DNA of 64,000 bases, taken from NCBI GenBank assembly GCA_030147525.1, contig JASBVF010000055.1, positions 124,001-188,000 on the forward strand, in the 5' to 3' direction. Source of the stretch: Bacteroidota bacterium (GTDB lineage Bacteria; Bacteroidota; Bacteroidia; Chitinophagales; Saprospiraceae). Below are positions 1 through 64,000 of the stretch, one piece after another. A program made the translations under genes and the position numbers. Positions within the stretch are counted from its first letter, which is position 1. Every line of letters starts with the position of its first letter. A model generated the notes under the pieces. The model made no database searches. It was not told the origin of the DNA and saw only the letters and a program-made list of their open reading frames with translations.

Positions 1-203
1 AACGATAGTGCCAGCCCTTTGGTGTGGCTGAATTCCCGTTGCTCCCCGCCGTATTTTACGGACAGGTTGACGTTGCCATCTCCGTAAAATGCCACAGCGA
101 TAACCGGCTCGTCGAACATGCAGGCATCGAAAGTGACCTCCCTGGAAGCAGCTTCTTCCACCAGAACGGTAAAATCATTGATATCTATAGTTTCCCGGTT
201 CAT
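1..203 (-). CDS. AraC-type regulator, N-terminal part (cut by window edge)
   Basis: An open frame reads leftwards from ATG at 203 to the window edge with no stop, giving 67 residues (MNRETIDINDF...). The stretch with FYGDGNVNLSVKYG and HTKGLALS resembles the N-terminal sensor part of a group of Bacteroidota AraC/XylS regulators, whose helix-turn-helix would lie beyond the edge. It is transcribed away from the TonB receptor at 393, an arrangement often seen for a regulator and its transport target. The family call rests on resemblance recalled from similar proteins; that the frame is coding is more certain than its function. Confidence 0.5.
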   Translation of the reverse strand, partial: MNRETIDINDFTVLVEEAASREVTFDACMFDEPVIAVAFYGDGNVNLSVKYGGEQREFSHTKGLALS

Positions 204-392
204 AAACAGCCAACCTGAAGGTGCTTTTAACGAAATCCAAAAAATTTGCCGCTCTCCTCTCTCCTCACCGTGAAAGTACGAAATCTCACCAAAACGTTCT
301 GATTTACAATCCCGGACGACCGGCAGGGCTATGCGCCTCACCTTTGCATCATCAATTCGATCAAAATTTTAAACATCAAAAAAAAAACGATC

Positions 393-2912
393 ATGGAAAG
401 CACCGTAAAAATGAATCAACAATCTTTTGGCAAGGTTTCGGGCAGGCCCGGCATCAGCCAGCCGGTCAGGATGATTTTTATCAAAACCGTCATCATTTTG
501 ATCACTGTTTTTCTGTCCGCTACTTTGTCTTTTGGTCAAAACCTGACCCAAACCGTGCGGGGTACCATCCTCGATGCGGACAGCAAATTGCCCATCATCG
601 GGGCGGAGGTTATCCTGCTGGGCAGCGACCCGCTGAACGGCGACGTGACCGATGTGGATGGAAATTTCCGTTTGAAAAACGTGCCGATCGGCAGGGTGAC
701 AATCGGCCTGACTTACCTCGGTTACGAAAGCAGCGTCATTCCCAACGTGGTGGTCAATTCCGGCAAGGAGGTCATTCTGAATTTGACGATGCAGGAATCT
801 GCGGTAAAAATGGACGAAGTCGTCGTCACCGCCAGCCGTAACAAAGGCGAAGCCCTGAACGACCTGGTGTTGCTGAGCGGCCGCTCCATTTCACCGGAAG
901 AAACCAGCCGTTACGCCGGCGGTTTCAACGATCCTTCCCGCATCCTGGCCAATTTTGCAGGCGTTACAAGCACGCAGGATGGCAGCAACGACATCATCGT
1001 GCGGGGTAACTCTCCGAAGTATGTGCAGTGGCGCCTCGAAGGCGTTCAGATCACCAACCCCAACCACTTCGCCGACCAGGGCAGCATCGGCGGCTCTATC
1101 AGTGCGCTGAACAACAACATGCTGGCGACCTCCGACTTCTACACCGGCGCTTTTTCACCGGAATACGGCGATGTGTTGTCGGGTGTTTACGATGTAAAAC
1201 TGCGGACCGGGAACAATGAAAAGTACGAGTCTGTCTTCGGTTTCGGTCTGCTCGGCACGGATTTCACCTTCGAAGGTCCGTTGAAAAAGGGCTACGGCGG
1301 TTCGTTCCTCGTCAACTACCGCTATTCGACCGCTTCGATTTTGAATGAACTCGGACTGATTGATGTGGGCGGCGTGCCGAAGTTCCAGGATGCGGCTTTC
1401 AAAGTGGTTTTACCTACGGAAAAAATGGGCGTTTTCTCGCTGTTCGGTCTGGCGGGTTTGAGCAGCCTCGAGTATGAAGATGTGGACCCGGCCAGTTGGA
1501 ACACCCCCGGCGATAATTTCATGCACCCCGATATCGAGGAAGACTACAACAAGGGCGCTCACCTGATGAACGTAGGCCTGAACCACACGATGCCGATCAA
1601 CAACAACAGCTACATCAAGACCACTTTGGCGTATGCCAACGAGGGCGTGGATGACGATGTTTTTGACAAAAGGATCGAGAAGATTTACGATGAAAACGGC
1701 GAATACCTGCGTGATTCCGTGATCAGCCGTTCACTCAATTTCAACGGCAGACTTAGGAAAACAACCTACCGTGGCGCTGTGACTTACAACAATAAAATCA
1801 ACGCCAAAAACAAAATTCAGGTGGGCACGAAGTACGCTTTGTTCGGCTACGAAATGAACCAGAGCCAGTTGCAGGGCGACGCTACCGACCGGTTCACGCT
1901 GGTGGATTTCAATGAAAATGTGAGCACCGTCCGCAACTTCGTCACCTGGAAACACCGGGTCAACGAAGACGTGACCATCGTTTCCGGTTTTCACAACATG
2001 AATGTGCTGCTGAATAACAAAAGCACCCTGGAACCCAGACTCGCCGTCAACTGGAGAGTGGACAACACCAGCTCCATCCAGATCGGCTACGGCAAGCACA
2101 GCAACATGGAAAGCATCCACAACTACTTCGCAAAAGTGGAGCAGCCCGACGGCAGCATCGTGGAGCCGAACAAAGACCTGGACCTGCTGAAAGCGCACCA
2201 CTTTGTCGCCGGCTATGAAAAACGCATCGGTAAAAACATGCGGGCGAAAATCGAGGCTTACTATCAGCACCTGTATGACCTTCCCGTTGAAAACAATGAC
2301 TCCAGTTTCTACGCCACCATCAACGAGGACCTCGACTTCCGTTATGTGGACCTCGTGAACGAAGGCACCGGCAAAAACTACGGCATCGAGTTCACGCTGG
2401 AAAAATTCTTCAGCAACGACTACTACTACCTGATCAACGCATCACTGTACGAATCGAAATACACAGCCAAAGACGGTATCGAACGCAACACGCCTTACAA
2501 TGGCAACTACCTCGTGAACGTGCTCGTGGGTAAGGAATTCACGAAACTTGGTAAAAAGAACAACCAGTCACTCGGCCTGAATGCCCGGTTTTTCTACGGC
2601 GGCGGCAAAAAGATCATCCCGCTCCTCCGTGACGAACAAGGCAACCTCGCCGTCGATCCGGACAACAACCGGTACTGGGATTACGACAAGGCTTACGAAA
2701 ACGACATCGAAGACGCCTACCAGGTCATCCTGTCGGCCAGCTACAAGTGGAACCGCCCGAAAGCGACGCACGAGTTGTATTTCAACTTCGAAAACATCAC
2801 CCATCACAAGGGTAAAATCTCCGAGTACTACGACGAAGAGGAGCCAGGCTCGGTGGGACATTTGACGCAATTTGGCTTCTTCCCGAACGTGATGTACCGG
2901 GTTTATTTCTAA
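393..2912 (+). CDS. TonB-dependent outer-membrane receptor
   Basis: 839 residues. A hydrophobic signal segment (about residues 27-48, ending SFGQ) is followed by a carboxypeptidase-regulatory-like beta-sandwich (about 52-140: VRGTILDADSKLPIIGAEV), the motif MDEVVVTASR that leads into the plug domain (about 140-270; IIVRGNSP, RLEGVQI), and a long beta-barrel ending in an aromatic strand (NVMYRVYF). It should import a large ligand across the outer membrane using TonB energy; the ligand cannot be read from sequence. ATG 393 follows an A-rich stretch typical of Bacteroidota starts; ATG 471 (just before the signal core) is an alternative. No SusD partner follows, so it is not a standard glycan-uptake pair. 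Confidence 0.9.
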   Translation: MESTVKMNQQSFGKVSGRPGISQPVRMIFIKTVIILITVFLSATLSFGQNLTQTVRGTILDADSKLPIIGAEVILLGSDPLNGDVTDVDGNFRLKNVPIGRVTIGLTYLGYESSVIPNVVVNSGKEVILNLTMQESAVKMDEVVVTASRNKGEALNDLVLLSGRSISPEETSRYAGGFNDPSRILANFAGVTSTQDGSNDIIVRGNSPKYVQWRLEGVQITNPNHFADQGSIGGSISALNNNMLATSDFYTGAFSPEYGDVLSGVYDVKLRTGNNEKYESVFGFGLLGTDFTFEGPLKKGYGGSFLVNYRYSTASILNELGLIDVGGVPKFQDAAFKVVLPTEKMGVFSLFGLAGLSSLEYEDVDPASWNTPGDNFMHPDIEEDYNKGAHLMNVGLNHTMPINNNSYIKTTLAYANEGVDDDVFDKRIEKIYDENGEYLRDSVISRSLNFNGRLRKTTYRGAVTYNNKINAKNKIQVGTKYALFGYEMNQSQLQGDATDRFTLVDFNENVSTVRNFVTWKHRVNEDVTIVSGFHNMNVLLNNKSTLEPRLAVNWRVDNTSSIQIGYGKHSNMESIHNYFAKVEQPDGSIVEPNKDLDLLKAHHFVAGYEKRIGKNMRAKIEAYYQHLYDLPVENNDSSFYATINEDLDFRYVDLVNEGTGKNYGIEFTLEKFFSNDYYYLINASLYESKYTAKDGIERNTPYNGNYLVNVLVGKEFTKLGKKNNQSLGLNARFFYGGGKKIIPLLRDEQGNLAVDPDNNRYWDYDKAYENDIEDAYQVILSASYKWNRPKATHELYFNFENITHHKGKISEYYDEEEPGSVGHLTQFGFFPNVMYRVYF

Positions 2913-3075
2913 GGTAAAAGTTGAAGGGAGTAATTGGCGCTTGTTTTTAATCACACGGCTCCTTCCTCCTTTACACCCGAAAGTAACGTGCTTTCCCTTC
3001 CTGCTGCGTGGTCCGAAATCGGATCTGCGCAGTATGGGAGAGCTTTTTTACTCAAATTTTAAAGTGCTTTAGATC

Positions 3076-3192
3076 ATGAAAAACCCGCTGGCCATCTGCC
3101 TGCTCGCTATTTTAATCATGCTGATGTTACTGGTTGATATGAATATCCCGGTGGATTTTCTCGAGGCATTGGGATGGAATTGGCTGAAATAG
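3076..3192 (+). CDS. Small single-pass membrane peptide (hypothetical)
   Basis: A 38-residue frame starting MKNPLAICLLAILIMLMLL, with one strongly hydrophobic helix and an acidic/aromatic tail (FLEALGWNWLK). The start is preceded by the A/T-rich stretch ttactcaaattttaaagtgc, as for other starts here. It stands alone between the TonB receptor and the hairpin at 3309. No family is recognised. Its length and composition fit a small membrane protein, but a chance frame cannot be excluded. Confidence 0.4.
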   Translation: MKNPLAICLLAILIMLMLLVDMNIPVDFLEALGWNWLK

Positions 3193-3308
3193 GCCCGGCA
3201 GCAGGGTTCGTGCAAACAAATTGATTCCTGATTGTTATTCTATTAATACATGTTGGCGCCCGGATTAATGCGGGTGCCAACTCCTAACCAGTTTGAAAAT
3301 TTGTACAT

Positions 3309-3358
3309 AAAGAATCAGGGGTGAAAACCTGACGGCAGGTTTTTCACCCTGATTCTTT
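3309..3358. terminator. Long near-perfect hairpin, likely terminator
   Basis: Two 23-base arms (3309-3331 and 3336-3358) around a 4-base loop are complementary apart from a one-base slip. The right arm ends in ATTCTTT. It separates the TonB receptor and small peptide from the hydrolase operon. The U-tract is short, so a processing or stability hairpin is also possible. Confidence 0.55.
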
Positions 3359-3374
3359 ACCGGCTTAAAAAAGT

Positions 3375-3382
3375 TAAGTTTG
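3375..3382 (+). promoter_or_regulatory. Bacteroidota -7 box (TAnnTTTG) before hydrolase
   Basis: TAAGTTTG matches the Bacteroidota primary-sigma -7 consensus exactly. It lies just after the hairpin at 3309 and about 50 bases before ATG 3433, which would give a short leader. No clear -33 TTG is seen at the right distance, so this is tentative. Confidence 0.4.
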
Positions 3383-3432
3383 TGAAAAGAGCGACAGGCC
3401 GGCTTGCAATTTTCAACACAAAACCATTAAAA

Positions 3433-4296
3433 ATGACCACCTATTTCAGTAGCGAAAAAGCGAAAGACAGCATCCTGAACCTGTATCAGGAAAAACTGAA
3501 TGAGCTGGCCATCAGCTACGAACTGCGCACGATTGAAACAAGCTTCGGCGACACGAACGTCATCATCACGGGAAATTCGTTGAGCCGGCCCCTGGTTTTG
3601 TTACACGGTTCGAACGGCTGCGCACCGGTGGCGATTGAAGCATGCATCGAGTTGGTGGATTATTTCAGAATATACGCCGTCGATGTGATCGGCCAACCCA
3701 ACATGAGCGCAGCATCCCGCCCGGATATGAATGGCGATGCTTACGGGCAATGGATGTTTGAAGTGTTGAGCTGCCTGCACATTCGGGATGCTATACTGGC
3801 AGGTTTTTCATTTGGCGGGTTTGTTTGTTTGAAAACATTGGCTTTTGATGAAAAACACATTGCAAGGGCCTTTTTGATGATGCCGGCCGGTATTGTCAAC
3901 GGCAACCCGTTGAAGGCCATCCGGGAGGTGTTTTTGCCGATGAAAATGTACCTGTGGAAGAAAAAAGCTAAGTATGTCGACCGCTTTTTGAGTGCTTTGT
4001 TTACTGAAAATGATAAGTTCGCCAAAGCGTTTTTATCGGAAGTGTTCCTGCATTTTAAAATGGATTTCACTCCGGTGCCTTTGATTAAAAAAGAAAAAGC
4101 GGCGAAAATCAAAACACCGCTCCACCTCATTGCCGCTGATGACGACCTGTTTTTCCCCGGCCTTAAAATGTTGAAACGAGCGAGAGTAATTTTCCCTTCG
4201 CTGGCAGAGTGCATGTTGATGGAAAATACCAAACATGTACCCGGCAGGGCCGGGAATCTTGAAATCGCTGATTTTATCAAAAAATACTCGATATGA
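3433..4296 (+). CDS. Alpha/beta hydrolase
   Basis: 287 residues from ATG 3433 (MTTYFSSEKAKDS). LVLLHGSNG is the oxyanion-hole strand-loop, AGFSFGG is the nucleophile elbow with Ser in GxSxG form, AADDDLFFP carries the usual acid region, and ENTKHVPG supplies the catalytic His. An in-frame GTG at 3382 would add 17 residues, but it overlaps the -7 box, so the ATG preceded by aaaccattaaaa is preferred. Substrate unknown; such proteins are esterases, lipases or C-C hydrolases. It overlaps the next gene by ATGA and is probably co-translated with it. Confidence 0.85.
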   Translation: MTTYFSSEKAKDSILNLYQEKLNELAISYELRTIETSFGDTNVIITGNSLSRPLVLLHGSNGCAPVAIEACIELVDYFRIYAVDVIGQPNMSAASRPDMNGDAYGQWMFEVLSCLHIRDAILAGFSFGGFVCLKTLAFDEKHIARAFLMMPAGIVNGNPLKAIREVFLPMKMYLWKKKAKYVDRFLSALFTENDKFAKAFLSEVFLHFKMDFTPVPLIKKEKAAKIKTPLHLIAADDDLFFPGLKMLKRARVIFPSLAECMLMENTKHVPGRAGNLEIADFIKKYSI

Positions 4297-4916
4297 CTGC
4301 ACCCGATGCAAATGAAAAATTCCCCTTACCAGGCTACAACCGGCTTTGTTTTTTAAAAAACATCATCACCAACCCCAACATCATCGTGGGGGACTACACG
4401 TATTACGACGACTTTGAGGATGTCCGCAATTTTGAAAAAAATGTGAAGTACCATTTCGATTTCATCGGCGACAAACTCATCATCGGTAAGTTTTGCATGA
4501 TTGCCTCCGGCGTGACGTTCATCATGAACGGGGCCAATCATCTCACGGAAGCGGTTTCCACCTATCCCTTTGCCATTTTCGGTCATGGTTGGGCGGAAGC
4601 CATGGACGGGAAAACTTACCCCACCAAAGGCGACACCATCATTGGCAACGACGTCTGGATTGGTTACAATGCCGTCATTATGCCGGGCGTTCAGATTGGC
4701 GACGGGGCGGTCATTGCGTCCAATTCCACCGTCACCAAAGACGTCGCTCCCTACACCATCGTCGGCGGGAATCCTGCAAAGGAAATCCGTCGCCGGTTTT
4801 CAGAAAAAGAAATCGAACAACTGCTGGAACTGCAATGGTGGAATTGGGACCTTGAAAAAATAACGCAGAATGTTGCGCATTTGACAGGCGAGAATATTCA
4901 GGCGTTATTGAAATAA
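4293..4916 (+). CDS. Vat-like xenobiotic O-acetyltransferase (left-handed beta-helix)
   Basis: 207 residues. It closely resembles the Vat/CatB group: ITNPNIIVGDYTYYDD near residue 25, GDKLIIGKFCMIASG near 60, then NGANHL with His83 at the position of the Vat catalytic histidine, hexapeptide repeats (TIIGNDVWIGYNAVIMPGV), and VGGNPAKEIRRRF before the C-terminal helix. Vat enzymes acetylate streptogramin A antibiotics; environmental homologues often have untested substrates, so resistance is an inference only. Its ATG lies inside the stop of the hydrolase gene (ATGA overlap). Confidence 0.85.
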   Translation: MTAPDANEKFPLPGYNRLCFLKNIITNPNIIVGDYTYYDDFEDVRNFEKNVKYHFDFIGDKLIIGKFCMIASGVTFIMNGANHLTEAVSTYPFAIFGHGWAEAMDGKTYPTKGDTIIGNDVWIGYNAVIMPGVQIGDGAVIASNSTVTKDVAPYTIVGGNPAKEIRRRFSEKEIEQLLELQWWNWDLEKITQNVAHLTGENIQALLK

Positions 4917-4957
4917 GTGAGTTGACAACAGACGTCGACCGCTTCAAATCAGAAAAC

Positions 4958-6145
4958 ATGGAAAAGTCTTTCAGAACCATACTCATCACCTCGGCGGGGC
5001 TGATCATTTTCATACCGGTAGCTTTCGCGTTGCTGATACGCTTTGCTGAAAAACCAGTAAGCAATGACGGTTATGTCATGCGGGGGGTCGAACATGAGAA
5101 GACCGGTGAAAACGAAAACCGGGAGTTCGACGGCTCGGACGGCCCGTATGTCATCGACAACCAGGTGATTTACGTGAATCAAAACCTGGAAATCTTATCC
5201 ACGCCGCTGACCAATACCGACTCCATTCTCGTTGCGGTCAATAATGAATCAAGGGATCAGTTTTACGTCAAACTCAGGGAAAAACATACCGCACCGGACT
5301 GGAGTTACCCCATGCCCGGCAAGCTGATAGCAATATCAGACATCGAAGGAAACTTCAACGGATTTGCTGCTTTTCTGCTGAGCAATGGGGTGATTGATGA
5401 ACATTTTAACTGGGCTTACGGAGACGGGCACCTGGTGCTGGTAGGTGATTTTGTGGACAGGGGCGATTACGTCACGCAAACGCTCTGGCTGATCTACCAC
5501 CTGGAAGGACAGGCGGAAGCGCAGGGCGGAAAGGTGCACTTCATACTGGGCAACCATGAAATCATGAACATTCAGGGCAATTTCTCCTATGCAAAAGCCA
5601 AGTACCGGCGCTTTGCGAAGGATTTTGGTCAAAACGAAGATTTCAGGGTCAATAACCGTATCATTTTTTCCAACCGTTCAGCGTTGGGCAGATGGTTGCG
5701 GAGCAAAAACATCGCAGGAAAAGTCGGGCCTTACCTTTTCGTGCATGCCGGCATCAGCCCTGACGTGCTGCAATTTGACCTTCCCCTTTCCAGTATGAAC
5801 GAACTGGTCAGAGAGCACATTGACGGGAAGGTAGACAGGCCGGAAGTCGCCTTTCTGATGGGTAACGCCGGGCCTCACTGGTACAGAGGCTGGGTAAAAG
5901 GTATCGACCGCTATCCGGAAGCGCAGGAACCGGTGCTTGACCAGATTTTAAAGCGATACGGCGTCGAAAATATGGTTGTCGGCCATTCCATTGTCGAGGA
6001 TGTTTCGACCTTTTACAACGGTAAAATCATTTGCATTGACCTGAAACACAGGGACGTAAAACACAGCGGCGCCACTAAAGGCTTCCTCATCGAAAACGGC
6101 GCCGAATACAAAGTGGACGACCTCGGTCGTAAAATTGCGATGTAA
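4958..6145 (+). CDS. Membrane-anchored metallophosphatase (calcineurin-like)
   Basis: 395 residues from ATG 4958; an upstream TTG at 4922 is less likely. A single transmembrane helix (about residues 7-28) anchors a periplasmic-side domain. The metallophosphatase motifs come in order: SDIEGN (about 127, where most relatives have GDxHG), GDFVDRG (about 163), GNHE (about 198), VHAGIS, and GHS near the C-terminus. This matches the PPP / Shewanella-like phosphatase layout and the length of a family common in Bacteroidota. It probably dephosphorylates a phosphoprotein or small phosphoester outside the cytoplasm. It lies 41 bases after the acetyltransferase and is probably in the same operon. Confidence 0.8.
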   Translation: MEKSFRTILITSAGLIIFIPVAFALLIRFAEKPVSNDGYVMRGVEHEKTGENENREFDGSDGPYVIDNQVIYVNQNLEILSTPLTNTDSILVAVNNESRDQFYVKLREKHTAPDWSYPMPGKLIAISDIEGNFNGFAAFLLSNGVIDEHFNWAYGDGHLVLVGDFVDRGDYVTQTLWLIYHLEGQAEAQGGKVHFILGNHEIMNIQGNFSYAKAKYRRFAKDFGQNEDFRVNNRIIFSNRSALGRWLRSKNIAGKVGPYLFVHAGISPDVLQFDLPLSSMNELVREHIDGKVDRPEVAFLMGNAGPHWYRGWVKGIDRYPEAQEPVLDQILKRYGVENMVVGHSIVEDVSTFYNGKIICIDLKHRDVKHSGATKGFLIENGAEYKVDDLGRKIAM

Positions 6146-6160
6146 ACCGGGATGCCTTTG

Positions 6161-6234
6161 CCAATGTTCAAGTGGTATTTGCCAATGTTCAAGTGGTATT
6201 TACCAATGTTCAAGTGGTATTTACCAATGTTCAA
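6161..6234. repeat. 21-bp tandem repeat, about 3.5 copies
   Basis: A 21-base unit beginning CCAATGTTCAAGTGGTATTT recurs at 6161, 6182, 6203 and 6224 (last copy partial), with a single G/A change between copies. It lies between the stop of the phosphatase gene and the convergent aldo/keto reductase. As a multiple of three it stays open on the minus strand (NIGKYHL repeats), but no gene context supports translation. Confidence 0.9.
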
Positions 6235-6249
6235 TAAAGTGACTTTTCC

Positions 6250-7200
6250 CTACCCCCACAAGCTTTCCAGCGAATAAGGCGAACCTTCCACAGCCCAGAA
6301 ACTTCCCGTAATAAAACGGAAACCTTTGTCCAGTCGGGCAATGTCGCTCATGTCATCGCCGGTAAGTTCAATGTTGGCGGCGTCAAAGTTTTGTTGCAGG
6401 CGCTTTGGATTTACGGATTTGGGAATCACCGCCGTGCCCCGTGCGATTGCCCAAGCGATCAGGATTTGCGCCGGCGAGCAGTTGTGGCGCTCCGCAATTT
6501 TCACGATCACTTCATTTTCAAACAAATCTGGTTCGTTCGGATCTTTGAAATTCGCAGAACGATCCCGAGAGCCGAGCGGAGAGTAGGCCGTAAGGTGAAT
6601 GTTTTCGCTGCCGCAATATTCCAGCATGTCATTTTGCTGAAGCAGCGGCTGCAACTCGATCTGATTCATTTCCGGTTTTTGTTTGGCCGAACTCACCAGT
6701 TTTTTCAATTTTGAAATGCTGAAATTCGACACGCCGATGTGGCGGGCAAGTCCTTTCGTCTGACAGGCTTCCATCACTTCCCAGGTCTCCTCGACCGGAA
6801 TTTCTTCCAGGCTGATCATGTCCTCCGCCCGGTAGGGGAAGGGCGCATTTTCCTTCATGGCCACCGGCCAGTGAATGAGGTAAAGGTCAAGGTAATCGAG
6901 CCGCAGGTCACTGAGCGTTTTTTCCAGCGCAGGCTGCACCTGGTGTTTGCGGTGGCTGGTATTCCAAAGCTTAGAGGTGATGCGGAGGTCTTCCCGTTTC
7001 ACGTCGCCGGCTTTCATGGCATCTTCGAATGCCTGTCCGATTTCAGCTTCATTGTTGTAAACGGCGGCGCAGTCGATGTGGCGATAGCCGATTTTGATGG
7101 CTTCCCGCACGGCGGTGTACACTTCGCCGGGCTTTGATTTCCAGGTGCCGAGGCCGAGGATGGGGAGGGTGTCTCCGTTTTGAAATTTTAGTTTTTTCAT
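6250..7200 (-). CDS. Aldo/keto reductase
   Basis: 316 residues from ATG at 7200 (MKKLKFQNGDTLPILGLGTWKS). The catalytic tetrad is present: Asp and Tyr in HIDCAAVYNNE, Lys in ITSKLWN, His in YLIHWP. NADP-binding motifs GVSNFS, QIELQPLL and IPKSVNPKRL are also present. The length is normal for the AKR1/AKR2 aldehyde reductases, which reduce aldehydes and ketones with NADPH. Frames extending upstream of 7200 run through the terminator of the preceding gene and are rejected. It is transcribed in the same direction as the vWA gene but separated from it by a terminator. Confidence 0.92.
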   Translation of the reverse strand: MKKLKFQNGDTLPILGLGTWKSKPGEVYTAVREAIKIGYRHIDCAAVYNNEAEIGQAFEDAMKAGDVKREDLRITSKLWNTSHRKHQVQPALEKTLSDLRLDYLDLYLIHWPVAMKENAPFPYRAEDMISLEEIPVEETWEVMEACQTKGLARHIGVSNFSISKLKKLVSSAKQKPEMNQIELQPLLQQNDMLEYCGSENIHLTAYSPLGSRDRSANFKDPNEPDLFENEVIVKIAERHNCSPAQILIAWAIARGTAVIPKSVNPKRLQQNFDAANIELTGDDMSDIARLDKGFRFITGSFWAVEGSPYSLESLWG

Positions 7201-7233
7201 TTTTTTGGTTAAAATTTTACGGTGAACGGCAAA

Positions 7234-7273
7234 TATAAAAAAGCCCCGGCGAGCGTGGGAACGCTGCCGGGGC
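7234..7273 (-). terminator. Rho-independent terminator of the vWA gene
   Basis: Read on the minus strand, GCCCCGGC pairs with GCCGGGGC, with a second inner GCGT/ACGC stem, followed by a run of T. It lies about 75 bases after the vWA stop and before the aldo/keto reductase start, so it should isolate the two genes. Confidence 0.8.
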
Positions 7274-7300
7274 GGTATGAATCTCAGGTGTTTTTTTTTT

Positions 7301-7353
7301 GAATTGGGAATTGGTGACGGGATCATCTAATTCCCAATTCCCGATTCCTAATC
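7301..7353. repeat. Inverted array of GAATTGGG / CCCAATTC heptads
   Basis: The left arm has GAATTGGGAATTGG; the right arm has TTCCCAATTCCC followed by imperfect copies. It follows a T10 run and reaches into the last codons of the vWA gene. The same heptads occur at 11453-11540, so the two arrays belong to one sequence class. Confidence 0.7.
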
Positions 7354-9342
7354 CCCCACCACCTTCAGCAACCTCGCCGCCTCCATCAGCTTCAAACACT
7401 CGGCCCGGTCGCCGTTTTTATCCTTACCTGCGCTTTGCTTTCCGGAAAGAATAACCTCTTCAAAAGTCAGGTTTTCGATGAACGGCGAATCCCTCAGCAG
7501 GAGCCCGAAAGCGGCCACCGTACCTGCCCATTGCAGTTGGTTGGAAGCCCGGTCAAATGATCGCCAGCGGTTCTCCACGGTTTGTGAAATGAGGCGGCTT
7601 GTGTCCTCGTCCGGCAGTTTGTAGCGAAGTTTCACCGTTGCGATTTCATAAGAAGAACTGGCGGCAGGGGTAAGCGCCGTCGTCTGGTATTTTAACGAAT
7701 CGACGTTTTTACCTGCAAAATCGAAGGGTTTGTCCTTCGGTACGATCTCGTAAAGTACAGTGACGCTGTGCCCGGCGCCGATCTCCCCGGCGTCTTTTTT
7801 ATCATTGTTAAAATCTTCCTTCGCCAGTAGACGGTTTTCATAGCCCACCAGCCGGTAAGCTTCCACGATGTGAGGATTGAACTCAACCTGGATTTTTACA
7901 TCCTTGGCAATGACGAACAGCGTGCCCGTGAGGCCGGTGACAAAAGCTTTTTTGGCTTCGAGCAGGTTGTCGATGTAAGCGTAATTGCCGTTTCCTTTGT
8001 TAGCCAGGATTTCAAGTTTGTTGTCTTTGTAGTTGCCCGTTCCAAAGCCAAGACAGGTAAGAAAAATACCATCATTGCGCTTTTCTTCGATCAGCCGGGT
8101 CAGCTCGCCGTCGCTTGATACGCCGATGTTGAAGTCGCCGTCGGTAGCAAGAATGACCCGGTTGTTGCCGTTTTCGATGAAATTTTCCTTTGCAATCTGA
8201 TAGGCCAACTGGATGCCCGCCGCACCGGCCGTGCTGCCGCCCGCTTCCAGCTTGTTGATGGCGCCAATGATCTTTTCTTTCTCGTTGCCCGGCGTCGAAG
8301 GCAGCACTAAGCCCGCCGCTCCGGCGTACACAACGATGGCCACCCGGTCCTCAGCCCGCAATTCGTTCACCAGCAGGCGAAGGGCGGGTTTCACCAAATC
8401 CAGTTTGTTCGCCGATTTCATCGATCCGGACACGTCGATGAGAAAAGTCAGGTTGCTGGGCGGCGCATTTTTCATTTCCATTTGGCGGCCTTGCAGGCCA
8501 ATGTGCAGCAGCAGGTGGCCTTCTTTCCAGTTGCAGGATGAAAGTTCCGTCGTCACGGAAAATGGCAGATCGTCCTTCGGTTTTTCATAATCATAATCGA
8601 AATAGTTGATCATTTCCTCGATCCGCACGGCATCCTTCGGAGGCCGTTGGTTGGCATTTAAAAAACGGCGGACGTTGGCGTAGGAAGCTTTGTCCACGTC
8701 GATGGAAAAGGTGGAAAGTGGGTCTTGCAGCGGTGATTTGAATTCGTTTTCGGCGATGTGGGCGTAGTCTTCGGTATTATGACCGTCGTGCGTTTCAGCG
8801 GGGTCGTGGGGTGGGGGAGTCCCGTTGGTTACTCTCACGCCGTCGATGTAGTAGTTCGTAGCATTTGAGCGGGCGCTTCGGATGTTGACCGCATCGCCAT
8901 TGTTCGACGAAGACACACCGGCAGCTGTATTGGCCAGCGCATTGACATTTCGGGTAGGAAGTCCTCTGATTTTGTCCTGTTGGATCAAAGGTCTTTCATA
9001 CGAAACCATGATTTGTTCCAGGGTGATACCGGCAGATATCTTCGCATCGAGCCGGTTCGCCTTCCCGGCACTGACGGTCACCCCTGCGATCCTCGTCTCC
9101 GTGTAGCCGGTGTAGCTGAACACCACATCATAAGTACCGGGATCAAGTTCCGTGACGGTATAAAATCCGTCAAAATCTGTCTCCGTGCCGGTGATGAGTA
9201 CACCTTTTTGGTAAAGCGCAACGGTGCCGAAAATGATCGGACGGCCCGTTATCACATCGGTAACGGAACCTTGCAGGGATGTTTGTGAAAATGCGCTGAC
9301 GCAAAAAGTCAGCAGGAGAAGTGGAATAAAAAAAGCTTTCAT
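7348..9342 (-). CDS. Secreted vWA-domain protein (YfbK type) with TonB-plug-like N-terminus
   Basis: 664 residues. Signal peptide (ends SAFSQ), carboxypeptidase-regulatory-like domain (about 22-110), then a short region resembling the start of a TonB plug (IRGLPTRNVNALAN, YYIDGVRVTNG). A YfbK-type N-terminal region follows (PLSTFSIDVDKASYANVRRFL), then a vWA domain with the MIDAS motif DVSGSM and a C-terminal DUF3520-like part (WAGTVAAFGLLLRDS). It is probably periplasmic or surface-bound and works by metal-dependent protein binding. The plug-like segment fused to a vWA domain recurs in Bacteroidota; the partner is unknown. Confidence 0.85.
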   Translation of the reverse strand: MKAFFIPLLLLTFCVSAFSQTSLQGSVTDVITGRPIIFGTVALYQKGVLITGTETDFDGFYTVTELDPGTYDVVFSYTGYTETRIAGVTVSAGKANRLDAKISAGITLEQIMVSYERPLIQQDKIRGLPTRNVNALANTAAGVSSSNNGDAVNIRSARSNATNYYIDGVRVTNGTPPPHDPAETHDGHNTEDYAHIAENEFKSPLQDPLSTFSIDVDKASYANVRRFLNANQRPPKDAVRIEEMINYFDYDYEKPKDDLPFSVTTELSSCNWKEGHLLLHIGLQGRQMEMKNAPPSNLTFLIDVSGSMKSANKLDLVKPALRLLVNELRAEDRVAIVVYAGAAGLVLPSTPGNEKEKIIGAINKLEAGGSTAGAAGIQLAYQIAKENFIENGNNRVILATDGDFNIGVSSDGELTRLIEEKRNDGIFLTCLGFGTGNYKDNKLEILANKGNGNYAYIDNLLEAKKAFVTGLTGTLFVIAKDVKIQVEFNPHIVEAYRLVGYENRLLAKEDFNNDKKDAGEIGAGHSVTVLYEIVPKDKPFDFAGKNVDSLKYQTTALTPAASSSYEIATVKLRYKLPDEDTSRLISQTVENRWRSFDRASNQLQWAGTVAAFGLLLRDSPFIENLTFEEVILSGKQSAGKDKNGDRAECLKLMEAARLLKVVGD

Positions 9343-9449
9343 TGTGAAGTATTTGATGGAGAAATAGTTACCTCACAAAGAAAGCTTATCAACTGAAGAG
9401 CTTCAGTCGATCTTTTTTTAAAAATCAGGTTTCAGAATTCAGTCACCCA

Positions 9450-10079
9450 TCACCTCCCGGCAATACCCACCCTGCATTTCAAATACTCATTCGCCTTCAG
9501 TTCATTCACCATAAAATCCGCCAGATCGCCGGCGTTGATTTTCATTTTTCCCTCGGCGGGATAGTTACGGCTGAGATTGTACTCGCCGGTGGGGCCGCCG
9601 TCCAGAATGTCGGGAGGGCAGAGGAACGTCCAGTCGAGCGAGGAGCTACGCAGGGCTTCAAAAGCCTGGAAGTGCTCAGATGTGACCGCCTTGAATTTTT
9701 CGGGGAAATCGGGCTTTTCATAGATGTAAGTTTCCTCATCGGCATTCAGCACGCCCAGGCCGCCAATGGCAATGATGCGTTTCGGGCCTTTCTTTTCCAT
9801 GACCGAAATGATTTTTCGCATGCCGAGCGAGCGGGCTTTGTCTGTGCCGTCGATAGCGCCGCCAATTGCTGAGAGGACGGCGTCGCAGCCCTTCATAGCG
9901 CTTTTGATGTCACCTTCCGAAAACAGGCCTCCTTTGAAAAGTTCGAGGTATTTGCGTTCGGTGGAGAGTTCTTCGAAAACATTCCTGCCAAAAGCGACAG
10001 CGGTGTGGCCGTGGCCGATTACTTCGTTGATGATTTGCTGGCCCACCATGCCGGTAGCACCGAATACGATGATTTTCAT
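9450..10079 (-). CDS. NAD(P)-binding Rossmann protein (atypical SDR, NmrA/YwnB-like)
   Basis: 209 residues. The N-terminal dinucleotide motif GATGMVGQQI, the segment DAVLSAIGG, and RIIAIGGLGVLN place it among short atypical SDRs (NAD(P)H-binding family). This length lacks a large C-terminal substrate domain. The role may be as a redox-sensing or flavin/quinone reductase-like protein; the sequence does not decide. A TAnnTTTG box lies 35 bases upstream on the same strand. Confidence 0.8.
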   Translation of the reverse strand: MKIIVFGATGMVGQQIINEVIGHGHTAVAFGRNVFEELSTERKYLELFKGGLFSEGDIKSAMKGCDAVLSAIGGAIDGTDKARSLGMRKIISVMEKKGPKRIIAIGGLGVLNADEETYIYEKPDFPEKFKAVTSEHFQAFEALRSSSLDWTFLCPPDILDGGPTGEYNLSRNYPAEGKMKINAGDLADFMVNELKANEYLKCRVGIAGR

Positions 10080-10113
10080 GTTTTTAGTTTTCTGATGTGT
10101 GATGAGTATTTTC

Positions 10114-10121
10114 CAAAAGTA
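10114..10121 (-). promoter_or_regulatory. Bacteroidota -7 box before the NAD(P)-binding gene
   Basis: On the minus strand this reads TACTTTTG, an exact TAnnTTTG, 35 bases before the ATG at 10079. No convincing -33 element was found. Confidence 0.35.
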
Positions 10122-10296
10122 AACCTATTTTCCTCATTTTTCTTTTAAAAACAGGCTTGCGCAACGGGCTGCGGGTGATGAAGATCAACCTGAAGGGGCT
10201 TTCAAAATCAGTGTAAAACCGGTATTTTAGGGTTTAATTCCAAGGTAGAATAACAGCCTGGAATTTTTCAAGTCCGCATCACCAAAACCAAAGATC

Positions 10297-11451
10297 ATGG
10301 CATTACTCACTAAAAAAGAATTCGCAGAACTGGCAGGTTTTCAGAGTGCAAGATGTGTATCCATTTTCATTCCTACGCATCGGACCGGCCAGGAGGTAAC
10401 CGGCCAGCAGGATAAAATTTTGTTTAAAAACCAACTGTCCGCCATCGAAAAAGAAATGAAAAGCCGGGGCTTTGGCCCTGCAGAAACCAAAACTTTTATG
10501 GAGCCTGCGAAAGCCCTGCTCGATGACTCCGAATTCTGGCGTCATCAGACGGAAGGGTTGGCCATGTTTCTGGGTGCCAACTTCAACCGGCACTTCCACC
10601 TGCCTTTTCAGCCAAAACCTTATTACTATTTCTCCGGGGAATTTTACCTGAAACCGCTGCTGCCGCTGTTTATGGGCGACGGCGATTTTTACCTGCTGTC
10701 GCTGAATTTTCATGAGGTAAAACTTTTCAAAGGCAACCGCTACTCGCTGAAGGAGCTGAGTCTGAAAGACATGCTGCCGCAGCGGTTGGAAGAGGTCGTC
10801 GGATATGATTACCGGCAGAAATTCTTGGGTTCTCACTCCGTCTCCGGTGGTGGCGGTCAGGCCGTTTTTCACGGGCATGCCGATTGGCAGGAGGATCAAA
10901 AGGATGAAATGCTGCGTTTTTTCAGGGCTATCGATAAAGGATTGGCGGGGGTGTTGGAAGGTAAAAATGTGCCGCTCGTAGTCGCCTGCCTCGATTACCT
11001 GTTCCCGATCTACAAACAGGCGAATACCTATCCGCATCTATTTCCGGAGTTCGTGGCAGGTAATCCCGAGTCCGTTTCAGTGGATGAACTGCAAAAGAGG
11101 GCCTGGCACAAACTGGCCTTTCATTTTGATAAAACCCGGCAGGAAAAGACGGCACTGTTTCAGCAGTTTCATGAAACAGAAAAGGCATCTGCCGACATCC
11201 GGGAAGTTGTTCCGGCAGCATTTGGCGGCCGGGTGGATGCGCTTTTTCTGGATAAAAAAGAGGAAGTGTGGGGCATCTACGACCCCGGAAAGGGAGAAGT
11301 CAGGATTCATGAAAATCAAACGCCTTCGAATACCTCTCTCACAAATCTTGCTGCTGTTCAGGCATTCCTCAATGGCGGGCAGGTGTACCTGGAAGAGCGT
11401 TCTTTTATGCCCGTTCACTACTCGGTGGTGAATGCGCTTTACCGGTATTGA
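10297..11451 (+). CDS. baeRF-type (bacterial eRF1-like) protein with a GGQ tripeptide
   Basis: 384 residues. The start (SIFIPTHRTG), the central FYLLSLNFHEVKLFKG, and the C-terminal eRF1_3-like domain (AAFGGRVDALFLDK...WGIYD) match the bacterial archaeo-eukaryotic release-factor (baeRF) families. These families are predicted to act on ribosomes or tRNA during stress or translation quality control. The glycine-rich loop reads SVSGGGGQAVFHGH, with GGQ at about residues 186-188, as in the peptidyl-tRNA hydrolysis loop of true release factors. It is monocistronic, ending just before the repeat array at 11453. Confidence 0.75.
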   Translation: MALLTKKEFAELAGFQSARCVSIFIPTHRTGQEVTGQQDKILFKNQLSAIEKEMKSRGFGPAETKTFMEPAKALLDDSEFWRHQTEGLAMFLGANFNRHFHLPFQPKPYYYFSGEFYLKPLLPLFMGDGDFYLLSLNFHEVKLFKGNRYSLKELSLKDMLPQRLEEVVGYDYRQKFLGSHSVSGGGGQAVFHGHADWQEDQKDEMLRFFRAIDKGLAGVLEGKNVPLVVACLDYLFPIYKQANTYPHLFPEFVAGNPESVSVDELQKRAWHKLAFHFDKTRQEKTALFQQFHETEKASADIREVVPAAFGGRVDALFLDKKEEVWGIYDPGKGEVRIHENQTPSNTSLTNLAAVQAFLNGGQVYLEERSFMPVHYSVVNALYRY

Positions 11452-11452
11452 C

Positions 11453-11540
11453 TGGGAATTGGGAATTAGTAAATTAGAGAAGGCTCCAACCCTAATTCCC
11501 TAATTTACCAATTTACCAATTTACTAATTCCCAATTGCCC
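11453..11540. repeat. Inverted array of GGGAATTA/CCCAATT heptads
   Basis: The left arm has GGGAATTGGGAATTAGTAAA; the right arm has TAATTTACCAATTTACCAAT and ends CTAATTCCCAATTG. The arms are largely complementary and can form a long hairpin. It sits between two convergent genes and may serve as a bidirectional transcription stop. Confidence 0.75.
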
Positions 11541-11544
11541 CCCA

Positions 11545-12837
11545 TCAAACCAAATCGCTCGACCGCTGCTGTTTGATCGAGTTGAAAATATTCAGGATTT
11601 TCTTCGCAATACCCGTCCAGCCAAAATTGCGGCGGGCGAAGCGGGCGCCTTCCACCGAAAGCTGGTGTGCCAGATCAGGGTACAGCATCGGGAAGGCCAG
11701 CATAGTGCCGAATTCAACGGCCCGGTTCGGGTCGGCGTAGAGAGCATGATCTCCGTAACTGATAAGTTCGAAAAGCCCCCCGTGAACGGTGATAACACTT
11801 GGCGTACCGCAAGCCATCGCCTCGATGGCCACCATGCCGAACGGCTCATAGCGAGAGGGCATGGCAAACACCGCTGCCGAGCGGTAGTAGTCGGCCAGGT
11901 CTTCGTCAGCCACATAATTGCGCCAGACGATTTTGTCGGTGATACCCAGTTCTTTGGCTATTTTTTTCAGACTGGAGGAGCCGGCCTTGTCTTGTCCCGT
12001 ATCTTCTGCACCTACGGCAGCGACTAATCTTGCATCAGGTACCAATTGGAACAAGGTCGGCAGCGCTTGCAGCAGCAGGTCGTAACCTTTGTTGTGGGCC
12101 ATGCGGCCCAATGTGAGCACGTCATTGGGTTTAAAACCGAGTTTTTTCTGCAATTCAATTTGATCTTCCTTTCGCACGGGTGAAAAACGCTCCTCGTCCA
12201 TGCCCGGCGGAATGACGGTGATGCGTCTTTCCAGCAGGTCGTAGTGTTCCATCAGCAATTCAGACTGCTGCTCCGTGGTGGCAATGACGTGGTCGCACAT
12301 CTGGAAGATCAAAAACTCCTTCCGGATTCGCTCTTCGAAGCGGTATTTTTTCTCCATGTCTTTGGCATCCATATCGGTGCCCATGTTCCGCTGCTTCCAC
12401 CAACCCAGCGAGTGCGGTGTATGTACGTGCGGTATTTCAAGCTCTTCGGCAATTTTCTGCCCGGCGGCGCCGGCGTCCCAGTAGTGCGAATACACGATGT
12501 CGTAGCGATTGCCCCGCTTGCGGGTAGCCGAGAGAAAGTTCGTTACAAAGTCGGTGATGTGATCGTGCATGTCTTCCTTGCGGATGAAATTTTTACCGCC
12601 AAAGGGTATGCGCCAAACCCGCAGGTTGTCATTAACTTCGTCGTACTCCGGCTGGCCTTCGAATCGACGGGTGACGAGATCCACGCCCAGGCCCAGGCGG
12701 CTGAAGCGTTTCGCCAGTTCAAGGACGTAAACCACCTGACCGCCGGTGTCGGGTTTGCCGAGTTCCGGTTCTGCACCGACATAGCCGTGCAGCGAAATCA
12801 TGAGAATGTTGTTGGTTGGTTGATCGAAGGATGCCAT
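11545..12837 (-). CDS. Sucrose-phosphate-synthase-like glycosyltransferase (GT4)
   Basis: 430 residues, GT-B fold. The N-terminal PDTGGQVVYVLELA is the sucrose-synthase/SPS signature for the sugar-phosphate site, followed by HYWDAG, TPHSLGWWK and IPPGMDEERF. The C-terminal half has LGRMAHNKGYDLLL and RYEPFGMVAIEAMACG for the nucleotide sugar. Closest types are sucrose-phosphate synthase and mannosylfructose-phosphate synthase, which give a phosphorylated nonreducing disaccharide. The gene directly upstream carries an SPP-like phosphatase, which supports this. Which disaccharide is made cannot be decided from sequence. Confidence 0.85.
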   Translation of the reverse strand: MASFDQPTNNILMISLHGYVGAEPELGKPDTGGQVVYVLELAKRFSRLGLGVDLVTRRFEGQPEYDEVNDNLRVWRIPFGGKNFIRKEDMHDHITDFVTNFLSATRKRGNRYDIVYSHYWDAGAAGQKIAEELEIPHVHTPHSLGWWKQRNMGTDMDAKDMEKKYRFEERIRKEFLIFQMCDHVIATTEQQSELLMEHYDLLERRITVIPPGMDEERFSPVRKEDQIELQKKLGFKPNDVLTLGRMAHNKGYDLLLQALPTLFQLVPDARLVAAVGAEDTGQDKAGSSSLKKIAKELGITDKIVWRNYVADEDLADYYRSAAVFAMPSRYEPFGMVAIEAMACGTPSVITVHGGLFELISYGDHALYADPNRAVEFGTMLAFPMLYPDLAHQLSVEGARFARRNFGWTGIAKKILNIFNSIKQQRSSDLV

Positions 12838-12850
12838 GTTTCATTGTTTT

Positions 12851-12941
12851 AATGAGTGAATGAGTGAATGATGGAATGAGTGAGTTGCTGCCAACATTCA
12901 CTCATTCTATCATTCTATCATTCACTCATTCTATCATTGAT
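12851..12941. repeat. Inverted array of AATGAGTG / CACTCATT heptads
   Basis: The left arm is imperfect heptads of AATGAGTGAATGAGTGAATG; the right arm is CATTCACTCATTCTATCATT and further copies. It lies in the short spacer between the phosphatase-glycosidase gene and the glycosyltransferase gene of the same operon, so its RNA hairpin would sit inside the transcript. Confidence 0.85.
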
Positions 12942-15026
12942 TCAACCCGCCACGATGTTCATATCATGACAGGCCCGAATAAATTCGGATGCCGACCAGG
13001 CCTGATAGGCTTTTCCCATCGGGCGTCCGGTCTGGCCATGAGCCCATTCGTTAAACTCCCACTCGTGGACGGCGCCGAGTTTGTTCAGTTCGGTCAGTCG
13101 GTAAAGCTCCTGCAGGGCCAGGTCTCTCAGGCCAAGTTTGTGCAGGAAGCGAACCCAATGCCCTCCGATAAGCGGCCAAACGCCGCCGTTGTGGTAATGG
13201 TTGGGCAGATTCAGCAGGTTGACGGCGTAGTAGGAGCGCCAGTCTTTGTCACCCATGGTAACAACCGGGTAAATATTGGCTATTGGATAAGGCTGATTGA
13301 TGCCGACGCCCCAGAGAAACCGGAAAGTCTGCCCTGCGTGATGAGCATCCGTCACGTCGTGAAGGAATGCGAGCAGGTTTCCGAAGGTATCGCAGCGCCA
13401 GCTGAAATCGAAAGGTGTGATTTGAGCCAGCAGGTAACGGGCGTCGCCGATGCTGAACTGTTGTTCTGCAAACGAAACGGTCTGATAGATGTGTTGTTTA
13501 GTGGTCGGCCAGAAATTTGTGAGAATTTCCCGTTTGATGACCCTTGCCCAGCGCAGGTAATCGCTGCCCCGTTGTGTGTCGCCCAGCATTTCGAGCATGC
13601 GGGCGAAGCTGACATTGCATTTGTACCAAAGCACTTCATCGTAAAGTACGTTGTAACTCCGGCCGAAAAGATCGGTCCAGTCGCCGGCCTCCGGTATTTC
13701 GAGCAGTGCGTCATTGTTGCTGTCGTGAGCGCTCAGCCAGGTCATTACCCGTTGCAGGGTGTCGATGTGTTTTCTTAAAAAATCCATGTCTCTCGACTCG
13801 GACACGTAGGCGTGAAATGCAATGATTACCCAAATGCCGCTGTCGATGGAAGCGATGCCGCCGACGCCGGAGTAATCAGGCCGTTCGCCTTCGATGCGGA
13901 CGTTGGCGGGGATTTGGCCATTTATGGAGACGTGTTTCAGCAAAGTCTCGAAAGTGTTGCGCTGGCACTCGTGGATGGCATCGTCCTGCGTACGGAGAGG
14001 TAAAGTACCGATGATGGTGACTGCGCCGTCCCGTGCCCAGACGCTCTGGTAGTTTTCGTCTGTGCCGGTCACGTCGTTGTCCTCCGTAGAGCAGGCGGTG
14101 AAACCCAGCGGGGTGATATTTTTTTTGATGGCCTCGATGGCCTTGTGGTAACCCTGGCGGATAAAATCGGACTGCTCACGGGTCAGGTTTCCGATTGTGT
14201 CGTCGCCGGAAGCCAGCACCAGATCCCGCAGCAGTTGCGGCTCGGAAACATCCTCCGATATGTAATCCGATTCGCCGATCAAGCCGTAATGGTGCAAGCC
14301 GGCGATGACGGCGAAGGCGCACACCTCATTTTGCGGAGCACGGTAAACCGGCAAATCCGCCGTGAGGTCAAGCAGTTCCGGCTGGGCATTGCCCACGACG
14401 ATGCCACGCACTCCTTTCAGTGAAAACATGGCGCTGTCGTTGCCGCTGTCACCTGCCACGATGGTTTCCCGTGCAGGCATGCTGATGTGGCGCAGCAGCC
14501 AGTGCAGCGAGTTGCCTTTGTTGGCTGATTTTGGTAAAATATCGAGGTGCCTGCTACTCGAGTAAACGACCCGAACTTCCAGCCCGGCCTCTTCCATGGC
14601 AAGCTGCACGCTGTCAATTTGTTCCGGTGAGGCCTCATTGAGGAACCAGCTGGATTTGTACTCATTCTGGTAGTAGTCCGGTTGTTTTTCGATGGGCAGC
14701 GGCGTGTCAGCGATGACTGCTTGTACCCGGTCTAAATCCCAGCCTTCATCCAGGATTTCCGTGAATTTTCTCACGACTTCCTGTGATTTGAAATCATAAA
14801 TATTCGTGCCTACGCCACTGATGATGTAGTCGGGGTGGGGTAGTACGCCGGAGTTTATCAGGTGAAGAATATCGTCGAGCAGACGCCCGGAAGTGTAGCA
14901 GAGTTTTGGCCGCTGGTCTTCAGGCAACTTTTCCCAGATATTTTTGAATTTCCGGGTGGCTTGATCATTGCCCAGGAGCGTGCCGTCGAGGTCGGTACAG
15001 AAAAAACGAATGTTGTGGTGGGTCAT
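12942..15026 (-). CDS. Sucrose-phosphatase-like HAD fused to a GH100/debranching-like glycosidase
   Basis: 694 residues in two parts. Residues 1-250 are a HAD-IIB phosphatase of the sucrose-6-phosphate phosphatase type: FCTDLDGTLLG (nucleophile Asp12, Asp14), TSGR, Lys at about 170, and GDSGND at 192-197. Residues 285-694 form an (alpha/alpha)6 glycosidase-like domain with SVWARDG (about 328), IPEAGDWTDLFGR (about 444) and LWYKC, resembling GH100 invertases and glycogen-debranching C-terminal domains. Directly downstream on the same strand is the SPS-like gene. The phosphatase half fits the second step of disaccharide synthesis; the glycosidase half could split the product or trim a related glycan. 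Confidence 0.8.
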   Translation of the reverse strand: MTHHNIRFFCTDLDGTLLGNDQATRKFKNIWEKLPEDQRPKLCYTSGRLLDDILHLINSGVLPHPDYIISGVGTNIYDFKSQEVVRKFTEILDEGWDLDRVQAVIADTPLPIEKQPDYYQNEYKSSWFLNEASPEQIDSVQLAMEEAGLEVRVVYSSSRHLDILPKSANKGNSLHWLLRHISMPARETIVAGDSGNDSAMFSLKGVRGIVVGNAQPELLDLTADLPVYRAPQNEVCAFAVIAGLHHYGLIGESDYISEDVSEPQLLRDLVLASGDDTIGNLTREQSDFIRQGYHKAIEAIKKNITPLGFTACSTEDNDVTGTDENYQSVWARDGAVTIIGTLPLRTQDDAIHECQRNTFETLLKHVSINGQIPANVRIEGERPDYSGVGGIASIDSGIWVIIAFHAYVSESRDMDFLRKHIDTLQRVMTWLSAHDSNNDALLEIPEAGDWTDLFGRSYNVLYDEVLWYKCNVSFARMLEMLGDTQRGSDYLRWARVIKREILTNFWPTTKQHIYQTVSFAEQQFSIGDARYLLAQITPFDFSWRCDTFGNLLAFLHDVTDAHHAGQTFRFLWGVGINQPYPIANIYPVVTMGDKDWRSYYAVNLLNLPNHYHNGGVWPLIGGHWVRFLHKLGLRDLALQELYRLTELNKLGAVHEWEFNEWAHGQTGRPMGKAYQAWSASEFIRACHDMNIVAG

Positions 15027-15050
15027 TGGCTATCCATTGAAAGTCAGCCG

Positions 15051-15058
15051 CAAAAGTA
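15051..15058 (-). promoter_or_regulatory. Bacteroidota -7 box before the HAD-glycosidase gene
   Basis: Reads TACTTTTG on the minus strand, an exact TAnnTTTG, 25 bases before the ATG at 15026. No obvious -33 element is present. Confidence 0.35.
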
Positions 15059-15272
15059 AGGCAAAGTAACCGGAGGTGTTAGGCGAAAGCCGGAATTGGC
15101 GTTCTCGGGCGGGCATTTTTAAATCAAAAAATTACAGCCCCTAAATTTTTAACAGCCTGGTTTTTAAGCTGTTAAGAGTTGAGGGTGTCCTCGCTTGCAT
15201 TTTTCAATTTCTACATTGCCCAAATTCCGTTCGCTGCCTTTTAAACTTCATTTTTTCACTTGAACCCGGTTA

Positions 15273-17885
15273 CTATTCCAGCCCGTACGCCACCACCTGG
15301 TCGACATTCCCGGTCACGAGCACCGGTTTGCCGTCTCCCAACAGGTCAACGATGGAAAATGCGGTGGTGCCGGCCAGTGGGAATTGTGGCAGGAGCTTGC
15401 CATTGCCACTGAGCAGGTTGATCTGCATTTTTTCTTTGCAAACGGTCCCTGCAAGGCTTTTCCGGTCGCTCGTCCATTGGACTTTGAACAACTCATCCTG
15501 TGAATACGGGAACTTGTAGGTGAAAGCTTTTTTAAAATTTTTCCCGTCGTAAAAATAACAAACGAGCGTTTCGCCGGCCAGTGCGAGGTAATCCTTCCGG
15601 TTGTCCCCGGTGACGTCCGCAAACACAAAATGAGCATCACTGCTTTTACCCACGTCGAGGTTTAGCTTGAAAGAATTTCCCTGAAGGTTGGTCACAAAAA
15701 CCTTCCCGTTGTCATCGCAGGCGACGATGCGGTAATGGTCATTGCCTGCCTGAAAATCAGGCGCCTGCGGAAAAATGGCTGCAAAATTCTGCTCCGGGAA
15801 GCGATCGTCGCCGTTTTTTTGAAAAACCTGCATCCGGCCCGTTTCATCCAGCAACATCAGAAAATCCATGTTTTGCGCCTGAAAGTGAACGAGCGGGTGC
15901 GTGACCGTGCCCACTCCGGTTTTGGGCCGCCAGCCCTCTACCGGACTGCCTTTTTCGTCAAAACCGTAAGCGTTTCCATTTTCACAAACGATAAAAAACT
16001 GGTAGTCACGGCTTTGAAAAAAGTCTATTACCGTCACTCCGTTGGAGGCAGGTATTTGCAGCCTGAGCGGGAAGCCCGGCACGTCGTCGCCCTGTCGGTC
16101 GATGATGTAAATGCCTGATTTTGTGCTGAATACGAACTGGCCGTTCCCGTTGTTGTTCAGGTCGATCTGGGTGATTTTCGACTGGATCGGTTCGTCAAGG
16201 TAGCGCCGCCAGAGGATGCGGCCGCTGCGGGAAAGCAGCTGGATGCGGTTTTGTTCGTCCTGCACCAGTATTTCCATTTCGCCGTTTTGGGGGTTTTGAA
16301 AAACAGCCGGTGCATGCCTCACCGGGCTGCCCAGCGATGCCTGCCAGAGAATGTTGGCGGGGCGGTCCTGCTGTGGTTGGGCTCCGTTGGTCCCATTGGG
16401 CGTCACGATGGTCAGTTCGCCGATGGCGCCTTTTCGAGTCATCGTGGCAGCCAGATGCTTGAACCTCAGAGGATTGCCTCCCAGCGAGGAGAGTTGTTCA
16501 TCCTGAAAAAACGGTGAAATCTGTTGCCATGCCTGAGCGCTTTGAAAGTAGAGAAAGCCATGCGCCTCCGGTTGCAGCGTTCGGATGGATTGAAGGAAAG
16601 GCACATTTTTCGAAAAAGTTTGTCCGGCGATGTACTTGCCCAGCCACCGCTCCATGCCTGCCCGGGAGTTGCTGAGAAGCACGTACTCGCCCAATACGCT
16701 GACGAACGGATCAGGCAGGGAACTGCCCATGCCGAGCATTTCGCCGATGGCTGTCCCCTGAAAATGAATGATTTTAAACATTTGAAAATCAACAGGATCG
16801 GCTGCACCAATTTTTTTGGCGAATGCCAACAATGCCGCTTCCGCCTTTTTGGTATCACTGGTTTTCAACAAAACAAAACGCTCGGTTTGGTTATTTTCGA
16901 GCGGCTCGCCGAGGGCGAAAGCCATTTCATTGGACATCCAGCTTTCAAAATGACGACCCCAGTCCCTGGTATTTTTCGGCGGCGTGTAATCTTCGACCGA
17001 AAGCCAGACGAAAGCGCCGAGATTGTCCGGCAGTGTGCGGAAAACATTTTTAAATGCCTGCTTAGGTCCCCGCCGGTTGGCTGCCATCAGCGGGTTTTCG
17101 TAGTTGGGGGCAAATGCTGCCTGCCACTCGGTCGTTTGATTTTGGGCGGGCAGGCGCAGGTGAACCCAGGAGCCTATCGTTTCCAGTGTTTGCAAATCCG
17201 GCAGCCTGGAAGGATTGATGAGCGGAGCGAACTGCCCGCTGAATTCCCGGAGGTTCAGCAGGACGTCGAGATGTCCGGGTTTGGGCGTTGCCCGTTTGGC
17301 CAGTTGGCTGAAACCTTCGTCCCGGCAGAGGGAAGCCGAAGGGCTGTTGAGTTGGCTGATAGCATTTTCGACGAGGTAGGGGTGACGTGCCCAGAGTAGC
17401 AGGTTGCGGTATTTTGCGAAAGCAAATTTTTCATTGCCGATCTGCACGGTGAAAACTTCGTGGTTCTTGAAAATGGAAGTGCGTACCCGCCAGTTTTTTT
17501 CGCTTCGCAGCGTTTCATCCAGATCGAGCCACCGGCAACCCGGCACGATGAACAGCACATCGACCCCGCTGCTCCGGGCCGGCTGAACGGCAGCGAGAAA
17601 TGACTCGTCCTTGGGCAGGTCGATTTTCCGGTTAAAGTTTTTTTCAAAAGCCACCAGTTCTTCCCCCACGGCATCAGGCAGGAAAATATTGGCCAGCATC
17701 TTTTTGTTCGATGCGCTTTCCAGCGATGCCTGGGTCAGCGGCAGCACGAGCGCCGTGTGGGCGGGAACGGCATGTTCGGCAGCGACTCCCAGCAACGGCA
17801 AACGCATGAACCGGCCCCCGATGGCCATTCCAATCACGAGTACCAGCAATCCAAGAATGATTTTCGTTTTTGATTTCTTGTTCAT
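15273..17885 (-). CDS. Large DUF3352-type protein with C-terminal beta-propeller-like region
   Basis: 870 residues. One N-terminal transmembrane or signal helix (IILGLLVLVIGMAIGG) precedes an alpha/beta region of the DUF3352 kind (about 40-500; VPAHTALVLPLTQ, LGAFVWLSVEDY, GFLYFQSAQAW). The rest (about 520-870) has repeated beta-strand units such as LLSRSGRILWRRYLDEPI, IDRQGDDVPGFPLRL and DVTGDNRKDYLALAG, typical of PQQ-like or FG-GAP propellers. It is probably anchored in the inner membrane facing the periplasm. No enzymatic residues are recognisable. It is transcribed alone, divergent from panB. Confidence 0.6.
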   Translation of the reverse strand: MNKKSKTKIILGLLVLVIGMAIGGRFMRLPLLGVAAEHAVPAHTALVLPLTQASLESASNKKMLANIFLPDAVGEELVAFEKNFNRKIDLPKDESFLAAVQPARSSGVDVLFIVPGCRWLDLDETLRSEKNWRVRTSIFKNHEVFTVQIGNEKFAFAKYRNLLLWARHPYLVENAISQLNSPSASLCRDEGFSQLAKRATPKPGHLDVLLNLREFSGQFAPLINPSRLPDLQTLETIGSWVHLRLPAQNQTTEWQAAFAPNYENPLMAANRRGPKQAFKNVFRTLPDNLGAFVWLSVEDYTPPKNTRDWGRHFESWMSNEMAFALGEPLENNQTERFVLLKTSDTKKAEAALLAFAKKIGAADPVDFQMFKIIHFQGTAIGEMLGMGSSLPDPFVSVLGEYVLLSNSRAGMERWLGKYIAGQTFSKNVPFLQSIRTLQPEAHGFLYFQSAQAWQQISPFFQDEQLSSLGGNPLRFKHLAATMTRKGAIGELTIVTPNGTNGAQPQQDRPANILWQASLGSPVRHAPAVFQNPQNGEMEILVQDEQNRIQLLSRSGRILWRRYLDEPIQSKITQIDLNNNGNGQFVFSTKSGIYIIDRQGDDVPGFPLRLQIPASNGVTVIDFFQSRDYQFFIVCENGNAYGFDEKGSPVEGWRPKTGVGTVTHPLVHFQAQNMDFLMLLDETGRMQVFQKNGDDRFPEQNFAAIFPQAPDFQAGNDHYRIVACDDNGKVFVTNLQGNSFKLNLDVGKSSDAHFVFADVTGDNRKDYLALAGETLVCYFYDGKNFKKAFTYKFPYSQDELFKVQWTSDRKSLAGTVCKEKMQINLLSGNGKLLPQFPLAGTTAFSIVDLLGDGKPVLVTGNVDQVVAYGLE

Positions 17886-17932
17886 TTTTCCCTCAGATCT
17901 TTACGGCAATATTAAGGAATGGCGGAAACATT

Positions 17933-17940
17933 TACCTTTG
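17933..17940 (+). promoter_or_regulatory. Bacteroidota -7 box for panB
   Basis: TACCTTTG matches TAnnTTTG exactly. Transcription would start near 17947, so the inverted array at 17948-18035 would be the 5' leader of panB. Confidence 0.45.
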
Positions 17941-17947
17941 GCCTTTT

Positions 17948-18035
17948 GAGAGGATTGGAGGATTGAAGGATGGAAGGATTGAAGAAAAGTCCTGACAATC
18001 CTTCCATCCTTCAATCCTCGAATCCTTCAATCCTT
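17948..18035. repeat. Inverted array of GGATTGAA / TTCAATCC repeats in panB leader
   Basis: The left arm has GGATTGGAGGATTGAAGGAT and further copies; the right arm has ATCCTTCCATCCTTCAATCC and further copies up to five bases before the panB start. The arms can pair around AAAAGTCCTGAC. If the -7 box at 17933 is right, this hairpin forms in the panB mRNA leader right at the ribosome entry site. Confidence 0.85.
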
Positions 18036-18040
18036 TTAAA

Positions 18041-18856
18041 ATGTCCGTTTCAAAAGAAGTAAAAAGAGTAACCGTCCACGTGCTACAAGCCATGAAGTCC
18101 AAGGGCGAAAAAATCACGATGCTTACCGGCTACGATTATTCCATGGCCCGGATACTCGATGAGGCAGGCGTAGAAGTCATTCTCGTAGGTGACTCGGCTT
18201 CCAACGTGATGGCCGGGCACGAAACTACGCTGCCGATTACGCTTGATCAAATGATTTACCATGCATCCTCTGTGGTTCGGGCGGTGAAACGGGCGCTGAT
18301 CGTCGTGGATTTGCCGTTCGGTTCCTACCAGGGTAGCAGCCGGGTAGCGCTGGAGTCGGCTATTCGAATCATGAAAGAATCAGGCGCCCATGCGGTGAAA
18401 ATGGAAGGCGGAGAAGAAATCGCCGAGTCCGTCAAACGAATCCTTTCGGCGGGTATCCCGGTGATGGGGCACCTTGGTCTCACGCCGCAGTCGATTTACA
18501 AATTTGGAACCTACCAGGTACGGGCAAAAGAGGAAGAGGAAGCCGAAAAACTTAAACACGACGCCAAACTGCTTGAAGAGTTAGGCTGTTTTGCCATCGT
18601 GCTTGAAAAAATTCCCGCCGGGCTGACCAAAGAAGTTTCTGAAAGTCTGACTATTCCGACCATCGGTATCGGTGGTGGTCAGCACGCCGACGGGCAGGTG
18701 CTGGTGACGCACGACATGCTGGGCATTACGAAAGATTTCCAGCCTCGTTTCCTGCGCCGTTACCTTGAATTGTTCGACCAGATCCAGGGTGCTGTGGAGC
18801 AATACATTAAAGATGTGAAGGCGAAGGATTTTCCGAATGAGCATGAGCAGTACTAA
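18041..18856 (+). CDS. panB: 3-methyl-2-oxobutanoate hydroxymethyltransferase
   Basis: 271 residues, the standard PanB length. Motifs run along the TIM barrel: [65 protein letters not shown] (GHxGLTPQ signature), and IPTIGIGGG. It makes ketopantoate from 2-oxoisovalerate and 5,10-methylenetetrahydrofolate, the first committed step to pantothenate and coenzyme A. No panC or panD neighbour is present. Confidence 0.97.
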
Positions 18857-18888
18857 CGATGAACGATAAACGATGAATGATGAACGTT
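18857..18888. repeat. CGATGAA heptad run after panB
   Basis: Four imperfect heptads (CGATGAA, CGATAAA, CGATGAA, TGATGAA) directly follow the panB stop. Unlike the other arrays here, no complementary right arm is seen, so this may be a half-array or decayed copy. Confidence 0.6.
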
Positions 18889-18969
18889 GGGGTTCGGCGG
18901 GTGGCTGACGTTTTGGGTGAAATAGTTTGGGTACATTGTCCACCACATTTTCACAAAAAAACTTGCGTC

Positions 18970-20007
18970 ATGAAACCAATTTTCGCCTGCTTGCTTGCCG
19001 TCTTGTTTCCCGTTTTTTCTTTTGGTCAAACCGTCCCCACTACCTGCGAAGCGCCGGATTCGGTGAAAATGCTATACGAGATCGATGCAAAAGTTTTGGC
19101 AGTAGAATCCATGCAAGGCACCTCGCTGGAAGATTCCGTCATCATCCCCCAGGATCTGATCGATGAAAAATTGGAGTTGCTGCTGGCCGTCCACAACGCC
19201 TTCGGGCTGGCGGCAAGGGATACGGTGGTGGAATGCCTGGACATTCACAACGATCCCAATCTTTATTCTATCCGGCATGTGGTAGTCGTTGTCGAATCGG
19301 GAACTGACTGGGGGGATTCGCTCATCGACGGGAATTCTCAAAGCGGCAACGCTGAGGTGGATTTTTTACTTGAAACATACGGGCTTTCCTTGCTCGATCA
19401 CTATGAAATTCAATCATCCGTATGGTTGACTTTCGTGGCTGATCAGGAGTACAATACGCCGGCGCTGGCCAAGTTGTTTTTGCCGGTGGAGGGTGTTATC
19501 GAAACCAATAATGAGTACGCTTTCTGTATCGCCGCCTGCGAAGAAATTACCCAGGAATTTCCTGCTGTTGATACGTTTGTCATTTTGAAATACTGGGGCT
19601 GCCTGGACCAGTCGTGTACAAGTTTCAGGGTTTGGGAGTTTCACCTGCCGATAGGCTGTGAAGAAGTGGAGTTCGCCGGAAGCTATGGCAGCGAGTTCTG
19701 GGAGTTCGACTGCGGGCCGCTTGAAACTGCCGGTGATTTCAGTGTTTTTACAAAATTCGAAGTTTCACCCTCGCCGGCTGATGTTGGTTTTTTCACAAAA
19801 ATAACTGCCCGATCGAACATGCAAGGGCGGCTTTACCTTGTAAATTTGCCCGGTCAAATTTTGAAGTCGCAGGAAATACAACTGCAAGGCGGAATTGGAA
19901 ATGAGACTTTTTTTGAAACAAGCCACCTGCCCAATGGGCTGTATTTTTTGACTTTAAAACTTGACAACCATTTTTTTACAAAAAAAATCATCATCCATCA
20001 CCGGTAA
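18970..20007 (+). CDS. Secreted protein with type IX (Por) sorting domain, unknown function
   Basis: 345 residues from ATG 18970, where a signal peptide starts (MKPIFACLLAVLFPVFSFGQ). The body is acidic and beta-rich with scattered cysteines (CLDIHND, CIAACEEI, YWGCLDQSC) and no known enzymatic motif. The last 80 residues have T9SS type A layout: FEVSPSPAD, VNLPGQIL, LPNGLYFLTLKLDNHFFTKKIIIHHR. It should be exported through the Sec and type IX systems to the surface. It lies three bases before mltG and may be co-transcribed with it. Confidence 0.8.
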   Translation: MKPIFACLLAVLFPVFSFGQTVPTTCEAPDSVKMLYEIDAKVLAVESMQGTSLEDSVIIPQDLIDEKLELLLAVHNAFGLAARDTVVECLDIHNDPNLYSIRHVVVVVESGTDWGDSLIDGNSQSGNAEVDFLLETYGLSLLDHYEIQSSVWLTFVADQEYNTPALAKLFLPVEGVIETNNEYAFCIAACEEITQEFPAVDTFVILKYWGCLDQSCTSFRVWEFHLPIGCEEVEFAGSYGSEFWEFDCGPLETAGDFSVFTKFEVSPSPADVGFFTKITARSNMQGRLYLVNLPGQILKSQEIQLQGGIGNETFFETSHLPNGLYFLTLKLDNHFFTKKIIIHHR

Positions 20008-20010
20008 AAC

Positions 20011-21063
20011 ATGGAAAACACACAAGCAGCGCCAAAACCGAAAAAAACCATTCGCAACGTTCTCCTGATACTCATTGTGCTTGCCCTTGCCGTGGGAGGA
20101 TTTTTTGCCTGGAACCTTCTCTACAAACCAAACGTACCCACCACCCTTGCCAACGAATACGTCCAATTTCCCACGGGTTCCACAGTGGACGATATGGTAC
20201 GCATTTTAAAAGAAGGAAATTATATTACGGATGAAAACTCCCTCCGTATGATGGCCGAACGGATGAACCTGAAAGGCCGTGCCGGTCGTTTCAAAATAAA
20301 ACCCGGCATGAGCAGCTATCAGTTGGTGCGCTTCCTGCGCAGCGGCGAGCAGTCGCCGGTGAAACTGGTATTGGTGAACGAACGCTTGCCGGAGCACATC
20401 GCAGGCAAGGCGGCCCGTTTCATTGAGGCTGATTCGCTGTCCATCCTCACACTCCTCAACGATCCGGTTTACCTCGACAGCATCGGCTACACGCCGGAGA
20501 CGATCCTGTCGCTTTTCATTCCCAATACCTACGAGTTTTTCTGGAATACATCGCCCCGCAAATTCGTGGAGCGGATGATCAAGGAGCACGATAAATTCTG
20601 GAGCTCGAATGGCCGCCAGGCAAAAGCTGACGCTCTCGGTCTCACCCGTGAGCAGGTGTACGCCGTCGCTTCCATCGTGGAGCGGGAGACCAATGCCAAC
20701 AGCGAAAAACCCCGGATTGCCGGGGTGTACCTCAACCGGATCAACATCGGAATGCCTCTGCAGGCTGACCCGACGCTGGTGTTTGCCAGCCGGGACTGGG
20801 AAGGCCGTGATCTCGCCAAATATAAAACGCTTGACTCGCCTTACAACACTTACATGTACCCGGGCTTGCCGCCGGGTCCGATCAGCATGGCTTCCATCCC
20901 CAGCATTGACGCTACGCTGAACCGTGAAGACCACGACTATATTTTCTTCTGCGCTATCGGGGACGGCTCCGGGTTGCACAGCTTTTCAGTGACTTATGAC
21001 GGTCACCTCGTGAACGTGCGGAAGTACAAGGAGAACCTGATCAAACGAGGTATGGGGCTGTAA
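20011..21063 (+). CDS. mltG: Endolytic murein transglycosylase MltG
   Basis: 350 residues. An N-terminal transmembrane helix (about 17-36) is followed by a LysM-like part (FPTGSTVDDMVRILKEGNYI, about 53-100) and the YceG catalytic domain. Landmarks are FIPNTYEFFWNTS, ASIVERETN with the catalytic Glu, IAGVYLNR, MPLQADPTLVFA and PGLPPGPISMAS. MltG cleaves nascent glycan strands at the inner membrane and sets their length. The length is typical. Confidence 0.95.
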   Translation: MENTQAAPKPKKTIRNVLLILIVLALAVGGFFAWNLLYKPNVPTTLANEYVQFPTGSTVDDMVRILKEGNYITDENSLRMMAERMNLKGRAGRFKIKPGMSSYQLVRFLRSGEQSPVKLVLVNERLPEHIAGKAARFIEADSLSILTLLNDPVYLDSIGYTPETILSLFIPNTYEFFWNTSPRKFVERMIKEHDKFWSSNGRQAKADALGLTREQVYAVASIVERETNANSEKPRIAGVYLNRINIGMPLQADPTLVFASRDWEGRDLAKYKTLDSPYNTYMYPGLPPGPISMASIPSIDATLNREDHDYIFFCAIGDGSGLHSFSVTYDGHLVNVRKYKENLIKRGMGL

Positions 21064-21133
21064 AACGAGCATAGGAGAGGAAGGGCAGACCGGAAGACGT
21101 GCCAGCAGAATCCGGCCTGCTCACTGAACTGAT

Positions 21134-21628
21134 TCAGTCGCTGTATGCCGCCGGGCTGAGTGCTTTGGGTGACCATGCTTTCAGCGTATTCAATACTTTT
21201 TTCCGGTCGTAGCCGTCGCCGGATTCGAGCAGGGCCGAGTCCTGAATGTGTAAGCGGTTCCCTTTTTCATCCAGAATGATGAGAACCGGAAAACCGAACC
21301 GCTGCGGAAATCCATATTTTGCAAAAATGAATTCGTTCTTGTTTTCCTTGCTGTAGTTGAGATGATACCAGACAAAGTTTTCTTCCACGAGCGCCTTAAT
21401 TTCCTCGTCTTTTTCGATAAAATCATGGAATTTATAGCACCAGCTGCACCAGTTGCCACCAGCCTGCAGCAGGACAAATTTGCCTTCGTCAGCAGCTTTT
21501 TTAAGTGCTGCCTCGATTTCTGTACCGGCGTTTGCTTCAGGGTTGTAAAGGCTGCCGTAAGATTTCTGTGCTTCGAGCAATTGAAAGGAAAAAAGGAAAA
21601 GGAAGTGGATCAGAAGAATTTTTTTCAT
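21134..21628 (-). CDS. Periplasmic thioredoxin-fold protein (Thioredoxin_7-like)
   Basis: 164 residues. Signal peptide (ends LLEAQ), then AALKKAADEGKFVLLQAGGNWCSWCYKFHDF with a CxxC active site (CSWC), and the cis-proline region GFPVLIIL. It is similar to single-domain thiol-disulphide proteins found with DUF255 or DsbD-type systems; likely a periplasmic disulphide reductant. It is convergent with mltG, with an imperfect hairpin in the spacer (21083-21119). Confidence 0.82.
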   Translation of the reverse strand: MKKILLIHFLFLFSFQLLEAQKSYGSLYNPEANAGTEIEAALKKAADEGKFVLLQAGGNWCSWCYKFHDFIEKDEEIKALVEENFVWYHLNYSKENKNEFIFAKYGFPQRFGFPVLIILDEKGNRLHIQDSALLESGDGYDRKKVLNTLKAWSPKALSPAAYSD

Positions 21629-21772
21629 GTTGACTTATTTTAAAATGAGTGCTAAAATAGCATTATTCCCTTTTCAAAAACCAGACCTTCCGCCCGCTAA
21701 TGCTCTTAAATTTTGCCGGAAAAACTATTTTCGCTTCCGCAAAAAATTTCAAAAAGAAAAGCTGCACCCGGA

Positions 21773-23410
21773 ATGACCGCCAAACGTTACCTGAAAATTC
21801 TTTCATCCGACTGGTTCGGCGCCTTCGCTGTGCTGCTTTTTTGTCTTGGTTATTTCACCTTCTTTGAACGGGACGCCCTCACTAACCACTACATCGTTAA
21901 CGACGACGCAGCCCAGCACATCGCCTGGATGCACAAGTGGGGCGAACATCAATTCACCCCAGGCGACCCGCTCAACGAAGTAGCCGAGGTCATACAGCCA
22001 TGGGGTTACCAGGCCGTCTGCCGGGTCGTCAGTCTGCTGTTCGATCCGGTAGAGCTATCGAAGTACCTGCCGTTTTTTACGCTGTTGGCTGCTACGCTTT
22101 TTTGTTTTTTTCTGGTGAAAAAACGGTTCGGGACGTTTGTCGCTTTTTCGGCGGCTGTGCTGCTGGCAGGTGCTACGTTCGAGCGGATGGTAGGGTTCAA
22201 TGCCCGTGCGTTCGCATTTCCGCTGTTACTGGCATTTATTTTTTTCTGGCTGGAAAAACGCACGGTGGCGCTGTCTGTGGCTGTGGTTTTGAGCGCATTG
22301 TTTTATCCGGTGGCGCTGCTGGTAGAGTTTGTAATCATCGGGCTGGCAGTAATGTTGAAATTATTGCCGTACCTGCGTCATCGCTTCCGGGGTTTTCATT
22401 TTGAAAAAAAGAAAATTGCCTGGATCGGCGGCGCTATGCTGATCAGCATGGTCATCGCTTTCACAAAATCCAGACAAATTGAGACTCACGAATGGATCGG
22501 CCAGGCTTATTCAAAATCTGAATTGATGAGCATGGACGAATTCGGTAAAAGCGGCCGGGTGAATTTCCAGTGGGAAAATAAAAGCGTGGCCGATGTGCTG
22601 ATGGACGACTTCCGGGATCGGCCCTACGGGTTCGCTGTTGTCTTGTTGATGCTGGGATTGCTGGTAGCAGAGCGCTTTTCCAACCCGAAGCACCGGGACT
22701 TCGATCAGGTTATTTTTTCCGTGGTGTTCGCCGGAGTGTTTTTATTCCTTGCCGCCAAAGTTCTTTTATTCAAATTGTTTCTTCCACTGAGGTATTTCAC
22801 CTACACCTATCCGGTATTTTTTACGCTTGGTTTTGCCCGGTTGCTGGGTATCCGACGGCGATTCTGGCAAGCCTGGTTGCCAGGTATATCGCTGGCGGGG
22901 GCAATGCTTTTCACTGTTTTTTTCTTTTATAAAAAAGCGGGTAACGGGCTGGTGAATTTCAGTGGTTACACGGCCCTCTATCAGGCTATCGACCGCCTGC
23001 CGGGTAACGGGGTCATTGCCGGGCCGCCGGCGATGTGCGACCAGGTACCGCTATTCTGCGGCCGGTCGGTGCTGTTCAGCAACGAAGCCTGTCATGCCTT
23101 GTATTTTAAAAATTACTGGGCGCTGCTGAAACCCCGGCTAACGGATTTTATCGATGCCTACACCAGTCCGGATATAGCTGAGGTGAAACATTTCATCAAA
23201 AAGTACCAGGTCGAATACCTGCTCATTGATCATGAGTTTTTCGAAGAGCAGGAGCCAATTTACTTTTTTCAGCCCCTCGCAGGGTACCACCGGTCGAAAC
23301 TTCAGGAAAACAGCGGCCGGCGGTTTGCATTGCGGCAGTTGCCGGAAGCATATTTTATCCGGGTGAACGAATATTTCAGTATCCTGGACTGCAAAAAACT
23401 GATGGATTGA
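21773..23410 (+). CDS. Polytopic membrane protein (GT-C-like topology)
   Basis: 545 residues from ATG 21773; an upstream TTG at 21713 is less likely. About ten hydrophobic helices follow an N-terminal loop with NDDAAQHIAWMHKWGE, an acidic first loop like those of GT-C glycosyltransferases. The soluble C-terminal part (about 415-545) contains LPGNGVIAGPPAMCDQVPLFCGRSV and EYLLIDHEFF, as in many predicted dolichyl-type mannosyltransferase relatives. The GT-C call is from topology and motif position only. It is monocistronic. Confidence 0.6.
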   Translation: MTAKRYLKILSSDWFGAFAVLLFCLGYFTFFERDALTNHYIVNDDAAQHIAWMHKWGEHQFTPGDPLNEVAEVIQPWGYQAVCRVVSLLFDPVELSKYLPFFTLLAATLFCFFLVKKRFGTFVAFSAAVLLAGATFERMVGFNARAFAFPLLLAFIFFWLEKRTVALSVAVVLSALFYPVALLVEFVIIGLAVMLKLLPYLRHRFRGFHFEKKKIAWIGGAMLISMVIAFTKSRQIETHEWIGQAYSKSELMSMDEFGKSGRVNFQWENKSVADVLMDDFRDRPYGFAVVLLMLGLLVAERFSNPKHRDFDQVIFSVVFAGVFLFLAAKVLLFKLFLPLRYFTYTYPVFFTLGFARLLGIRRRFWQAWLPGISLAGAMLFTVFFFYKKAGNGLVNFSGYTALYQAIDRLPGNGVIAGPPAMCDQVPLFCGRSVLFSNEACHALYFKNYWALLKPRLTDFIDAYTSPDIAEVKHFIKKYQVEYLLIDHEFFEEQEPIYFFQPLAGYHRSKLQENSGRRFALRQLPEAYFIRVNEYFSILDCKKLMD

Positions 23411-23470
23411 ACGTGAATAAAAGTAGCTTCAAAGTTTACAGTGTAAACTCCCTGACACAGTGGGAAGCAG

Positions 23471-23503
23471 TTGGGAAAAGTAATTTCAAAAGCTTTACCT
23501 TTG
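23471..23503 (+). promoter_or_regulatory. Bacteroidota promoter of lipoprotein gene
   Basis: TTG at 23471-23473 and TACCTTTG at 23496-23503 (exact TAnnTTTG) are separated by 22 bases. The predicted start of transcription is about 20 bases before the ATG at 23530. Confidence 0.5.
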
Positions 23504-23529
23504 CCGCCGCCAAATAATAAATTCAGCTA

Positions 23530-24525
23530 ATGAAGAAATTTAGTTTTATCACCTTACTGTCCGCTGTTCTTTTTACATTTTCCTGTTCCAACGATTTTGA
23601 CGTAGCTGCGCCCTGGAAAGATATTCCGGTGGTGTACGGCCTGATGAACATCCAGGATGCTACACACTATATCCGGGTGGAGAAGGCATTTCTCGATCCT
23701 GACGCCAATGCTCTCGAACAGGCAAAAATCGCCGACTCATTGTATTACGATAATCTCACCGTGCAACTGGAAAGAGTCAGCAACGGTCAGCTTTTTACGT
23801 TGACAAAAATAGATGGCAACCTCGTCGGCTTGCCCCGTGAAGACGGCGTTTTTGCTACCGAGCCCAATTGGCTTTATAAAATTGACTCTTCGGTCATTAA
23901 ACTTCAGGCCGGTGAGACCATCCGCCTGAAAGTCGACCGGGGCGACAACCTGCCCGAAGTAACGGGTGAAACGGTTATTTTGAATAAAGGTAAGCTTCGT
24001 TCGCCTGACCCGAATACCAGCAACAACTTTAACTTCGACTACAACATCGATACGAAACTCTCCTGGTCGGGCGATCCTAACGCAAAGATTTTTGATGCAA
24101 AACTGATCTTCAAATATGCGGAAATCACAGGCCAGCAGGTAGAAGAGAAAAGCATTGAATGGAATTGGGCCAGAGGCATCCGCAACGAAAACAATAGCTC
24201 AGAGATCATTGTGGAGAAGAAAGGCCGGGAGTTTTACGAATTCCTCAAGAACAATATTGAGGTAAAATCCGGCGTAACCCGGGTTTTTCAGGGTATCGAC
24301 GTGGAAATTATTGCCGGCGGCACCGAACTGGAAAAATACGTGAATGTGGCTCTCGCCAATACCGGTATCACAGGTTCGCAGGAGATTCCGACCTACACGA
24401 ACCTGTCGGAAGGGAAGGGAGTATTTTCATCCGTCAATTACCTGATTGCCAAAAATATTTTGTTGACACAACGATCAAGGGATTCGCTTCGCAATGGCTT
24501 CCTGACCAAGAATCTGAACTTCTAA
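23530..24525 (+). CDS. Lipoprotein of unknown function
   Basis: 331 residues. A lipobox-like FTFSCSN places the lipidated Cys at about residue 19. The body is beta-rich; IPVVYGLMNIQDATHYIRVEKAF is typical of a Bacteroidota lipoprotein family with no assigned role. No catalytic motif is visible. It has its own promoter and a strong terminator at 24558, so it is probably a single-gene unit. Confidence 0.65.
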   Translation: MKKFSFITLLSAVLFTFSCSNDFDVAAPWKDIPVVYGLMNIQDATHYIRVEKAFLDPDANALEQAKIADSLYYDNLTVQLERVSNGQLFTLTKIDGNLVGLPREDGVFATEPNWLYKIDSSVIKLQAGETIRLKVDRGDNLPEVTGETVILNKGKLRSPDPNTSNNFNFDYNIDTKLSWSGDPNAKIFDAKLIFKYAEITGQQVEEKSIEWNWARGIRNENNSSEIIVEKKGREFYEFLKNNIEVKSGVTRVFQGIDVEIIAGGTELEKYVNVALANTGITGSQEIPTYTNLSEGKGVFSSVNYLIAKNILLTQRSRDSLRNGFLTKNLNF

Positions 24526-24557
24526 GCTCTGCTGTTTTCGCAGCCTGGATCGACTAT

Positions 24558-24608
24558 AAAATGGCTAAATGGTAAACCCTGCGACACCACCATTTAGCCA
24601 TTTTTGTT
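24558..24608 (+). terminator. Rho-independent terminator
   Basis: AAATGGCTAAATGGT (24558-24572) pairs fully with ACCATTTAGCCATTT (24589-24603) and is followed by TTTGTTT. It ends the lipoprotein gene 32 bases after its stop. Confidence 0.85.
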
Positions 24609-24647
24609 TAAAAAAACCTGATTATCAACTAATTCTAAACAAGTGTT

Positions 24648-26228
24648 ATGAAAAAAACAATCCTGTTATTTTGCCTTCAATCCCTGTTCCTGGTTTCCTT
24701 GCTGGCGCAGGAGCCGGTGAATGACGAAGTTAACACCGTCATCCGGAAACATGGCCTCGATCAAAGCCAGGTCATGGACATCGCCAGTTGGATAACCGAT
24801 GTGTATGGCCCCCGCCTGACCGGTTCACCCATGCTCGATAAAGCTACAGACTGGGCCATGAAACAACTCAAAGACTGGGGTTACCAAAACGTTCACCTCG
24901 ACGAGTGGGGCCCTTTCGGCCGTGGCTGGGAGATGAAGCATTTTGAAATGCATTGCGAAGCACCGATGTACTTTCCCATCATTGCCTATCCAAAAGCATG
25001 GTCACCATCCACGAATGGCACCGTAAAAGGGGAGGTGGTCTACCTGAATGCATCCACCGAAGAGGAACTGGAACAGTACAAAGGCAAACTGAAAGGAAAG
25101 TTTGTGCTCATCGACACGATTCGGGTGCTGAAAGAATGGGAAGACCCGCTTGCGAAGCGCCTGACACCGGAGGAATTGCTGGATATGGCCAATGCGCCCA
25201 TGCCGGTGAAGCGCCCGTTCCGCCGCATGCCACGCAGCGGCAGGAATTTTTACCGCACCCTGCGTGCTTTCCTTTACGAAGAACAACCGCTGGCAACCGT
25301 TGACCGCAGCTACAAGGGCGACCTCGGCACGGTGTTCGTTTCCGGCGCCAGCGCCAAAGAAGGCAGCGCAACGGACGAAGGTGCAGAGGTGTTGCCACAG
25401 GTAACCATGGCCGTCGAACATTACAACCGTATCTTCCGCCTGCTTCAGAAGGACATTCCTGTAACGCTGAGTATGGAAATTGACGCCGTTTACACCAACC
25501 CGGACGGCATGGAGCACAATATCATCGCTGAAATTCCCGGCACCGATCTGAAAGACGAGGTTGTTATGTTTGGAGCTCACTTCGACTCCTGGCATACCGG
25601 TACCGGCGCAACTGATAATGCTGCCGGAAGTGCTGTCATGCTCGAAGCTGCAAGAATACTGATGGAGACCGTCAAAGAAACCGGCATCAAACCCCGCCGG
25701 ACCCTTCGCATCGCCCTTTGGACGGGTGAGGAGCAGGGACTTTACGGCTCAAGGGGCTACGTGCAAAAACACCTGGCCGACACAGATAACCTCGGCAATC
25801 TCCAGAATGTGAAACCTGAGCAGGAAAAAATTTCCGCCTACTACAATCTCGATAACGGAACGGGCAGAATCCGTGGCGTTTACCTGCAGGGCAATGACCA
25901 GGTGTCCAGCATTTTTCGGGCATGGCTCGATCCTTTCAAGGACCTGGGCGCTACTACGCTAACGCTGCAAAATACCGGAGGCACCGACCACCTTTCATTC
26001 CACGCTGTCGGTATTCCCGGTTTTCAGTTCATCCAGGACAACGTGGCTTACTGGTCACGCACCCATCACTCTAACATGGACAACTGGGACCACCTCGTCG
26101 GAGACGACCTGAAGCAAGCCGCCACCATCGTCGCTTCCTTCGTCTGGCACACTTCTCAGCGGGATGAAAAATTGCCCCGCCGGAAGATGGAAGAAGTCGA
26201 GGAACCTGCTGAAAGCGGCAGCAACTAA
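24648..26228 (+). CDS. Secreted M28-family zinc aminopeptidase
   Basis: 526 residues. Signal peptide (ends SLLAQ), PA-like insert (about 130-260), then the M28 core: GAHFDSWHTGTGATDNAAG (first zinc His and bridging Asp), WTGEEQGLYGSRGYV (catalytic and ligand Glu pair), ISAYYNLDNGTG, and TDHLSFHAVGIPGFQF (third His). It lies outside the cytoplasm and releases N-terminal amino acids from peptides. Length and order match bacterial M28 peptidases with PA domain. Confidence 0.93.
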   Translation: MKKTILLFCLQSLFLVSLLAQEPVNDEVNTVIRKHGLDQSQVMDIASWITDVYGPRLTGSPMLDKATDWAMKQLKDWGYQNVHLDEWGPFGRGWEMKHFEMHCEAPMYFPIIAYPKAWSPSTNGTVKGEVVYLNASTEEELEQYKGKLKGKFVLIDTIRVLKEWEDPLAKRLTPEELLDMANAPMPVKRPFRRMPRSGRNFYRTLRAFLYEEQPLATVDRSYKGDLGTVFVSGASAKEGSATDEGAEVLPQVTMAVEHYNRIFRLLQKDIPVTLSMEIDAVYTNPDGMEHNIIAEIPGTDLKDEVVMFGAHFDSWHTGTGATDNAAGSAVMLEAARILMETVKETGIKPRRTLRIALWTGEEQGLYGSRGYVQKHLADTDNLGNLQNVKPEQEKISAYYNLDNGTGRIRGVYLQGNDQVSSIFRAWLDPFKDLGATTLTLQNTGGTDHLSFHAVGIPGFQFIQDNVAYWSRTHHSNMDNWDHLVGDDLKQAATIVASFVWHTSQRDEKLPRRKMEEVEEPAESGSN

Positions 26229-26250
26229 TGCTCAAAACAGGACGCCAGCG

Positions 26251-26294
26251 AAGCGTCGGGATGAATGAAAATCCCGGCGCTTTGTTGTTTTTTT
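26251..26294 (+). terminator. Rho-independent terminator after M28 peptidase
   Basis: AAGCGTCGGGAT (26251-26262) pairs with ATCCCGGCGCTT (26271-26282) with one internal mismatch, followed by TTGTTGTTTTTTT. Confidence 0.8.
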
Positions 26295-26313
26295 AAAATG
26301 ATGAAAATCAGGC

Positions 26314-26343
26314 TTGCGAGGGATGTAAATTTTCCTATTTTTG
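26314..26343 (+). promoter_or_regulatory. Bacteroidota promoter for the tRNA pair
   Basis: TTG at 26314-26316, exactly 19 bases, then TATTTTTG at 26336-26343: a full TTG-N19-TAnnTTTG match. It lies 37 bases before tRNA-Val and would transcribe both tRNAs to the terminator at 26648. Confidence 0.65.
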
Positions 26344-26380
26344 CACCCGCTTTTGAAGAAAAGCTGATTTCAAAAATACC

Positions 26381-26455
26381 GGGTCGTTAGCTCAGTTGGT
26401 TTAGAGCGCTGCCTTGACAGGGCAGAGGTCACTGGTTCGAATCCAGTACGACCCA
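26381..26455 (+). tRNA. tRNA-Val (anticodon GAC)
   Basis: The acceptor stem GGGTCGT pairs with ACGACCC; the D arm is GCTCAGTTGG...GAGC; the anticodon stem CTGCC/GGCAG encloses loop TTGACAG with anticodon GAC; the T arm is CTGGTTCGAATCCAG. The discriminator base is A and CCA is not encoded. Confidence 0.97.
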
Positions 26456-26458
26456 CTT

Positions 26459-26557
26459 TTCAATGATAGAATGATAGAATGATAGAATGATGGAATGAGA
26501 GAATGCGATGGCTCAGCCTTATTTACTCATTTAAGCATCAATCATTCAATCATTGAA
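26459..26557. repeat. Inverted array of AATGATAG / CATTCAAT heptads between the tRNAs
   Basis: The left arm is repeated ATGATAGAATGATAGAATG heptads; the right arm is TCAATCATTCAATCATTG. It fills the spacer between tRNA-Val and tRNA-Pro, so it would be part of the tRNA precursor transcript. Confidence 0.8.
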
Positions 26558-26560
26558 CTT

Positions 26561-26634
26561 CGGGGTGTAGCTCAGCCCGGTAGAGTACTCGTCTGGGGGG
26601 CGAGTGGTCGCAGGTTCAAATCCTGTCACCCCGA
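26561..26634 (+). tRNA. tRNA-Pro (anticodon GGG)
   Basis: The acceptor stem CGGGGTG pairs with CACCCCG; the anticodon stem CTCGT/GCGAG encloses loop CTGGGGG with anticodon GGG; the T arm is GCAGGTTCAAATCCTGT. The C at position 1 of the acceptor stem is typical of bacterial tRNA-Pro. CCA is not encoded. Confidence 0.96.
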
Positions 26635-26647
26635 CAAGCTGAAAGTC

Positions 26648-26684
26648 AAAGAGTTATGCTAGAGATGCGTAACTCTTTTTTTTT
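26648..26684 (+). terminator. Terminator of the tRNA unit
   Basis: AAAGAGTTA (26648-26656) pairs with TAACTCTTT (26670-26678), with further T residues to 26684. Confidence 0.85.
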
Positions 26685-26876
26685 GAAACCATTCAACCAC
26701 GCCTGTTCCAGGGTGTTTCCTGCCGTAGGGCGACAATCGTTTCCCAAAATTTTTCTGAAAAAGCAGTTCCTGATAGATTCCCGTACTTTCGGGCTTAGGT
26801 TTTCAAAACAATAAAGTAAAGGTTTTGAGAACGTGATTCAAGCAATATTGCCTTCGGCATTACCAAATCAAGCAGC

Positions 26877-28349
26877 ATGAATCTAACCATCGAAAACATA
26901 CTCTTTGTGGGTTCAATACTCCTCTTTGTCAGCATCGTCATCGGAAAAACTTCTTACAAATTCGGTGTGCCGACTTTATTGCTCTTTCTGGCAATCGGGA
27001 TGCTGGCTGGTTCGGAAGGAATCGGTGGTATTTATTTTGACAATCCCCAAATAGCTCAATTCATCGGTATCGTTTCCTTGAACTTTATCTTGTTTTCCGG
27101 CGGGCTTGATACGAATTGGAAAAGCGCAAAACCTATTCTGCGTGAAGGGTTGCTTTTATCGACATTGGGTGTGCTGCTCACAGCCGTATCGCTGGGGGTA
27201 TTTGTATGGTATATTACCGACTTCACCATTTATGAAAGTATGCTGCTGGGGTCCATCGTTTCGTCAACTGATGCAGCGGCCGTATTCTCTATTTTACGCT
27301 CAAAAAGCCTTGCTTTGAAAACCAACCTTAGGCCCACCCTCGAGCTGGAGAGCGGTAGTAATGACCCGATGGCGTATGTTCTCACCATTGCATTTCTGAC
27401 TTTAGTGGTTCATCAAGACCAAAGTATCTGGTCCATTATTCCATTCTTTCTCCAGCAAATGGTATTGGGTGGAATTGCGGGCCTGGCTTTTGCCAAGCTG
27501 AGCAAGTTGATTATCAATAAAATCAACCTCGACTTTGAAGGGCTGTATCCCGGGTTGGTCATTGCGCTGATGTTCATTACTTTTTCCGCCACGGACTTTA
27601 TCGGAGGAAACGGTTTTCTGGCTATTTACATTGCTGCGGTATATCTAGGCAATCAGGATTTGATACACAAAAAGTCTATTCTGAAAATATACGACGGGCT
27701 GGCCTGGATCATGCAAATCGTTTTATTCCTTACCCTGGGGTTGCTGGTTTTTCCTTCGCTTGTTTTACCGGTAATGGGCATTGGGCTTCTTATCTCGCTG
27801 TTCCTGATCGTTGTGGCAAGGCCCGTTGGCGTTTTCATCAGTCTGGCATTTTTCAAGATGAAAATGAGAAGGCGTTTTTACATTTCGTGGGTGGGATTGC
27901 GGGGGGCGGTGCCCATTGTGTTTGCCACTTACCCGCTGCTGGCGGGCATTGAAAAAGCCGATATGATTTTCAATATCGTGTTTTTTATTTCTGTTACTTC
28001 CGTACTGATTCAGGGGACAACCCTTTCGGTGGTGGCAAAATGGCTGAATGTGGCTATGCCGGAGGAGAAAAAGCGGATTTCAGAATTAGAGATGTTTCTT
28101 TCTGATTTCCCAAAAACCTTGATGAAGGAAGTGACTGTTTACCCCCATTGCTATGCCGAGAACCGGAAAATTGTGGATTTGGGTTTTCCAAAAAACGCCA
28201 TTATTGCGATGATAAAAAGGAATGGCAAATACCTGGTTCCCAATGGTTCTACCACTTTAACAGCGAATGATTCGCTGGTCGTTCTTTCCGATAGCGAAGA
28301 AGGGCTTGATGAGGTGAAAAATTGCATGATGGTGAAACAGACAGGTTAA
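26877..28349 (+). CDS. CPA1-type K+(Na+)/H+ antiporter with C-terminal TrkA-C domain
   Basis: 490 residues. About twelve membrane helices span residues 5-390. Landmarks are FGVPTLLLFLAIGMLAG, FSGGLDTNW, GSIVSSTDAAAVFSIL with the ion-binding Asp region, ELESGSNDPMAYVLT with the ND pair, and WVGLRGAVPIVFATYP. The tail (about 410-490) is a RCK-C/TrkA-C ligand domain (IAMIKRNGKYLVPNGSTTLTANDSLVVL). This is the NhaP2/CvrA layout: potassium or sodium efflux against protons, probably gated by a nucleotide bound to the tail. Confidence 0.93.
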   Translation: MNLTIENILFVGSILLFVSIVIGKTSYKFGVPTLLLFLAIGMLAGSEGIGGIYFDNPQIAQFIGIVSLNFILFSGGLDTNWKSAKPILREGLLLSTLGVLLTAVSLGVFVWYITDFTIYESMLLGSIVSSTDAAAVFSILRSKSLALKTNLRPTLELESGSNDPMAYVLTIAFLTLVVHQDQSIWSIIPFFLQQMVLGGIAGLAFAKLSKLIINKINLDFEGLYPGLVIALMFITFSATDFIGGNGFLAIYIAAVYLGNQDLIHKKSILKIYDGLAWIMQIVLFLTLGLLVFPSLVLPVMGIGLLISLFLIVVARPVGVFISLAFFKMKMRRRFYISWVGLRGAVPIVFATYPLLAGIEKADMIFNIVFFISVTSVLIQGTTLSVVAKWLNVAMPEEKKRISELEMFLSDFPKTLMKEVTVYPHCYAENRKIVDLGFPKNAIIAMIKRNGKYLVPNGSTTLTANDSLVVLSDSEEGLDEVKNCMMVKQTG

Positions 28350-28377
28350 ATTCAGCCAAAGTTTTTGCGGAAGAATG

Positions 28378-28415
28378 AAGGGAGGGTCTGTTTTTTTTAC
28401 AGACCCTCCCTTTTT
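28378..28415 (+). terminator. Rho-independent terminator of the antiporter gene
   Basis: AAGGGAGGGTCTGT pairs with ACAGACCCTCCCTT around a T-rich loop and is followed by TTT. Strong G/C stem. Confidence 0.85.
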
Positions 28416-28426
28416 GGGACGCTAAT

Positions 28427-28942
28427 TTATGCGAGGACGGCTTGCTTAGGCCGGGGCATCTGCTGCAGATGATCGTTGAGTAATTTCACCCACTTGTTGA
28501 TGGTTAATAATTCATCGAAAAGCTGCAAATTCACATCCGACCTGTATAACTCGAACTTAGTCACAGCACCGTCTTTCGCAATAGGGATAAATTTCAGGTC
28601 AAGCCGGTCGACATACACGTTTTCCCTTCCATTGTTTTTGGCAGTTCTAGTGATTTTTTCGATAGTACAAGTCTGAATTTTTGAAAGGTCAACGAATTGC
28701 TCGTACTCGTATTCTTTCACCTTTTTATAGAAAAAAGCAAAGTGGTTGGTTTCGTCAATCCCGATGGCGAATCCTCTGCCAGACTCATATTGGCTAATCT
28801 GACAATTATGCTTTTTTGCCAGGTCGTTAAGTAACTGCAACAACTGACTCTTTGTTTTTTTACTATTCTGGTTCAATAGCATAAAAGGGATAATACAGAT
28901 GATTATGATGATAACCCCCATGATGATGGTTCCTGATTCCAT
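28427..28942 (-). CDS. Membrane-anchored hypothetical protein
   Basis: 171 residues. One N-terminal transmembrane helix (about 4-24, GVIIIIICIIPFMLL) is followed by a soluble alpha/beta domain (FAFFYKKVKEYEYEQFVDLSKI; KLLNDHLQQM). No known motif. Convergent with the antiporter gene; the two share the terminator region. Confidence 0.6.
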   Translation of the reverse strand: MESGTIIMGVIIIIICIIPFMLLNQNSKKTKSQLLQLLNDLAKKHNCQISQYESGRGFAIGIDETNHFAFFYKKVKEYEYEQFVDLSKIQTCTIEKITRTAKNNGRENVYVDRLDLKFIPIAKDGAVTKFELYRSDVNLQLFDELLTINKWVKLLNDHLQQMPRPKQAVLA

Positions 28943-29054
28943 ATTTGATTATTTTTTGATAATACATAAATGTGATAGCCAGGCAATGTTGATTTACAAA
29001 GCCTTGCAGATTAAAATCATTTGTCCGTTGGACGATTCAGATTTTAAAGGTGGA

Positions 29055-29420
29055 TTACCAAAAGTAGTGGAAAGGAAAAATGATATCCGCCTTCCGATAC
29101 CTTATCAGAAAACTGGCGGAACGTTTAACGTATTGGGTGAAAGCTGTACCGATTGATAAATCGGACTTTGGGGCTGGCCCCAGGTGTGCGCCCAATAGGT
29201 TTTGGAAAAAGGAGGCAGTGGTATTGAGGTTGTTTGCGGAATTTCTTAAGGAAGAATAGTTAGAAGAAAAATCAGCAGCAGGAGTAAAGTATTTACCCAG
29301 TTCAGCGCCGGTGTTTCCTTGCAGCGTAGCGTGAACTTTGGCAACCGTACCAGCAACTATTCCGAAGCTGTAAATTGCTGTCAGAAATAAAACGCATAGT
29401 ATTTTACTGAGTTGATTCAC
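29055..29420 (-). CDS. Small exported hypothetical protein with FPFHYFW tail
   Basis: 121 residues from a GTG start; no ATG is available. The hydrophobic N-terminus (ILCVLFLTAIYSFGIVAG) looks like a signal segment, followed by VAKVHATLQ and ending RYRKADIIFPFHYFW. Similar tails occur in other small Bacteroidota proteins of unknown role. The start codon is uncertain. Confidence 0.45.
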   Translation of the reverse strand: MNQLSKILCVLFLTAIYSFGIVAGTVAKVHATLQGNTGAELGKYFTPAADFSSNYSSLRNSANNLNTTASFFQNLLGAHLGPAPKSDLSIGTAFTQYVKRSASFLIRYRKADIIFPFHYFW

Positions 29421-29947
29421 ACTGGAACTGTTTATTTCAGAGGGTTTTTAATCTAAACCTACTTAACCCTCGCCTTAACTCTTCGTTGTCTTATTCTACG
29501 AGAAATGTGCCGAGATTAAAAACTGTTCTGTCATTGGGCGCTAAAGGTATGTCTATTCCGAAACAGCGTAATAGATTTTTTATTTTCTGTACTGATTTTT
29601 GATCGCTTCCCCGGGTTTTTCACCCGCCGTTGTGTTCCGAAATGCTGCATTTTTTCCAAAGAAAAAACTTTTCCTCCGCAGATGACGAATGCCAAAAAGA
29701 TGATTTTGAGAAAAATGAGTTGAATGATCGTGAGTGAAATAAAATTCACCTGTTTTCAGGTTGGGACAGGGGCGTCAGCCTCAGCTGAGGATGGTCGCCG
29801 GCAATAATGCTGCCTTGCGCAGCTACTGCAAATGCCCGCAGATTTTTCTTTGGAAAATTCTAAATTTAATCTGTTCAAAAAAAATCCCGCACAACAACTT
29901 ACGCTGCCGGCGGGACATTTAACCTCAAAAAACCAATTCTTTATTTC
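29421..29947. other. Intergenic stretch, no convincing gene
   Basis: A/T-rich in its left half. It holds a short palindrome CCTCAGCTGAGG near 29779 and the terminator at 29876-29915. A 72-codon minus-strand frame at 29531-29749 has low-complexity, Lys/Phe-rich composition and no recognisable motif, so it is not called. Confidence 0.5.
29876..29915 (-). terminator. Terminator of the frameshifted lipoprotein gene
   Basis: On the minus strand TCCCGC ... GCGGGA form a stem, followed by a run of eight T. It lies 33 bases after the stop at 29948, which supports that stop as the true end of the gene. Confidence 0.7.
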
Positions 29948-30360
29948 CTAATCCATCATGCGAAAAGTCAGGTAGTCGCCACCCGGCTCGTCCGAGATAT
30001 GGACAGAAATTTTGTAGTAGCCTGGTGTAAGCCATTGCCCGTGCGGGGCGCTCGGCGTACCGCAAACACCTGACAGGCTGAGGCGGTATAGTAGCGTTTG
30101 CCGCCAATGACGGCTACATTCTCCACGAGTGCATAGCCGTACTGCTGGCCCAGGGCTTCGTATTGTAAGTAATCAGAGCTGCCCCCTTTTTTCAATGTGT
30201 TCACTTTTACCCGGCTAACGGTCATGTCTTCGATATGCTTGCCGGTTTTGTTCACGAACTTTATCATCACGGTATCGGTGGCGGGCAGGTCTTCCGTTTT
30301 TTGGCAGGCGTTCAACAGAAATGCCCCTGCAGTCAGCAAGAGGAAAAGAATTTTTTTCAT
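29948..30360 (-). pseudogene. Lipoprotein gene with a single-base frameshift
   Basis: The minus frame from ATG 30360 gives a lipoprotein (signal ending AFLLNACQ) that reads sensibly to YYTASACQV near 30068. It then turns into basic, low-quality sequence. The neighbouring frame from there continues CGTPSAPHGQWLTPG, YYKISVHISDEPGGDY and LTFRMMD to a stop at 29948, followed at once by a terminator. One extra base near 30062-30068 would restore a 137-residue protein. Either a recent mutation or a sequencing error. Function unknown; no key residues recognisable. Confidence 0.75.
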
Positions 30361-30919
30361 AAACGATTTTTTTGCTGATTAAAAGGAGGTAAAGGTTCCG
30401 GGTGGGTAGGAAATAATTGTCTAAGCCTGAGCTATCTTTCTTTCAACCACCCAAAACCTTTCCTCTGCATCTTAATCAGTATAAAGAATTTTCTTCAAAG
30501 TAAAGGCTATGGCCATGACCGCAACGTCCATATTAGGACATTCTTCTCTACTTCCCGTTTTAAGCAGCTTTTAATGTCCCCGCACTGACACTGACCCTGT
30601 CGGGCAGCTTACAGACCTCCCTAATGCAGGGCATACAACTGTTGTTCACTGTGGCTGCCTTCACGCAAGGCTGCCGGGTTTTGATGAAAACAATCTGTAT
30701 TACTGCAGTGAGGTTGCCTGACACAAAATTTTTAACCGGTTCTGATTGTAAATTTTTTAATTCAATGTTCTAAAACGAAAATCAACAGAAACTGCACACT
30801 GACACTTCATTAGGGCTTCTGTTGAACCAACCTGCAAAATATCTGACCCGATTCACAAAAGTCTTCCTCTGGCTGTCCCCGCATCTTTGCCGCATTGTTT
30901 CACCAAAATTTTATTTAAA
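30361..30919. other. Intergenic stretch with an IR element, no gene
   Basis: No frame with coding character was found on either strand. It holds the palindrome at 30525 and an exact -7-like CATCTTTG (one mismatch to TAnnTTTG) near 30890, just before the DoxX start. Pyrimidine-rich tracts and short CTGACA/TGACACT runs are present without clear pairing. Confidence 0.45.
30525..30540. promoter_or_regulatory. Imperfect TGTC-N8-GACA palindrome
   Basis: CGTCCATATTAGGACA differs from the TGTCC-N6-GGACA site at 34920 only in the first outer base. It lies 165 bases upstream of the minus-strand lipoprotein and 380 bases upstream of the DoxX gene. Weakest member of the group. Confidence 0.3.
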
Positions 30920-31348
30920 ATGAAAAACTTCATAAAAACAAATACAGGCATTATTACCGGTATTGTCCGAATCATGCTCGGCATTATTTTCCTGATGACG
31001 GGGCTGATGAAACTCTTTCTTTCGGATTATGCCGCCGCCTGGTCAATCCAATTGCAGGAAGCCAGCATTCCGTTATATGCTTTTAACTATTGGTTCGTAC
31101 CGATTTTTGAAGTCGTCCTGGGAGCCGCCTTGCTTGTGGGGTATTATTCGAGGATAACGGCAGCCATGATTTTGCCCATCATGTTCGTGGCAATTTATGT
31201 TCATTTAACGGTGAGCCATCCGGGCGCCTTCCCATCGCAGCCGCAGGCGCCTGTTATGCCTGTCATGGTCATCGTCATGGCGTTAATGGTCATCGTGAAA
31301 GGCGGTGGCAAATGGAGCAGGGATGCAAGGCTTTACAGTCAGCCTTGA
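30920..31348 (+). CDS. DoxX-family membrane protein
   Basis: 142 residues from ATG 30920, preceded by AAAATTTTATTTAAA. Four membrane helices: IVRIMLGIIFLMTGLMKLF, a second with FVPIFEVVLGAALLVGYY, MILPIMFVAIYVHL and VMPVMVIVMALMVIV. DoxX-like proteins are linked to thiol redox and sulphur metabolism and often accompany peroxiredoxins and redox-sensing regulators, as here. Confidence 0.85.
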   Translation: MKNFIKTNTGIITGIVRIMLGIIFLMTGLMKLFLSDYAAAWSIQLQEASIPLYAFNYWFVPIFEVVLGAALLVGYYSRITAAMILPIMFVAIYVHLTVSHPGAFPSQPQAPVMPVMVIVMALMVIVKGGGKWSRDARLYSQP

Positions 31349-31631
31349 AAGCTGTATTTGTCAAAAATATTACTTTCAAGAAGCAGGGCGGCGACTACTT
31401 TAGCGTCGCCGGTTATAAATTCCCGGTTTCAAAGTCTGGGTGGGGTTGATACTTCAGGCAGGAGTATTAAAAATTTGCGTCACGCAGCGGTGAACTTTAT
31501 GCAACGATTTAGAAATCAAGGCGTTGCTTGCGGTTCTCCGTTGCGTGATACAAATTCAGGAACCAGGCCTTCAAGTCTTCTTCACCCCCCCGTCAACTTT
31601 TGATGCGTTTAGCTGTAAAAACTTCAGGACC

Positions 31632-32495
31632 ATGCTGCTTGAACATCAAACCCTAAACTTGTATGGCAAAATGCTTTTTGAAAAAGCCGTTGTGAAGCCA
31701 CCGCACAAACGGGCTTATCCCATGCCCGACGAGGCCTGTTTTTTATATGTGCTGAAAGGAAGCCTCAACCCTGCTTCTACAACGGACGCAGCCATCGTTC
31801 AGGAGAAAGAAGCCGTTTTGATGAAATGTGGCAGCTATTTTTTTCGGATGTTCCCATCACATAGTACTCACACATACGAAGCCGTGGCTGTCCATTTTTA
31901 TCCTGACGTCTTGCAAAAAGTCTACCGGAACGAAGTGCCTGCTTTTTTAAGGAGCACACGGCCGGAAGTAACAAACAGCACGATGGTCAAACTCAGGGCG
32001 GACGAGTTGCTGGAGAAATATTTTGAGCAGATACTCTGCTATTTTTCCTGCCCGGAACTCACCAGCGAAGAGTTGTTGGTCATAAAATTAAAAGAACTGT
32101 TCTTGCTGCTCGCCAAGACCGGCAATGCGCCGGCAGTCCGGGACGTTTTGAACCGCCTGTTCGAACCGCAGGCATTTAATTTCAAAGAAGTTATAGAAGC
32201 ACACATTTTCAGCAATCTGACATTGGAAGCTTTGGCGGAGATTACCAACAAGAGCGTGTCTTCTTTCAAGCGTGAGTTCAAAAAATTGTACAACGACAGC
32301 CCCGGCAGGTATTTCAAGCAAAGAAAACTTGAAAAAGCTGCCGGCTTGCTGCAAGCCACCAGCCTCAACATTGGGGAAATAGCCTATGAATCCGGTTTCC
32401 AGGATTTGGCAAATTTCAACGTAGCTTTTAAAGAAAAATATGATTGTACGCCTTCCGCATATCGCAACCGATTTAAAAACAAGTTTGCGGGGTAG
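31632..32495 (+). CDS. AraC/XylS-family transcription regulator
   Basis: 287 residues from ATG 31632. The N-terminal cupin-like sensor (about 1-130; ACFLYVLKGS, EAVLMKCGSYFF) is followed by two helix-turn-helix motifs (about 195-287): LTLEALAEITNKSVSSFKRE and LNIGEIAYESGFQDLANFNVAF, ending YDCTPSAYRNRF. A frame extending upstream to 31524 has no sensible start. It lies downstream of DoxX in the same direction and may control it; the target is unknown. Confidence 0.88.
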   Translation: MLLEHQTLNLYGKMLFEKAVVKPPHKRAYPMPDEACFLYVLKGSLNPASTTDAAIVQEKEAVLMKCGSYFFRMFPSHSTHTYEAVAVHFYPDVLQKVYRNEVPAFLRSTRPEVTNSTMVKLRADELLEKYFEQILCYFSCPELTSEELLVIKLKELFLLLAKTGNAPAVRDVLNRLFEPQAFNFKEVIEAHIFSNLTLEALAEITNKSVSSFKREFKKLYNDSPGRYFKQRKLEKAAGLLQATSLNIGEIAYESGFQDLANFNVAFKEKYDCTPSAYRNRFKNKFAG

Positions 32496-32799
32496 CCAGC
32501 TGATGTGCAGTCATTACCCACCCACAGACCAATTAGGCGGAATGCAGGCTTCCTGTCTGTCCTTTTCGCAGGCGAACGGATTTAATACTGTAGTTTGCGA
32601 CTAACACACTTCAACGATGGGGCGGGCTTCGTTACACGCTCGGTATAAAAAGACCCTGTCAACCTCCGGCTGGATGTGACAGGCATTGAGAAGGGCGAGG
32701 TGCTGCCTTATTTGACAGGGCGGGAAGTTTTCAGGGTGAACCGGAAGGTTGTTTTTTTGCTACTACTTCCCTGAACCAAACTGATGTGGTATGCAACCT
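32496..32799. other. Spacer between convergent AraC and Crp/Fnr genes
   Basis: Contains CCTGTCA (near 32654) and TGACAGG (near 32676), able to form a loop, and a plus-strand frame of 41 codons (32649-32774, DPVNLRLDVTGIEKGEVLPY...) that reads like protein but lacks a start. It may be a gene remnant; the length is too short to be sure. Confidence 0.35.
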
Positions 32800-33504
32800 T
32801 TATTCGAATGCTGACATTTTTTTCAGCGCCTCCAAATCCCGTACTATCAGGTAATTGCGATTGAAATGAACGATTCCTGCCCGGCGCAGTTTGTTTAGCA
32901 CAGTGGTGACAGTCTGGCGCCCAGTGCCGGCTATCAGACCCATTTTCTGATGGGTCAGGGCTGGTTTTACCACCCATTCAAGCCCCACCCGTTTGCCCGA
33001 TCTCTGCACATGACTGATTAAGAAATTTACGACTCGCTCCGTTGAACTCAGCAGAGCGAAACGCCGCAGACGTTCCTGGGTACGTGAAAGCGAGCAAGAG
33101 AGATTGGACATCACTTCCTCCAGCAGGCCCGGGTTGGTTTTTATGGCCCACCGGAAATTACTCAATGGGATTTTTTTAATAGCAGACAGCTGCGTCATTG
33201 CCTCGGCGGTCAATTCTCTCCGGTTCTGTCCAAAGAGTATCTCAATGTTGAACAATTCTCCCTCCTGGTAGTAATCCTCCAGCACCTCCTTGCCGTCGTG
33301 GAAAGAACTGATCATAACTAATCCCCTGGTAACCAGGTAGATATATTGCGAACTGCTGCTACCCTCCCTGAAAATAACTTGTCCTTTTTTGAGCGTTATT
33401 TCGGGTAAAGCCTCGAAAGGAGAAGCCCCGCCCGAGGGGCCCGGGGCCTTGGGGAAATGTGCCGGGAATCCTTCCCGCTGTAAATTCATGGCTATCATAC
33501 GCAA
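32800..33504 (-). CDS. Crp/Fnr-family regulator with CooA-like recognition helix (RQT)
   Basis: 234 residues. The cyclic-nucleotide-like effector domain spans about 30-140 (KKGQVIFREGSSSSQYIYLVTRGLV, EGELFNIE), then the long dimerisation helix (about 130-160) and a winged helix (about 180-234). The recognition helix reads GTGRQTVTTVLNKLRRAG, with Arg196-Gln197 where CRP and FNR have Arg-Glu. CooA, as I recall it, also has Arg-Gln there and binds TGTC-type half-sites. No cysteine cluster for an FNR iron-sulphur centre is present; heme binding cannot be read from sequence. Candidate operators are listed at 34636, 34920 and 45774. Confidence 0.88.
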   Translation of the reverse strand: MRMIAMNLQREGFPAHFPKAPGPSGGASPFEALPEITLKKGQVIFREGSSSSQYIYLVTRGLVMISSFHDGKEVLEDYYQEGELFNIEILFGQNRRELTAEAMTQLSAIKKIPLSNFRWAIKTNPGLLEEVMSNLSCSLSRTQERLRRFALLSSTERVVNFLISHVQRSGKRVGLEWVVKPALTHQKMGLIAGTGRQTVTTVLNKLRRAGIVHFNRNYLIVRDLEALKKMSAFE

Positions 33505-33636
33505 GTTTTATTTGTTTGCCTGATTGGTAGCCGGTATCGTGAAATCCTGACAGTTGAAGTAAATTATTTTTTTAAAAAATTTTAAAAACACTTGCGTGTA
33601 GGGAAAGGGAAATCACCAAGGTAACGAAGAAATGCA

Positions 33637-33915
33637 TCAGTGCTGCGTATCTAAACGCTGGAGGATTCTTTCCTCCAATTCTTCGGATGGCTGTTCGAGT
33701 TCAGGCGAAACAGGTGCTTTTTCCCTCGACTTGAACCAGCGCTCGATAAGCTTACTCTGCTCCTCGTAGCGGCGGCAGGCTTCACACATTTTCGTGTGGA
33801 AGTGCAACTGTATTTTTTCCAAAAGGGAAAGCTCGCCGGAGTGTTTCTTTTCCATCAGCCCGGTGGCAGCCTTGCACGGCAACATCAATTTTTGCATCAT
33901 TTTCATACCCTTCAT
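33637..33915 (-). CDS. Anti-sigma factor, zinc-finger (ZAS) type
   Basis: 92 residues. LLEKIQLHFHTKMCEACRRY contains the HxxxCxxC zinc motif of zf-HC2 anti-sigma factors, with LPCKAATGLM upstream, and an acidic C-terminal tail with no membrane helix, so it is soluble. It lies 36 bases after the ECF sigma gene on the same strand and presumably holds that sigma inactive until a redox or zinc signal releases it. Confidence 0.82.
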   Translation of the reverse strand: MKGMKMMQKLMLPCKAATGLMEKKHSGELSLLEKIQLHFHTKMCEACRRYEEQSKLIERWFKSREKAPVSPELEQPSEELEERILQRLDTQH

Positions 33916-33951
33916 TATTTACCCGTTACCGGGATTATAGGCTTGCAGGCT

Positions 33952-34524
33952 TCACTGCCGGGGAACAAACCAATATTTTTCGAGGCAATCCCTCAATTGC
34001 AGCTTTGCCCTGTGAATAATTTGCCAGTAATTGGTGGTAGTAATGCCCAGTTCCTGACAAATCTTTTTGCCTTTTTTTTCATCGAGAAATTTGAGTCTGA
34101 TGCAGGCATTCATCATGGCAGGAAGGTGTTCAATGCAGTCGTCGAAGATTTTGTTGAAGGCAGGCAGGTCGGTGAGGTTCCCGGTCTCGCTTTGCCAGGC
34201 ATGGGGCATGGCGCTTTTTCCCCATCGGCCATCTGATGAAAAGAAGGAGGCGATTTCATCGGAGGGCAGAGTGGTGGTGATGTTTTGGCGGATGGATTTG
34301 CGGTAGTGCTCTGCGATTTTATTTTTCAGAATACCGGTGAGCCAGGTTTTGGGCTGGCTGTCTCTTTTAAATCCGGACATGCTTTCGGCAGCTGCGAGGA
34401 AAGTCTCCTGTACGAGATCTTCCGATAGCTCCTTGTCAGAGGTATTGCGATATGCCCAGGCATACAGGTCTTTGGTGTAAAGCCTTACCCACTCGGTCAG
34501 TTCTGTCTTGTTGTTGTTTTCCAT
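33952..34524 (-). CDS. ECF sigma factor (TIGR02943-like)
   Basis: 190 residues. Region 2 has DLYAWAYRNTSDKELSEDLVQETFLAA and WLTGILKNKIAEHYRK; region 4 has LPAMMNACIRLKFLDEKKGKKICQELGITTTNYWQIIHRAKLQL. The unusually long linker (FFSSDGRWGKSAMPHAWQSE...) matches the Bacteroidota TIGR02943 group. It is the first gene of a sigma/anti-sigma pair; its targets may be nearby redox genes. Confidence 0.9.
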   Translation of the reverse strand: MENNNKTELTEWVRLYTKDLYAWAYRNTSDKELSEDLVQETFLAAAESMSGFKRDSQPKTWLTGILKNKIAEHYRKSIRQNITTTLPSDEIASFFSSDGRWGKSAMPHAWQSETGNLTDLPAFNKIFDDCIEHLPAMMNACIRLKFLDEKKGKKICQELGITTTNYWQIIHRAKLQLRDCLEKYWFVPRQ

Positions 34525-34635
34525 TCAATTGCAGTGTGGATCCCTTTACATAGCTTAAGGTAAAAGTAACAATCAAGAAAGGAAAGGCAATCCTGAACGT
34601 ACTAAAATTGAACAAAAAACAGGCGAAAGTTAAGT

Positions 34636-34651
34636 TGTCTGTAAACAGACA
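34636..34651. promoter_or_regulatory. TGTC-N8-GACA palindrome, candidate Crp/Fnr operator
   Basis: TGTCTGTAAACAGACA is a perfect inverted repeat around AA. It lies 112 bases upstream of the ECF sigma start (minus strand). It shares the TGTC...GACA ends with the sites at 34920 and 45774. Confidence 0.5.
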
Positions 34652-34919
34652 TTTTGCGAAGTGTAATCAACAGTTGCGGCGTTGCCCGGATGAAGCCAAA
34701 TCGTACTAAAATAAAACTGACGGTACCGAACCAGGTTTTCGATCGCCTCTGCTCTCGCTTTATTCCGGTGAAACCTTTGCACAACAAATTCAACATGAAG
34801 GCAATAACCAAGTCGTTAAGGCAGCCATTGTGAGGTGCGTTTATTTTTTGGAAAATATGAAGGAAGCGAACAAAGAAGGGGGAGGGGTTACTGCCGGTGG
34901 TGGATGAGTTTCACTCTAA

Positions 34920-34935
34920 TGTCCGGAACGGGACA
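34920..34935. promoter_or_regulatory. TGTC-N8-GACA palindrome before AhpC-like gene
   Basis: TGTCCGGAACGGGACA has 5-base arms and the same 16-base length as the site at 34636. It lies 85 bases upstream of the ATG at 35020, a usual activator distance. Confidence 0.5.
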
Positions 34936-35019
34936 CAATTAGCTCAAGGTGAAAAAGTCCCGGCACAACCAACCGCATTGGTTGCTGTTGTTCTTTTTTT
35001 TTAAACTAATACCACTAAC

Positions 35020-35622
35020 ATGAAATTACCATTTTTGACAACCCTGCCACTGTTACTGGCTGCCACGACCTCCATCGCACAACTTCCCGAAAAAGCAGAG
35101 GACATTTCCCCACTGCTCACCGGCGAAGTATTTCCCGACACGCAGCTGAAAGACGCAGATGGCAGTTCGGTTTCTTTGCACGATATATTGAAAGAAAAGC
35201 CCACTGTGCTGGTTTTCTACCGGGGTGGTTGGTGCCCTTATTGCAATACCCACCTCTCCGCACTGGGAAAAAATGAAGCGGAAATCCTTGCACTGGGCTA
35301 TCAGGTCGTCGCCATTAGCCCGGATGCAGCGAAGGGCTTGCAGGAAACCGTTGCAAAGGACGAAATCAACTACCGCCTGCTTTCCGATGCATCAGGCGAC
35401 CTCGCACGGGCAGTGGGTATAGCCTTTCAAGCCCCCGAAAAGTACGGACAACACCTGCTCGAAAGCTCGGATGGAAAAAATACCGGATTCCTGCCCGTTC
35501 CTTCTGTTTTTGTGCTGGGCACGGACGGCAGCATTTTGTTTGAATACATCAACCCGGATTACAAAAAGCGGCTGGACGGTGATTTGTTGCTGGCGGCTTT
35601 GAAGGTGTTGAAAGCTGGCTGA
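35020..35622 (+). CDS. Exported peroxiredoxin-like (AhpC/TSA) protein
   Basis: 200 residues. Signal peptide (ends TTSIAQ), then a thioredoxin-fold core: LKEKPTVLVFYRGGWCPYCNTHL, with WCPYC instead of the PxxxTxxC peroxidase motif, and VPSVFVLGTDGSI. The RGGWCPYC form marks the peroxiredoxin-like group, often periplasmic, with likely thiol-based peroxide or disulphide reduction. A strong terminator follows at 35630. Confidence 0.87.
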   Translation: MKLPFLTTLPLLLAATTSIAQLPEKAEDISPLLTGEVFPDTQLKDADGSSVSLHDILKEKPTVLVFYRGGWCPYCNTHLSALGKNEAEILALGYQVVAISPDAAKGLQETVAKDEINYRLLSDASGDLARAVGIAFQAPEKYGQHLLESSDGKNTGFLPVPSVFVLGTDGSILFEYINPDYKKRLDGDLLLAALKVLKAG

Positions 35623-35629
35623 GTCATCA

Positions 35630-35666
35630 GGAAGTAGCTGGCAAAACCAGTCAGCTGCTTCCTTTT
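35630..35666 (+). terminator. Terminator after AhpC-like gene
   Basis: GGAAGTAGCTG pairs with CAGCTGCTTCC (one G-T wobble), followed by TTTT. Confidence 0.75.
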
Positions 35667-35679
35667 CGGTTAAGCCTGC

Positions 35680-36315
35680 TCATTTCCCAGGTTTTTTGAC
35701 ATATTTCAAATAGGGTTTGATTTCGTCATATCCATCCGGATATTTTTCATTCAAGATATCGGCGGCCAATTTCGGATCAATGATTACTTTGTCATTTTGT
35801 TTCCAGTTGGCTGGGGTTAAGACCTGGTATTTTTCATTCAGTTGAAGGGCGTCTATCACGCGAAGAATCTCATCGAAATTTCTGCCAACAGCTATGGGAT
35901 AAGTCAGCGTGAGCCGGATTTTTTTATCAGGGCCAATGATGAAAACAGCCCTGATAGTGAAATTTTCATCTGAATCGCGGTGAATCATTCCGTACAACTC
36001 CACTATTTCCCTTTTGTCATCGGCGATGATAGGAAAATCCACCTTACCCTGAATAATGTCCTCGATATCCTTTATCCATTCCAAATGTGTATCAATGTCA
36101 TCTACACTCACAGCAATGGCCTTTACATTCCTTTTGGCAAATTCTTCTTTTAAATTAGCGACGACTCCCAGTTCCGTTGTACACACAGGCGTGTAGTCTT
36201 CAGGGTGTGACAAAAGCAGCCCCCAACTATCTCCCAGCCAATCGTAAAAATTTAAAGTGCCGGACGTAGTTTCAGCGGTGAAATTCGGCGCAATATTGCC
36301 CAGGCTTAATTTCAT
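35680..36315 (-). CDS. 1-Cys peroxiredoxin (Prx6 type)
   Basis: 211 residues. DYTPVCTTELG holds the peroxidatic Cys in PxxxTxxC; the C-terminal extension (LTPANWKQNDKVIIDPKLA) is the Prx6 hallmark. No second conserved resolving Cys is seen. It removes hydrogen peroxide and organic hydroperoxides in the cytoplasm. It is divergent from the sigma-54 activator, sharing an 81-base intergenic space. Confidence 0.95.
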   Translation of the reverse strand: MKLSLGNIAPNFTAETTSGTLNFYDWLGDSWGLLLSHPEDYTPVCTTELGVVANLKEEFAKRNVKAIAVSVDDIDTHLEWIKDIEDIIQGKVDFPIIADDKREIVELYGMIHRDSDENFTIRAVFIIGPDKKIRLTLTYPIAVGRNFDEILRVIDALQLNEKYQVLTPANWKQNDKVIIDPKLAADILNEKYPDGYDEIKPYLKYVKKPGK

Positions 36316-36396
36316 AAATAGGTGAAGGGTTGACCAATGGATTTGAGCACGACAATGATAGTGAAATAATCGTAGTTTTAGAACTAAACTGAAAGC

Positions 36397-38328
36397 ATGT
36401 CAGAATTTACAAAAAAGCAATGGAATGCCGGGTGGTCTGAGATGGCCTTAAATCAATCAGTTTATCCGGTAATTTGGGTCAAGGAGGACGGGCGCATCGT
36501 AAAATTTAACCAGTCTCTGATTGAAAAAACAGGCTACACTTCGGACGAACTGGAAACGCTGGTACTTTTCGACCTCGATGAGTCATTGACCAAAAAAAGC
36601 TGGAAAAACATCTGGGAAAAAACAAGGGAGGAACACGCCGGTTTTGCCGATTCGCAACTGACCACAAAAGCTGGTAAAATACTGCCGGTGGAGATGAATT
36701 TTACCCTTGTAAAATCAACCCAGCCTCCGTTGTGTTGCATTTTCATTAATGACATTTCCCAAAGGAAAGAACTGGCCCTGAAGCTAAAAGAAGCCAACTT
36801 TCTTCTTGAGAGGATCGTGGACGAACGGGCGGAAGGCTCAAAAATGACTTATAATGCCCTGAAAGCCCACGAGGAAGCCATTGAGCAATTGAGCAAACTC
36901 CAGCGCAGTACGAGGCTGATCCTGGATTCTGTTGGCGAAGGAATTTATGGGCTTGATATCAATGGCCACACCACTTTTGTCAACCCGGCTGCCCGCCGCA
37001 TGGTAGGCTACGAACTGGAAGAACTCGTCGGGAAACTAAACCACGACATCATTCATCATACCCATCCTGACGGCAGCCATTACGAAGGAAAAGATTGCCC
37101 GATATATGCCGCTTTTAAAGATGGCGAAATCCATGAGGTGTGCGATGAGGTGTTTTGGAGAAAAGACGGAACAAGTTTTCCGGTGGAGTATGTCAGTACA
37201 CCCATCAAAGACAGCGAAGGCAACCTGGCCGGGGCAGTCGTGGTATTCAAAGATATTACCCGGCGGAAAGAAGATGAAAAGGCCCTGCTGAAAGCTAACG
37301 AAGATTTGGCAAAAGCACTGGAAGAAGTCAGTATTTTGAAAAACCAGTTGGAACAGGAAAATCAGTACCTGCAACAGGAAATCAAGGTGACACACAATTT
37401 TACTGAAATCATCAGCGAAAGCAAAAAGTTCAAGACTGTTTTGAGGCAAATAGAACAAGTCGCTCCGACGGATGCCTCTGTGTTGATCCTCGGAGAATCG
37501 GGTACCGGCAAGGAATTGATTGCCCGGGCCGTCCATAATCTGAGCAACCGGCAGAACAGACCCCTGGTGAAAGTAAACTGTGCAGCACTGCCGGCCAACC
37601 TGATCGAGAGTGAGCTCTTCGGACACGAACGGGGAGCATTCACAGGAGCCTTGACTAAAAAAACCGGCCGCTTCGAACTGGCTGACGGAGGTACGATCTT
37701 TCTGGATGAAGTGGGTGAAATGCCTCTCGAACTACAACCGAAGCTGCTGCGGGTATTGCAGGAAGGCGAATTTGAAAGACTCGGAAATGCCAGAACCACA
37801 AAGGTCAATGTCAGGGTAATAGCAGCTACCAACAGAGACCTTCAAAAAGAAGTGGACAATGGCAATTTCAGAGAAGACCTTTTCTACCGGCTGAATGTAT
37901 TTCCATTGCATGTGCCGCCATTGCGGGATCGAGCGGAAGATATTCCACTGCTTGTCAGGCATTTTCTAATGAAATACGGTAAAAAATTCGGTAAAACGGT
38001 GGATACCGTGTCCCAAAAAGTAATGTATGATTTGATTAAATACCCATGGCCCGGCAATGTCAGGGAGCTCGAAAATGTAATTGAAAGGGCTCTGATTATC
38101 AGTCCGGGCAAGCAGCTGAACATCGGCAACTCTCTGCCCAGATTGTCAGGGCCTGCCGGCAAGAAAAGAATTGAAACACTGGAAGAAAACGAAAGAAACC
38201 ACATCCTCAAAGCGCTTGAATTTACTAATTGGAGAATCAGCGGGGACAAAGGCGCCGCCAGGCTGCTCGACATAAAAAGAACTACCCTGGAGGCAAGAAT
38301 GAAAAAGCTGGGAATCGAGCGCCCCTGA
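36397..38328 (+). CDS. Sigma-54-dependent activator, PAS-PAS-AAA-HTH
   Basis: 643 residues. Two PAS-type sensors (about 16-130, with a cysteine pair at CCIF; and about 168-290, containing [18 protein letters not shown]) are followed by a coiled coil (about 295-335), the AAA+ domain (about 340-575; Walker A GESGTGKE at 366, GAFTGA loop at 413, Walker B GTIFLDE at 432, [10 protein letters not shown] at 551) and a Fis-type helix-turn-helix (about 596-640). It opens sigma-54 promoters by ATP hydrolysis. The PAS cysteines and histidines suggest redox or electrophile sensing. Its binding sites and target promoter appear to lie immediately downstream (38333-38459). Confidence 0.93.
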
Positions 38329-38332
38329 GCAT

Positions 38333-38367
38333 TGCCAATATATTGGCATTTCGCCAAAATGTTGGCA
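38333..38367. promoter_or_regulatory. Paired palindromic enhancer (UAS) for the sigma-54 activator
   Basis: TGCCAATATATTGGCA (38333-38348) is a perfect 16-base palindrome. CGCCAAAATGTTGGCA (38352-38367) is a second copy with shared core GCCAA-N4-TTGGC. Centres are 19 bases apart, about two helical turns, and about 100-120 bases upstream of the -12 element at 38458. This is the standard distance for enhancers of such activators; the first site begins five bases after the activator stop. Confidence 0.7.
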
Positions 38368-38444
38368 AAAACAATTTCCGTTTAATAAAAGTGGTCTATT
38401 TGTAAGTAAGTGATATGCAGCGAGTTATGTGCTAAAAATGCGAT

Positions 38445-38459
38445 TGGCACGCCGCTTGC
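38445..38459 (+). promoter_or_regulatory. Sigma-54 promoter (-24/-12)
   Basis: TGGCACGCCGCTTGC has the full TGGCACG (-24) and TTGC (-12) blocks, with GG and GC exactly ten bases apart. Transcription should start near 38471, about 37 bases before the ATG at 38508. One of the clearest regulatory sites in the window. Confidence 0.85.
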
Positions 38460-38507
38460 CTAACCTGGTAGTAACAAAATCATTTTTTACACTAATTTTT
38501 TACTGCC

Positions 38508-39047
38508 ATGAAAACTTTAAGAGCCCTTTCAAAAGGGCAGACCAGCGAAAAAACGAAATACATTTTCGGAGCTATTCGCCGAAAAATCGGATGGGTTCCC
38601 AACATTTATGCAGCCATGGGAAATTCCTCCCAGCTACTCAGCGGCTTTCTTTCGCTGAACGAAACACTCAACAAAGGCATCTTTTGGGCAAAAGAGCGTG
38701 AGGCTATTGCTTTGGCAGTATCCCAGGTAAATGGCTGTCAGTACTGTCTTTCGGCCCATACCGAACAGGCAATACTGGCCGGCTTTACTGAAGCGGAAAC
38801 AATCGAACTGAGAAAAGGCGCCATCAACGATAAAAAGTTGAGGCCTCTGACCAGACTCGCTATGGAACTGACTGAAAAACAGGGAATAGCTTCTCCTGAA
38901 ACGATCAAACGGTTTTATGCCGCCGGTTACGACGAGACGGCCCTGGCCGAACTGATTGGCCTGATTGGGTTGCGCACGATTTCCAACTACATTTTCAACC
39001 ACGGCGATTTCGATATTGACTTTCCAAAAGCACCATCTATCGAGTGA
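38508..39047 (+). CDS. Carboxymuconolactone decarboxylase / AhpD-type peroxidase-related protein
   Basis: 179 residues. The CQYCLSAH motif gives CxxC plus His, the AhpD proton-relay site, preceded by REAIALAVSQVNG. The N-terminus (RKIGWVPNIYAAMG) matches the uncharacterised-peroxidase-related group. It reduces hydroperoxides or recycles oxidised thiol carriers. It is the predicted direct target of the sigma-54 promoter at 38445, placing it under the PAS activator upstream. A hairpin at 39151 follows. Confidence 0.92.
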   Translation: MKTLRALSKGQTSEKTKYIFGAIRRKIGWVPNIYAAMGNSSQLLSGFLSLNETLNKGIFWAKEREAIALAVSQVNGCQYCLSAHTEQAILAGFTEAETIELRKGAINDKKLRPLTRLAMELTEKQGIASPETIKRFYAAGYDETALAELIGLIGLRTISNYIFNHGDFDIDFPKAPSIE

Positions 39048-39150
39048 TTAGTGGTGGCTGCCCGAAAACAGCCCTCGCTTCCTTTCACCTGAATTCAACT
39101 TAAATACTTAACAGGGTACAACCCGGCGTAATGGCTTCAGTGACCAACTG

Positions 39151-39180
39151 TTGTCTTGGCAGCGCTTTGCCCGAAGACAA
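39151..39180. other. Hairpin between AhpD-like and isochorismatase genes
   Basis: TTGTCTT (39151-39157) pairs with AAGACAA (39174-39180), and inside it GGCA pairs with TGCC. No strong T-run follows, so it may be an attenuator or stability element. TTGGCAGCGCTTTGC (39156-39170) is also near-sigma-54 but its spacing is one base short. Confidence 0.5.
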
Positions 39181-39226
39181 TTACACCGGGGGGACTCTCA
39201 TTTTTTTATCCATTAAATATTTGATC

Positions 39227-39970
39227 ATGAAATTCTTTAAAATTTTCATCCTCCTGCTTCTCAACAACTTTTTTGTGCAAAATATACTCGCACAATTGCC
39301 CGACCCTGGCTTCAAGATTGACAACCGTACAGCCATCGTCATTACCGACCCTCAAAACGATTTTCTCAGTTCATCCGGCGTGGCATGGGGAGCCGTCGGT
39401 CAGAGCGTGGAATCCAACAACACCATTGCCAACCTGGAAACTTTGTTCAAACTGGCTGAGGAAGTTGGAATACCTGTTTTCGTATCGCCTCACTATTACT
39501 ACGAACACGACCACCGTTGGCAGTTTGAGGGCACACTCGAAGTTTTGATGCACAACATCAAAATGTTTGACCGTGGCGACCAGCTTTCCCTGGATGGCTT
39601 CAAAGGATCGGGCGCAGATTTTCTGGAGCCCTACAAAAAGTACATCGAAAAGAAAAACGTGACCGTAGTAGGCCCTCACAAGGTCTTTGGTCCGGAGCAG
39701 AACGACCTCAGCCTGCAATTGCGCAAGCAAAAGGTGGATAAAGTGATTCTGGCAGGCATGTCCGGAAACCTCTGTGTGGAGGCACACATGCGGGAACTGA
39801 TTGAAGATGGTTTTGAAGTGGCAGTGGTTGGCGATGCTACTGCATCTGCCATCCTTCCCGGCCTCGATGGAAACCAGGCGGCGCAAACCAATTTCAGGAT
39901 GATTGCGAGCCATGTTTTCACGACCCGTGAGGTGGCCGGAGAAATGAAAGCCTATAAGGCAAAAAAATAA
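39227..39970 (+). CDS. Exported isochorismatase-family cysteine hydrolase
   Basis: 247 residues from ATG 39227, where a signal peptide starts (MKFFKIFILLLLNNFF...LAQ). The fold motifs are RTAIVITDPQNDF (catalytic Asp), a Lys in the GPHKVFGP region, and LAGMSGNLCVEAH with the nucleophile Cys. Family members hydrolyse amides or vinyl ethers. A signal peptide is uncommon in this family, and the substrate may be an extracytoplasmic amide. Confidence 0.88.
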   Translation: MKFFKIFILLLLNNFFVQNILAQLPDPGFKIDNRTAIVITDPQNDFLSSSGVAWGAVGQSVESNNTIANLETLFKLAEEVGIPVFVSPHYYYEHDHRWQFEGTLEVLMHNIKMFDRGDQLSLDGFKGSGADFLEPYKKYIEKKNVTVVGPHKVFGPEQNDLSLQLRKQKVDKVILAGMSGNLCVEAHMRELIEDGFEVAVVGDATASAILPGLDGNQAAQTNFRMIASHVFTTREVAGEMKAYKAKK

Positions 39971-40012
39971 GGACGCTCGTGTAAGTATATCACCCGAAAT
40001 GAGCCCCCGGGA

Positions 40013-40053
40013 GTTGGTGGGGTTGATGAAAAACATCATCAACCCTCGCCAAC
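40013..40053. repeat. Inverted GTTGGTGGGGTTGATG / CATCAACCCTCGCCAAC
   Basis: Arms at 40013-40028 and 40037-40053 pair almost fully around AAAAACAT. It is followed by more CAACCCTCATC-type octads. It lies between the isochorismatase and NTF2-like genes. Confidence 0.75.
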
Positions 40054-40100
40054 CCTCATCAGACGCTATTTACCCTAGTCAACTTTTATAAAATAACATC

Positions 40101-40511
40101 ATGGAAAAAAAATTCCCGCTTCCGCCTTTCACGGAAGCAACAGCAAAGCAGAAAATACAGGCCGCCGAAGATGCCTGGAATACCAAAAATCCTGTGAAGG
40201 TCGCCCAGGCCTATACCGAAGATTCCGAATGGCGCAACCGGACCAGGTTCCTCAAGGGAAGGGCAGAAATCATTGCTTTTCTGACTGAAAAATGGAGCAA
40301 AGAACTCGATTATAAATTGAGAAAATGCTACTGGGCACATACAGACAACAGGATTGCCGTAAGGTTCGAATATGAATGGCGTGACAAAACGGGCCAATGG
40401 TTCCGGGCATATGGAAACGAGAATTGGGAATTTGACGAAAACGGCTTGATGAAAAGAAGGTTTGCCAGCATCAACGACCTCCCGATTGAAGCAGTGGAAA
40501 GAAGGCTGTGA
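40101..40511 (+). CDS. NTF2-like protein (DUF1348 type)
   Basis: 136 residues. [43 protein letters not shown] and [26 protein letters not shown] match the SnoaL/NTF2-like DUF1348 family, complete in length. The cone-shaped pocket may bind a small hydrophobic molecule; no catalytic pair is certain. It starts the likely operon 40101-43482. Confidence 0.88.
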
Positions 40512-40593
40512 CCACTTCAAACATATACTTAATCAATATTTTCTAACTAAATCACATACCGGAAACCCGGTGTGTAATTCTAAATCATTTAAA

Positions 40594-40959
40594 ATGAGCA
40601 AGACAGCAATTGTAGTTTTATCAGAGCCCAACGCAGGTTCGGAAGAAGCACTCGGAAGAGTATTCAATGCTTTGGCAGCAGCGTACGATTTCAAATCGGC
40701 GGGAGAGGAAACAAAAATCCTCTTTCAGGGGGCAGGCACCCGCTGGCCCGAACAACTGCAAAAGGAAGACCACCCTGCCAACAAATTGTACAAAGCGGTT
40801 GAGGATGCCATCGAAGGTATCTCTTGCGGATGTGCGGATGTATTCGGTGCTGACCAGTCGGGGCTTGATTTGATTACGGATAATCCTGTTCCGGGCACGA
40901 CGGGTCTTCCCAGCTTTGTACGCCTGCAAAGGGACGGATATTCCATCATCACTTTTTAA
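40594..40959 (+). CDS. DsrE-like protein
   Basis: 121 residues from ATG 40594. AIVVLSEPNAGSEEALGRVFNAL and ILFQGAGTRWPEQL look like a DsrE/YchN fold; the pair CGC at about residue 80 (ISCGCADVFGA) is at the position of the family's reactive cysteine. These proteins often trap sulphur or act beside thiol redox enzymes. It sits 82 bases after the NTF2-like gene, with a hairpin in the spacer (40556-40575). Confidence 0.75.
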   Translation: MSKTAIVVLSEPNAGSEEALGRVFNALAAAYDFKSAGEETKILFQGAGTRWPEQLQKEDHPANKLYKAVEDAIEGISCGCADVFGADQSGLDLITDNPVPGTTGLPSFVRLQRDGYSIITF

Positions 40960-40979
40960 AGCGTTTTAAAAAAAAAAAC

Positions 40980-41021
40980 GGTGGCTGTGCTAAAGTGAAT
41001 AATTTCATTGGTACAGCTACC
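40980..41021. other. Inverted repeat before the FMN split-barrel gene
   Basis: GGTGGCTGT (40980-40988) pairs with ACAGCTACC (41013-41021) with one mismatch, across a 24-base loop. An A11 tract (40968-40978) is directly upstream. It could be an operator or leader hairpin; its right end is 22 bases before the ATG. Confidence 0.45.
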
Positions 41022-41042
41022 AATTTTAGAAATCGGAAAATT

Positions 41043-41960
41043 ATGGATTCCATTTATCACGAAGGCGAGCAAAAAGTCCAGGAAATCATTGGTGAGATAA
41101 ACGTTGCGAATGCCAATGGCCGGGTTATAGCCGGTAAAATCATTAAAGGCGCATTCAATTTTATCAATGCACAACAGATGGTGATCGTTAGCTCTACCGG
41201 CGAAAACGACAGGGTTTGGGCTTCTCTCTTAATGGGGAAAAGCGGATTCATGACCGTGGTGGACGAAAAAAATGTATTGCTGGACTACTCTCTTTTGCAG
41301 AGTACCAAACGGGATATTTTTTTTCGAAACATAAACACACATCATAAAATCGGGATGCTTTTTATTGAGCTTTTGACCCGCAGGCGCTATCGTTTGAACG
41401 GTAAAGTTACTGTCACCGGTGCAGGTTTGAATATCGAAGTCATAGAAGCCTATCCGAATTGTCCGAAATACATCCAGCGAAGGAAAATCTCATTTTCAAA
41501 AACAGATGGTATGAATGAAGCTCAGCAGCACGAGGGAACAATCCTTGGCCACCGTGAAAAAGAATTTATCAAAAATGCCGACACGCTTTTTGTCGGTAGT
41601 TCGGGAATCAGCAAAAACATGGATGCCTCGCATCGCGGAGGAGCAAAAGGCTTTGTGGAAATACTGGAAAACGGGGTGCTGAAGATTCCTGATTATCAGG
41701 GCAACAGCATGTATAATACGTTGGGCAATTTCGTGCTGAACCCCCATGCAGGCGTCCTGTTTATTGATTTTCAACAAGGCACAAGCTTGCAGTTGAGCGG
41801 TACAGCGAGTTTACTTTTTGACCAGTCCTCGGAAGAGGATTTGCAAAAAACTACTGGCACAGGAAGGTATTGGTTGTTTGAAACCGAAAAATGGATATTG
41901 ACGGAACAACATCACCGGGCTGATTGGGAATTTATCGATTTTTCACCTTTTAATCCTTAG
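41043..41960 (+). CDS. Pyridoxamine 5'-phosphate oxidase-like FMN split-barrel protein
   Basis: 305 residues from ATG 41043. GEQKVQEIIGE, MVIVSSTGENDRVWASLLMGKSGFM and HHKIGMLFIELLTRRRYRLNGKV are split-barrel flavin-binding segments, and a second similar half follows (FIKNADTLFVGSSG, MYNTLGNFVLNPHAGVLFIDF), so it has two half-barrels. It lies three bases before the ferredoxin reductase. Homologues exist where the two are fused into one protein, so it probably receives or passes electrons in that pair. Confidence 0.85.
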   Translation: MDSIYHEGEQKVQEIIGEINVANANGRVIAGKIIKGAFNFINAQQMVIVSSTGENDRVWASLLMGKSGFMTVVDEKNVLLDYSLLQSTKRDIFFRNINTHHKIGMLFIELLTRRRYRLNGKVTVTGAGLNIEVIEAYPNCPKYIQRRKISFSKTDGMNEAQQHEGTILGHREKEFIKNADTLFVGSSGISKNMDASHRGGAKGFVEILENGVLKIPDYQGNSMYNTLGNFVLNPHAGVLFIDFQQGTSLQLSGTASLLFDQSSEEDLQKTTGTGRYWLFETEKWILTEQHHRADWEFIDFSPFNP

Positions 41961-41963
41961 ACC

Positions 41964-42986
41964 ATGTTCAGGCATTTCACCGTTCAAAAAATCGTTCAAG
42001 AAAGCGATACTATCCGTTCATTTTACTTGGCAAAAACCAACCGGGAAGAAGTCGAAGACTACCTGCCGGGTCAGTTTATTACAGTCGGCATTTTAATCAA
42101 TGGAGAACAGTTCACTAGAAATTATACGCTTTCGGACGCTCCGGGGAAGGGATATTTCCGGTTGACTGTCAAGCGGGAAGAAAAAGGAAAAGTCTCAAAA
42201 TATCTCCACGATGTGTTGAAAGAGGGCGGCCTGTTAAACATTAGTAAACCCACCGGGAAATTTCACATCAACATTGCTGCTGATAATCCAATTGTACTGA
42301 TTTCGGGTGGAGTAGGCATCACGCCCATGTTGAGCATGGCAGAGTATGCAGCGGCTCACCAACCCAACCGAAAAGTCTATTTCCTGCATTCGAGCATTGA
42401 CAAACAGGTGCAACCGATGTCGAAGAGATTAAGGGAAATTCAGGCAAAACATCCTGGGTTTGAATTGACCATTTTCCATACGACTCCGCAGGAAGATGAA
42501 TTGAAAGGAGTTGACTTTGATGAAAAAGGATTCATCACCCGGCAGTATTTGGAAGCCATGAATATCGAAAAAGGCGCCGATTATTATCTATGTGGCCCCG
42601 TTGGTTTTATGGAAGCGATGTACAATGCGCTGATCGAAATGAAAATACCGGAAACGAACATAGCTTATGAGTTTTTTGGGGACGGAAAATTATCCGGGGC
42701 CGCTCCAAAATTTACGGATTCCAAAAGTGCCGGGCTAAGCGTTACTTTTTCAAAGTCAGGTGTATCTGCCAATTGGCCGGAAGGCATATCAAGTCTGTTG
42801 GAATTGGCAGAGGTAAACGGTTTGTCGCCGGCTTTTAGTTGCAGAATGGGAACCTGCTCTACCTGCGAAACGAGAATGATTAGCGGTGAAATCACCTACG
42901 ACCCCGAACCATTCATGGAGCCGCAGACAGAGAATATTTTTATTTGCTGCGCAAAACCTGTTTCGGACGTAATTATTGATTTGTAA
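41964..42986 (+). CDS. Ferredoxin-type reductase with C-terminal 2Fe-2S domain
   Basis: 340 residues. FAD-binding barrel (about 1-100: RNYTLSDAPG flavin motif), NAD(P) domain (about 105-235: ISGGVGITPMLSM, YYLCGPVGFMEAM) and a plant-type 2Fe-2S domain (about 258-340: CRMGTCSTCETRM and a final CCAKP). This is the Hcr/Hmp-like electron-transfer layout, from NAD(P)H through FAD to the cluster. Its partner is probably the FMN protein three bases upstream. Confidence 0.92.
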   Translation: MFRHFTVQKIVQESDTIRSFYLAKTNREEVEDYLPGQFITVGILINGEQFTRNYTLSDAPGKGYFRLTVKREEKGKVSKYLHDVLKEGGLLNISKPTGKFHINIAADNPIVLISGGVGITPMLSMAEYAAAHQPNRKVYFLHSSIDKQVQPMSKRLREIQAKHPGFELTIFHTTPQEDELKGVDFDEKGFITRQYLEAMNIEKGADYYLCGPVGFMEAMYNALIEMKIPETNIAYEFFGDGKLSGAAPKFTDSKSAGLSVTFSKSGVSANWPEGISSLLELAEVNGLSPAFSCRMGTCSTCETRMISGEITYDPEPFMEPQTENIFICCAKPVSDVIIDL

Positions 42987-42999
42987 AAATAATTGACAA

Positions 43000-43482
43000 G
43001 TGAAGCCTGAACATTCTATTCAAAAGGAACAGGAAAAATTCATGCGCCACTGTTTGACCTTGGCGGAAAAAGCTTTGGAGGCCGGAAACCCACCTGTCGG
43101 TTCTATTATCGTTTATCAAAACACAATTATTGGCGAAGGCATAGAATCGGGAAAAACAACAAACGACATAACGAACCACGCTGAGATATTGGCAGTCAGA
43201 GATGCCATCAAAAGAGGATACAAAGATTTACTGAAAGAAAGCACCCTGTACTCCACTCACGAGCCCTGTATCATGTGTTCGTATGTCCTCCGGCACCATA
43301 CAATTCCCGAAGTCATTTTGGGAGTTCCGGTCGCAAATATTGGCGGATACACTTCAAGCTTTCCGATACTAAAAACCGGGCATGTACCCAATTGGGAAAT
43401 GGCTCCGAAAGTTTCATTTGGGGTTTGCGGAGCAGACTGCGAAGGTTTGGACCGCCGGTTTCAAAAGAAAAACAAAGAGTGA
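43000..43482 (+). CDS. Zinc-dependent nucleoside/cytidine-type deaminase
   Basis: 160 residues from GTG 43000; ATG at 43042 is possible. Zinc motifs HAEILAVRDA and EPCIMCSYVL (PCxxC) identify the CMP/dCMP deaminase fold; the tail (FGVCGADCEGL) has more cysteines. Substrate could be guanine, cytosine or a tRNA base. It overlaps the operon end 13 bases after the reductase. Confidence 0.88.
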   Translation: MKPEHSIQKEQEKFMRHCLTLAEKALEAGNPPVGSIIVYQNTIIGEGIESGKTTNDITNHAEILAVRDAIKRGYKDLLKESTLYSTHEPCIMCSYVLRHHTIPEVILGVPVANIGGYTSSFPILKTGHVPNWEMAPKVSFGVCGADCEGLDRRFQKKNKE

Positions 43483-43542
43483 AAAGACGACAATAACAAG
43501 CCACCCGCCTTTCAGCCTGAGTTTTTCATTTAAAAACCAGGC

Positions 43543-44637
43543 CTAAAAAATCTCCACGCCGGGATAAAACGCCCCCCATGCCAGCCAGTAGCCGATGAAG
43601 CTGTCCGTTGGTGGCAGCCAGGCGCCCTTGCGAGGGCCGGATACCGCCTCGCCGAAAAAATTCCATTCATTTCCCTCGTTGTCCTTCATCACCACGGCGT
43701 TGCCGGTGCTTTCTACGGCTGAAAACTCCAGTACCGTGCCGTCAGGTAAGCTGCGCTGGTAGGCAGCCATGAAATTCTGCGGTTTGCTGCCCACAATGAC
43801 GAGGTTCATGCCCTGAAAGTCGTCCTGCTGTACGGCGACGGGCGCATCGAATTGGTCAAAAGGATAAAACTTTGCCTTTTCGTTGGCGATGACGCCGAGT
43901 CCACGCTGCTTGCGGGGCAGGCGGTTGTCGTCGGGGCTGATCGGGAAGAGCATCTGGTCATGGTTGGTGCGATAGCTGCCATAGGGGTAATTACCGTAGT
44001 TGCGGCTGAAACCGGTGTTGGTGTTCATTACTTTCGAGCCGGGGTACATGGCTTTCCAGGTCTGCCAGGTGGTTTCCACCAATGGATAGGTTTCGATTTC
44101 AGTTCCCGCAAGTCTTCCGTTCACAGCTTTGAGCAGCATCTGCGACCAGTTGGAGTTGGTGTTGCGGTCGTAGGGTAGCAGGTTGGTGTTGTAGAGCAGC
44201 CCCGAGACACCGAAAGTTGTGGTGCCTCCATTTACGTCACGCTCCCAACCGGTGCCAGTACCCGTCAGCGGGCAGTAAGTGATGGCGATTTGCTTACCAT
44301 TCAGGTTGTCATTGACGATTTCGTGCCAATCGAGGATGGGGTGGGGATATGCCCTCACCTCTTCGCCCACTTTCACGCCCAGCACGAGGTCGCCAGGTTG
44401 GAGGAAGCTGATTTGCGAAACATCGGAAAACTTGGGCGAATCAATGGACGGGATGCCGTCCTTACCGGGGCCGCCGTCGAGAACTTCACCCTGCGGGATG
44501 AGCCAGACGTTGCTGTTGTTGCCGCCTGGATTGCCTGGGTTACCTGGCGCCGGGTCATCATCGTTCTGCCCGCAGGAAGTCATTACAAATAACAGTGCGG
44601 GGGCTAAAAGAAGGGTTTTGAAGAGAAGATTTTTCAT
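43543..44637 (-). CDS. DUF3179 lipoprotein
   Basis: 364 residues. The lipobox (FVMTSCGQ) puts the anchored Cys at about 22, followed by a Gly/Asn/Pro linker. The DUF3179 core includes VLGVKVGEEVRAYPHPILDWHEIVND, ITYCPLTGTGTGWERDV and MYPGSKVMNTNTGFSRNYG with a conserved YCPLTG cysteine. Function is not known. It is the second gene of a unit with the outer-membrane protein upstream (44725). Confidence 0.85.
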   Translation of the reverse strand: MKNLLFKTLLLAPALLFVMTSCGQNDDDPAPGNPGNPGGNNSNVWLIPQGEVLDGGPGKDGIPSIDSPKFSDVSQISFLQPGDLVLGVKVGEEVRAYPHPILDWHEIVNDNLNGKQIAITYCPLTGTGTGWERDVNGGTTTFGVSGLLYNTNLLPYDRNTNSNWSQMLLKAVNGRLAGTEIETYPLVETTWQTWKAMYPGSKVMNTNTGFSRNYGNYPYGSYRTNHDQMLFPISPDDNRLPRKQRGLGVIANEKAKFYPFDQFDAPVAVQQDDFQGMNLVIVGSKPQNFMAAYQRSLPDGTVLEFSAVESTGNAVVMKDNEGNEWNFFGEAVSGPRKGAWLPPTDSFIGYWLAWGAFYPGVEIF

Positions 44638-44724
44638 GAGGATGAAATTTTATTCGAAGGCTGTTTTAAAACACAACACACAGTAGTTTTTTGAAACGCT
44701 ATGTTTTCCATGTGCCAATTGTGA

Positions 44725-45702
44725 TTAAAATACCAACGGTTGTTTTTTATTAAAACTGATTTTTGCAAAAAAGCCAATGTTGATGCGGTAAGTCGGGGTC
44801 ACCTGTGTGCCTGTGATGTCAGCAAACAGCGGTACTTCCATACGTGCGTTAAGGGCGTGATTCGGGCTGAACCAATAGCTCAGGGCTGGGCTTAGAAACA
44901 GCCATTTGCCGCCCGTGCTGGGTACTTTTTCTTCGTTAAACCGGTCGGGTCGTACGTGGCGGAAGCGCAGTGAAATTGAGGGGTCGATGAGTATTTTACC
45001 GATGAAAAGACGGTCGGCGACGGCCGCTGTGAGTTGCAATTCGTTGCCGAATTGATAGGTCTGCCCGCCAAGGTAGTCCGTGTTTTTGCCCTTCAAGCCA
45101 TAGACGGCGGTGCCGCTGATGCTCATGCTTTGCCGGAAGCCCGGCGAATGCACGGCCTGCGCCCAGCCGATGCCGTCCCAGGCGCCGCTGCCGGGTTGCA
45201 GATCAGCATTGATGGCCAGGCCGTCGTTCCGCCGCAAACCGGATGCCCCTACTGGCGCTTTGACACCAAGTGCACCTGTGACGACGGTTTGATTTTGAGG
45301 AGTGGAAAACAGTTTGTATTTGAACAGGAAGACAGCGTCGCCAATGCCATTTGTGGCGGTGAAATCTTCGTTGCCGAACTGCCGGATGCGCCGCTCCTGC
45401 CGCACCCACGAGAACAGGCCATCCACGGCAAACCGTTCGGAGAAGCTGTACCCCGCCTGAAACAATGCAGAGTGGGTGCTGCGGGTACGGCTGTCGTCGT
45501 CAAGTTCGGATGTACCCGTTTTGAGGGTTTGCAGCACATTAAGGTCGTAGTTGAAGTTGAGTTGTAGGGTCTTACCCGATTCGGGTGGCAAGCCGAGGTT
45601 AGACGAAAGCGGCACTCCGCCCGAACAGCAAGTCTGGGCGAACGAGGCGTTCATGCAATACAAAAACGCTGAAAAAAAGATGGGTACCGGGAGGTATTTC
45701 AT
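44725..45702 (-). CDS. Outer-membrane beta-barrel transporter-like protein
   Basis: 325 residues. Signal peptide (ends NASFAQ), then CCSGGVPLSSNLGLP and alternating amphipathic strands, e.g. QLNFNYDLNVL, HSALFQAGYSFSERFAV, DAVFLFKYKLF, ending in an aromatic-rich strand (IGFFAKISFNKK). It resembles the putative FadL/phenol-type transporters. Substrate unknown. It is transcribed just ahead of DUF3179; a TGTC-N8-GACA site lies 72 bases upstream. Confidence 0.75.
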   Translation of the reverse strand: MKYLPVPIFFSAFLYCMNASFAQTCCSGGVPLSSNLGLPPESGKTLQLNFNYDLNVLQTLKTGTSELDDDSRTRSTHSALFQAGYSFSERFAVDGLFSWVRQERRIRQFGNEDFTATNGIGDAVFLFKYKLFSTPQNQTVVTGALGVKAPVGASGLRRNDGLAINADLQPGSGAWDGIGWAQAVHSPGFRQSMSISGTAVYGLKGKNTDYLGGQTYQFGNELQLTAAVADRLFIGKILIDPSISLRFRHVRPDRFNEEKVPSTGGKWLFLSPALSYWFSPNHALNARMEVPLFADITGTQVTPTYRINIGFFAKISFNKKQPLVF

Positions 45703-46175
45703 TCGTTTCTTTTTTGCTGGAACGATGTAATTTCACCGATAGTTGGTCATGAATTGCATCTTTCGGCAGGAAGTGTCAATGTCGGGACAGATGCTTTTTG
45801 GGCTGCGTCGGCAGTACGACATAGGCAGATAGCGCCGATCATCCGGTTGATGGGAAGAATGCTGTTACATCTTTTAAAAAAAATAATCCGGTGCTGAAGG
45901 TTAGATTTTTCCGGTTTGAACTGTTGTGCGAGTTTACTGATGAGCAGAACGAATGGGGCGCCCTGCTTTTATTCGGCAAGTTCCATAAATGAAAATATCA
46001 TGGACAATTTAGAGAACACAGTAATCCCGGTTGTTGATTTTGCCAGCCCTGAAAGACAGCCTCGCCACTGATTTTTATCACCATTCATTTTTTGAAATTT
46101 CCCGAACCTGCAATGTCAAAATAACGGGAAAAGACTCACCACACTGAAGGGGCAAAATTTTACAAAACATTCACC
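45703..46175. other. Divergent intergenic region before hypD
   Basis: Holds the palindrome at 45774. A 23-codon frame (46000-46071, MDNLENTVIPVVDFASPERQ) has no support. Neither hypC nor hypA was found here. Confidence 0.5.
45774..45789. promoter_or_regulatory. TGTC-N8-GACA site before outer-membrane gene
   Basis: TGTCAATGTCGGGACA has TGTC and GACA exactly eight bases apart, as at 34636 and 34920. It lies 72 bases upstream of the minus-strand start at 45702. Confidence 0.4.
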
Positions 46176-47270
46176 ATGAAGTTTTTATCAGAATACAGAG
46201 ATCCGGAAGTTGCACAGCGCTACCTGGAAGAGATCAGGAAAACCGTCACCCGGCCCTGGACGATCATGGAAGTCTGCGGGGGCCAGACACACAGTCTGGT
46301 GAAAAACGGCATTCTGAACATGCTTCCAAAAACGATTAACATGGTACACGGCCCCGGCTGTCCGGTCTGCGTTACGCCGCTCAATCTGATCGACAAAGCC
46401 GTGTATCTGGCAGAAGAAAAAGACGTGATTCTTTGCTCATACGGTGACATGCTGCGGGTGCCCGGCTCCGGGAAAAGCCTATTGGAGGCCAAAGCAGCAG
46501 GTGCTGATATCCGAATTTTATACTCTCCGCTCGAAGCCGTGAAAATTGCGCAGCAAAACCCGGAACGGCAGGTTGTTTTTTTTGCGGTAGGCTTTGAAAC
46601 CACTGCGCCGGCTAATGCTTTGTCGGTTATCCATGCCCACCGGATTGGGCTGAAAAACTATTCCATCCTTGCTTCGCATGTGCTGGTGCCGCCGGCCATT
46701 GAGGCCGTGATGCAGGATGAGGAGAGCCATATTCAGGGGTTTCTTGCAGCAGGTCATGTCTGTACGATCATGGGGATGGCCGAATATTATCCGTTGGTGG
46801 AAAAATTCCGGATACCGGTGGTGATTACCGGATTCGAGCCGGTGGATTTATTGCAAGGCATCCTGATGGTCGTCCGGCAGTTGGAGAAAGGTGAAGCAAA
46901 GTTGGAAAATCAATACTCCCGCATGGTCAAAACAGCAGGAAACACGGTGGCGCAAGATACGATTCACGAAGTATTTGAGGTGTCAGACCGGATGTGGCGA
47001 GGGCTGGATGTCATCCCCATGAGCGGGTACGAGGTGAAGGAAAAATTTGCAGCTTTCGATGCTAAAAGAAAGTTCAGCATCGGCATACCTGAAGCGCCGG
47101 AGAATGCCGGGTGTATTGCAGGCGCCATCATGAAAGGCATCAAAAAACCCGTTGATTGTCCTCATTTCGGGAAAGAATGCACCCCTGAAAAACCGCTCGG
47201 TGCGCCCATGGTCAGCTCTGAAGGGTCGTGCGCTGCATACTATCACTTTTCAGGTTTAAACCAAAACTAA
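46176..47270 (+). CDS. hypD: Hydrogenase maturation protein HypD
   Basis: 364 residues, the family length. Conserved cysteines appear in MEVCGGQTH (Cys34), GPGCPVCVTP (Cys62, Cys65) and the C-terminal 4Fe-4S motif CPHFGKECTPEKPLGAPMVSSEGSC. FFAVGFETTAP and ITGFEPVDLLQGI are further HypD signatures. With HypC it carries the iron bearing cyanide and CO ligands for [NiFe]-hydrogenase. HypC is not next to it in this window. Confidence 0.97.
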   Translation: MKFLSEYRDPEVAQRYLEEIRKTVTRPWTIMEVCGGQTHSLVKNGILNMLPKTINMVHGPGCPVCVTPLNLIDKAVYLAEEKDVILCSYGDMLRVPGSGKSLLEAKAAGADIRILYSPLEAVKIAQQNPERQVVFFAVGFETTAPANALSVIHAHRIGLKNYSILASHVLVPPAIEAVMQDEESHIQGFLAAGHVCTIMGMAEYYPLVEKFRIPVVITGFEPVDLLQGILMVVRQLEKGEAKLENQYSRMVKTAGNTVAQDTIHEVFEVSDRMWRGLDVIPMSGYEVKEKFAAFDAKRKFSIGIPEAPENAGCIAGAIMKGIKKPVDCPHFGKECTPEKPLGAPMVSSEGSCAAYYHFSGLNQN

Positions 47271-47275
47271 GGCCA

Positions 47276-48349
47276 ATGGAATTGTTTGCCCAACAAGAAA
47301 AAAAGATCAAAATGCAACTCCAGTGCCCCATGCCTAAGCTGGATTTTGACATCATCACCCTGGGGCATGGCAGCGGAGGGTTACTGACAAACCGCCTGCT
47401 CGATTGCGGTGTTTTTGACCTGCTGAAAAATGATTTTCTGGACAAACGCCACGATGGAGCTGTGTTGGACCTGAGCGGCAAAATGGCATTCACGACAGAT
47501 AGTTTCGTCGTTTCACCCATCTTTTTTCCCGGAGGGAATATCGGCGAACTCGCCGTCAATGGCACGGTCAACGACCTGGCGATGTGCGGCGCAGTGCCGC
47601 AGTACCTTTCGCTCAGCTTTATCATCGAGGAGGGCCTGAGCATGCAGGAGTTTTGGGAAATTCTGGTGTCTATCAAGTTTGCCTGTCATGAGGCAGGGGT
47701 ACAAATCGTGACGGGCGATACCAAAGTGGTGGAGCGGGGCAAAGGCGATAAAATTTTCATCAATACTACCGGGGTGGGGCGGGTTCACCCGCAGGCGGAG
47801 ATCGATGTGGCTCGTGTTGGTTTGGGCGATAAAATTATTGTGAGCGGCAACCTGGCGACTCATGGCATTGCCATCATGTCCTTACGGGAAGGGCTTGAGT
47901 TTGAAACCACGATCGAAAGCGACACCCGCAGTTTGAACCACATCGTCAGGGACATGCTGGATGATTTTGGAATGGAAATACACCTGCTGCGTGACCCGAC
48001 CAGGGGCGGGGTGGCCACTGTCCTTACGGAGATTGCGAGAGATACTGGTTTGGGAATCAATGTTTTACAAAAAAGCATACCTGTCGACGAACAGGTAGAC
48101 GGCGCCTGCGAAATGCTGGGGCTCGATCCGCTGTACGTCGCTAACGAAGGCATTTTTATCGCCATTGTGGCGGCGGACGTGGCAAATGCCTTTTTAGAAA
48201 AACTGAAGTCTTTTGAGCACGGACGGCAGGCAGCCATCATCGGCGAGGTCGTTGCGGAGCATCCAGGCCAGGTGGTTTTGACGAGCCGGATCGGTGGCAG
48301 GCGGGTGGTGAATATGCTGGCAGGGGAACAGCTGCCGAGGATTTGCTGA
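47276..48349 (+). CDS. hypE: Hydrogenase maturation protein HypE
   Basis: 357 residues from ATG 47276 (ATG 47312 is possible). LGHGSGGLLTNRLL, FTTDSFVVSPIFFPGGNIGELAVNGTVNDLAMCGA and RDPTRGGVATVL mark the AIRS-like ATP-binding fold. It ends LPRIC, the C-terminal Cys that carries the thiocarboxamide and is turned into cyanide. It lies five bases after hypD. Together they mature a [NiFe]-hydrogenase encoded elsewhere. Confidence 0.97.
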   Translation: MELFAQQEKKIKMQLQCPMPKLDFDIITLGHGSGGLLTNRLLDCGVFDLLKNDFLDKRHDGAVLDLSGKMAFTTDSFVVSPIFFPGGNIGELAVNGTVNDLAMCGAVPQYLSLSFIIEEGLSMQEFWEILVSIKFACHEAGVQIVTGDTKVVERGKGDKIFINTTGVGRVHPQAEIDVARVGLGDKIIVSGNLATHGIAIMSLREGLEFETTIESDTRSLNHIVRDMLDDFGMEIHLLRDPTRGGVATVLTEIARDTGLGINVLQKSIPVDEQVDGACEMLGLDPLYVANEGIFIAIVAADVANAFLEKLKSFEHGRQAAIIGEVVAEHPGQVVLTSRIGGRRVVNMLAGEQLPRIC

Positions 48350-48357
48350 GCTGAGAT

Positions 48358-51300
48358 TTACTGAATTTTGACCACCCGCCTCATTTGCCTTTGCGACTCC
48401 GTCCGAAATTGCAGCCAGTAAACACCGGAGGCCAGCGGCATCTCCGCTGTGCCGAATTGATGCTTTCCTGCTGGCAAGCTTGCGGCTGCGAGCAACGATG
48501 CAACCCGCCTGCCATTCACATCGAACAACTCCAGTGTAACAGTTTCGGGCTGTGAAAGATGAAACCCAACCTGCAAGTTTTCAGCAAATGGATTTGGGAA
48601 AACGGTCATGCGGAAATCAGCATTTTCCGGCTCTGTAGTTTTTGTCAAAACCGTCAAATCCAGCACCACGAGGCTGTCGCATCCCTGCCAGGTTTGCAAT
48701 TGCACTTCGTAAACGCCGGTTTGGGTGAAAACTTCATTGCCGACGGTGAATTCCTGCCCCGGCCCGATGGTTTCAACCAAAAAAACTTCCTCGTTCGGGT
48801 TCACAGTTATGGCAGTCGTTGCAATGCTGTCGCAACCTTGCGCAAGCAAATAGTTTTCAATCAAAACCGTGTCCGAAAACAGCTGAATACCGTGGAAAAA
48901 GTCTCCCTCACAAAGGTTGGCTTCATGAAAAGTCATAATCTGCTCCACCACCGAAATAGAGGCGACGACGGTGCTGTCGCAACCCAGATTTTGCGTGGGA
49001 AAAAGTGCCGTTACCACCGTATCCTGAAAAATGGGGATGCCGTTGTAGCTGCTTCCCGTGCACAATTCTAATTCAATTTCATTTGTCACCGGCCCCTCGA
49101 TGTACACCTGCCGGGTGAGCGTATCGGTGCCGAAGCTGTTGCCTGCGATGAGGGTGACCTCCTGCCAGCCGCTTTCGATGAATGTCACAACCGGAAATTG
49201 CTGGGATGAGGATGACGGAATGGCTCCGGGGATGGACCATTGCCAGGAGTCGGGATTGGAATAACTCTGATCCACCAACTGCGTGAGCAGCGCATCACAA
49301 TTTCCCCAGAAGTTTAGCTTGAAACCGGCCGTCGGCGCTGCGCCAATGGTCAGGGTTTGCTCGAAAGTGGACGATCCGCAAAAGTTGGAAGTTGTGAGTG
49401 TTACGGTGTAAACGCCGTTTGAAAAATAAGTGTAGTCCGGAGAGATAGCATTGTTGCAGAATCCGTCGCCGTAACACCACTCGTAGCTGGTTCCGGGCGA
49501 GCCGGGGATGGGATCGCTGAGGTTGATAAACTGCACGCTGGCTCCGTTTATTTGAACATCAAATTCCGCCTGCGGAGTGGCCTGCACGGAGATGTAGTCT
49601 GTCTGCGTGGAAAGGTGTTCACCTGCAGCATTTTTTACAAATAATTCCACGGTGAAAACACCCGGATTTTGATACACGACCGGGGGTGGCGTTTCGCCTG
49701 TAAAAGTTGAAGGGGTGCCCCCCTCGAAGATCCATTCCCAAAGGTCAGGGCTTCCGGTTGCAAGACTGTTGAATTGCAAGCCCTGGCCCACGCAAACTTC
49801 GGTTTCGGCAGTGTTGAAAAAAGCGACCGGAGGTGTAAGCGTTTGCGCTGTTGCCGTTAGGAAAACCGGCGCTCCCGTCAGCGGGATGTTGTTGGGTGAA
49901 ACGACCGTGAACTGGCCGGTCTGTGAAAAATTCCATGTGCGACGGTGAAGTTGTGAAATGCCGAAACTCGCTGGAAATGAATAAGTTGCGCTGGCATTTT
50001 CACTTTTATCGATCTCCGTTTTTGCCCAGAGGACGAAGATGAAATTACCTGCTGCATCCTGGAAAGCAGCGCCGTCAACGCTTGCCGGGAGGTTCATTTC
50101 ATCAGTTTTTTGTGGGTTAAAATCTGTCCCGAAGAGCAGATCGGAGCAGGTTTTCAGCGCAATGCCCTGGTCGTTGACGATCTGGTTGTAGGGCGCTATG
50201 CCCTGTATTTTTTTATAAAAACCCATCATCTGGAACGGGTCAGCAGCCTCAGAGAAGCTATGACTTTCGGCCAGCCGGAAAAAATCGAGCTGCCGGATGC
50301 CGTTTTTCACACTCTCCACCCAAGCTTTGATCGTCCAGTTGCGCTGGGCCTCCGCCGAGCCGATGAAGTCGTAAAACTGTTTCCGGGGAATGTTCGCCTC
50401 GCTGATAATCCATTCTTTTTCAGGGAATTGTGCGCCGTCATAGCCGTGATTTTCGAGTACCTGCCGGAAATTTTGCTGTACCCTGGCAATGCCACTTACG
50501 GCGGCGTCAGAGTGGCGCTCGTAAGCGAAGGTCCCGGCGTTTACATCAAAATAAATCGTGCTGCCGTCGAAGTGCGGGTAGCTTTTGAATCCCACGGCAT
50601 CAAAATAAGCGCCGCCCTTGAACGGGTAGGGCGCAGCCTCCGAACCGTCGAGCGGGTTGTCCGTGTTGCGGCAAATGGCGTCGAGGAACGACGGGAAGGC
50701 CAGCCCCGACAACGTCACGTAAGCGTCCGGGTCGGTAGCGTGGATGATCTCGTAAGCGATGCGCAGACTGCGGATGTAGTAAAAAATGGGCGCCCGGAGT
50801 TCGTAGTCGCAGGGATCTGGGTTGTTTTCCCACCAGTTGCCGGGTTCGCCGGGCGGCAGCCAGCCCCGGTCGCCGGTCAGGTCGTAATCGGGGGAATTGT
50901 ATATTTCCCAGAATTTCACATGGTCCTTGTACGTATTCACGGTATTCCAAACGTAGAGAGCGAAAGGGTTTTCGTCGTTCACCGGGGTGCCGTTGGCGCC
51001 GCCATCCCAGATGTCGAGGTACAGGTTGTTGAACAGATTCGATTGATTATCAGGGCAGTAGTAGTGCGGGTCACGGCTCTGCTCGCTGGGGAACGCCAGC
51101 AGGAAGGTGTTGTCCTTCAGGTCGGTATTTTCATAATGATGAAACAAGCCCTGCTTCACGTCATAACCGTTTTGCATAAAAAAACTCTCCCCGATGTAGG
51201 TGCGGAGGGCTTTCACGCCTACGCCAGGCACTCCTTCCAGCGGGGTTCCTGCAGCAATGTTGGTGATCTGCTCGTCAGTCCAGCCGGGCACGAAGTCCCA

Positions 51301-53445
51301 GCTGGTGCCCGGACGAAATTTTCCGGTGAATGCCGGGATGGAATCATTGGCAGTAAAATCAGGGTTTGTCGGAGCAGGTGAAACAACGGTAAGTTGCATT
51401 TCAGCGCTGAGGCTTCCACACTGATTGCCGGCTGTCAGGGTGACGGTGTAAGTTCCGCTTTGCAGGTAAACATGGGTCGGGACTGGCTCGGAGGAGCTTG
51501 ATCCGTCGCCAAAATTCCAGTTAAAATTGTGGTTGCCAATGGCCGTCAGGTTCTGGAAATGCACCACCGGTCCTGAGATGGTTGCGTCAAATTGAGGATT
51601 CACCGTTTGCCCCAGCTGCAATGTTTGATGTTGTTTCCCAATGACCTGTCCGGCTGTGTTTCGGGCTTCCAGCGTGACGGTGTAGCTACCCGGAGCCGAC
51701 AGGGTAGCGGAAGGATTTTCGGTGGAAAAAATGAGACTGCTGCCATCGGGCATTTCGATGGTCCAACTCCATTGCGAAGCGCCGTTGATCTGTGCCGAAA
51801 GTTGCAGGTTGAATGGAGCGCAGGCGTTGTAGGCGTTCATCGTGAAAATTCTTTCGGTCAAAAAAACAGGGGTTCCCGTGAGGGGAATGTTTGCCGAAGG
51901 CACCGAAACGGCGGCATGCGTCTGACTGGCGTTCCACTCACATTTCAACAAATTTTGAATACCCAAACCAGCGGGAAAAGAGTAGGTCACGGTGGCCGCT
52001 TCGCTTTGGTCCGTCAGTGTTTTAGCCCAGAGTACGTAAGTGAAATTTCCGTCAGCGTCCTTGAAAGCCCCGCCGCCGGTATTTGCGTTCAGGTTCAATT
52101 GTGCTGTGCGGACCGGGTCGAAGGTTTTTCCAAACAAAATATCGGAGGCTGTCTTGTGGGCGATGCCCTCGTCGTTGAGTTGCTGGAAGTACAAATTGTT
52201 GTAATTCAGTCGTTTGTAAAGCCCCATCAGGTCGAATTCCGAGTAGGCATTTTCAAAATAAGTATCCTCTGCCAGCTTGTACACCTGCATTTGAAGGATG
52301 TCGTTGGCCATGCAGGCAGTCATGGCTTTGATCATGAAATTGCGCTGTGCCTCCGCCGAACCGAGGTAGTTTTCGTCAGGGTCGATCGGGTCGGGAAAGG
52401 ATTTCCGGGGCAGATTGATTTCAGTGATGATCCAGTGCTTTTCCGGGTAGGTGACGCCGTCGTAGCCATATTCAGCCAGCAGATTTTGATAGGTTTCTTT
52501 TGTTTTCAAAACGCCGTCCACAGCGCCGTCGGAGTGGCGGGAGTAAATCCAGTCGTTGATAGCGTTGCTCCATTCCCGCACGCCGCCGTCGAAGTGAGGG
52601 TAGGAGTGGTAGCCCATTACATCGAAATAAGCGCCGCCTTTGAGTGGAAATTCTGTCGTCACGCTGCCGTCCGTGGGGTTGTCCGTGTTTCGTAAAATCG
52701 CATCCAGAAACGACGGGTAGCCCGTGCCTGAAACCACTACGTATGCATCCGGATCGATAGTTTTTATCACCTCCCAACTGATGCGCAACAGCCTGATATA
52801 GTGGAAGATAGGCGCCCTGAGCTTGTAGTCGCAGGGGTTGGGGTTGTTCTCCCACCAGTTGCTGGGTGAGCCGGGCTGAGCATAGCCGAGTCCGCCGGTA
52901 TAGTCGAAACCGGGCTCGTTCCAGATTTCCCAAAAGCGGACGTAATCTTTGTAAAGACTGACGATTTTATAGAGGTAGGCGGCGTAGTAGTTGTCGTCGT
53001 TGTAAGGCGTGCCGTTGGCTCCGCCGTCCCAGATGGGCGTGTACATGTTTTTAAATAACTCCGACTGAATGCCGGGGCAGTACTGTGTTGGGTCCCTATG
53101 CTCATCTGACGGAAAACCGACGATGACGGTGTGCTCGCCCATGCCCAGCGATTGATAAAATTCGAATGCCGGCACTCGCACGTCGTACCCCCATTGTTCC
53201 ACAAACTCCTCAAAAAGGCCGGGGCGCAGGGATTTTACACCGGCGCCGGGCACCCCGGTCTGTGGATTTCCGGCAGCCAGTTCAGCCAGCGTCTCATCAC
53301 TGAAGGAGCCGTAGGCGCCCATGTTCGCCGACGGGCGAAAACCACCTGCGTAGGGCGAAACCAATTCGTTGGCAGTGAAATTGGCCTGGGCAAAAAGCCA
53401 GAAGGATAGGGCGGACAGGGCCAGGGTATAGATGAGTTTTCGCAT
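48358..53445 (-). CDS. Giant secreted protein with two GH-A-like modules, PKD domains and T9SS tail
   Basis: 1,695 residues from ATG 53445. After a signal peptide (LSFWLFAQ) come module 1 (about 20-540), two PKD-like domains, module 2 (about 700-1210), two more PKD domains, three short repeats each containing GCDS (1480-1600), and a T9SS type A tail (FPNPFAENLQVGF, ASGVYWLQF). The modules look like clan GH-A (TIM-barrel) glycosidases: module 1 has WNEP (Glu177) and ITE (Glu342). Module 2 has NSP in place of NEP (Ser851) but keeps ISE (Glu1016); spacing is the same, 674 residues apart. So module 2 is probably a binding or inactive copy. Which sugar is cut is not known. Confidence 0.85.
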   Translation of the reverse strand: MRKLIYTLALSALSFWLFAQANFTANELVSPYAGGFRPSANMGAYGSFSDETLAELAAGNPQTGVPGAGVKSLRPGLFEEFVEQWGYDVRVPAFEFYQSLGMGEHTVIVGFPSDEHRDPTQYCPGIQSELFKNMYTPIWDGGANGTPYNDDNYYAAYLYKIVSLYKDYVRFWEIWNEPGFDYTGGLGYAQPGSPSNWWENNPNPCDYKLRAPIFHYIRLLRISWEVIKTIDPDAYVVVSGTGYPSFLDAILRNTDNPTDGSVTTEFPLKGGAYFDVMGYHSYPHFDGGVREWSNAINDWIYSRHSDGAVDGVLKTKETYQNLLAEYGYDGVTYPEKHWIITEINLPRKSFPDPIDPDENYLGSAEAQRNFMIKAMTACMANDILQMQVYKLAEDTYFENAYSEFDLMGLYKRLNYNNLYFQQLNDEGIAHKTASDILFGKTFDPVRTAQLNLNANTGGGAFKDADGNFTYVLWAKTLTDQSEAATVTYSFPAGLGIQNLLKCEWNASQTHAAVSVPSANIPLTGTPVFLTERIFTMNAYNACAPFNLQLSAQINGASQWSWTIEMPDGSSLIFSTENPSATLSAPGSYTVTLEARNTAGQVIGKQHQTLQLGQTVNPQFDATISGPVVHFQNLTAIGNHNFNWNFGDGSSSSEPVPTHVYLQSGTYTVTLTAGNQCGSLSAEMQLTVVSPAPTNPDFTANDSIPAFTGKFRPGTSWDFVPGWTDEQITNIAAGTPLEGVPGVGVKALRTYIGESFFMQNGYDVKQGLFHHYENTDLKDNTFLLAFPSEQSRDPHYYCPDNQSNLFNNLYLDIWDGGANGTPVNDENPFALYVWNTVNTYKDHVKFWEIYNSPDYDLTGDRGWLPPGEPGNWWENNPDPCDYELRAPIFYYIRSLRIAYEIIHATDPDAYVTLSGLAFPSFLDAICRNTDNPLDGSEAAPYPFKGGAYFDAVGFKSYPHFDGSTIYFDVNAGTFAYERHSDAAVSGIARVQQNFRQVLENHGYDGAQFPEKEWIISEANIPRKQFYDFIGSAEAQRNWTIKAWVESVKNGIRQLDFFRLAESHSFSEAADPFQMMGFYKKIQGIAPYNQIVNDQGIALKTCSDLLFGTDFNPQKTDEMNLPASVDGAAFQDAAGNFIFVLWAKTEIDKSENASATYSFPASFGISQLHRRTWNFSQTGQFTVVSPNNIPLTGAPVFLTATAQTLTPPVAFFNTAETEVCVGQGLQFNSLATGSPDLWEWIFEGGTPSTFTGETPPPVVYQNPGVFTVELFVKNAAGEHLSTQTDYISVQATPQAEFDVQINGASVQFINLSDPIPGSPGTSYEWCYGDGFCNNAISPDYTYFSNGVYTVTLTTSNFCGSSTFEQTLTIGAAPTAGFKLNFWGNCDALLTQLVDQSYSNPDSWQWSIPGAIPSSSSQQFPVVTFIESGWQEVTLIAGNSFGTDTLTRQVYIEGPVTNEIELELCTGSSYNGIPIFQDTVVTALFPTQNLGCDSTVVASISVVEQIMTFHEANLCEGDFFHGIQLFSDTVLIENYLLAQGCDSIATTAITVNPNEEVFLVETIGPGQEFTVGNEVFTQTGVYEVQLQTWQGCDSLVVLDLTVLTKTTEPENADFRMTVFPNPFAENLQVGFHLSQPETVTLELFDVNGRRVASLLAAASLPAGKHQFGTAEMPLASGVYWLQFRTESQRQMRRVVKIQ

Positions 53446-53567
53446 GGTAGATATTCGTGTGTGTTCGCCTGGGAGCAATGACGACAGACGTTAGTCAAAT
53501 ATTATTTATACCTGTAAATGTGGGATAATGACAGTAAATCAACAGGTTATCGACTCGGGAGGCGATA

Positions 53568-53575
53568 CAAAGGTA
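53568..53575 (-). promoter_or_regulatory. Bacteroidota -7 box for giant secreted protein
   Basis: Reads TACCTTTG on the minus strand, an exact match to TAnnTTTG, about 120 bases before the ATG at 53445. No -33 TTG was found. Confidence 0.35.
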
Positions 53576-53724
53576 GGGAATTATACACTTTATAGAAAGC
53601 TACCGGTAGTTCGGACATTTTGGCCTTTAGCAAACATTTCCCTCATTGGACACCTTTTTGCGATGAATATCACCTGAAGATGAACTCTCCACTGTATTTT
53701 TTCACTTTTCAAATTTTAATCACC

Positions 53725-54243
53725 ATGTCGCACAAATTGCTCTTGTTCGCATTTTTAGCTGGAATTGTTTCTTTCACTGCCTGCAAAAAAGACGACGACA
53801 ATCAAACCCGCACTACCACCGTCCAGATTCGTCTGACCGACGACCCCTGCGATTGCCAGCAGGTCAACATCGACATCAAAGAAATCCGGATCAAAACTTC
53901 GGAGGATACTTCTCAATGGATTCCGCTCAGTACCAATGGCGGCATCTACGATCTGCTCCAGTATCAAAATGACGTGGATACGCTCATCGCTACGGGTACA
54001 GTGCCGGCTGATGTAGTCCTGAAAGAGGTGCGTTTCATCCTCGGCGATGCCAACACCGTGATGGTGGACAGTGTGATGCACGACCTGCAAACGCCCAGCG
54101 CCCAAAGCTCCGGCCTGAAGGTGAAAATCGAGAAAAATCTCGGCCTGACGGTAAATACTTTCGTCCTCGACTTTGATGCCGCCGAATCCGTCAAGGATCA
54201 AAACGGAAAGTTCAAACTCGACCCGGTCATTCGTTTGAAGTAG
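53725..54243 (+). CDS. DUF4382-type lipoprotein
   Basis: 172 residues from ATG 53725. The lipobox (SFTACKK) anchors it; then TTTVQIRLTDDPCDCQQVNIDIKEIRI and LKEVRFILGDAN, a beta-sandwich common in Bacteroidota surface lipoproteins. It ends 3 bases from the convergent barrel gene, and its terminator lies inside that gene. Confidence 0.85.
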   Translation: MSHKLLLFAFLAGIVSFTACKKDDDNQTRTTTVQIRLTDDPCDCQQVNIDIKEIRIKTSEDTSQWIPLSTNGGIYDLLQYQNDVDTLIATGTVPADVVLKEVRFILGDANTVMVDSVMHDLQTPSAQSSGLKVKIEKNLGLTVNTFVLDFDAAESVKDQNGKFKLDPVIRLK

Positions 54244-54246
54244 GGT

Positions 54247-55434
54247 TTAAAAACTCCATTTCACCCGTAAAAAGCCCGCTTGCACCGGGCTTTTGTATTT
54301 TTCTTCCTTTTGAAATAAAATTTGCCCGATCAAATCCAGGTCCCAGTTTTGCGCCAGCGAGTAGGTCAGCACCGGGTTGAGAAACATCGCATGGGCGTCG
54401 CCGGGGCTGTACACCACAATCAATGCCGAGTTCAGCAGTGGCGTGATAGGGTAGCCGGCTTGCGCCAAAATGGAATACCGGTTAGGGTAAAGATTGCGGG
54501 CGGAGAGCTCGAAAGCGAAAATTTCCGTTGCGTTTTGTGTGGTCGAGCCGAGGGAGTTGTAGAGCACGCCGCCGTTCACGTACACCTGGTTTTCAAATGT
54601 GTAGTCCACCCCCAGCGTCAGGGCGAAGGCATTTTCGAGCGTGTCCTCCAGTGAGTGAAACCACGAAACCTCGCCTTTGAAACTGGCATTGCCGAGGTTG
54701 CCCGCCCAGCCGCCGCCGAGCACGGTATTTTTTTGAAAAACGCCGGCCAGCACCTGCCAGTCGTACGTTCCGGTGTGAAATTTCACCAAAGCGGCCCCGG
54801 TAAAATCCTCCCAGTCACGGGCTGCTTTGGCCGCAATTTCCACGCTCGAATTGACGCCCAGGTAGCGTTTCACTCGCAACGCATCGCTGCCGGGCCGTTC
54901 TTCGTAGTCGAAGTCGGTGAAATTGTAGGCATTGAAAATATCGTTCGGGTTCCAGATCGTCCCGATGCCCCAGTTCACCCGCTGGCGGCCGAGGCGCACC
55001 TCCCAGTCGCCTTTGTAAAATTCACCGTAAAACCGGTCGAGCGTCGTGTGCAGAGCGTAGCCGTTATCGTTCTGATGGCCCGCCGACCAGTCGAAAAAGT
55101 CATCGCTGCCGGGATCGATCTGGTCGAGATAATTCTGGTTTAGCAACGCTGAAAACCGTACCTGGTCGCCCCAAAAAATCCGGCTGCGGACTTCTGCCGT
55201 CAGGGTGAAATTTTCCGAAGGAAACCATTTGAAATTCAGGCGGTTGTGCAACAGCATATCGTTGCTCATCAGCTTTTCGGATGGCAACGGGAGTGGGGAG
55301 AATTCCTTTGGGACGAAAGTGGTGGCTTGCAGACTTTTCAGGTAGCCACGGAGTTGCCATTTGGGAGCATCGGTTTCCTGCGAAAACAGGGAAATGGGAA
55401 AGAGGAGAATCGGAAGTAAAAGTATTTTTTTCAA
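54247..55434 (-). CDS. Outer-membrane beta-barrel protein (porin-like)
   Basis: 395 residues. Signal peptide (ends SLFSQ), then many amphipathic strands (NFTLTAEVRSRIFWGD, DWEVRLGRQRVNWGIGTIWNPNDIFN) typical of Bacteroidota OMPs with the motif GRQRVNWG, ending FLRVKWSF. The ligand cannot be told. Confidence 0.72.
   Translation of the reverse strand: MKKILLLPILLFPISLFSQETDAPKWQLRGYLKSLQATTFVPKEFSPLPLPSEKLMSNDMLLHNRLNFKWFPSENFTLTAEVRSRIFWGDQVRFSALLNQNYLDQIDPGSDDFFDWSAGHQNDNGYALHTTLDRFYGEFYKGDWEVRLGRQRVNWGIGTIWNPNDIFNAYNFTDFDYEERPGSDALRVKRYLGVNSSVEIAAKAARDWEDFTGAALVKFHTGTYDWQVLAGVFQKNTVLGGGWAGNLGNASFKGEVSWFHSLEDTLENAFALTLGVDYTFENQVYVNGGVLYNSLGSTTQNATEIFAFELSARNLYPNRYSILAQAGYPITPLLNSALIVVYSPGDAHAMFLNPVLTYSLAQNWDLDLIGQILFQKEEKYKSPVQAGFLRVKWSF
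54269..54300 (+). terminator. Terminator inside convergent CDS
   Basis: AAAAGCCCG pairs with CGGGCTTTT around CTTGCAC, then TGTATTT. It ends the DUF4382 gene (stop 54243) but lies within the last codons of the convergent barrel gene; read the other way, the A tract also gives T residues, so it may work in both directions. Confidence 0.75.
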
Positions 55435-55473
55435 AACCTGTTGAGTTTCACCGAGCCTGTTTCATAAGTCATT

Positions 55474-55559
55474 CTCCCGCAGAACTCGCAGATTTTCACA
55501 GATTGATTTGTACTATTTTCAAAAGAAAAATCTGCGTGAATCTGCGAAATCTGCGGGAG
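55474..55559. repeat. Inverted array of CGCAGATT / AATCTGCG repeats
   Basis: The left arm CTCCCGCAGAACTCGCAGAT... pairs with the right arm ...CGTGAATCTGCGAAATCTGC up to GGGAG, about 32 bases each. It separates the M14 peptidase from the barrel gene downstream on the same strand. Confidence 0.8.
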
Positions 55560-55629
55560 ACCAAATGATTGTTTGCTTAAATTTTTCTGCGTGATCTTTT
55601 GATCCAGCCTCAGTTCATTTATTGGACTG

Positions 55630-58194
55630 CTAATCAGGTACACTGACCAGCGAACCCAAATACAACGCATTGAAAAACAACCGGTTCGTGCCGTACCAGA
55701 ATCCTCTGAAATTTGGATTGTCTACAAATAAAATCGCCCGGCCACGCCCGGTTTTGCTCACCAGCAGCGAGGCCGAATTTTTCACCAACGGTAAATTGTC
55801 TGGATGCACATAGCCGTCGATTTGTGGTTCTGCGGAATACTGCACCACCGTACTGAAGGGATTCCGGCTGGGTTCCACGAAGATTTCGTGGTTGCGGTAA
55901 ACATTCATCTGCCTGTCCGTGTAGCCGAAACCAAGCGGATGCGTGATGTCTACGTCAGCCTGGAAAACAACGCCTCCGATGCGTTTTGAGCCCAGTATTT
56001 CCCTGGCTTCGCCAAAATCCTGGCGCTTCGGCGAGTTCAGGGTATCTTTTGGAGGGGTGCGCAGCGTTTCGCTCACCAGTTTTGACCGGATGGCCCACAG
56101 GGTGCCAGCCCGGGTAGTGATGAGCGTGTTGCCGGCGGCGATCCAGTCTTTGATTTTGGCGGTGGTTTTTTCATCAAATTTATAGCCGCCGGTTACCAGC
56201 AGCAGGGTGTTGAAGTCGTACAGATTTATTTTATCGAAATCCACTTCGTCCACTTTCGTGATGGGCATGCCTACCCTCGAATCGAGCAGGTGCCAGACTT
56301 CGCCGGCCTCGTAGCTGGAAATGCCTTCACCGATGAGCATGGCGACTTTTGGCTTTTTCACCGTTTGAAAGTTGGGGCTTCCGAGGTCGATGCCTTCTGC
56401 TACCAGGCCGGTTGCCACGCTGTGAACAGCGATGCCCGACATGGCCGATGCTTGTTTCATCAAATTAAAAAGTGCATCGGAGGCTATTTTCTGGTCAGCG
56501 ACTGCTACGAGCATCGAGCCGTAGCCAAACGATTTTTTCGCCCCGCCCACCGTTGCCGTGAAGGGTTTGAAGGCTGTCTTCACGTTGACTTCTTTTTCGA
56601 GTAAAAAATTCAGCGCCTTCGCTGCGTTGTAGTCGTTCCAGTCGAACAGGTAGGCGTAGCCGGCTTTTTCAACCGGCCCTGGCGCAGCCATGAGGTCGCT
56701 CTCGCTGATCGCTACGCCCAGCGCTGGGGCGGAAACAAGACGTTCCGGCTTCATGTCATAGGCCAACGCCACAGCCCAGGCAGATGCATCGTAAAACACG
56801 CTGTCCGGTATCTCCCGGTTTGTTTTTGGATCAAAAATCGAACTGGCAAGCCTGAACTGCGGCTGCACCGACGGCACGAAAAAGTGCCCGCCCGGTTGGT
56901 AGGTTTTTTCCAGCCCCCGCACCTGGTTTTTCAGGTGAAATACCTCGATGCGGTGCTGTTTCAGCAGGCGCAGAAATGCCCGGTTCCGGCTCGCATCGTC
57001 CGGACTGCCAAAGACCCATCCGGCAGACTTTCGCCCACGGGCATCCGACAAAGCCGTTTGAAAAAATGAGCGTTGGTAGTCGAGCAAAAGTTCCCGGTTT
57101 TCCAAAGCCGCCCGCACAGTGGCGATGCTCGTCCGCACCTGGTTGCGGATGGTGAAAGCGAAGGTGATGTCCTCGGTGGTCGTTTCCTGACGGTGGCCAC
57201 GTGAACTGGCCTGCTCGAACAGCAGCCCCAGCCCGCCCTGCATGTCGGGGTAGGTGGAGCCGTAGCCGGGATAGGAGTTGTCGAAGGATTCACGGGTGTA
57301 GTACAGCGAGCCGATATCGTTCAGGGCTTTTTCAAAATGGGCGGCGAAAATGCGGTTCAGCTCGTCGTAATTCCGGCGAGGCACCAGCGTGTTTTCCGAA
57401 CCGAAGGGTTTGGTGGGTTCAAAAAAGTAGGTGGCGTTGGTGCCCATTTCGTGGTAGTCCGTGGCCACGTTGGGCAGCCATTGGTGGTAAAATGCCACCC
57501 GGTTTTGGCTTTCCACCTGCGACAGCGGCAACCAGTCACGGTTCAGGTCGAACCAGTAGTGGTTGGTACGGCCACCGGGCCAGACTTCGTTGTGCTCCCG
57601 GTCGAGCGGATCAGCGACGGGTGGTGTGCCCTTGTGAATGTTCACCCACCAGGTGTGGCGGTCCCGGCCGTCGGGGTTGTACACCGGATCGATGTGGATG
57701 ACGGCGTTTTTCAAAAAATCCTGCGTTTCGGGGCTTTGCGAAGCCAACAGGTAGTAGGCCGTGAGCATGGCGGCTTCGGCGCTCGAAGCCTCGTTGCCAT
57801 GTACGCCGTAACCGAGCAGGATGACGACGGGCATGTCGTTCAGGGTGTTGGGTGAAGCGCCGGGTGTGGCCAGTTTCAGGTGTTCGGTGCGGATGGCTTC
57901 CAGTTTGGCCAGGTTTGCCGGATCGCTGATGGTCAGGACGACCTGAGGGCGGCGTTCATTGGTGAAGCCAATGGTTTGAAATTCAGCTTTTTGTGAAACT
58001 TCGGCCAGTTTTTCAAAATACGCCACGATGCGGTCGTGCCGGGTGTGCCACTCGCCAATGGGGTAGCCGAGGAACTGCTCCGGTGACGGGATGGCCGGGT
58101 CGAAAGTGGCGCCGGATGGGAAGAAGTAGGCGTTTTGACAAAAAGTCAGTTGAATCCCGGAAAGGACAAAAATTAAAGTCAGGAGGTATTTCAT
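55630..58194 (-). CDS. Secreted M14-family metallocarboxypeptidase with C-terminal GATase-like domain
   Basis: 854 residues. Signal peptide (ends LTFCQ), M14 domain (about 40-350) with LLGYGVHGNEAS giving the HxxE zinc pair, DPVYNPDGRDRHTWW, WFDLNRDW and DYHEMG with the third ligand region. The part from 440 to 854 has alpha/beta repeats (VAMLIGEGISSYEAGEVWHLLD, LLLVTGGYKF) like a class I amidotransferase fold. Such M14 proteins act on extracellular peptides. It is separated from the P1 peptidase by 18 bases, so the two form an operon. Confidence 0.88.
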   Translation of the reverse strand: MKYLLTLIFVLSGIQLTFCQNAYFFPSGATFDPAIPSPEQFLGYPIGEWHTRHDRIVAYFEKLAEVSQKAEFQTIGFTNERRPQVVLTISDPANLAKLEAIRTEHLKLATPGASPNTLNDMPVVILLGYGVHGNEASSAEAAMLTAYYLLASQSPETQDFLKNAVIHIDPVYNPDGRDRHTWWVNIHKGTPPVADPLDREHNEVWPGGRTNHYWFDLNRDWLPLSQVESQNRVAFYHQWLPNVATDYHEMGTNATYFFEPTKPFGSENTLVPRRNYDELNRIFAAHFEKALNDIGSLYYTRESFDNSYPGYGSTYPDMQGGLGLLFEQASSRGHRQETTTEDITFAFTIRNQVRTSIATVRAALENRELLLDYQRSFFQTALSDARGRKSAGWVFGSPDDASRNRAFLRLLKQHRIEVFHLKNQVRGLEKTYQPGGHFFVPSVQPQFRLASSIFDPKTNREIPDSVFYDASAWAVALAYDMKPERLVSAPALGVAISESDLMAAPGPVEKAGYAYLFDWNDYNAAKALNFLLEKEVNVKTAFKPFTATVGGAKKSFGYGSMLVAVADQKIASDALFNLMKQASAMSGIAVHSVATGLVAEGIDLGSPNFQTVKKPKVAMLIGEGISSYEAGEVWHLLDSRVGMPITKVDEVDFDKINLYDFNTLLLVTGGYKFDEKTTAKIKDWIAAGNTLITTRAGTLWAIRSKLVSETLRTPPKDTLNSPKRQDFGEAREILGSKRIGGVVFQADVDITHPLGFGYTDRQMNVYRNHEIFVEPSRNPFSTVVQYSAEPQIDGYVHPDNLPLVKNSASLLVSKTGRGRAILFVDNPNFRGFWYGTNRLFFNALYLGSLVSVPD

Positions 58195-58212
58195 TGTGTT
58201 TGTTTTAAATGA

Positions 58213-59346
58213 TCAATTTCGGCCAAATTTCTTAAAAATCTCCCGCACTTTCTCCAGAGGCAGCCTCTCCACCGTTCGTCCCTGAAACCCAGTCATCGTC
58301 TCCGCCGCCACCAGCGAATTCAGGATGGCTTCCTCCGTCGCTTCGATACAGGCCATGAACAGCGGCGACATCCGGTCGTTGTGCAGGGATTTTGTTTCAT
58401 AAAAATCGCCCGCCGGGTCGTAAGGTATTCGCAAGGATTCCGCCGTGGAGAAGGCGATCACGTAATCGCCGCTGCCGTTCGAGGCGATGCCGCCCGTGCG
58501 GGCCAGGCCGAGCATGGCCCGTTTGGCGAGGCGCTCCAGATTGCGGGCATCGAGCGGGGCGTCGGTGGCGACCACAATCATGCAGGAGCCGTCGCCGGTG
58601 TCGTTGAGCTTGTCGGATAGGTAAAATTTGCCGAGTTCTTGGCCTACGGGCACGCCGTCTATTTGCAGTACACCGCCGAAGTTGGTTTGGGTTAAAACGC
58701 CAACCGTGTAGCCGCCAAGTTTGTCCGGCAGCTTCCGGGAGGCTGTGCCGATGCCGCCTTTCCAACCGAAGCAGATGGTGCCCGTGCCGGCGCCCACGTT
58801 GCCCTCAGCGACCGGGCCGGTTTTGGCGGAGCGGATGGCTTCGAGTACTTGTTCTTTTCGGACGTGGCGGCCCCGGATGTTGTTGAGGTAGCCGTCGTTC
58901 GTTTCACCCACCACCGGGTTGACTGAGCGCACCTCCTTGTTTTCATCAAAAGAAAAAATGTAGTCGATCACCGCATCCGCTGCCGTGGGTACAGAGAGTG
59001 TGTTGGTCAGCACGATGGGCGTTTCGAGGTTGCCCAATTCCTGCACCTGGCTGATGCCGGCCAGCTTACCGAAGCCATTGCCGATGTGAATGGCTGCAGG
59101 GACTTTTTGCTGAAAAATATTGCCGGGGTGGGGGAGGATGGCCGTTACGCCGGTGCGGATACTGTCGCCTTGGATGAGAGTGACGTGGCCTACACGCACG
59201 CCGGTTACGTCGGTGATGGCGTTCCATTTTCCGGGGGAAAGTACGCCGGGGGCCAGGCCAAGATCCCGTTGGCGCTGGTTTTGGCCGGATAAGTTTGAAA
59301 GGTTCAACATGAGTAAAATCAGAAAAAAAAGCGGTTTTGACTTCAT
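58213..59346 (-). CDS. P1-family (DmpA/BapA-type) aminopeptidase
   Basis: 377 residues. Signal peptide (ends NLSGQ). The Ntn fold has DLGLAPGVLSPGKWNAITDV, GHVTLIQGD, NTLSVPTAADAV and the autocleavage site GDGSCMIVVATDAPL, where Ser becomes the new N-terminal nucleophile. It releases N-terminal residues, in some members beta-amino acids. It is the first gene of the pair with M14. Confidence 0.92.
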   Translation of the reverse strand: MKSKPLFFLILLMLNLSNLSGQNQRQRDLGLAPGVLSPGKWNAITDVTGVRVGHVTLIQGDSIRTGVTAILPHPGNIFQQKVPAAIHIGNGFGKLAGISQVQELGNLETPIVLTNTLSVPTAADAVIDYIFSFDENKEVRSVNPVVGETNDGYLNNIRGRHVRKEQVLEAIRSAKTGPVAEGNVGAGTGTICFGWKGGIGTASRKLPDKLGGYTVGVLTQTNFGGVLQIDGVPVGQELGKFYLSDKLNDTGDGSCMIVVATDAPLDARNLERLAKRAMLGLARTGGIASNGSGDYVIAFSTAESLRIPYDPAGDFYETKSLHNDRMSPLFMACIEATEEAILNSLVAAETMTGFQGRTVERLPLEKVREIFKKFGRN

Positions 59347-59596
59347 CGAAACAAGGTATGAAAAAGTTGGGAAGGAGGGTGCAAGAGATTTGTTTTGATT
59401 CTATAAAAATTTGATTAACAGTGATTTGTGTGTGGTTTTTCAAAAAATTAAACTGAACATTAAAAAAGTGCAAATAAATTTAATTGACGCTTAATCGCCT
59501 TTTCATGCAGGTGGTTGATTTATTGGCGTTTTTTGTACCGAAGACAAATAAAGTCAATTTTAACCAAGCCTCACGGAAACTTAAATTCGTCAATTT

Positions 59597-59995
59597 ATGG
59601 GAATGACCGTCGCATTACCGATTTCGGAAAGCCGTTTTTCATTCTTGCGGCCGATTCACCGGGGCCCACAGGTAAGTCAATGGAAAGACGTGCTGGATTA
59701 CCTGCAACACGAAGTTAATTTCTACAGCCGGCTGTTAGGCATTGGCATTCACAATGCTCCGTCGTCCAGCAAGCCTGCGATTGCAGCGCTTTTGCATGAA
59801 TTCACAAGGTTTCAGAAAGTTGTACTACCGAAAATGTGTGATGAGATGAGTAAACTCGATACCATGTCAGATGAGGAAACGGCTGTTTTTGCTGCTTTTG
59901 AAAAACAATTGAATGCTACCTCAACGCATTTGAGGCAATTGAACAAAAATGTTTTTCCGTTGCTGCCGAAAATGCAGCGAATCATCATCCTCTAA
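59597..59995 (+). CDS. Small helical protein beside DinB-like genes
   Basis: 132 residues. Mostly helical with WKDVLDYLQHEVNFYSRLLGIGIH and HEFTRFQKVVLPKM. Not recognised. It lies 12 bases upstream of the DinB-like gene and is probably co-transcribed with it. Confidence 0.6.
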   Translation: MGMTVALPISESRFSFLRPIHRGPQVSQWKDVLDYLQHEVNFYSRLLGIGIHNAPSSSKPAIAALLHEFTRFQKVVLPKMCDEMSKLDTMSDEETAVFAAFEKQLNATSTHLRQLNKNVFPLLPKMQRIIIL

Positions 59996-60007
59996 AATTT
60001 CAGGTTT

Positions 60008-60595
60008 ATGAAAAGGACTCTCGTCAACGTCGCTATCAGTTTGCTTGAGGATGCCAAGTGGTACCTTGACCGCCTTCCGCAATCCTCCTACACCCACAAG
60101 CTGCCACGGCTTTCCGGAGCCTCCATCGGCACTCATACCCGTCATTTTATTGAAAATTTTCAGGCTTTGACCGAGGCGCTCCGGCAGGTTCAAACTCAGC
60201 CGGATGTTGTGTTGAATTACGATTGTTACAGTTACGCCGGTGCGATCTGCGAGCAGCCGGGAATTGCAAGCCGTTGCATCACTGCACTGATAGAAGAAAT
60301 TCCCATGCTGATGCACAATGAGATCCGCTGGTTGGAAAATACGAATTTGCTTGTGGAGCGCCTGGTGGTAATCCCTACCACTTTTGAGCGGGAATTACTT
60401 TGGAATATCGAGCATACGCTTCATCATTTTGCCATGATCAAAATAGGTCTGGCCGTCGTGGCTCCGTGTCTCGAGGTGCCGGCTCATTTTGGTGTTGCTC
60501 CGTCGTTTTCATCCGGGCAGAGCAATTACCTGCAATTGTACAGGAATCGCCCTGCTTTATTTGAAGCTGAATGGGGAGCCGGGGCTGTAGTTTGA
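60008..60595 (+). CDS. DinB-like metal-binding four-helix protein, copy 1
   Basis: 195 residues. GASIGTHTRHFIENFQAL and LLWNIEHTLHHFAMIKIGL supply His residues at DinB/YfiT-type positions, followed by CLEVPAHFG. Members bind a divalent metal; some act as thiol S-transferases. It is about the same length and motif order as copy 2. Confidence 0.82.
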   Translation: MKRTLVNVAISLLEDAKWYLDRLPQSSYTHKLPRLSGASIGTHTRHFIENFQALTEALRQVQTQPDVVLNYDCYSYAGAICEQPGIASRCITALIEEIPMLMHNEIRWLENTNLLVERLVVIPTTFERELLWNIEHTLHHFAMIKIGLAVVAPCLEVPAHFGVAPSFSSGQSNYLQLYRNRPALFEAEWGAGAVV

Positions 60596-60829
60596 GCGGA
60601 GATTCAATTTGTATTTGCATAGAATTAAAATAATGAAAATCAACTGCTTAGGAGGCTTTCAGCCCTGCAATTAAAAAATGATTAAAAAGATGACTTTTAT
60701 TTTAATCAACTATTAATTAGCGAATTGCAATCGGGGCAAATTTTTTGACAAGGACAAGTTATTCACCAGTTACCTGTCAACTCCGTCCGCCAAACCCTCC
60801 TGAGCAGTAACTTAAACATCTTTAAAATC

Positions 60830-61411
60830 ATGAGTTTATCGCTTGTAAACATTACGATTGAAATGCTTCGGGATGCCGTTTGGTACCTTGAAAGAATCTG
60901 TGATACGGCTTACGTTCAGCCCCTGCCGAAGTTGTCGGGTGCTACCATCGGGCAACATACCCGGCACATCGTGAGTCATTACCAAAGCCTGAGTCAGGCT
61001 ATGCGGGCTGCCGGTTCGGAGCAGGATGTAACACTGAATTACAATTCGCATTGCAATTATATCGCCATTGAAAACTCCCCCAGGGTAGCACTGGCTGCCA
61101 TTGATGATATTATCATGACCTTGCCAAGGTTGTCGGGGAAACGTACTTTCTGGGTGGAAAACAACAGTATTTCCGATGATGAAATGGTATTGATCCCTAC
61201 GAATGGCGACCGGGAATTACTGTTCAATATTGAACATACGCTGCATCATTTCGAGTTGATCAGGATTGGATTGAACATTGTAGCACCCTGCCTTGAACTA
61301 CCGGCTCATTTTGGGCTGAAGCCCCAGGCGAAGAAAGCTGTGGATGCTACCATGCCTTTGCTCCGCACTATTCATACTGCGCAAATCAGCGAGCAGAGGA
61401 TGGTCGTTTGA
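60830..61411 (+). CDS. DinB-like metal-binding four-helix protein, copy 2
   Basis: 193 residues. GATIGQHTRHIVSHYQSLSQAM and LLFNIEHTLHHFELIRIGL, then CLELPAHFG, line up with copy 1 from end to end. The gap between them is 234 bases with A/T-rich sequence and no gene. Divergence in the middle suggests an old duplication with specialised targets. Confidence 0.82.
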   Translation: MSLSLVNITIEMLRDAVWYLERICDTAYVQPLPKLSGATIGQHTRHIVSHYQSLSQAMRAAGSEQDVTLNYNSHCNYIAIENSPRVALAAIDDIIMTLPRLSGKRTFWVENNSISDDEMVLIPTNGDRELLFNIEHTLHHFELIRIGLNIVAPCLELPAHFGLKPQAKKAVDATMPLLRTIHTAQISEQRMVV

Positions 61412-61463
61412 GTACGTGATATATTACTGAAAACCGATCTTAAAATTAGTTTTAAAGGTAACT

Positions 61464-61500
61464 TTAGCCGGTCCGCCACGTGCAGAACCGGCTATTTTTA
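61464..61500 (+). terminator. Terminator of DinB copy 2
   Basis: AGCCGGT (61466-61472) pairs with ACCGGCT (61487-61493), followed by ATTTTTA. Confidence 0.7.
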
Positions 61501-61655
61501 TGTCTCTTTTTCCCCTTCGCCTGCAATTGGACAAACATCCGGTCCTGCATTTTTCTCGTATTTACATAGAACTTTTACCAACAGATGATCTTTTACCAAA
61601 AAACTTAATCTATCGAAATCAGTTGTTACATCAACAATCATTTAAAAAAAGAATT

Positions 61656-62756
61656 ATGAAACAACTTAGTGTGCTTATCGCACTTCTCCTGTTGGTATTG
61701 TTCAATGCCTGTGCTCAAAAAAGCCAGGTTTCTCATCCTACCAACCTGCCACCTGTCATCACCGATCCGGCCAAATACAATAAACTTACGGCAAACGAGG
61801 CCGGTATCATTCTGCACAAAGGAACCGAGCGGGCTTTTACAGGTGACTATTACAACACCAAAAAAGAAGGAATTTATATTTGCAAACAGTGTAACAATCC
61901 ACTGTTCCGCTCTTCTGACAAGTTTGACTCCGGTACTGGCTGGCCCAGCTTTGATGATTACATTCCCGGTGGAGTTGAGGAAGTTCCGGATGCTGACGGC
62001 TATCGGACTGAAATCGTTTGCGCCAATTGCGGCGGACACCTCGGGCACGTTTTTATGAATGAAGGTTTCACCGACAAACAAACCCGCCATTGCGCCAACT
62101 CAGCCAGTTTGCAATTCATTCAGGGAAAACCTTTGTCCAAAAAAACAGCAAGAAATGAAAACTCGGAGGTGCAGCGCATCAGCGACTACATCGCCGGGCA
62201 GGGTTATGAAAAGTATGCCGTAGCCACCTTTGCCGGCGGCTGTTTCTGGTGCACGGAGGCTGCTTTCGAGCGTATCCAGGGCGTCGTGGATGTCATCAGC
62301 GGGTATTCAGGCGGCAAGGAAAAATACCCCACCTACGAGCAGGTCGGGGGTGGCAGAACGGATCACGCTGAGGCCATCCAAATTTATTTCGACCCGGCTC
62401 AGGTGAGTTTCGAGACGCTGCTGGATGTGTTTTTCGTGGCGCATGACCCGACACAGCTCAACCGCCAGGGACCTGATGTAGGCAGACAGTATCGCTCCGC
62501 CATTTTTTACCAAAATGAAGAACAAAAAAAGGCGGCAGAAACTGCCATGAAAAAACTGGGTGATTCCGGCCAATTCAGTGACCCCATCGTCACGGAATTG
62601 AAGCCGTACACGGAGTTCTGGACGGCTGAAGGCTACCATCAGGATTACTATCCGAATCATCCTGAAAATCCTTACGTACAGCGGGTGAGTAAGCCAAAGG
62701 TGGAAAAAGTAGAGAAGAAATTCGCAGCTATTTTGAAAGCGGAATACCGGAAATAA
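61656..62756 (+). CDS. msrAB: Exported MsrB-MsrA methionine sulfoxide reductase fusion
   Basis: 366 residues from ATG 61656. Lipoprotein signal (LFNACAQ). MsrB comes first (about 45-160): Zn CxxC at CKQC and CANCGGHLGH, catalytic HCANSASLQF. MsrA follows (about 180-366): GGCFWCTEAAFERIQGV with catalytic Cys, GRTDHAEAI, and YHQDYY. It repairs R- and S-methionine sulfoxide outside the cytoplasm; the order B-A is less common than A-B. It adds to the oxidative-stress theme. Start chosen at the lipoprotein signal. Confidence 0.95.
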   Translation: MKQLSVLIALLLLVLFNACAQKSQVSHPTNLPPVITDPAKYNKLTANEAGIILHKGTERAFTGDYYNTKKEGIYICKQCNNPLFRSSDKFDSGTGWPSFDDYIPGGVEEVPDADGYRTEIVCANCGGHLGHVFMNEGFTDKQTRHCANSASLQFIQGKPLSKKTARNENSEVQRISDYIAGQGYEKYAVATFAGGCFWCTEAAFERIQGVVDVISGYSGGKEKYPTYEQVGGGRTDHAEAIQIYFDPAQVSFETLLDVFFVAHDPTQLNRQGPDVGRQYRSAIFYQNEEQKKAAETAMKKLGDSGQFSDPIVTELKPYTEFWTAEGYHQDYYPNHPENPYVQRVSKPKVEKVEKKFAAILKAEYRK

Positions 62757-62784
62757 GCGCAAACCCAGCGCCTTACAAAGTTTC

Positions 62785-62830
62785 AGTCCCCGCAGATTTC
62801 CTGAATGGTAAACCTGCGGGGACTTTCATT
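62785..62830. terminator. Bidirectional terminator-type hairpin
   Basis: AGTCCCCGCAG (62785-62795) pairs with CTGCGGGGACT (62814-62824), then TTCATT. It lies between the convergent msrAB and ABC genes. Confidence 0.75.
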
Positions 62831-62839
62831 TCCGGTAGG

Positions 62840-63526
62840 TCAGTGCTGAACCACGTCCGTGCCAATTTTACCATCCACCAGCGTCACCACCCGCTTTGCA
62901 CGGTCGATCACCCGGCTGTCGTGGGTTGAAAAAACGAAGGTGATGCCCTCTTCCCGGTTCAGTTTTTCCATGATGTCCAGCAGGTTGGAGGCGGAAGCGC
63001 TGTCGAGATTGGCAGTTGGTTCGTCGGCCAGGATAAAAGCGGGCTTCGGAGCAAGGGCACGGGCGACGGCCACCCGCTGTTGCTGGCCGCCGGAAAGCTG
63101 GGAGGGTCGCACATTTTTTTTCTCGGAAAGTCCCACCGATTCAAGCAGTTCTGCCACCCGTTTGTCCCGTTCGGCTTTTGGTCTTTTTTGCAAAAGCATG
63201 ACGAACTCAGTGTTCTCCGCTACCGTTAGCACGGGGATGAGGTTGTAGCTTTGAAACACAAATCCGATTTTCTTTTGCCTGAAATCAATCAGTTGATTGT
63301 CCGTGAGGTTAGCGATTTCCTCTCCATCCACCCGAATGACCCCGTCGCTGGGCCGGTCGAGGCCCCCGATGATGTTCAGCAGCGTCGTTTTACCGGAACC
63401 TGATGGCCCCACGATGGCCGTGAACTCGCCTTTTTCAATGGTCAGGTCCACACCCTGCAGGGCGTTCACCGGCACGGTGTCGGGGTTGTAAACTTTCGTC
63501 AGATTTTTTGCTTCAATGACGGACAT
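62840..63526 (-). CDS. ABC transporter ATP-binding protein (LolD/MacB type)
   Basis: 228 residues from ATG 63526. Walker A GPSGSGKTT, signature LSGGQQQRVAVARAL, Walker B ILADEPTANLD, and H-loop STHD. VFQSYNLIPVLTVAENTEF is the Q-loop. The LolD/MacB/FtsE family size fits. It powers the permease directly upstream (63614-64000); the substrate may be a lipoprotein or peptide. Confidence 0.94.
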   Translation of the reverse strand: MSVIEAKNLTKVYNPDTVPVNALQGVDLTIEKGEFTAIVGPSGSGKTTLLNIIGGLDRPSDGVIRVDGEEIANLTDNQLIDFRQKKIGFVFQSYNLIPVLTVAENTEFVMLLQKRPKAERDKRVAELLESVGLSEKKNVRPSQLSGGQQQRVAVARALAPKPAFILADEPTANLDSASASNLLDIMEKLNREEGITFVFSTHDSRVIDRAKRVVTLVDGKIGTDVVQH

Positions 63527-63613
63527 GGATGATTGTTTGATTGTTATAATGGTTTGATTGTTCGGTGGCCCGATTGTTTTCAACAATTAAACAATCAAAC
63601 CATCCAACAATCA
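63527..63613. repeat. Inverted array of GATTGTTT / AAACAATC repeats
   Basis: The left arm GATGATTGTTTGATTGTTAT... pairs with ...AATTAAACAATCAAACCATC and CAACAATCATC on the right. It lies between the permease and ATP-binding genes of one operon. Confidence 0.8.
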
Positions 63614-64000
63614 TCAGATTTTATGCAATGCCTCCACGGGTTGCAGTTTCACTGCTTTTTTCGCCGGATACAACGAGGCCAGCAGCGTGGTGATGAAAAC
63701 GGCAATGGCAATCCGGAGGTAAAGACCGGCATCGAGTACGGGGAATATTGTCGTACTGATACCGAAGCGCTCCAATCCTCTCGCAAAGGCCGAAAGGTCG
63801 ATCCCGACATCCTGTAAGAGGAATACCGTGAGGAACCCAAGTCCAAGACCAAGCGGCGCTGCCACCGAGCCAAGAAACATGGTTTCGAGTACGATCATGC
63901 TGAAAATCCTGCCCTTGTTCATGCCGATCGCCATCAGCATGCCCAATTCTTTGTAGCGCTCCAGTACGGCCATCAGCATGGTGTTGATGATGCCGAAAAT
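63614..64000 (-). CDS. ABC transporter permease (FtsX/MacB type), C-terminal part
   Basis: The frame is open to the right edge; the last 129 codons are present. GIINTMLMAVLERYKELGMLMAIG is the coupling region before the last helices, and SLYPAKKAVKLQPVEAL is the conserved end of FtsX permeases. Three membrane helices are seen. It works with the ATPase 87 bases downstream. Confidence 0.92.
   Translation of the reverse strand: MFGIINTMLMAVLERYKELGMLMAIGMNKGRIFSMIVLETMFLGSVAAPLGLGLGFLTVFLLQDVGIDLSAFARGLERFGISTTIFPVLDAGLYLRIAIAVFITTLLASLYPAKKAVKLQPVEALHKI

What the first reader, a model, noticed from the sequence alone, without database searches (positions are those of the whole stretch)
36397..39047. 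Self-contained sigma-54 redox circuit: PAS activator, palindromic enhancers, sigma-54 promoter, AhpD-like target
The activator gene ends at 38328. Five bases later two GCCAA-N4-TTGGC palindromes begin (38333-38367, centres 19 bases apart), about 100 bases ahead of TGGCACGCCGCTTGC (38445-38459), which has the exact GG-N10-GC spacing of a sigma-54 promoter. The target encodes a CxxC AhpD-type protein. The activator's PAS domains contain Cys and His clusters, and a 1-Cys peroxiredoxin is divergent from it. Sigma-54 control of peroxide or electrophile defence through such a unit is, to my knowledge, not a well-described Bacteroidota system.
Basis: partly seen in the sequence, partly recalled or inferred. 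Interest (0 to 1): 0.75.

Follow-up and report, generated by a model that had tools for sequence, protein, structure and literature searches.

The report
Conserved sigma-54 switch for detoxification genes
A bacterial gene switch with a fixed, conserved DNA layout (paired regulator-binding sites, a DNA-bending site and a special promoter) appears to turn on a set of probable detoxification enzymes; the layout looks real, but what triggers it is not known.

Summary
All 12 genomes in which an activator ortholog was found (9 of 398 family genomes, 3 of 80 of a distant family) carry the operator pair, sometimes imperfect, 75-77 bp ahead of a -24/-12 element (G091: AG for GG), although spacers are dissimilar and first target genes differ. 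Ten spacers were tested for an IHF-type site: exact in 6, within one mismatch in 9 (shuffle means 0.2, 2.9). The target is an operon, not one AhpD-like gene: CMD/AhpD-like, isochorismatase, DUF1348, DsrE, PPOX, 2Fe-2S reductase, deaminase (38508-43482). Best reading: a one-component sigma-54 activator senses a toxic small molecule through PAS and induces detoxification. A peroxide or electrophile signal is plausible (1-Cys peroxiredoxin divergent in 5 of 6 long-form activators) but unproven; the PAS type is shared with regulators beside cyanate/cyanide genes and with a histidine kinase. Not a NitA/CynF, NorR or FhlA member. New variant of a known kind.

The parts
36397..38328 (+). One-component sigma-54 activator, 643 aa: PAS1, PAS2 (HH-x3-DG...CPI motif), AAA+ sigma-54 interaction domain with GAFTGA, Fis-type HTH
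   Evidence: Pfam PF00158 8.7e-76, PAS_9, PF02954; GAFTGA conserved in 7 of 7 aligned orthologs
38333..38348 (.). Operator site 1, TGCCAATATATTGGCA
   Evidence: Exact palindrome; a pair with the same 19-bp step is in 12 of 12 ortholog genomes, partly degenerate in some
38352..38367 (.). Operator site 2, CGCCAAAATGTTGGCA, centre 19 bp from site 1
38403..38415 (-). IHF-type bending site, one mismatch to WATCAA-N4-TTR (consensus recalled)
   Evidence: exact in 6 of 10 spacers, within 1 mismatch in 9 of 10
38445..38459 (+). -24/-12 sigma-54 promoter TGGCACGCCGCTTGC; start site near 38471 is inferred
   Evidence: such an element 75-77 bp after the operator in 12 of 12 loci, in G091 with AG for GG
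38508..39047 (+). CMD/AhpD-core protein with CxxC and His
   Evidence: PF02627 3.3e-12; TIGR00778 51 bits over cut-off 27.8
39227..39970 (+). Isochorismatase-like cysteine hydrolase, hydrophobic N-terminus (secretion inferred); start chosen at the internal ATG
   Evidence: PF00857
40101..40511 (+). DUF1348 (NTF2-like)
   Evidence: PF07080 1.4e-62
40594..40959 (+). DsrE-like protein (start inferred; the listed ORF begins at 40462)
   Evidence: PF02635
40995..41960 (+). PPOX-type flavoprotein (PNPOx_N)
   Evidence: PF01243; TIGR04025, two stretches, below cut-off
41964..42986 (+). FAD/NAD(P)/2Fe-2S reductase like the flavohemoprotein reductase part
   Evidence: PF00970, PF00175, PF00111
43000..43482 (+). 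Cytidine-deaminase-fold deaminase; last collinear gene
   Evidence: PF00383
35680..36315 (-). 1-Cys peroxiredoxin (single Cys at 45), divergent from the activator; probably functionally linked, no operator of its own seen
   Evidence: PF10417; single Cys; divergent in 5 of 12 ortholog loci

Best explanation
This is a dedicated sigma-54 induction circuit for a detoxification operon. The activator oligomerises on two adjacent 16-bp palindromes (consensus TGCCAA-N4-TTGGCA, 19 bp apart) whose centres lie about 130 and 111 bp upstream of the inferred start site. An HU/IHF-type protein bends the roughly 76-bp spacer so that the AAA ring can touch the sigma-54 polymerase parked at TTGGCAC-N5-TTG and open it. 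A small molecule or redox signal perceived by the PAS part (mainly PAS2, present in all orthologs) sets the switch. The operon (AhpD-like CMD, isochorismatase-like hydrolase, DUF1348, DsrE, PPOX flavoprotein, 2Fe-2S reductase and deaminase here; alpha/beta hydrolase and OsmC in relatives) removes a reactive compound, most likely an organic peroxide, quinone-like electrophile or reactive chlorine species. Shown by sequence: the parts, their order, spacing and conservation. Inferred: binding by this activator, bending, sigma-54 use, operon transcription and the nature of the signal.
For: Operator and -24/-12 at 75-77 bp in 12 of 12 ortholog genomes; G318, G791 and G535 were read only after the ortholog was found. 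TGGYAY-N5-TTG is expected by chance about 0.0001 times in a given 3-position slot, and 11 of 12 loci have it (density; G091 has TAG). Pair scores are 19-23 of 24 in the 12 loci against at most 17 in 16 loci with paralogous activators and at most 18 in 42 other CMD loci. Co-occurrence 7/9 vs 10/389. Spacers are dissimilar (mean ungapped identity 0.40, range 0.20-0.59, nine promoters) and the first gene differs (CMD, DUF1348, thiolase, alpha/beta hydrolase, isochorismatase), which argues against mere shared ancestry of one promoter. IHF-type site: exact in 6 of 10 (shuffle mean 0.21, maximum 2), within one mismatch in 9 of 10 (mean 2.9, maximum 8), 1000 shuffles. Ten orthologs form one clade, 100/98. 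GAFTGA in 7 of 7. Redox theme: divergent 1-Cys peroxiredoxin, AhpD-core CMD, OsmC; a DUF1348 protein gave cercosporin resistance in Neurospora (PMC4608573, abstract and passages); CMD and OsmC genes are among those raised 37- to 75-fold in HOCl-treated biofilms (PMC7464077, passage).
Against: No expression or binding data. The signal is not determined: PAS2 is of a type shared with regulators beside cyanate/cyanide genes and a histidine kinase. Disruption of the fungal DUF1348 gene had no phenotype. Seven of 12 orthologs lack an adjacent peroxiredoxin in the stretches fetched. G091 has AG instead of GG at -24, a degenerate first palindrome, an in-frame stop in the activator, no first Cys in CMD and no isochorismatase at E<=1e-40. 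G547 has no IHF-type site within one mismatch, the window's own site has one mismatch, and further one-mismatch matches occur at other offsets in 5 of the 10 spacers. The own genome has no IHF equivalog above cut-off among the two HU/IHF proteins scanned. CMD relatives are common (132 of 199 genomes), and 42 of the 44 CMD loci scanned lack the operator. The full-length structure model was poor.
Confidence: 0.66

Rival explanations
1. The same circuit answers a cyano-type toxin (cyanide, cyanate, nitrile or a derivative), as CynF and NitA are thought to; the hydrolases, deaminase and DUF1348 process such compounds rather than peroxides.
For: PAS2 is 50-59% identical to PAS of plasmid-borne sigma-54 regulators; the neighbourhoods of 7 of these were read and all 7 hold cyanase/transporter or nit1C genes. 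Bosea, Methylobacterium and Acinetobacter regulators lead the full-length plasmid hits, 28 records at E<=1e-100. DUF1348 lies in 2 of the 4 cyn loci read, Bosea and Loktanella. CynF is essential for cyanate-induced cyn expression (PMC6627978, passages).
Against: No cyanase or nitrilase was seen among the cluster genes of the orthologs. PAS identity to a Pseudanabaena histidine kinase is as high. DUF1348 is common (280 plasmid records) and sits with GST and PPOX genes elsewhere. The AAA+HTH tree puts the seven nit1C/cyn rows in a clade of their own. No such operator in four of these loci.
Confidence: 0.17
2. The palindromes bind another regulator, or act as RNA hairpins at the 3' end of the activator mRNA, and the activator works elsewhere.
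For: They begin 5 bases after the stop codon and could each form a 6-bp stem; no protein-DNA data exist.
Against: In the 6 of 12 loci where the activator is 3-12 kb away the pair sits upstream of the target genes with the same spacing; no terminator is called there; presence tracks the activator ortholog.
Confidence: 0.07
3. The TGGCAC-N5-TTGC match is chance and the operon is read from a promoter of the main sigma factor.
For: Short motif; -24 damaged in G091; a weak sigma-70-like match overlaps the palindromes (38332-38360), though such matches are at shuffle level (9 found, 9.5 expected).
Against: Such an element at 75-77 bp in 12 of 12 loci (chance density); GAFTGA kept; rpoN present.
Confidence: 0.05

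Closest known systems
CynF (cyn operon) and NitA (nit1C) sigma-54 regulators of Pseudomonas pseudoalcaligenes and relatives
   Same: One-component layout PAS-AAA of about 640 aa, the same PAS2 type, DUF1348 in some cyn clusters; CynF has a putative -24/-12 target promoter (PMC6627978, passages). The plasmid genes compared here were given these names by neighbourhood, not by comparison with the Pseudomonas proteins
   Different: Different target genes, no such operator in the four loci scanned, separate clade in the AAA+HTH tree
NifA/NorR/FhlA-type sigma-54 activators
   Same: GAFTGA AAA domain; paired upstream sites and an IHF-type bend are recalled as typical of this class
   Different: Below the curated cut-offs of the NifA, NorR and FhlA models; different sensor
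Sigma-54 regulon of Flavobacterium psychrophilum
   Same: Same phylum; -24/-12 promoters
   Different: The passages seen name chaperones, envelope stress and gliding genes (PMC9723704)
Oxidant-response genes and HOCl regulators such as RclR
   Same: CMD and OsmC among HOCl-raised genes; RclR raises a putative peroxiredoxin in P. aeruginosa (PMC7464077, passages)
   Different: RclR is an AraC-type regulator; here sigma-54

Membership tests
Sigma-54 enhancer-binding activators | AAA sigma-54 interaction domain with Walker A and GAFTGA | tested here: met
Sigma-54 enhancer-binding activators | C-terminal Fis-type HTH | tested here: met
   PF02954 30.9 bits over 22
Sigma-54 enhancer-binding activators | rpoN in the genome and -24/-12 target promoter | tested here: met
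Sigma-54 enhancer-binding activators | ATP-dependent activation of sigma-54 polymerase | not testable with these tools
   needs biochemistry
CynF/NitA | PAS2 type and overall layout | tested here: met
   50-59% identity to the plasmid relatives; layout
CynF/NitA | Linked cyn or nit1C genes | tested here: not met
   None seen among the cluster genes scanned or listed; distant loci of these genomes were not searched
CynF/NitA | Same clade by AAA+HTH | tested here: not met
   40 rows, midpoint root
NorR | Score over the curated NorR cut-off | tested here: not met
   370 against 476 bits
FhlA | Score over the curated cut-off | tested here: not met
   425 against 830 bits
AhpD (38508) | AhpD core domain with CxxC and His | tested here: met
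   TIGR00778 51 over 27.8 bits; CxxC in 4 of 5 aligned proteins, window included
AhpD (38508) | Full-length AhpD or peroxidase-related models over cut-off | tested here: not met
   TIGR00777 21 of 192, TIGR01926 59 of 82 bits
IHF-dependent promoter | IHF consensus in the spacer | tested here: inconclusive
   6 of 10 exact, 9 of 10 within 1 mismatch, but the window site itself has 1 mismatch
IHF-dependent promoter | IHF subunits in the genome | tested here: inconclusive
   Three PF00216 hits, two scanned; best models HU-beta and IHF-beta, both below cut-off

The most novel reading that the evidence does not exclude
A sporadically distributed, probably horizontally moved Bacteroidota sigma-54 module in which a PAS shared with cyanide/cyanate regulators has been joined to a Bacteroidota activator with its own operator, giving a third branch of that sensor family that controls a DUF1348/isochorismatase/AhpD-like detoxification pathway against a reactive small molecule with no known bacterial sensor.
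Probability: 0.2. Interest if true: 0.72.

Novelty: new variant of a known kind. Interest (0 to 1): 0.52.

Why it matters
In my searches the only sigma-54 promoters of Bacteroidota that I saw described were the mapped regulon of Flavobacterium psychrophilum and genome-wide predictions. This unit gives a predicted operator, a bend site, a promoter placed within 1-2 bp and a target list, so sensor, signal and enzymes (several of unknown function, DUF1348 among them) become testable with one reporter strain. It also separates operator specificity from sensor type within related activators.

Tried and rejected
Peroxiredoxin as an operator-controlled target: no palindrome or -24/-12 match, even with 2 mismatches, between 35680 and 36397. 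Single palindromes elsewhere in the genome as further regulon members: at the control level, none with a -24/-12 match near it among the 13 read. Tandem hits in G066, G219 and G626 lie inside ORFs; G180 was judged coding by eye; no cluster genes there. Hits in G430, G749, G240, G274, G155, G394, G304, G277 and G352 were not inspected. The own CMD paralog on C38 has no palindrome within 1 mismatch in 15 kb. Paralogous activators L118-L133: best pair score 17 of 24. Same operator in nit1C/cyn loci L181-L184: best pair score 16 or less on the one strand scanned, which suffices as the template is its own reverse complement. Isochorismatase of G045 on another contig: best pair score 16 around it; that of G220 sits at the end of a short contig, its upstream unknown. 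Solved-structure search with PAS2: only generic PAS relatives. PAS2 alone folded well (pLDDT 89), but its structural neighbours are flavin, heme and other PAS folds, so no ligand follows. The full-length model was poor and not used. Ortholog searches scored only the best 4-20 candidates per genome, so some orthologs may be missed. No shuffle control was run for the spacing itself; only the motif density. Literature: eight searches that ran of an open-access library showed no description of this circuit; that is not proof that none exists. Papers were seen as listings, abstracts or passages, none in full. Names NitA, CynF, the IHF consensus, the AhpD motif and the -24/-12 consensus were first recalled; NitA and CynF were then found in print.

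Full report
Observation. The activator ORF 36397-38328, the palindromes TGCCAATATATTGGCA (38333-38348) and CGCCAAAATGTTGGCA (38352-38367) and the element TGGCACGCCGCTTGC (38445-38459) are as stated. In the window neither motif has another exact match; with 2 mismatches neither is enriched over shuffles. Over the genome single palindromes are at background (17 against 15 for the reversed pattern), so the evidence lies in the pair, its place and its conservation.

Conservation. An activator ortholog (E <= 1e-160 to PAS2-AAA-HTH) was found in 9 of 398 family genomes, 3 of 80 genomes of another family of the phylum and 1 of 277 of a class sample, the own genome. The tandem operator with up to 2 mismatches is in 17 of 398 genomes against 3 for the control pattern and in 5 of 395 phylum genomes against 4, which is no excess. 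Within the 398 it is in 7 of 9 with the ortholog and 10 of 389 without (p = 2e-9); the two misses, G091 and G318, have a degenerate first site that was found by reading the loci. The three orthologs of the second family have the pair too (G547, G791, G535). So 12 of 12 have it. Scores over the 24 consensus positions run from 19 (G318) to 23. As background the best score in 16 loci with paralogous activators is 17, and in 42 CMD loci other than the window's and G091's it is 18. Many of these CMD loci are short (flanks of about 1.5 kb).

Geometry. In all 12 loci an element T(G/A)GYAY-N5-TTG follows the 35-bp operator after 75-77 bp; 11 have TGG, G091 has TAG. The density of TGGYAY-N5-TTG in the fetched loci gives a chance of about 0.0001 for one 3-position slot. 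Spacers are dissimilar (mean ungapped identity 0.40, range 0.20-0.59 over nine). Ten spacers were tested for WATCAA-N4-TTR: exact in 6, within one mismatch in 9; in each of the nine a best-scoring match is at offset 33-35 on the minus or 46-47 on the plus strand. Further one-mismatch matches occur at other offsets in 5 of them, and G547 has none. 1000 shuffles gave means of 0.21 (maximum 2) and 2.9 (maximum 8); none reached either count. The two spacers found later have a one-mismatch site at offset 35, minus strand (G791, G535). The window's own site (38403-38415) has one mismatch.

Regulon. Genes behind the promoter, by Pfam scan or tblastn with the window's proteins: window CMD, isochorismatase, DUF1348, DsrE, PPOX, 2Fe-2S reductase, deaminase; G316 CMD, alpha/beta hydrolase, isochorismatase, OsmC, DUF1348, PPOX; G322 CMD, alpha/beta hydrolase, isochorismatase, DUF1348; G220 and G091 CMD, alpha/beta hydrolase; G104 alpha/beta hydrolase, isochorismatase, OsmC, DUF1348, deaminase, PPOX; G318 a CMD remnant (read by eye), alpha/beta hydrolase, isochorismatase, a second alpha/beta hydrolase, OsmC, DUF1348; G058 DUF1348, YHS, isochorismatase; G045 thiolase, PPOX; G547 isochorismatase, DUF1348, SDR; G791 and G535 isochorismatase, DUF1348. 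Operon transcription is inferred from collinearity.

Two forms of activator. Six orthologs have the N-terminal PAS (window, G058, G091, G220, G316, G318), six lack it or were matched only from about residue 158 on. The 1-Cys peroxiredoxin is divergent in five of the six long forms and was not seen near G220 or the short ones within the stretches fetched. In six loci the operator lies just behind the activator (window, G058, G045, G322, G318, G791); in the other six it is 3-12 kb away.

Sensor. PAS2 carries invariant H216, H220, H221, D225, G226, C234, P235 in the 10 orthologs aligned. Its best plasmid relatives (469 records, 25 listed) include sigma-54 regulators at 50-59% identity, Deinococcus proteins at 48-55% and a Pseudanabaena histidine kinase at 57%. 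The neighbourhoods of seven of the regulators were read: cyn genes in Methylobacterium, Bosea and strain SC52, nit1C genes in three Acinetobacter, both in Loktanella. In P. pseudoalcaligenes CynF is required for cyanate-induced cyn expression (PMC6627978, passages) and NitA is the regulator gene beside nit1C (PMC11049912, passages); I give the plasmid genes these names by neighbourhood. Their divergent regions seem to hold other palindromes (by eye). By AAA+HTH the window clade (10 orthologs, 100/98) lies among Bacteroidota activators and apart from those rows (40 rows). Hence sensor type and operator or target are not tied together, and the ligand cannot be read off.

Function. AhpD-core CMD, OsmC, PPOX, 2Fe-2S reductase and the peroxiredoxin neighbour point to oxidants or electrophiles. 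A fungal DUF1348 protein gave resistance to the photosensitiser cercosporin when expressed in Neurospora, although its disruption had no phenotype (PMC4608573, abstract and passages). CMD and OsmC genes are among those reported as raised 37- to 75-fold in HOCl-treated biofilms (PMC7464077, passage). DUF1348 also lies in 2 of the 4 cyn loci read, which keeps a cyano-type signal open; but it is common and also found beside GST and PPOX genes.

Verdict. The architecture is confirmed and clearly more than chance; the redox reading is the likelier of two, not proven. New variant of a known kind, interest 0.52.

Noticed in passing
L184 (Loktanella salsilacus plasmid plas2): One PAS sigma-54 regulator lies between a cyanate (cyn) cluster with DUF1348 and a nit1C cluster, which suggests one regulator for both.
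   Followed up: partly
L181, L185, L188 (Acinetobacter plasmids): nit1C clusters with their sigma-54 regulator sit on plasmids typed as mobilizable.
   Followed up: no
L176:7486-8292 (G318), L200:2943-3994 (G535), L177:3605-4012 (G316): Remnants: a CMD fragment without CxxC in G318, and extra fragments of the activator 3' end in G535 and G316, which suggest rearrangement around the operator.
   Followed up: partly
L114, L079 (G091): Activator with an in-frame stop, peroxiredoxin split between frames, -24 GG changed to AG, CMD without its first Cys: a decaying copy or assembly errors.
   Followed up: no
window 35020-35622 and 32800-34524: Next to the circuit: another AhpC/TSA-type protein, a Crp/Fnr-type regulator and a sigma-70-family (ECF-like) factor with a small partner whose zinc-finger match is below cut-off.
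   Followed up: partly
L187 (Methylomagnum plasmid): A PAS sigma-54 regulator next to LysR and a CMD-PPOX-GST-DUF1348 gene set: similar enzyme content beside another regulator.
   Followed up: partly
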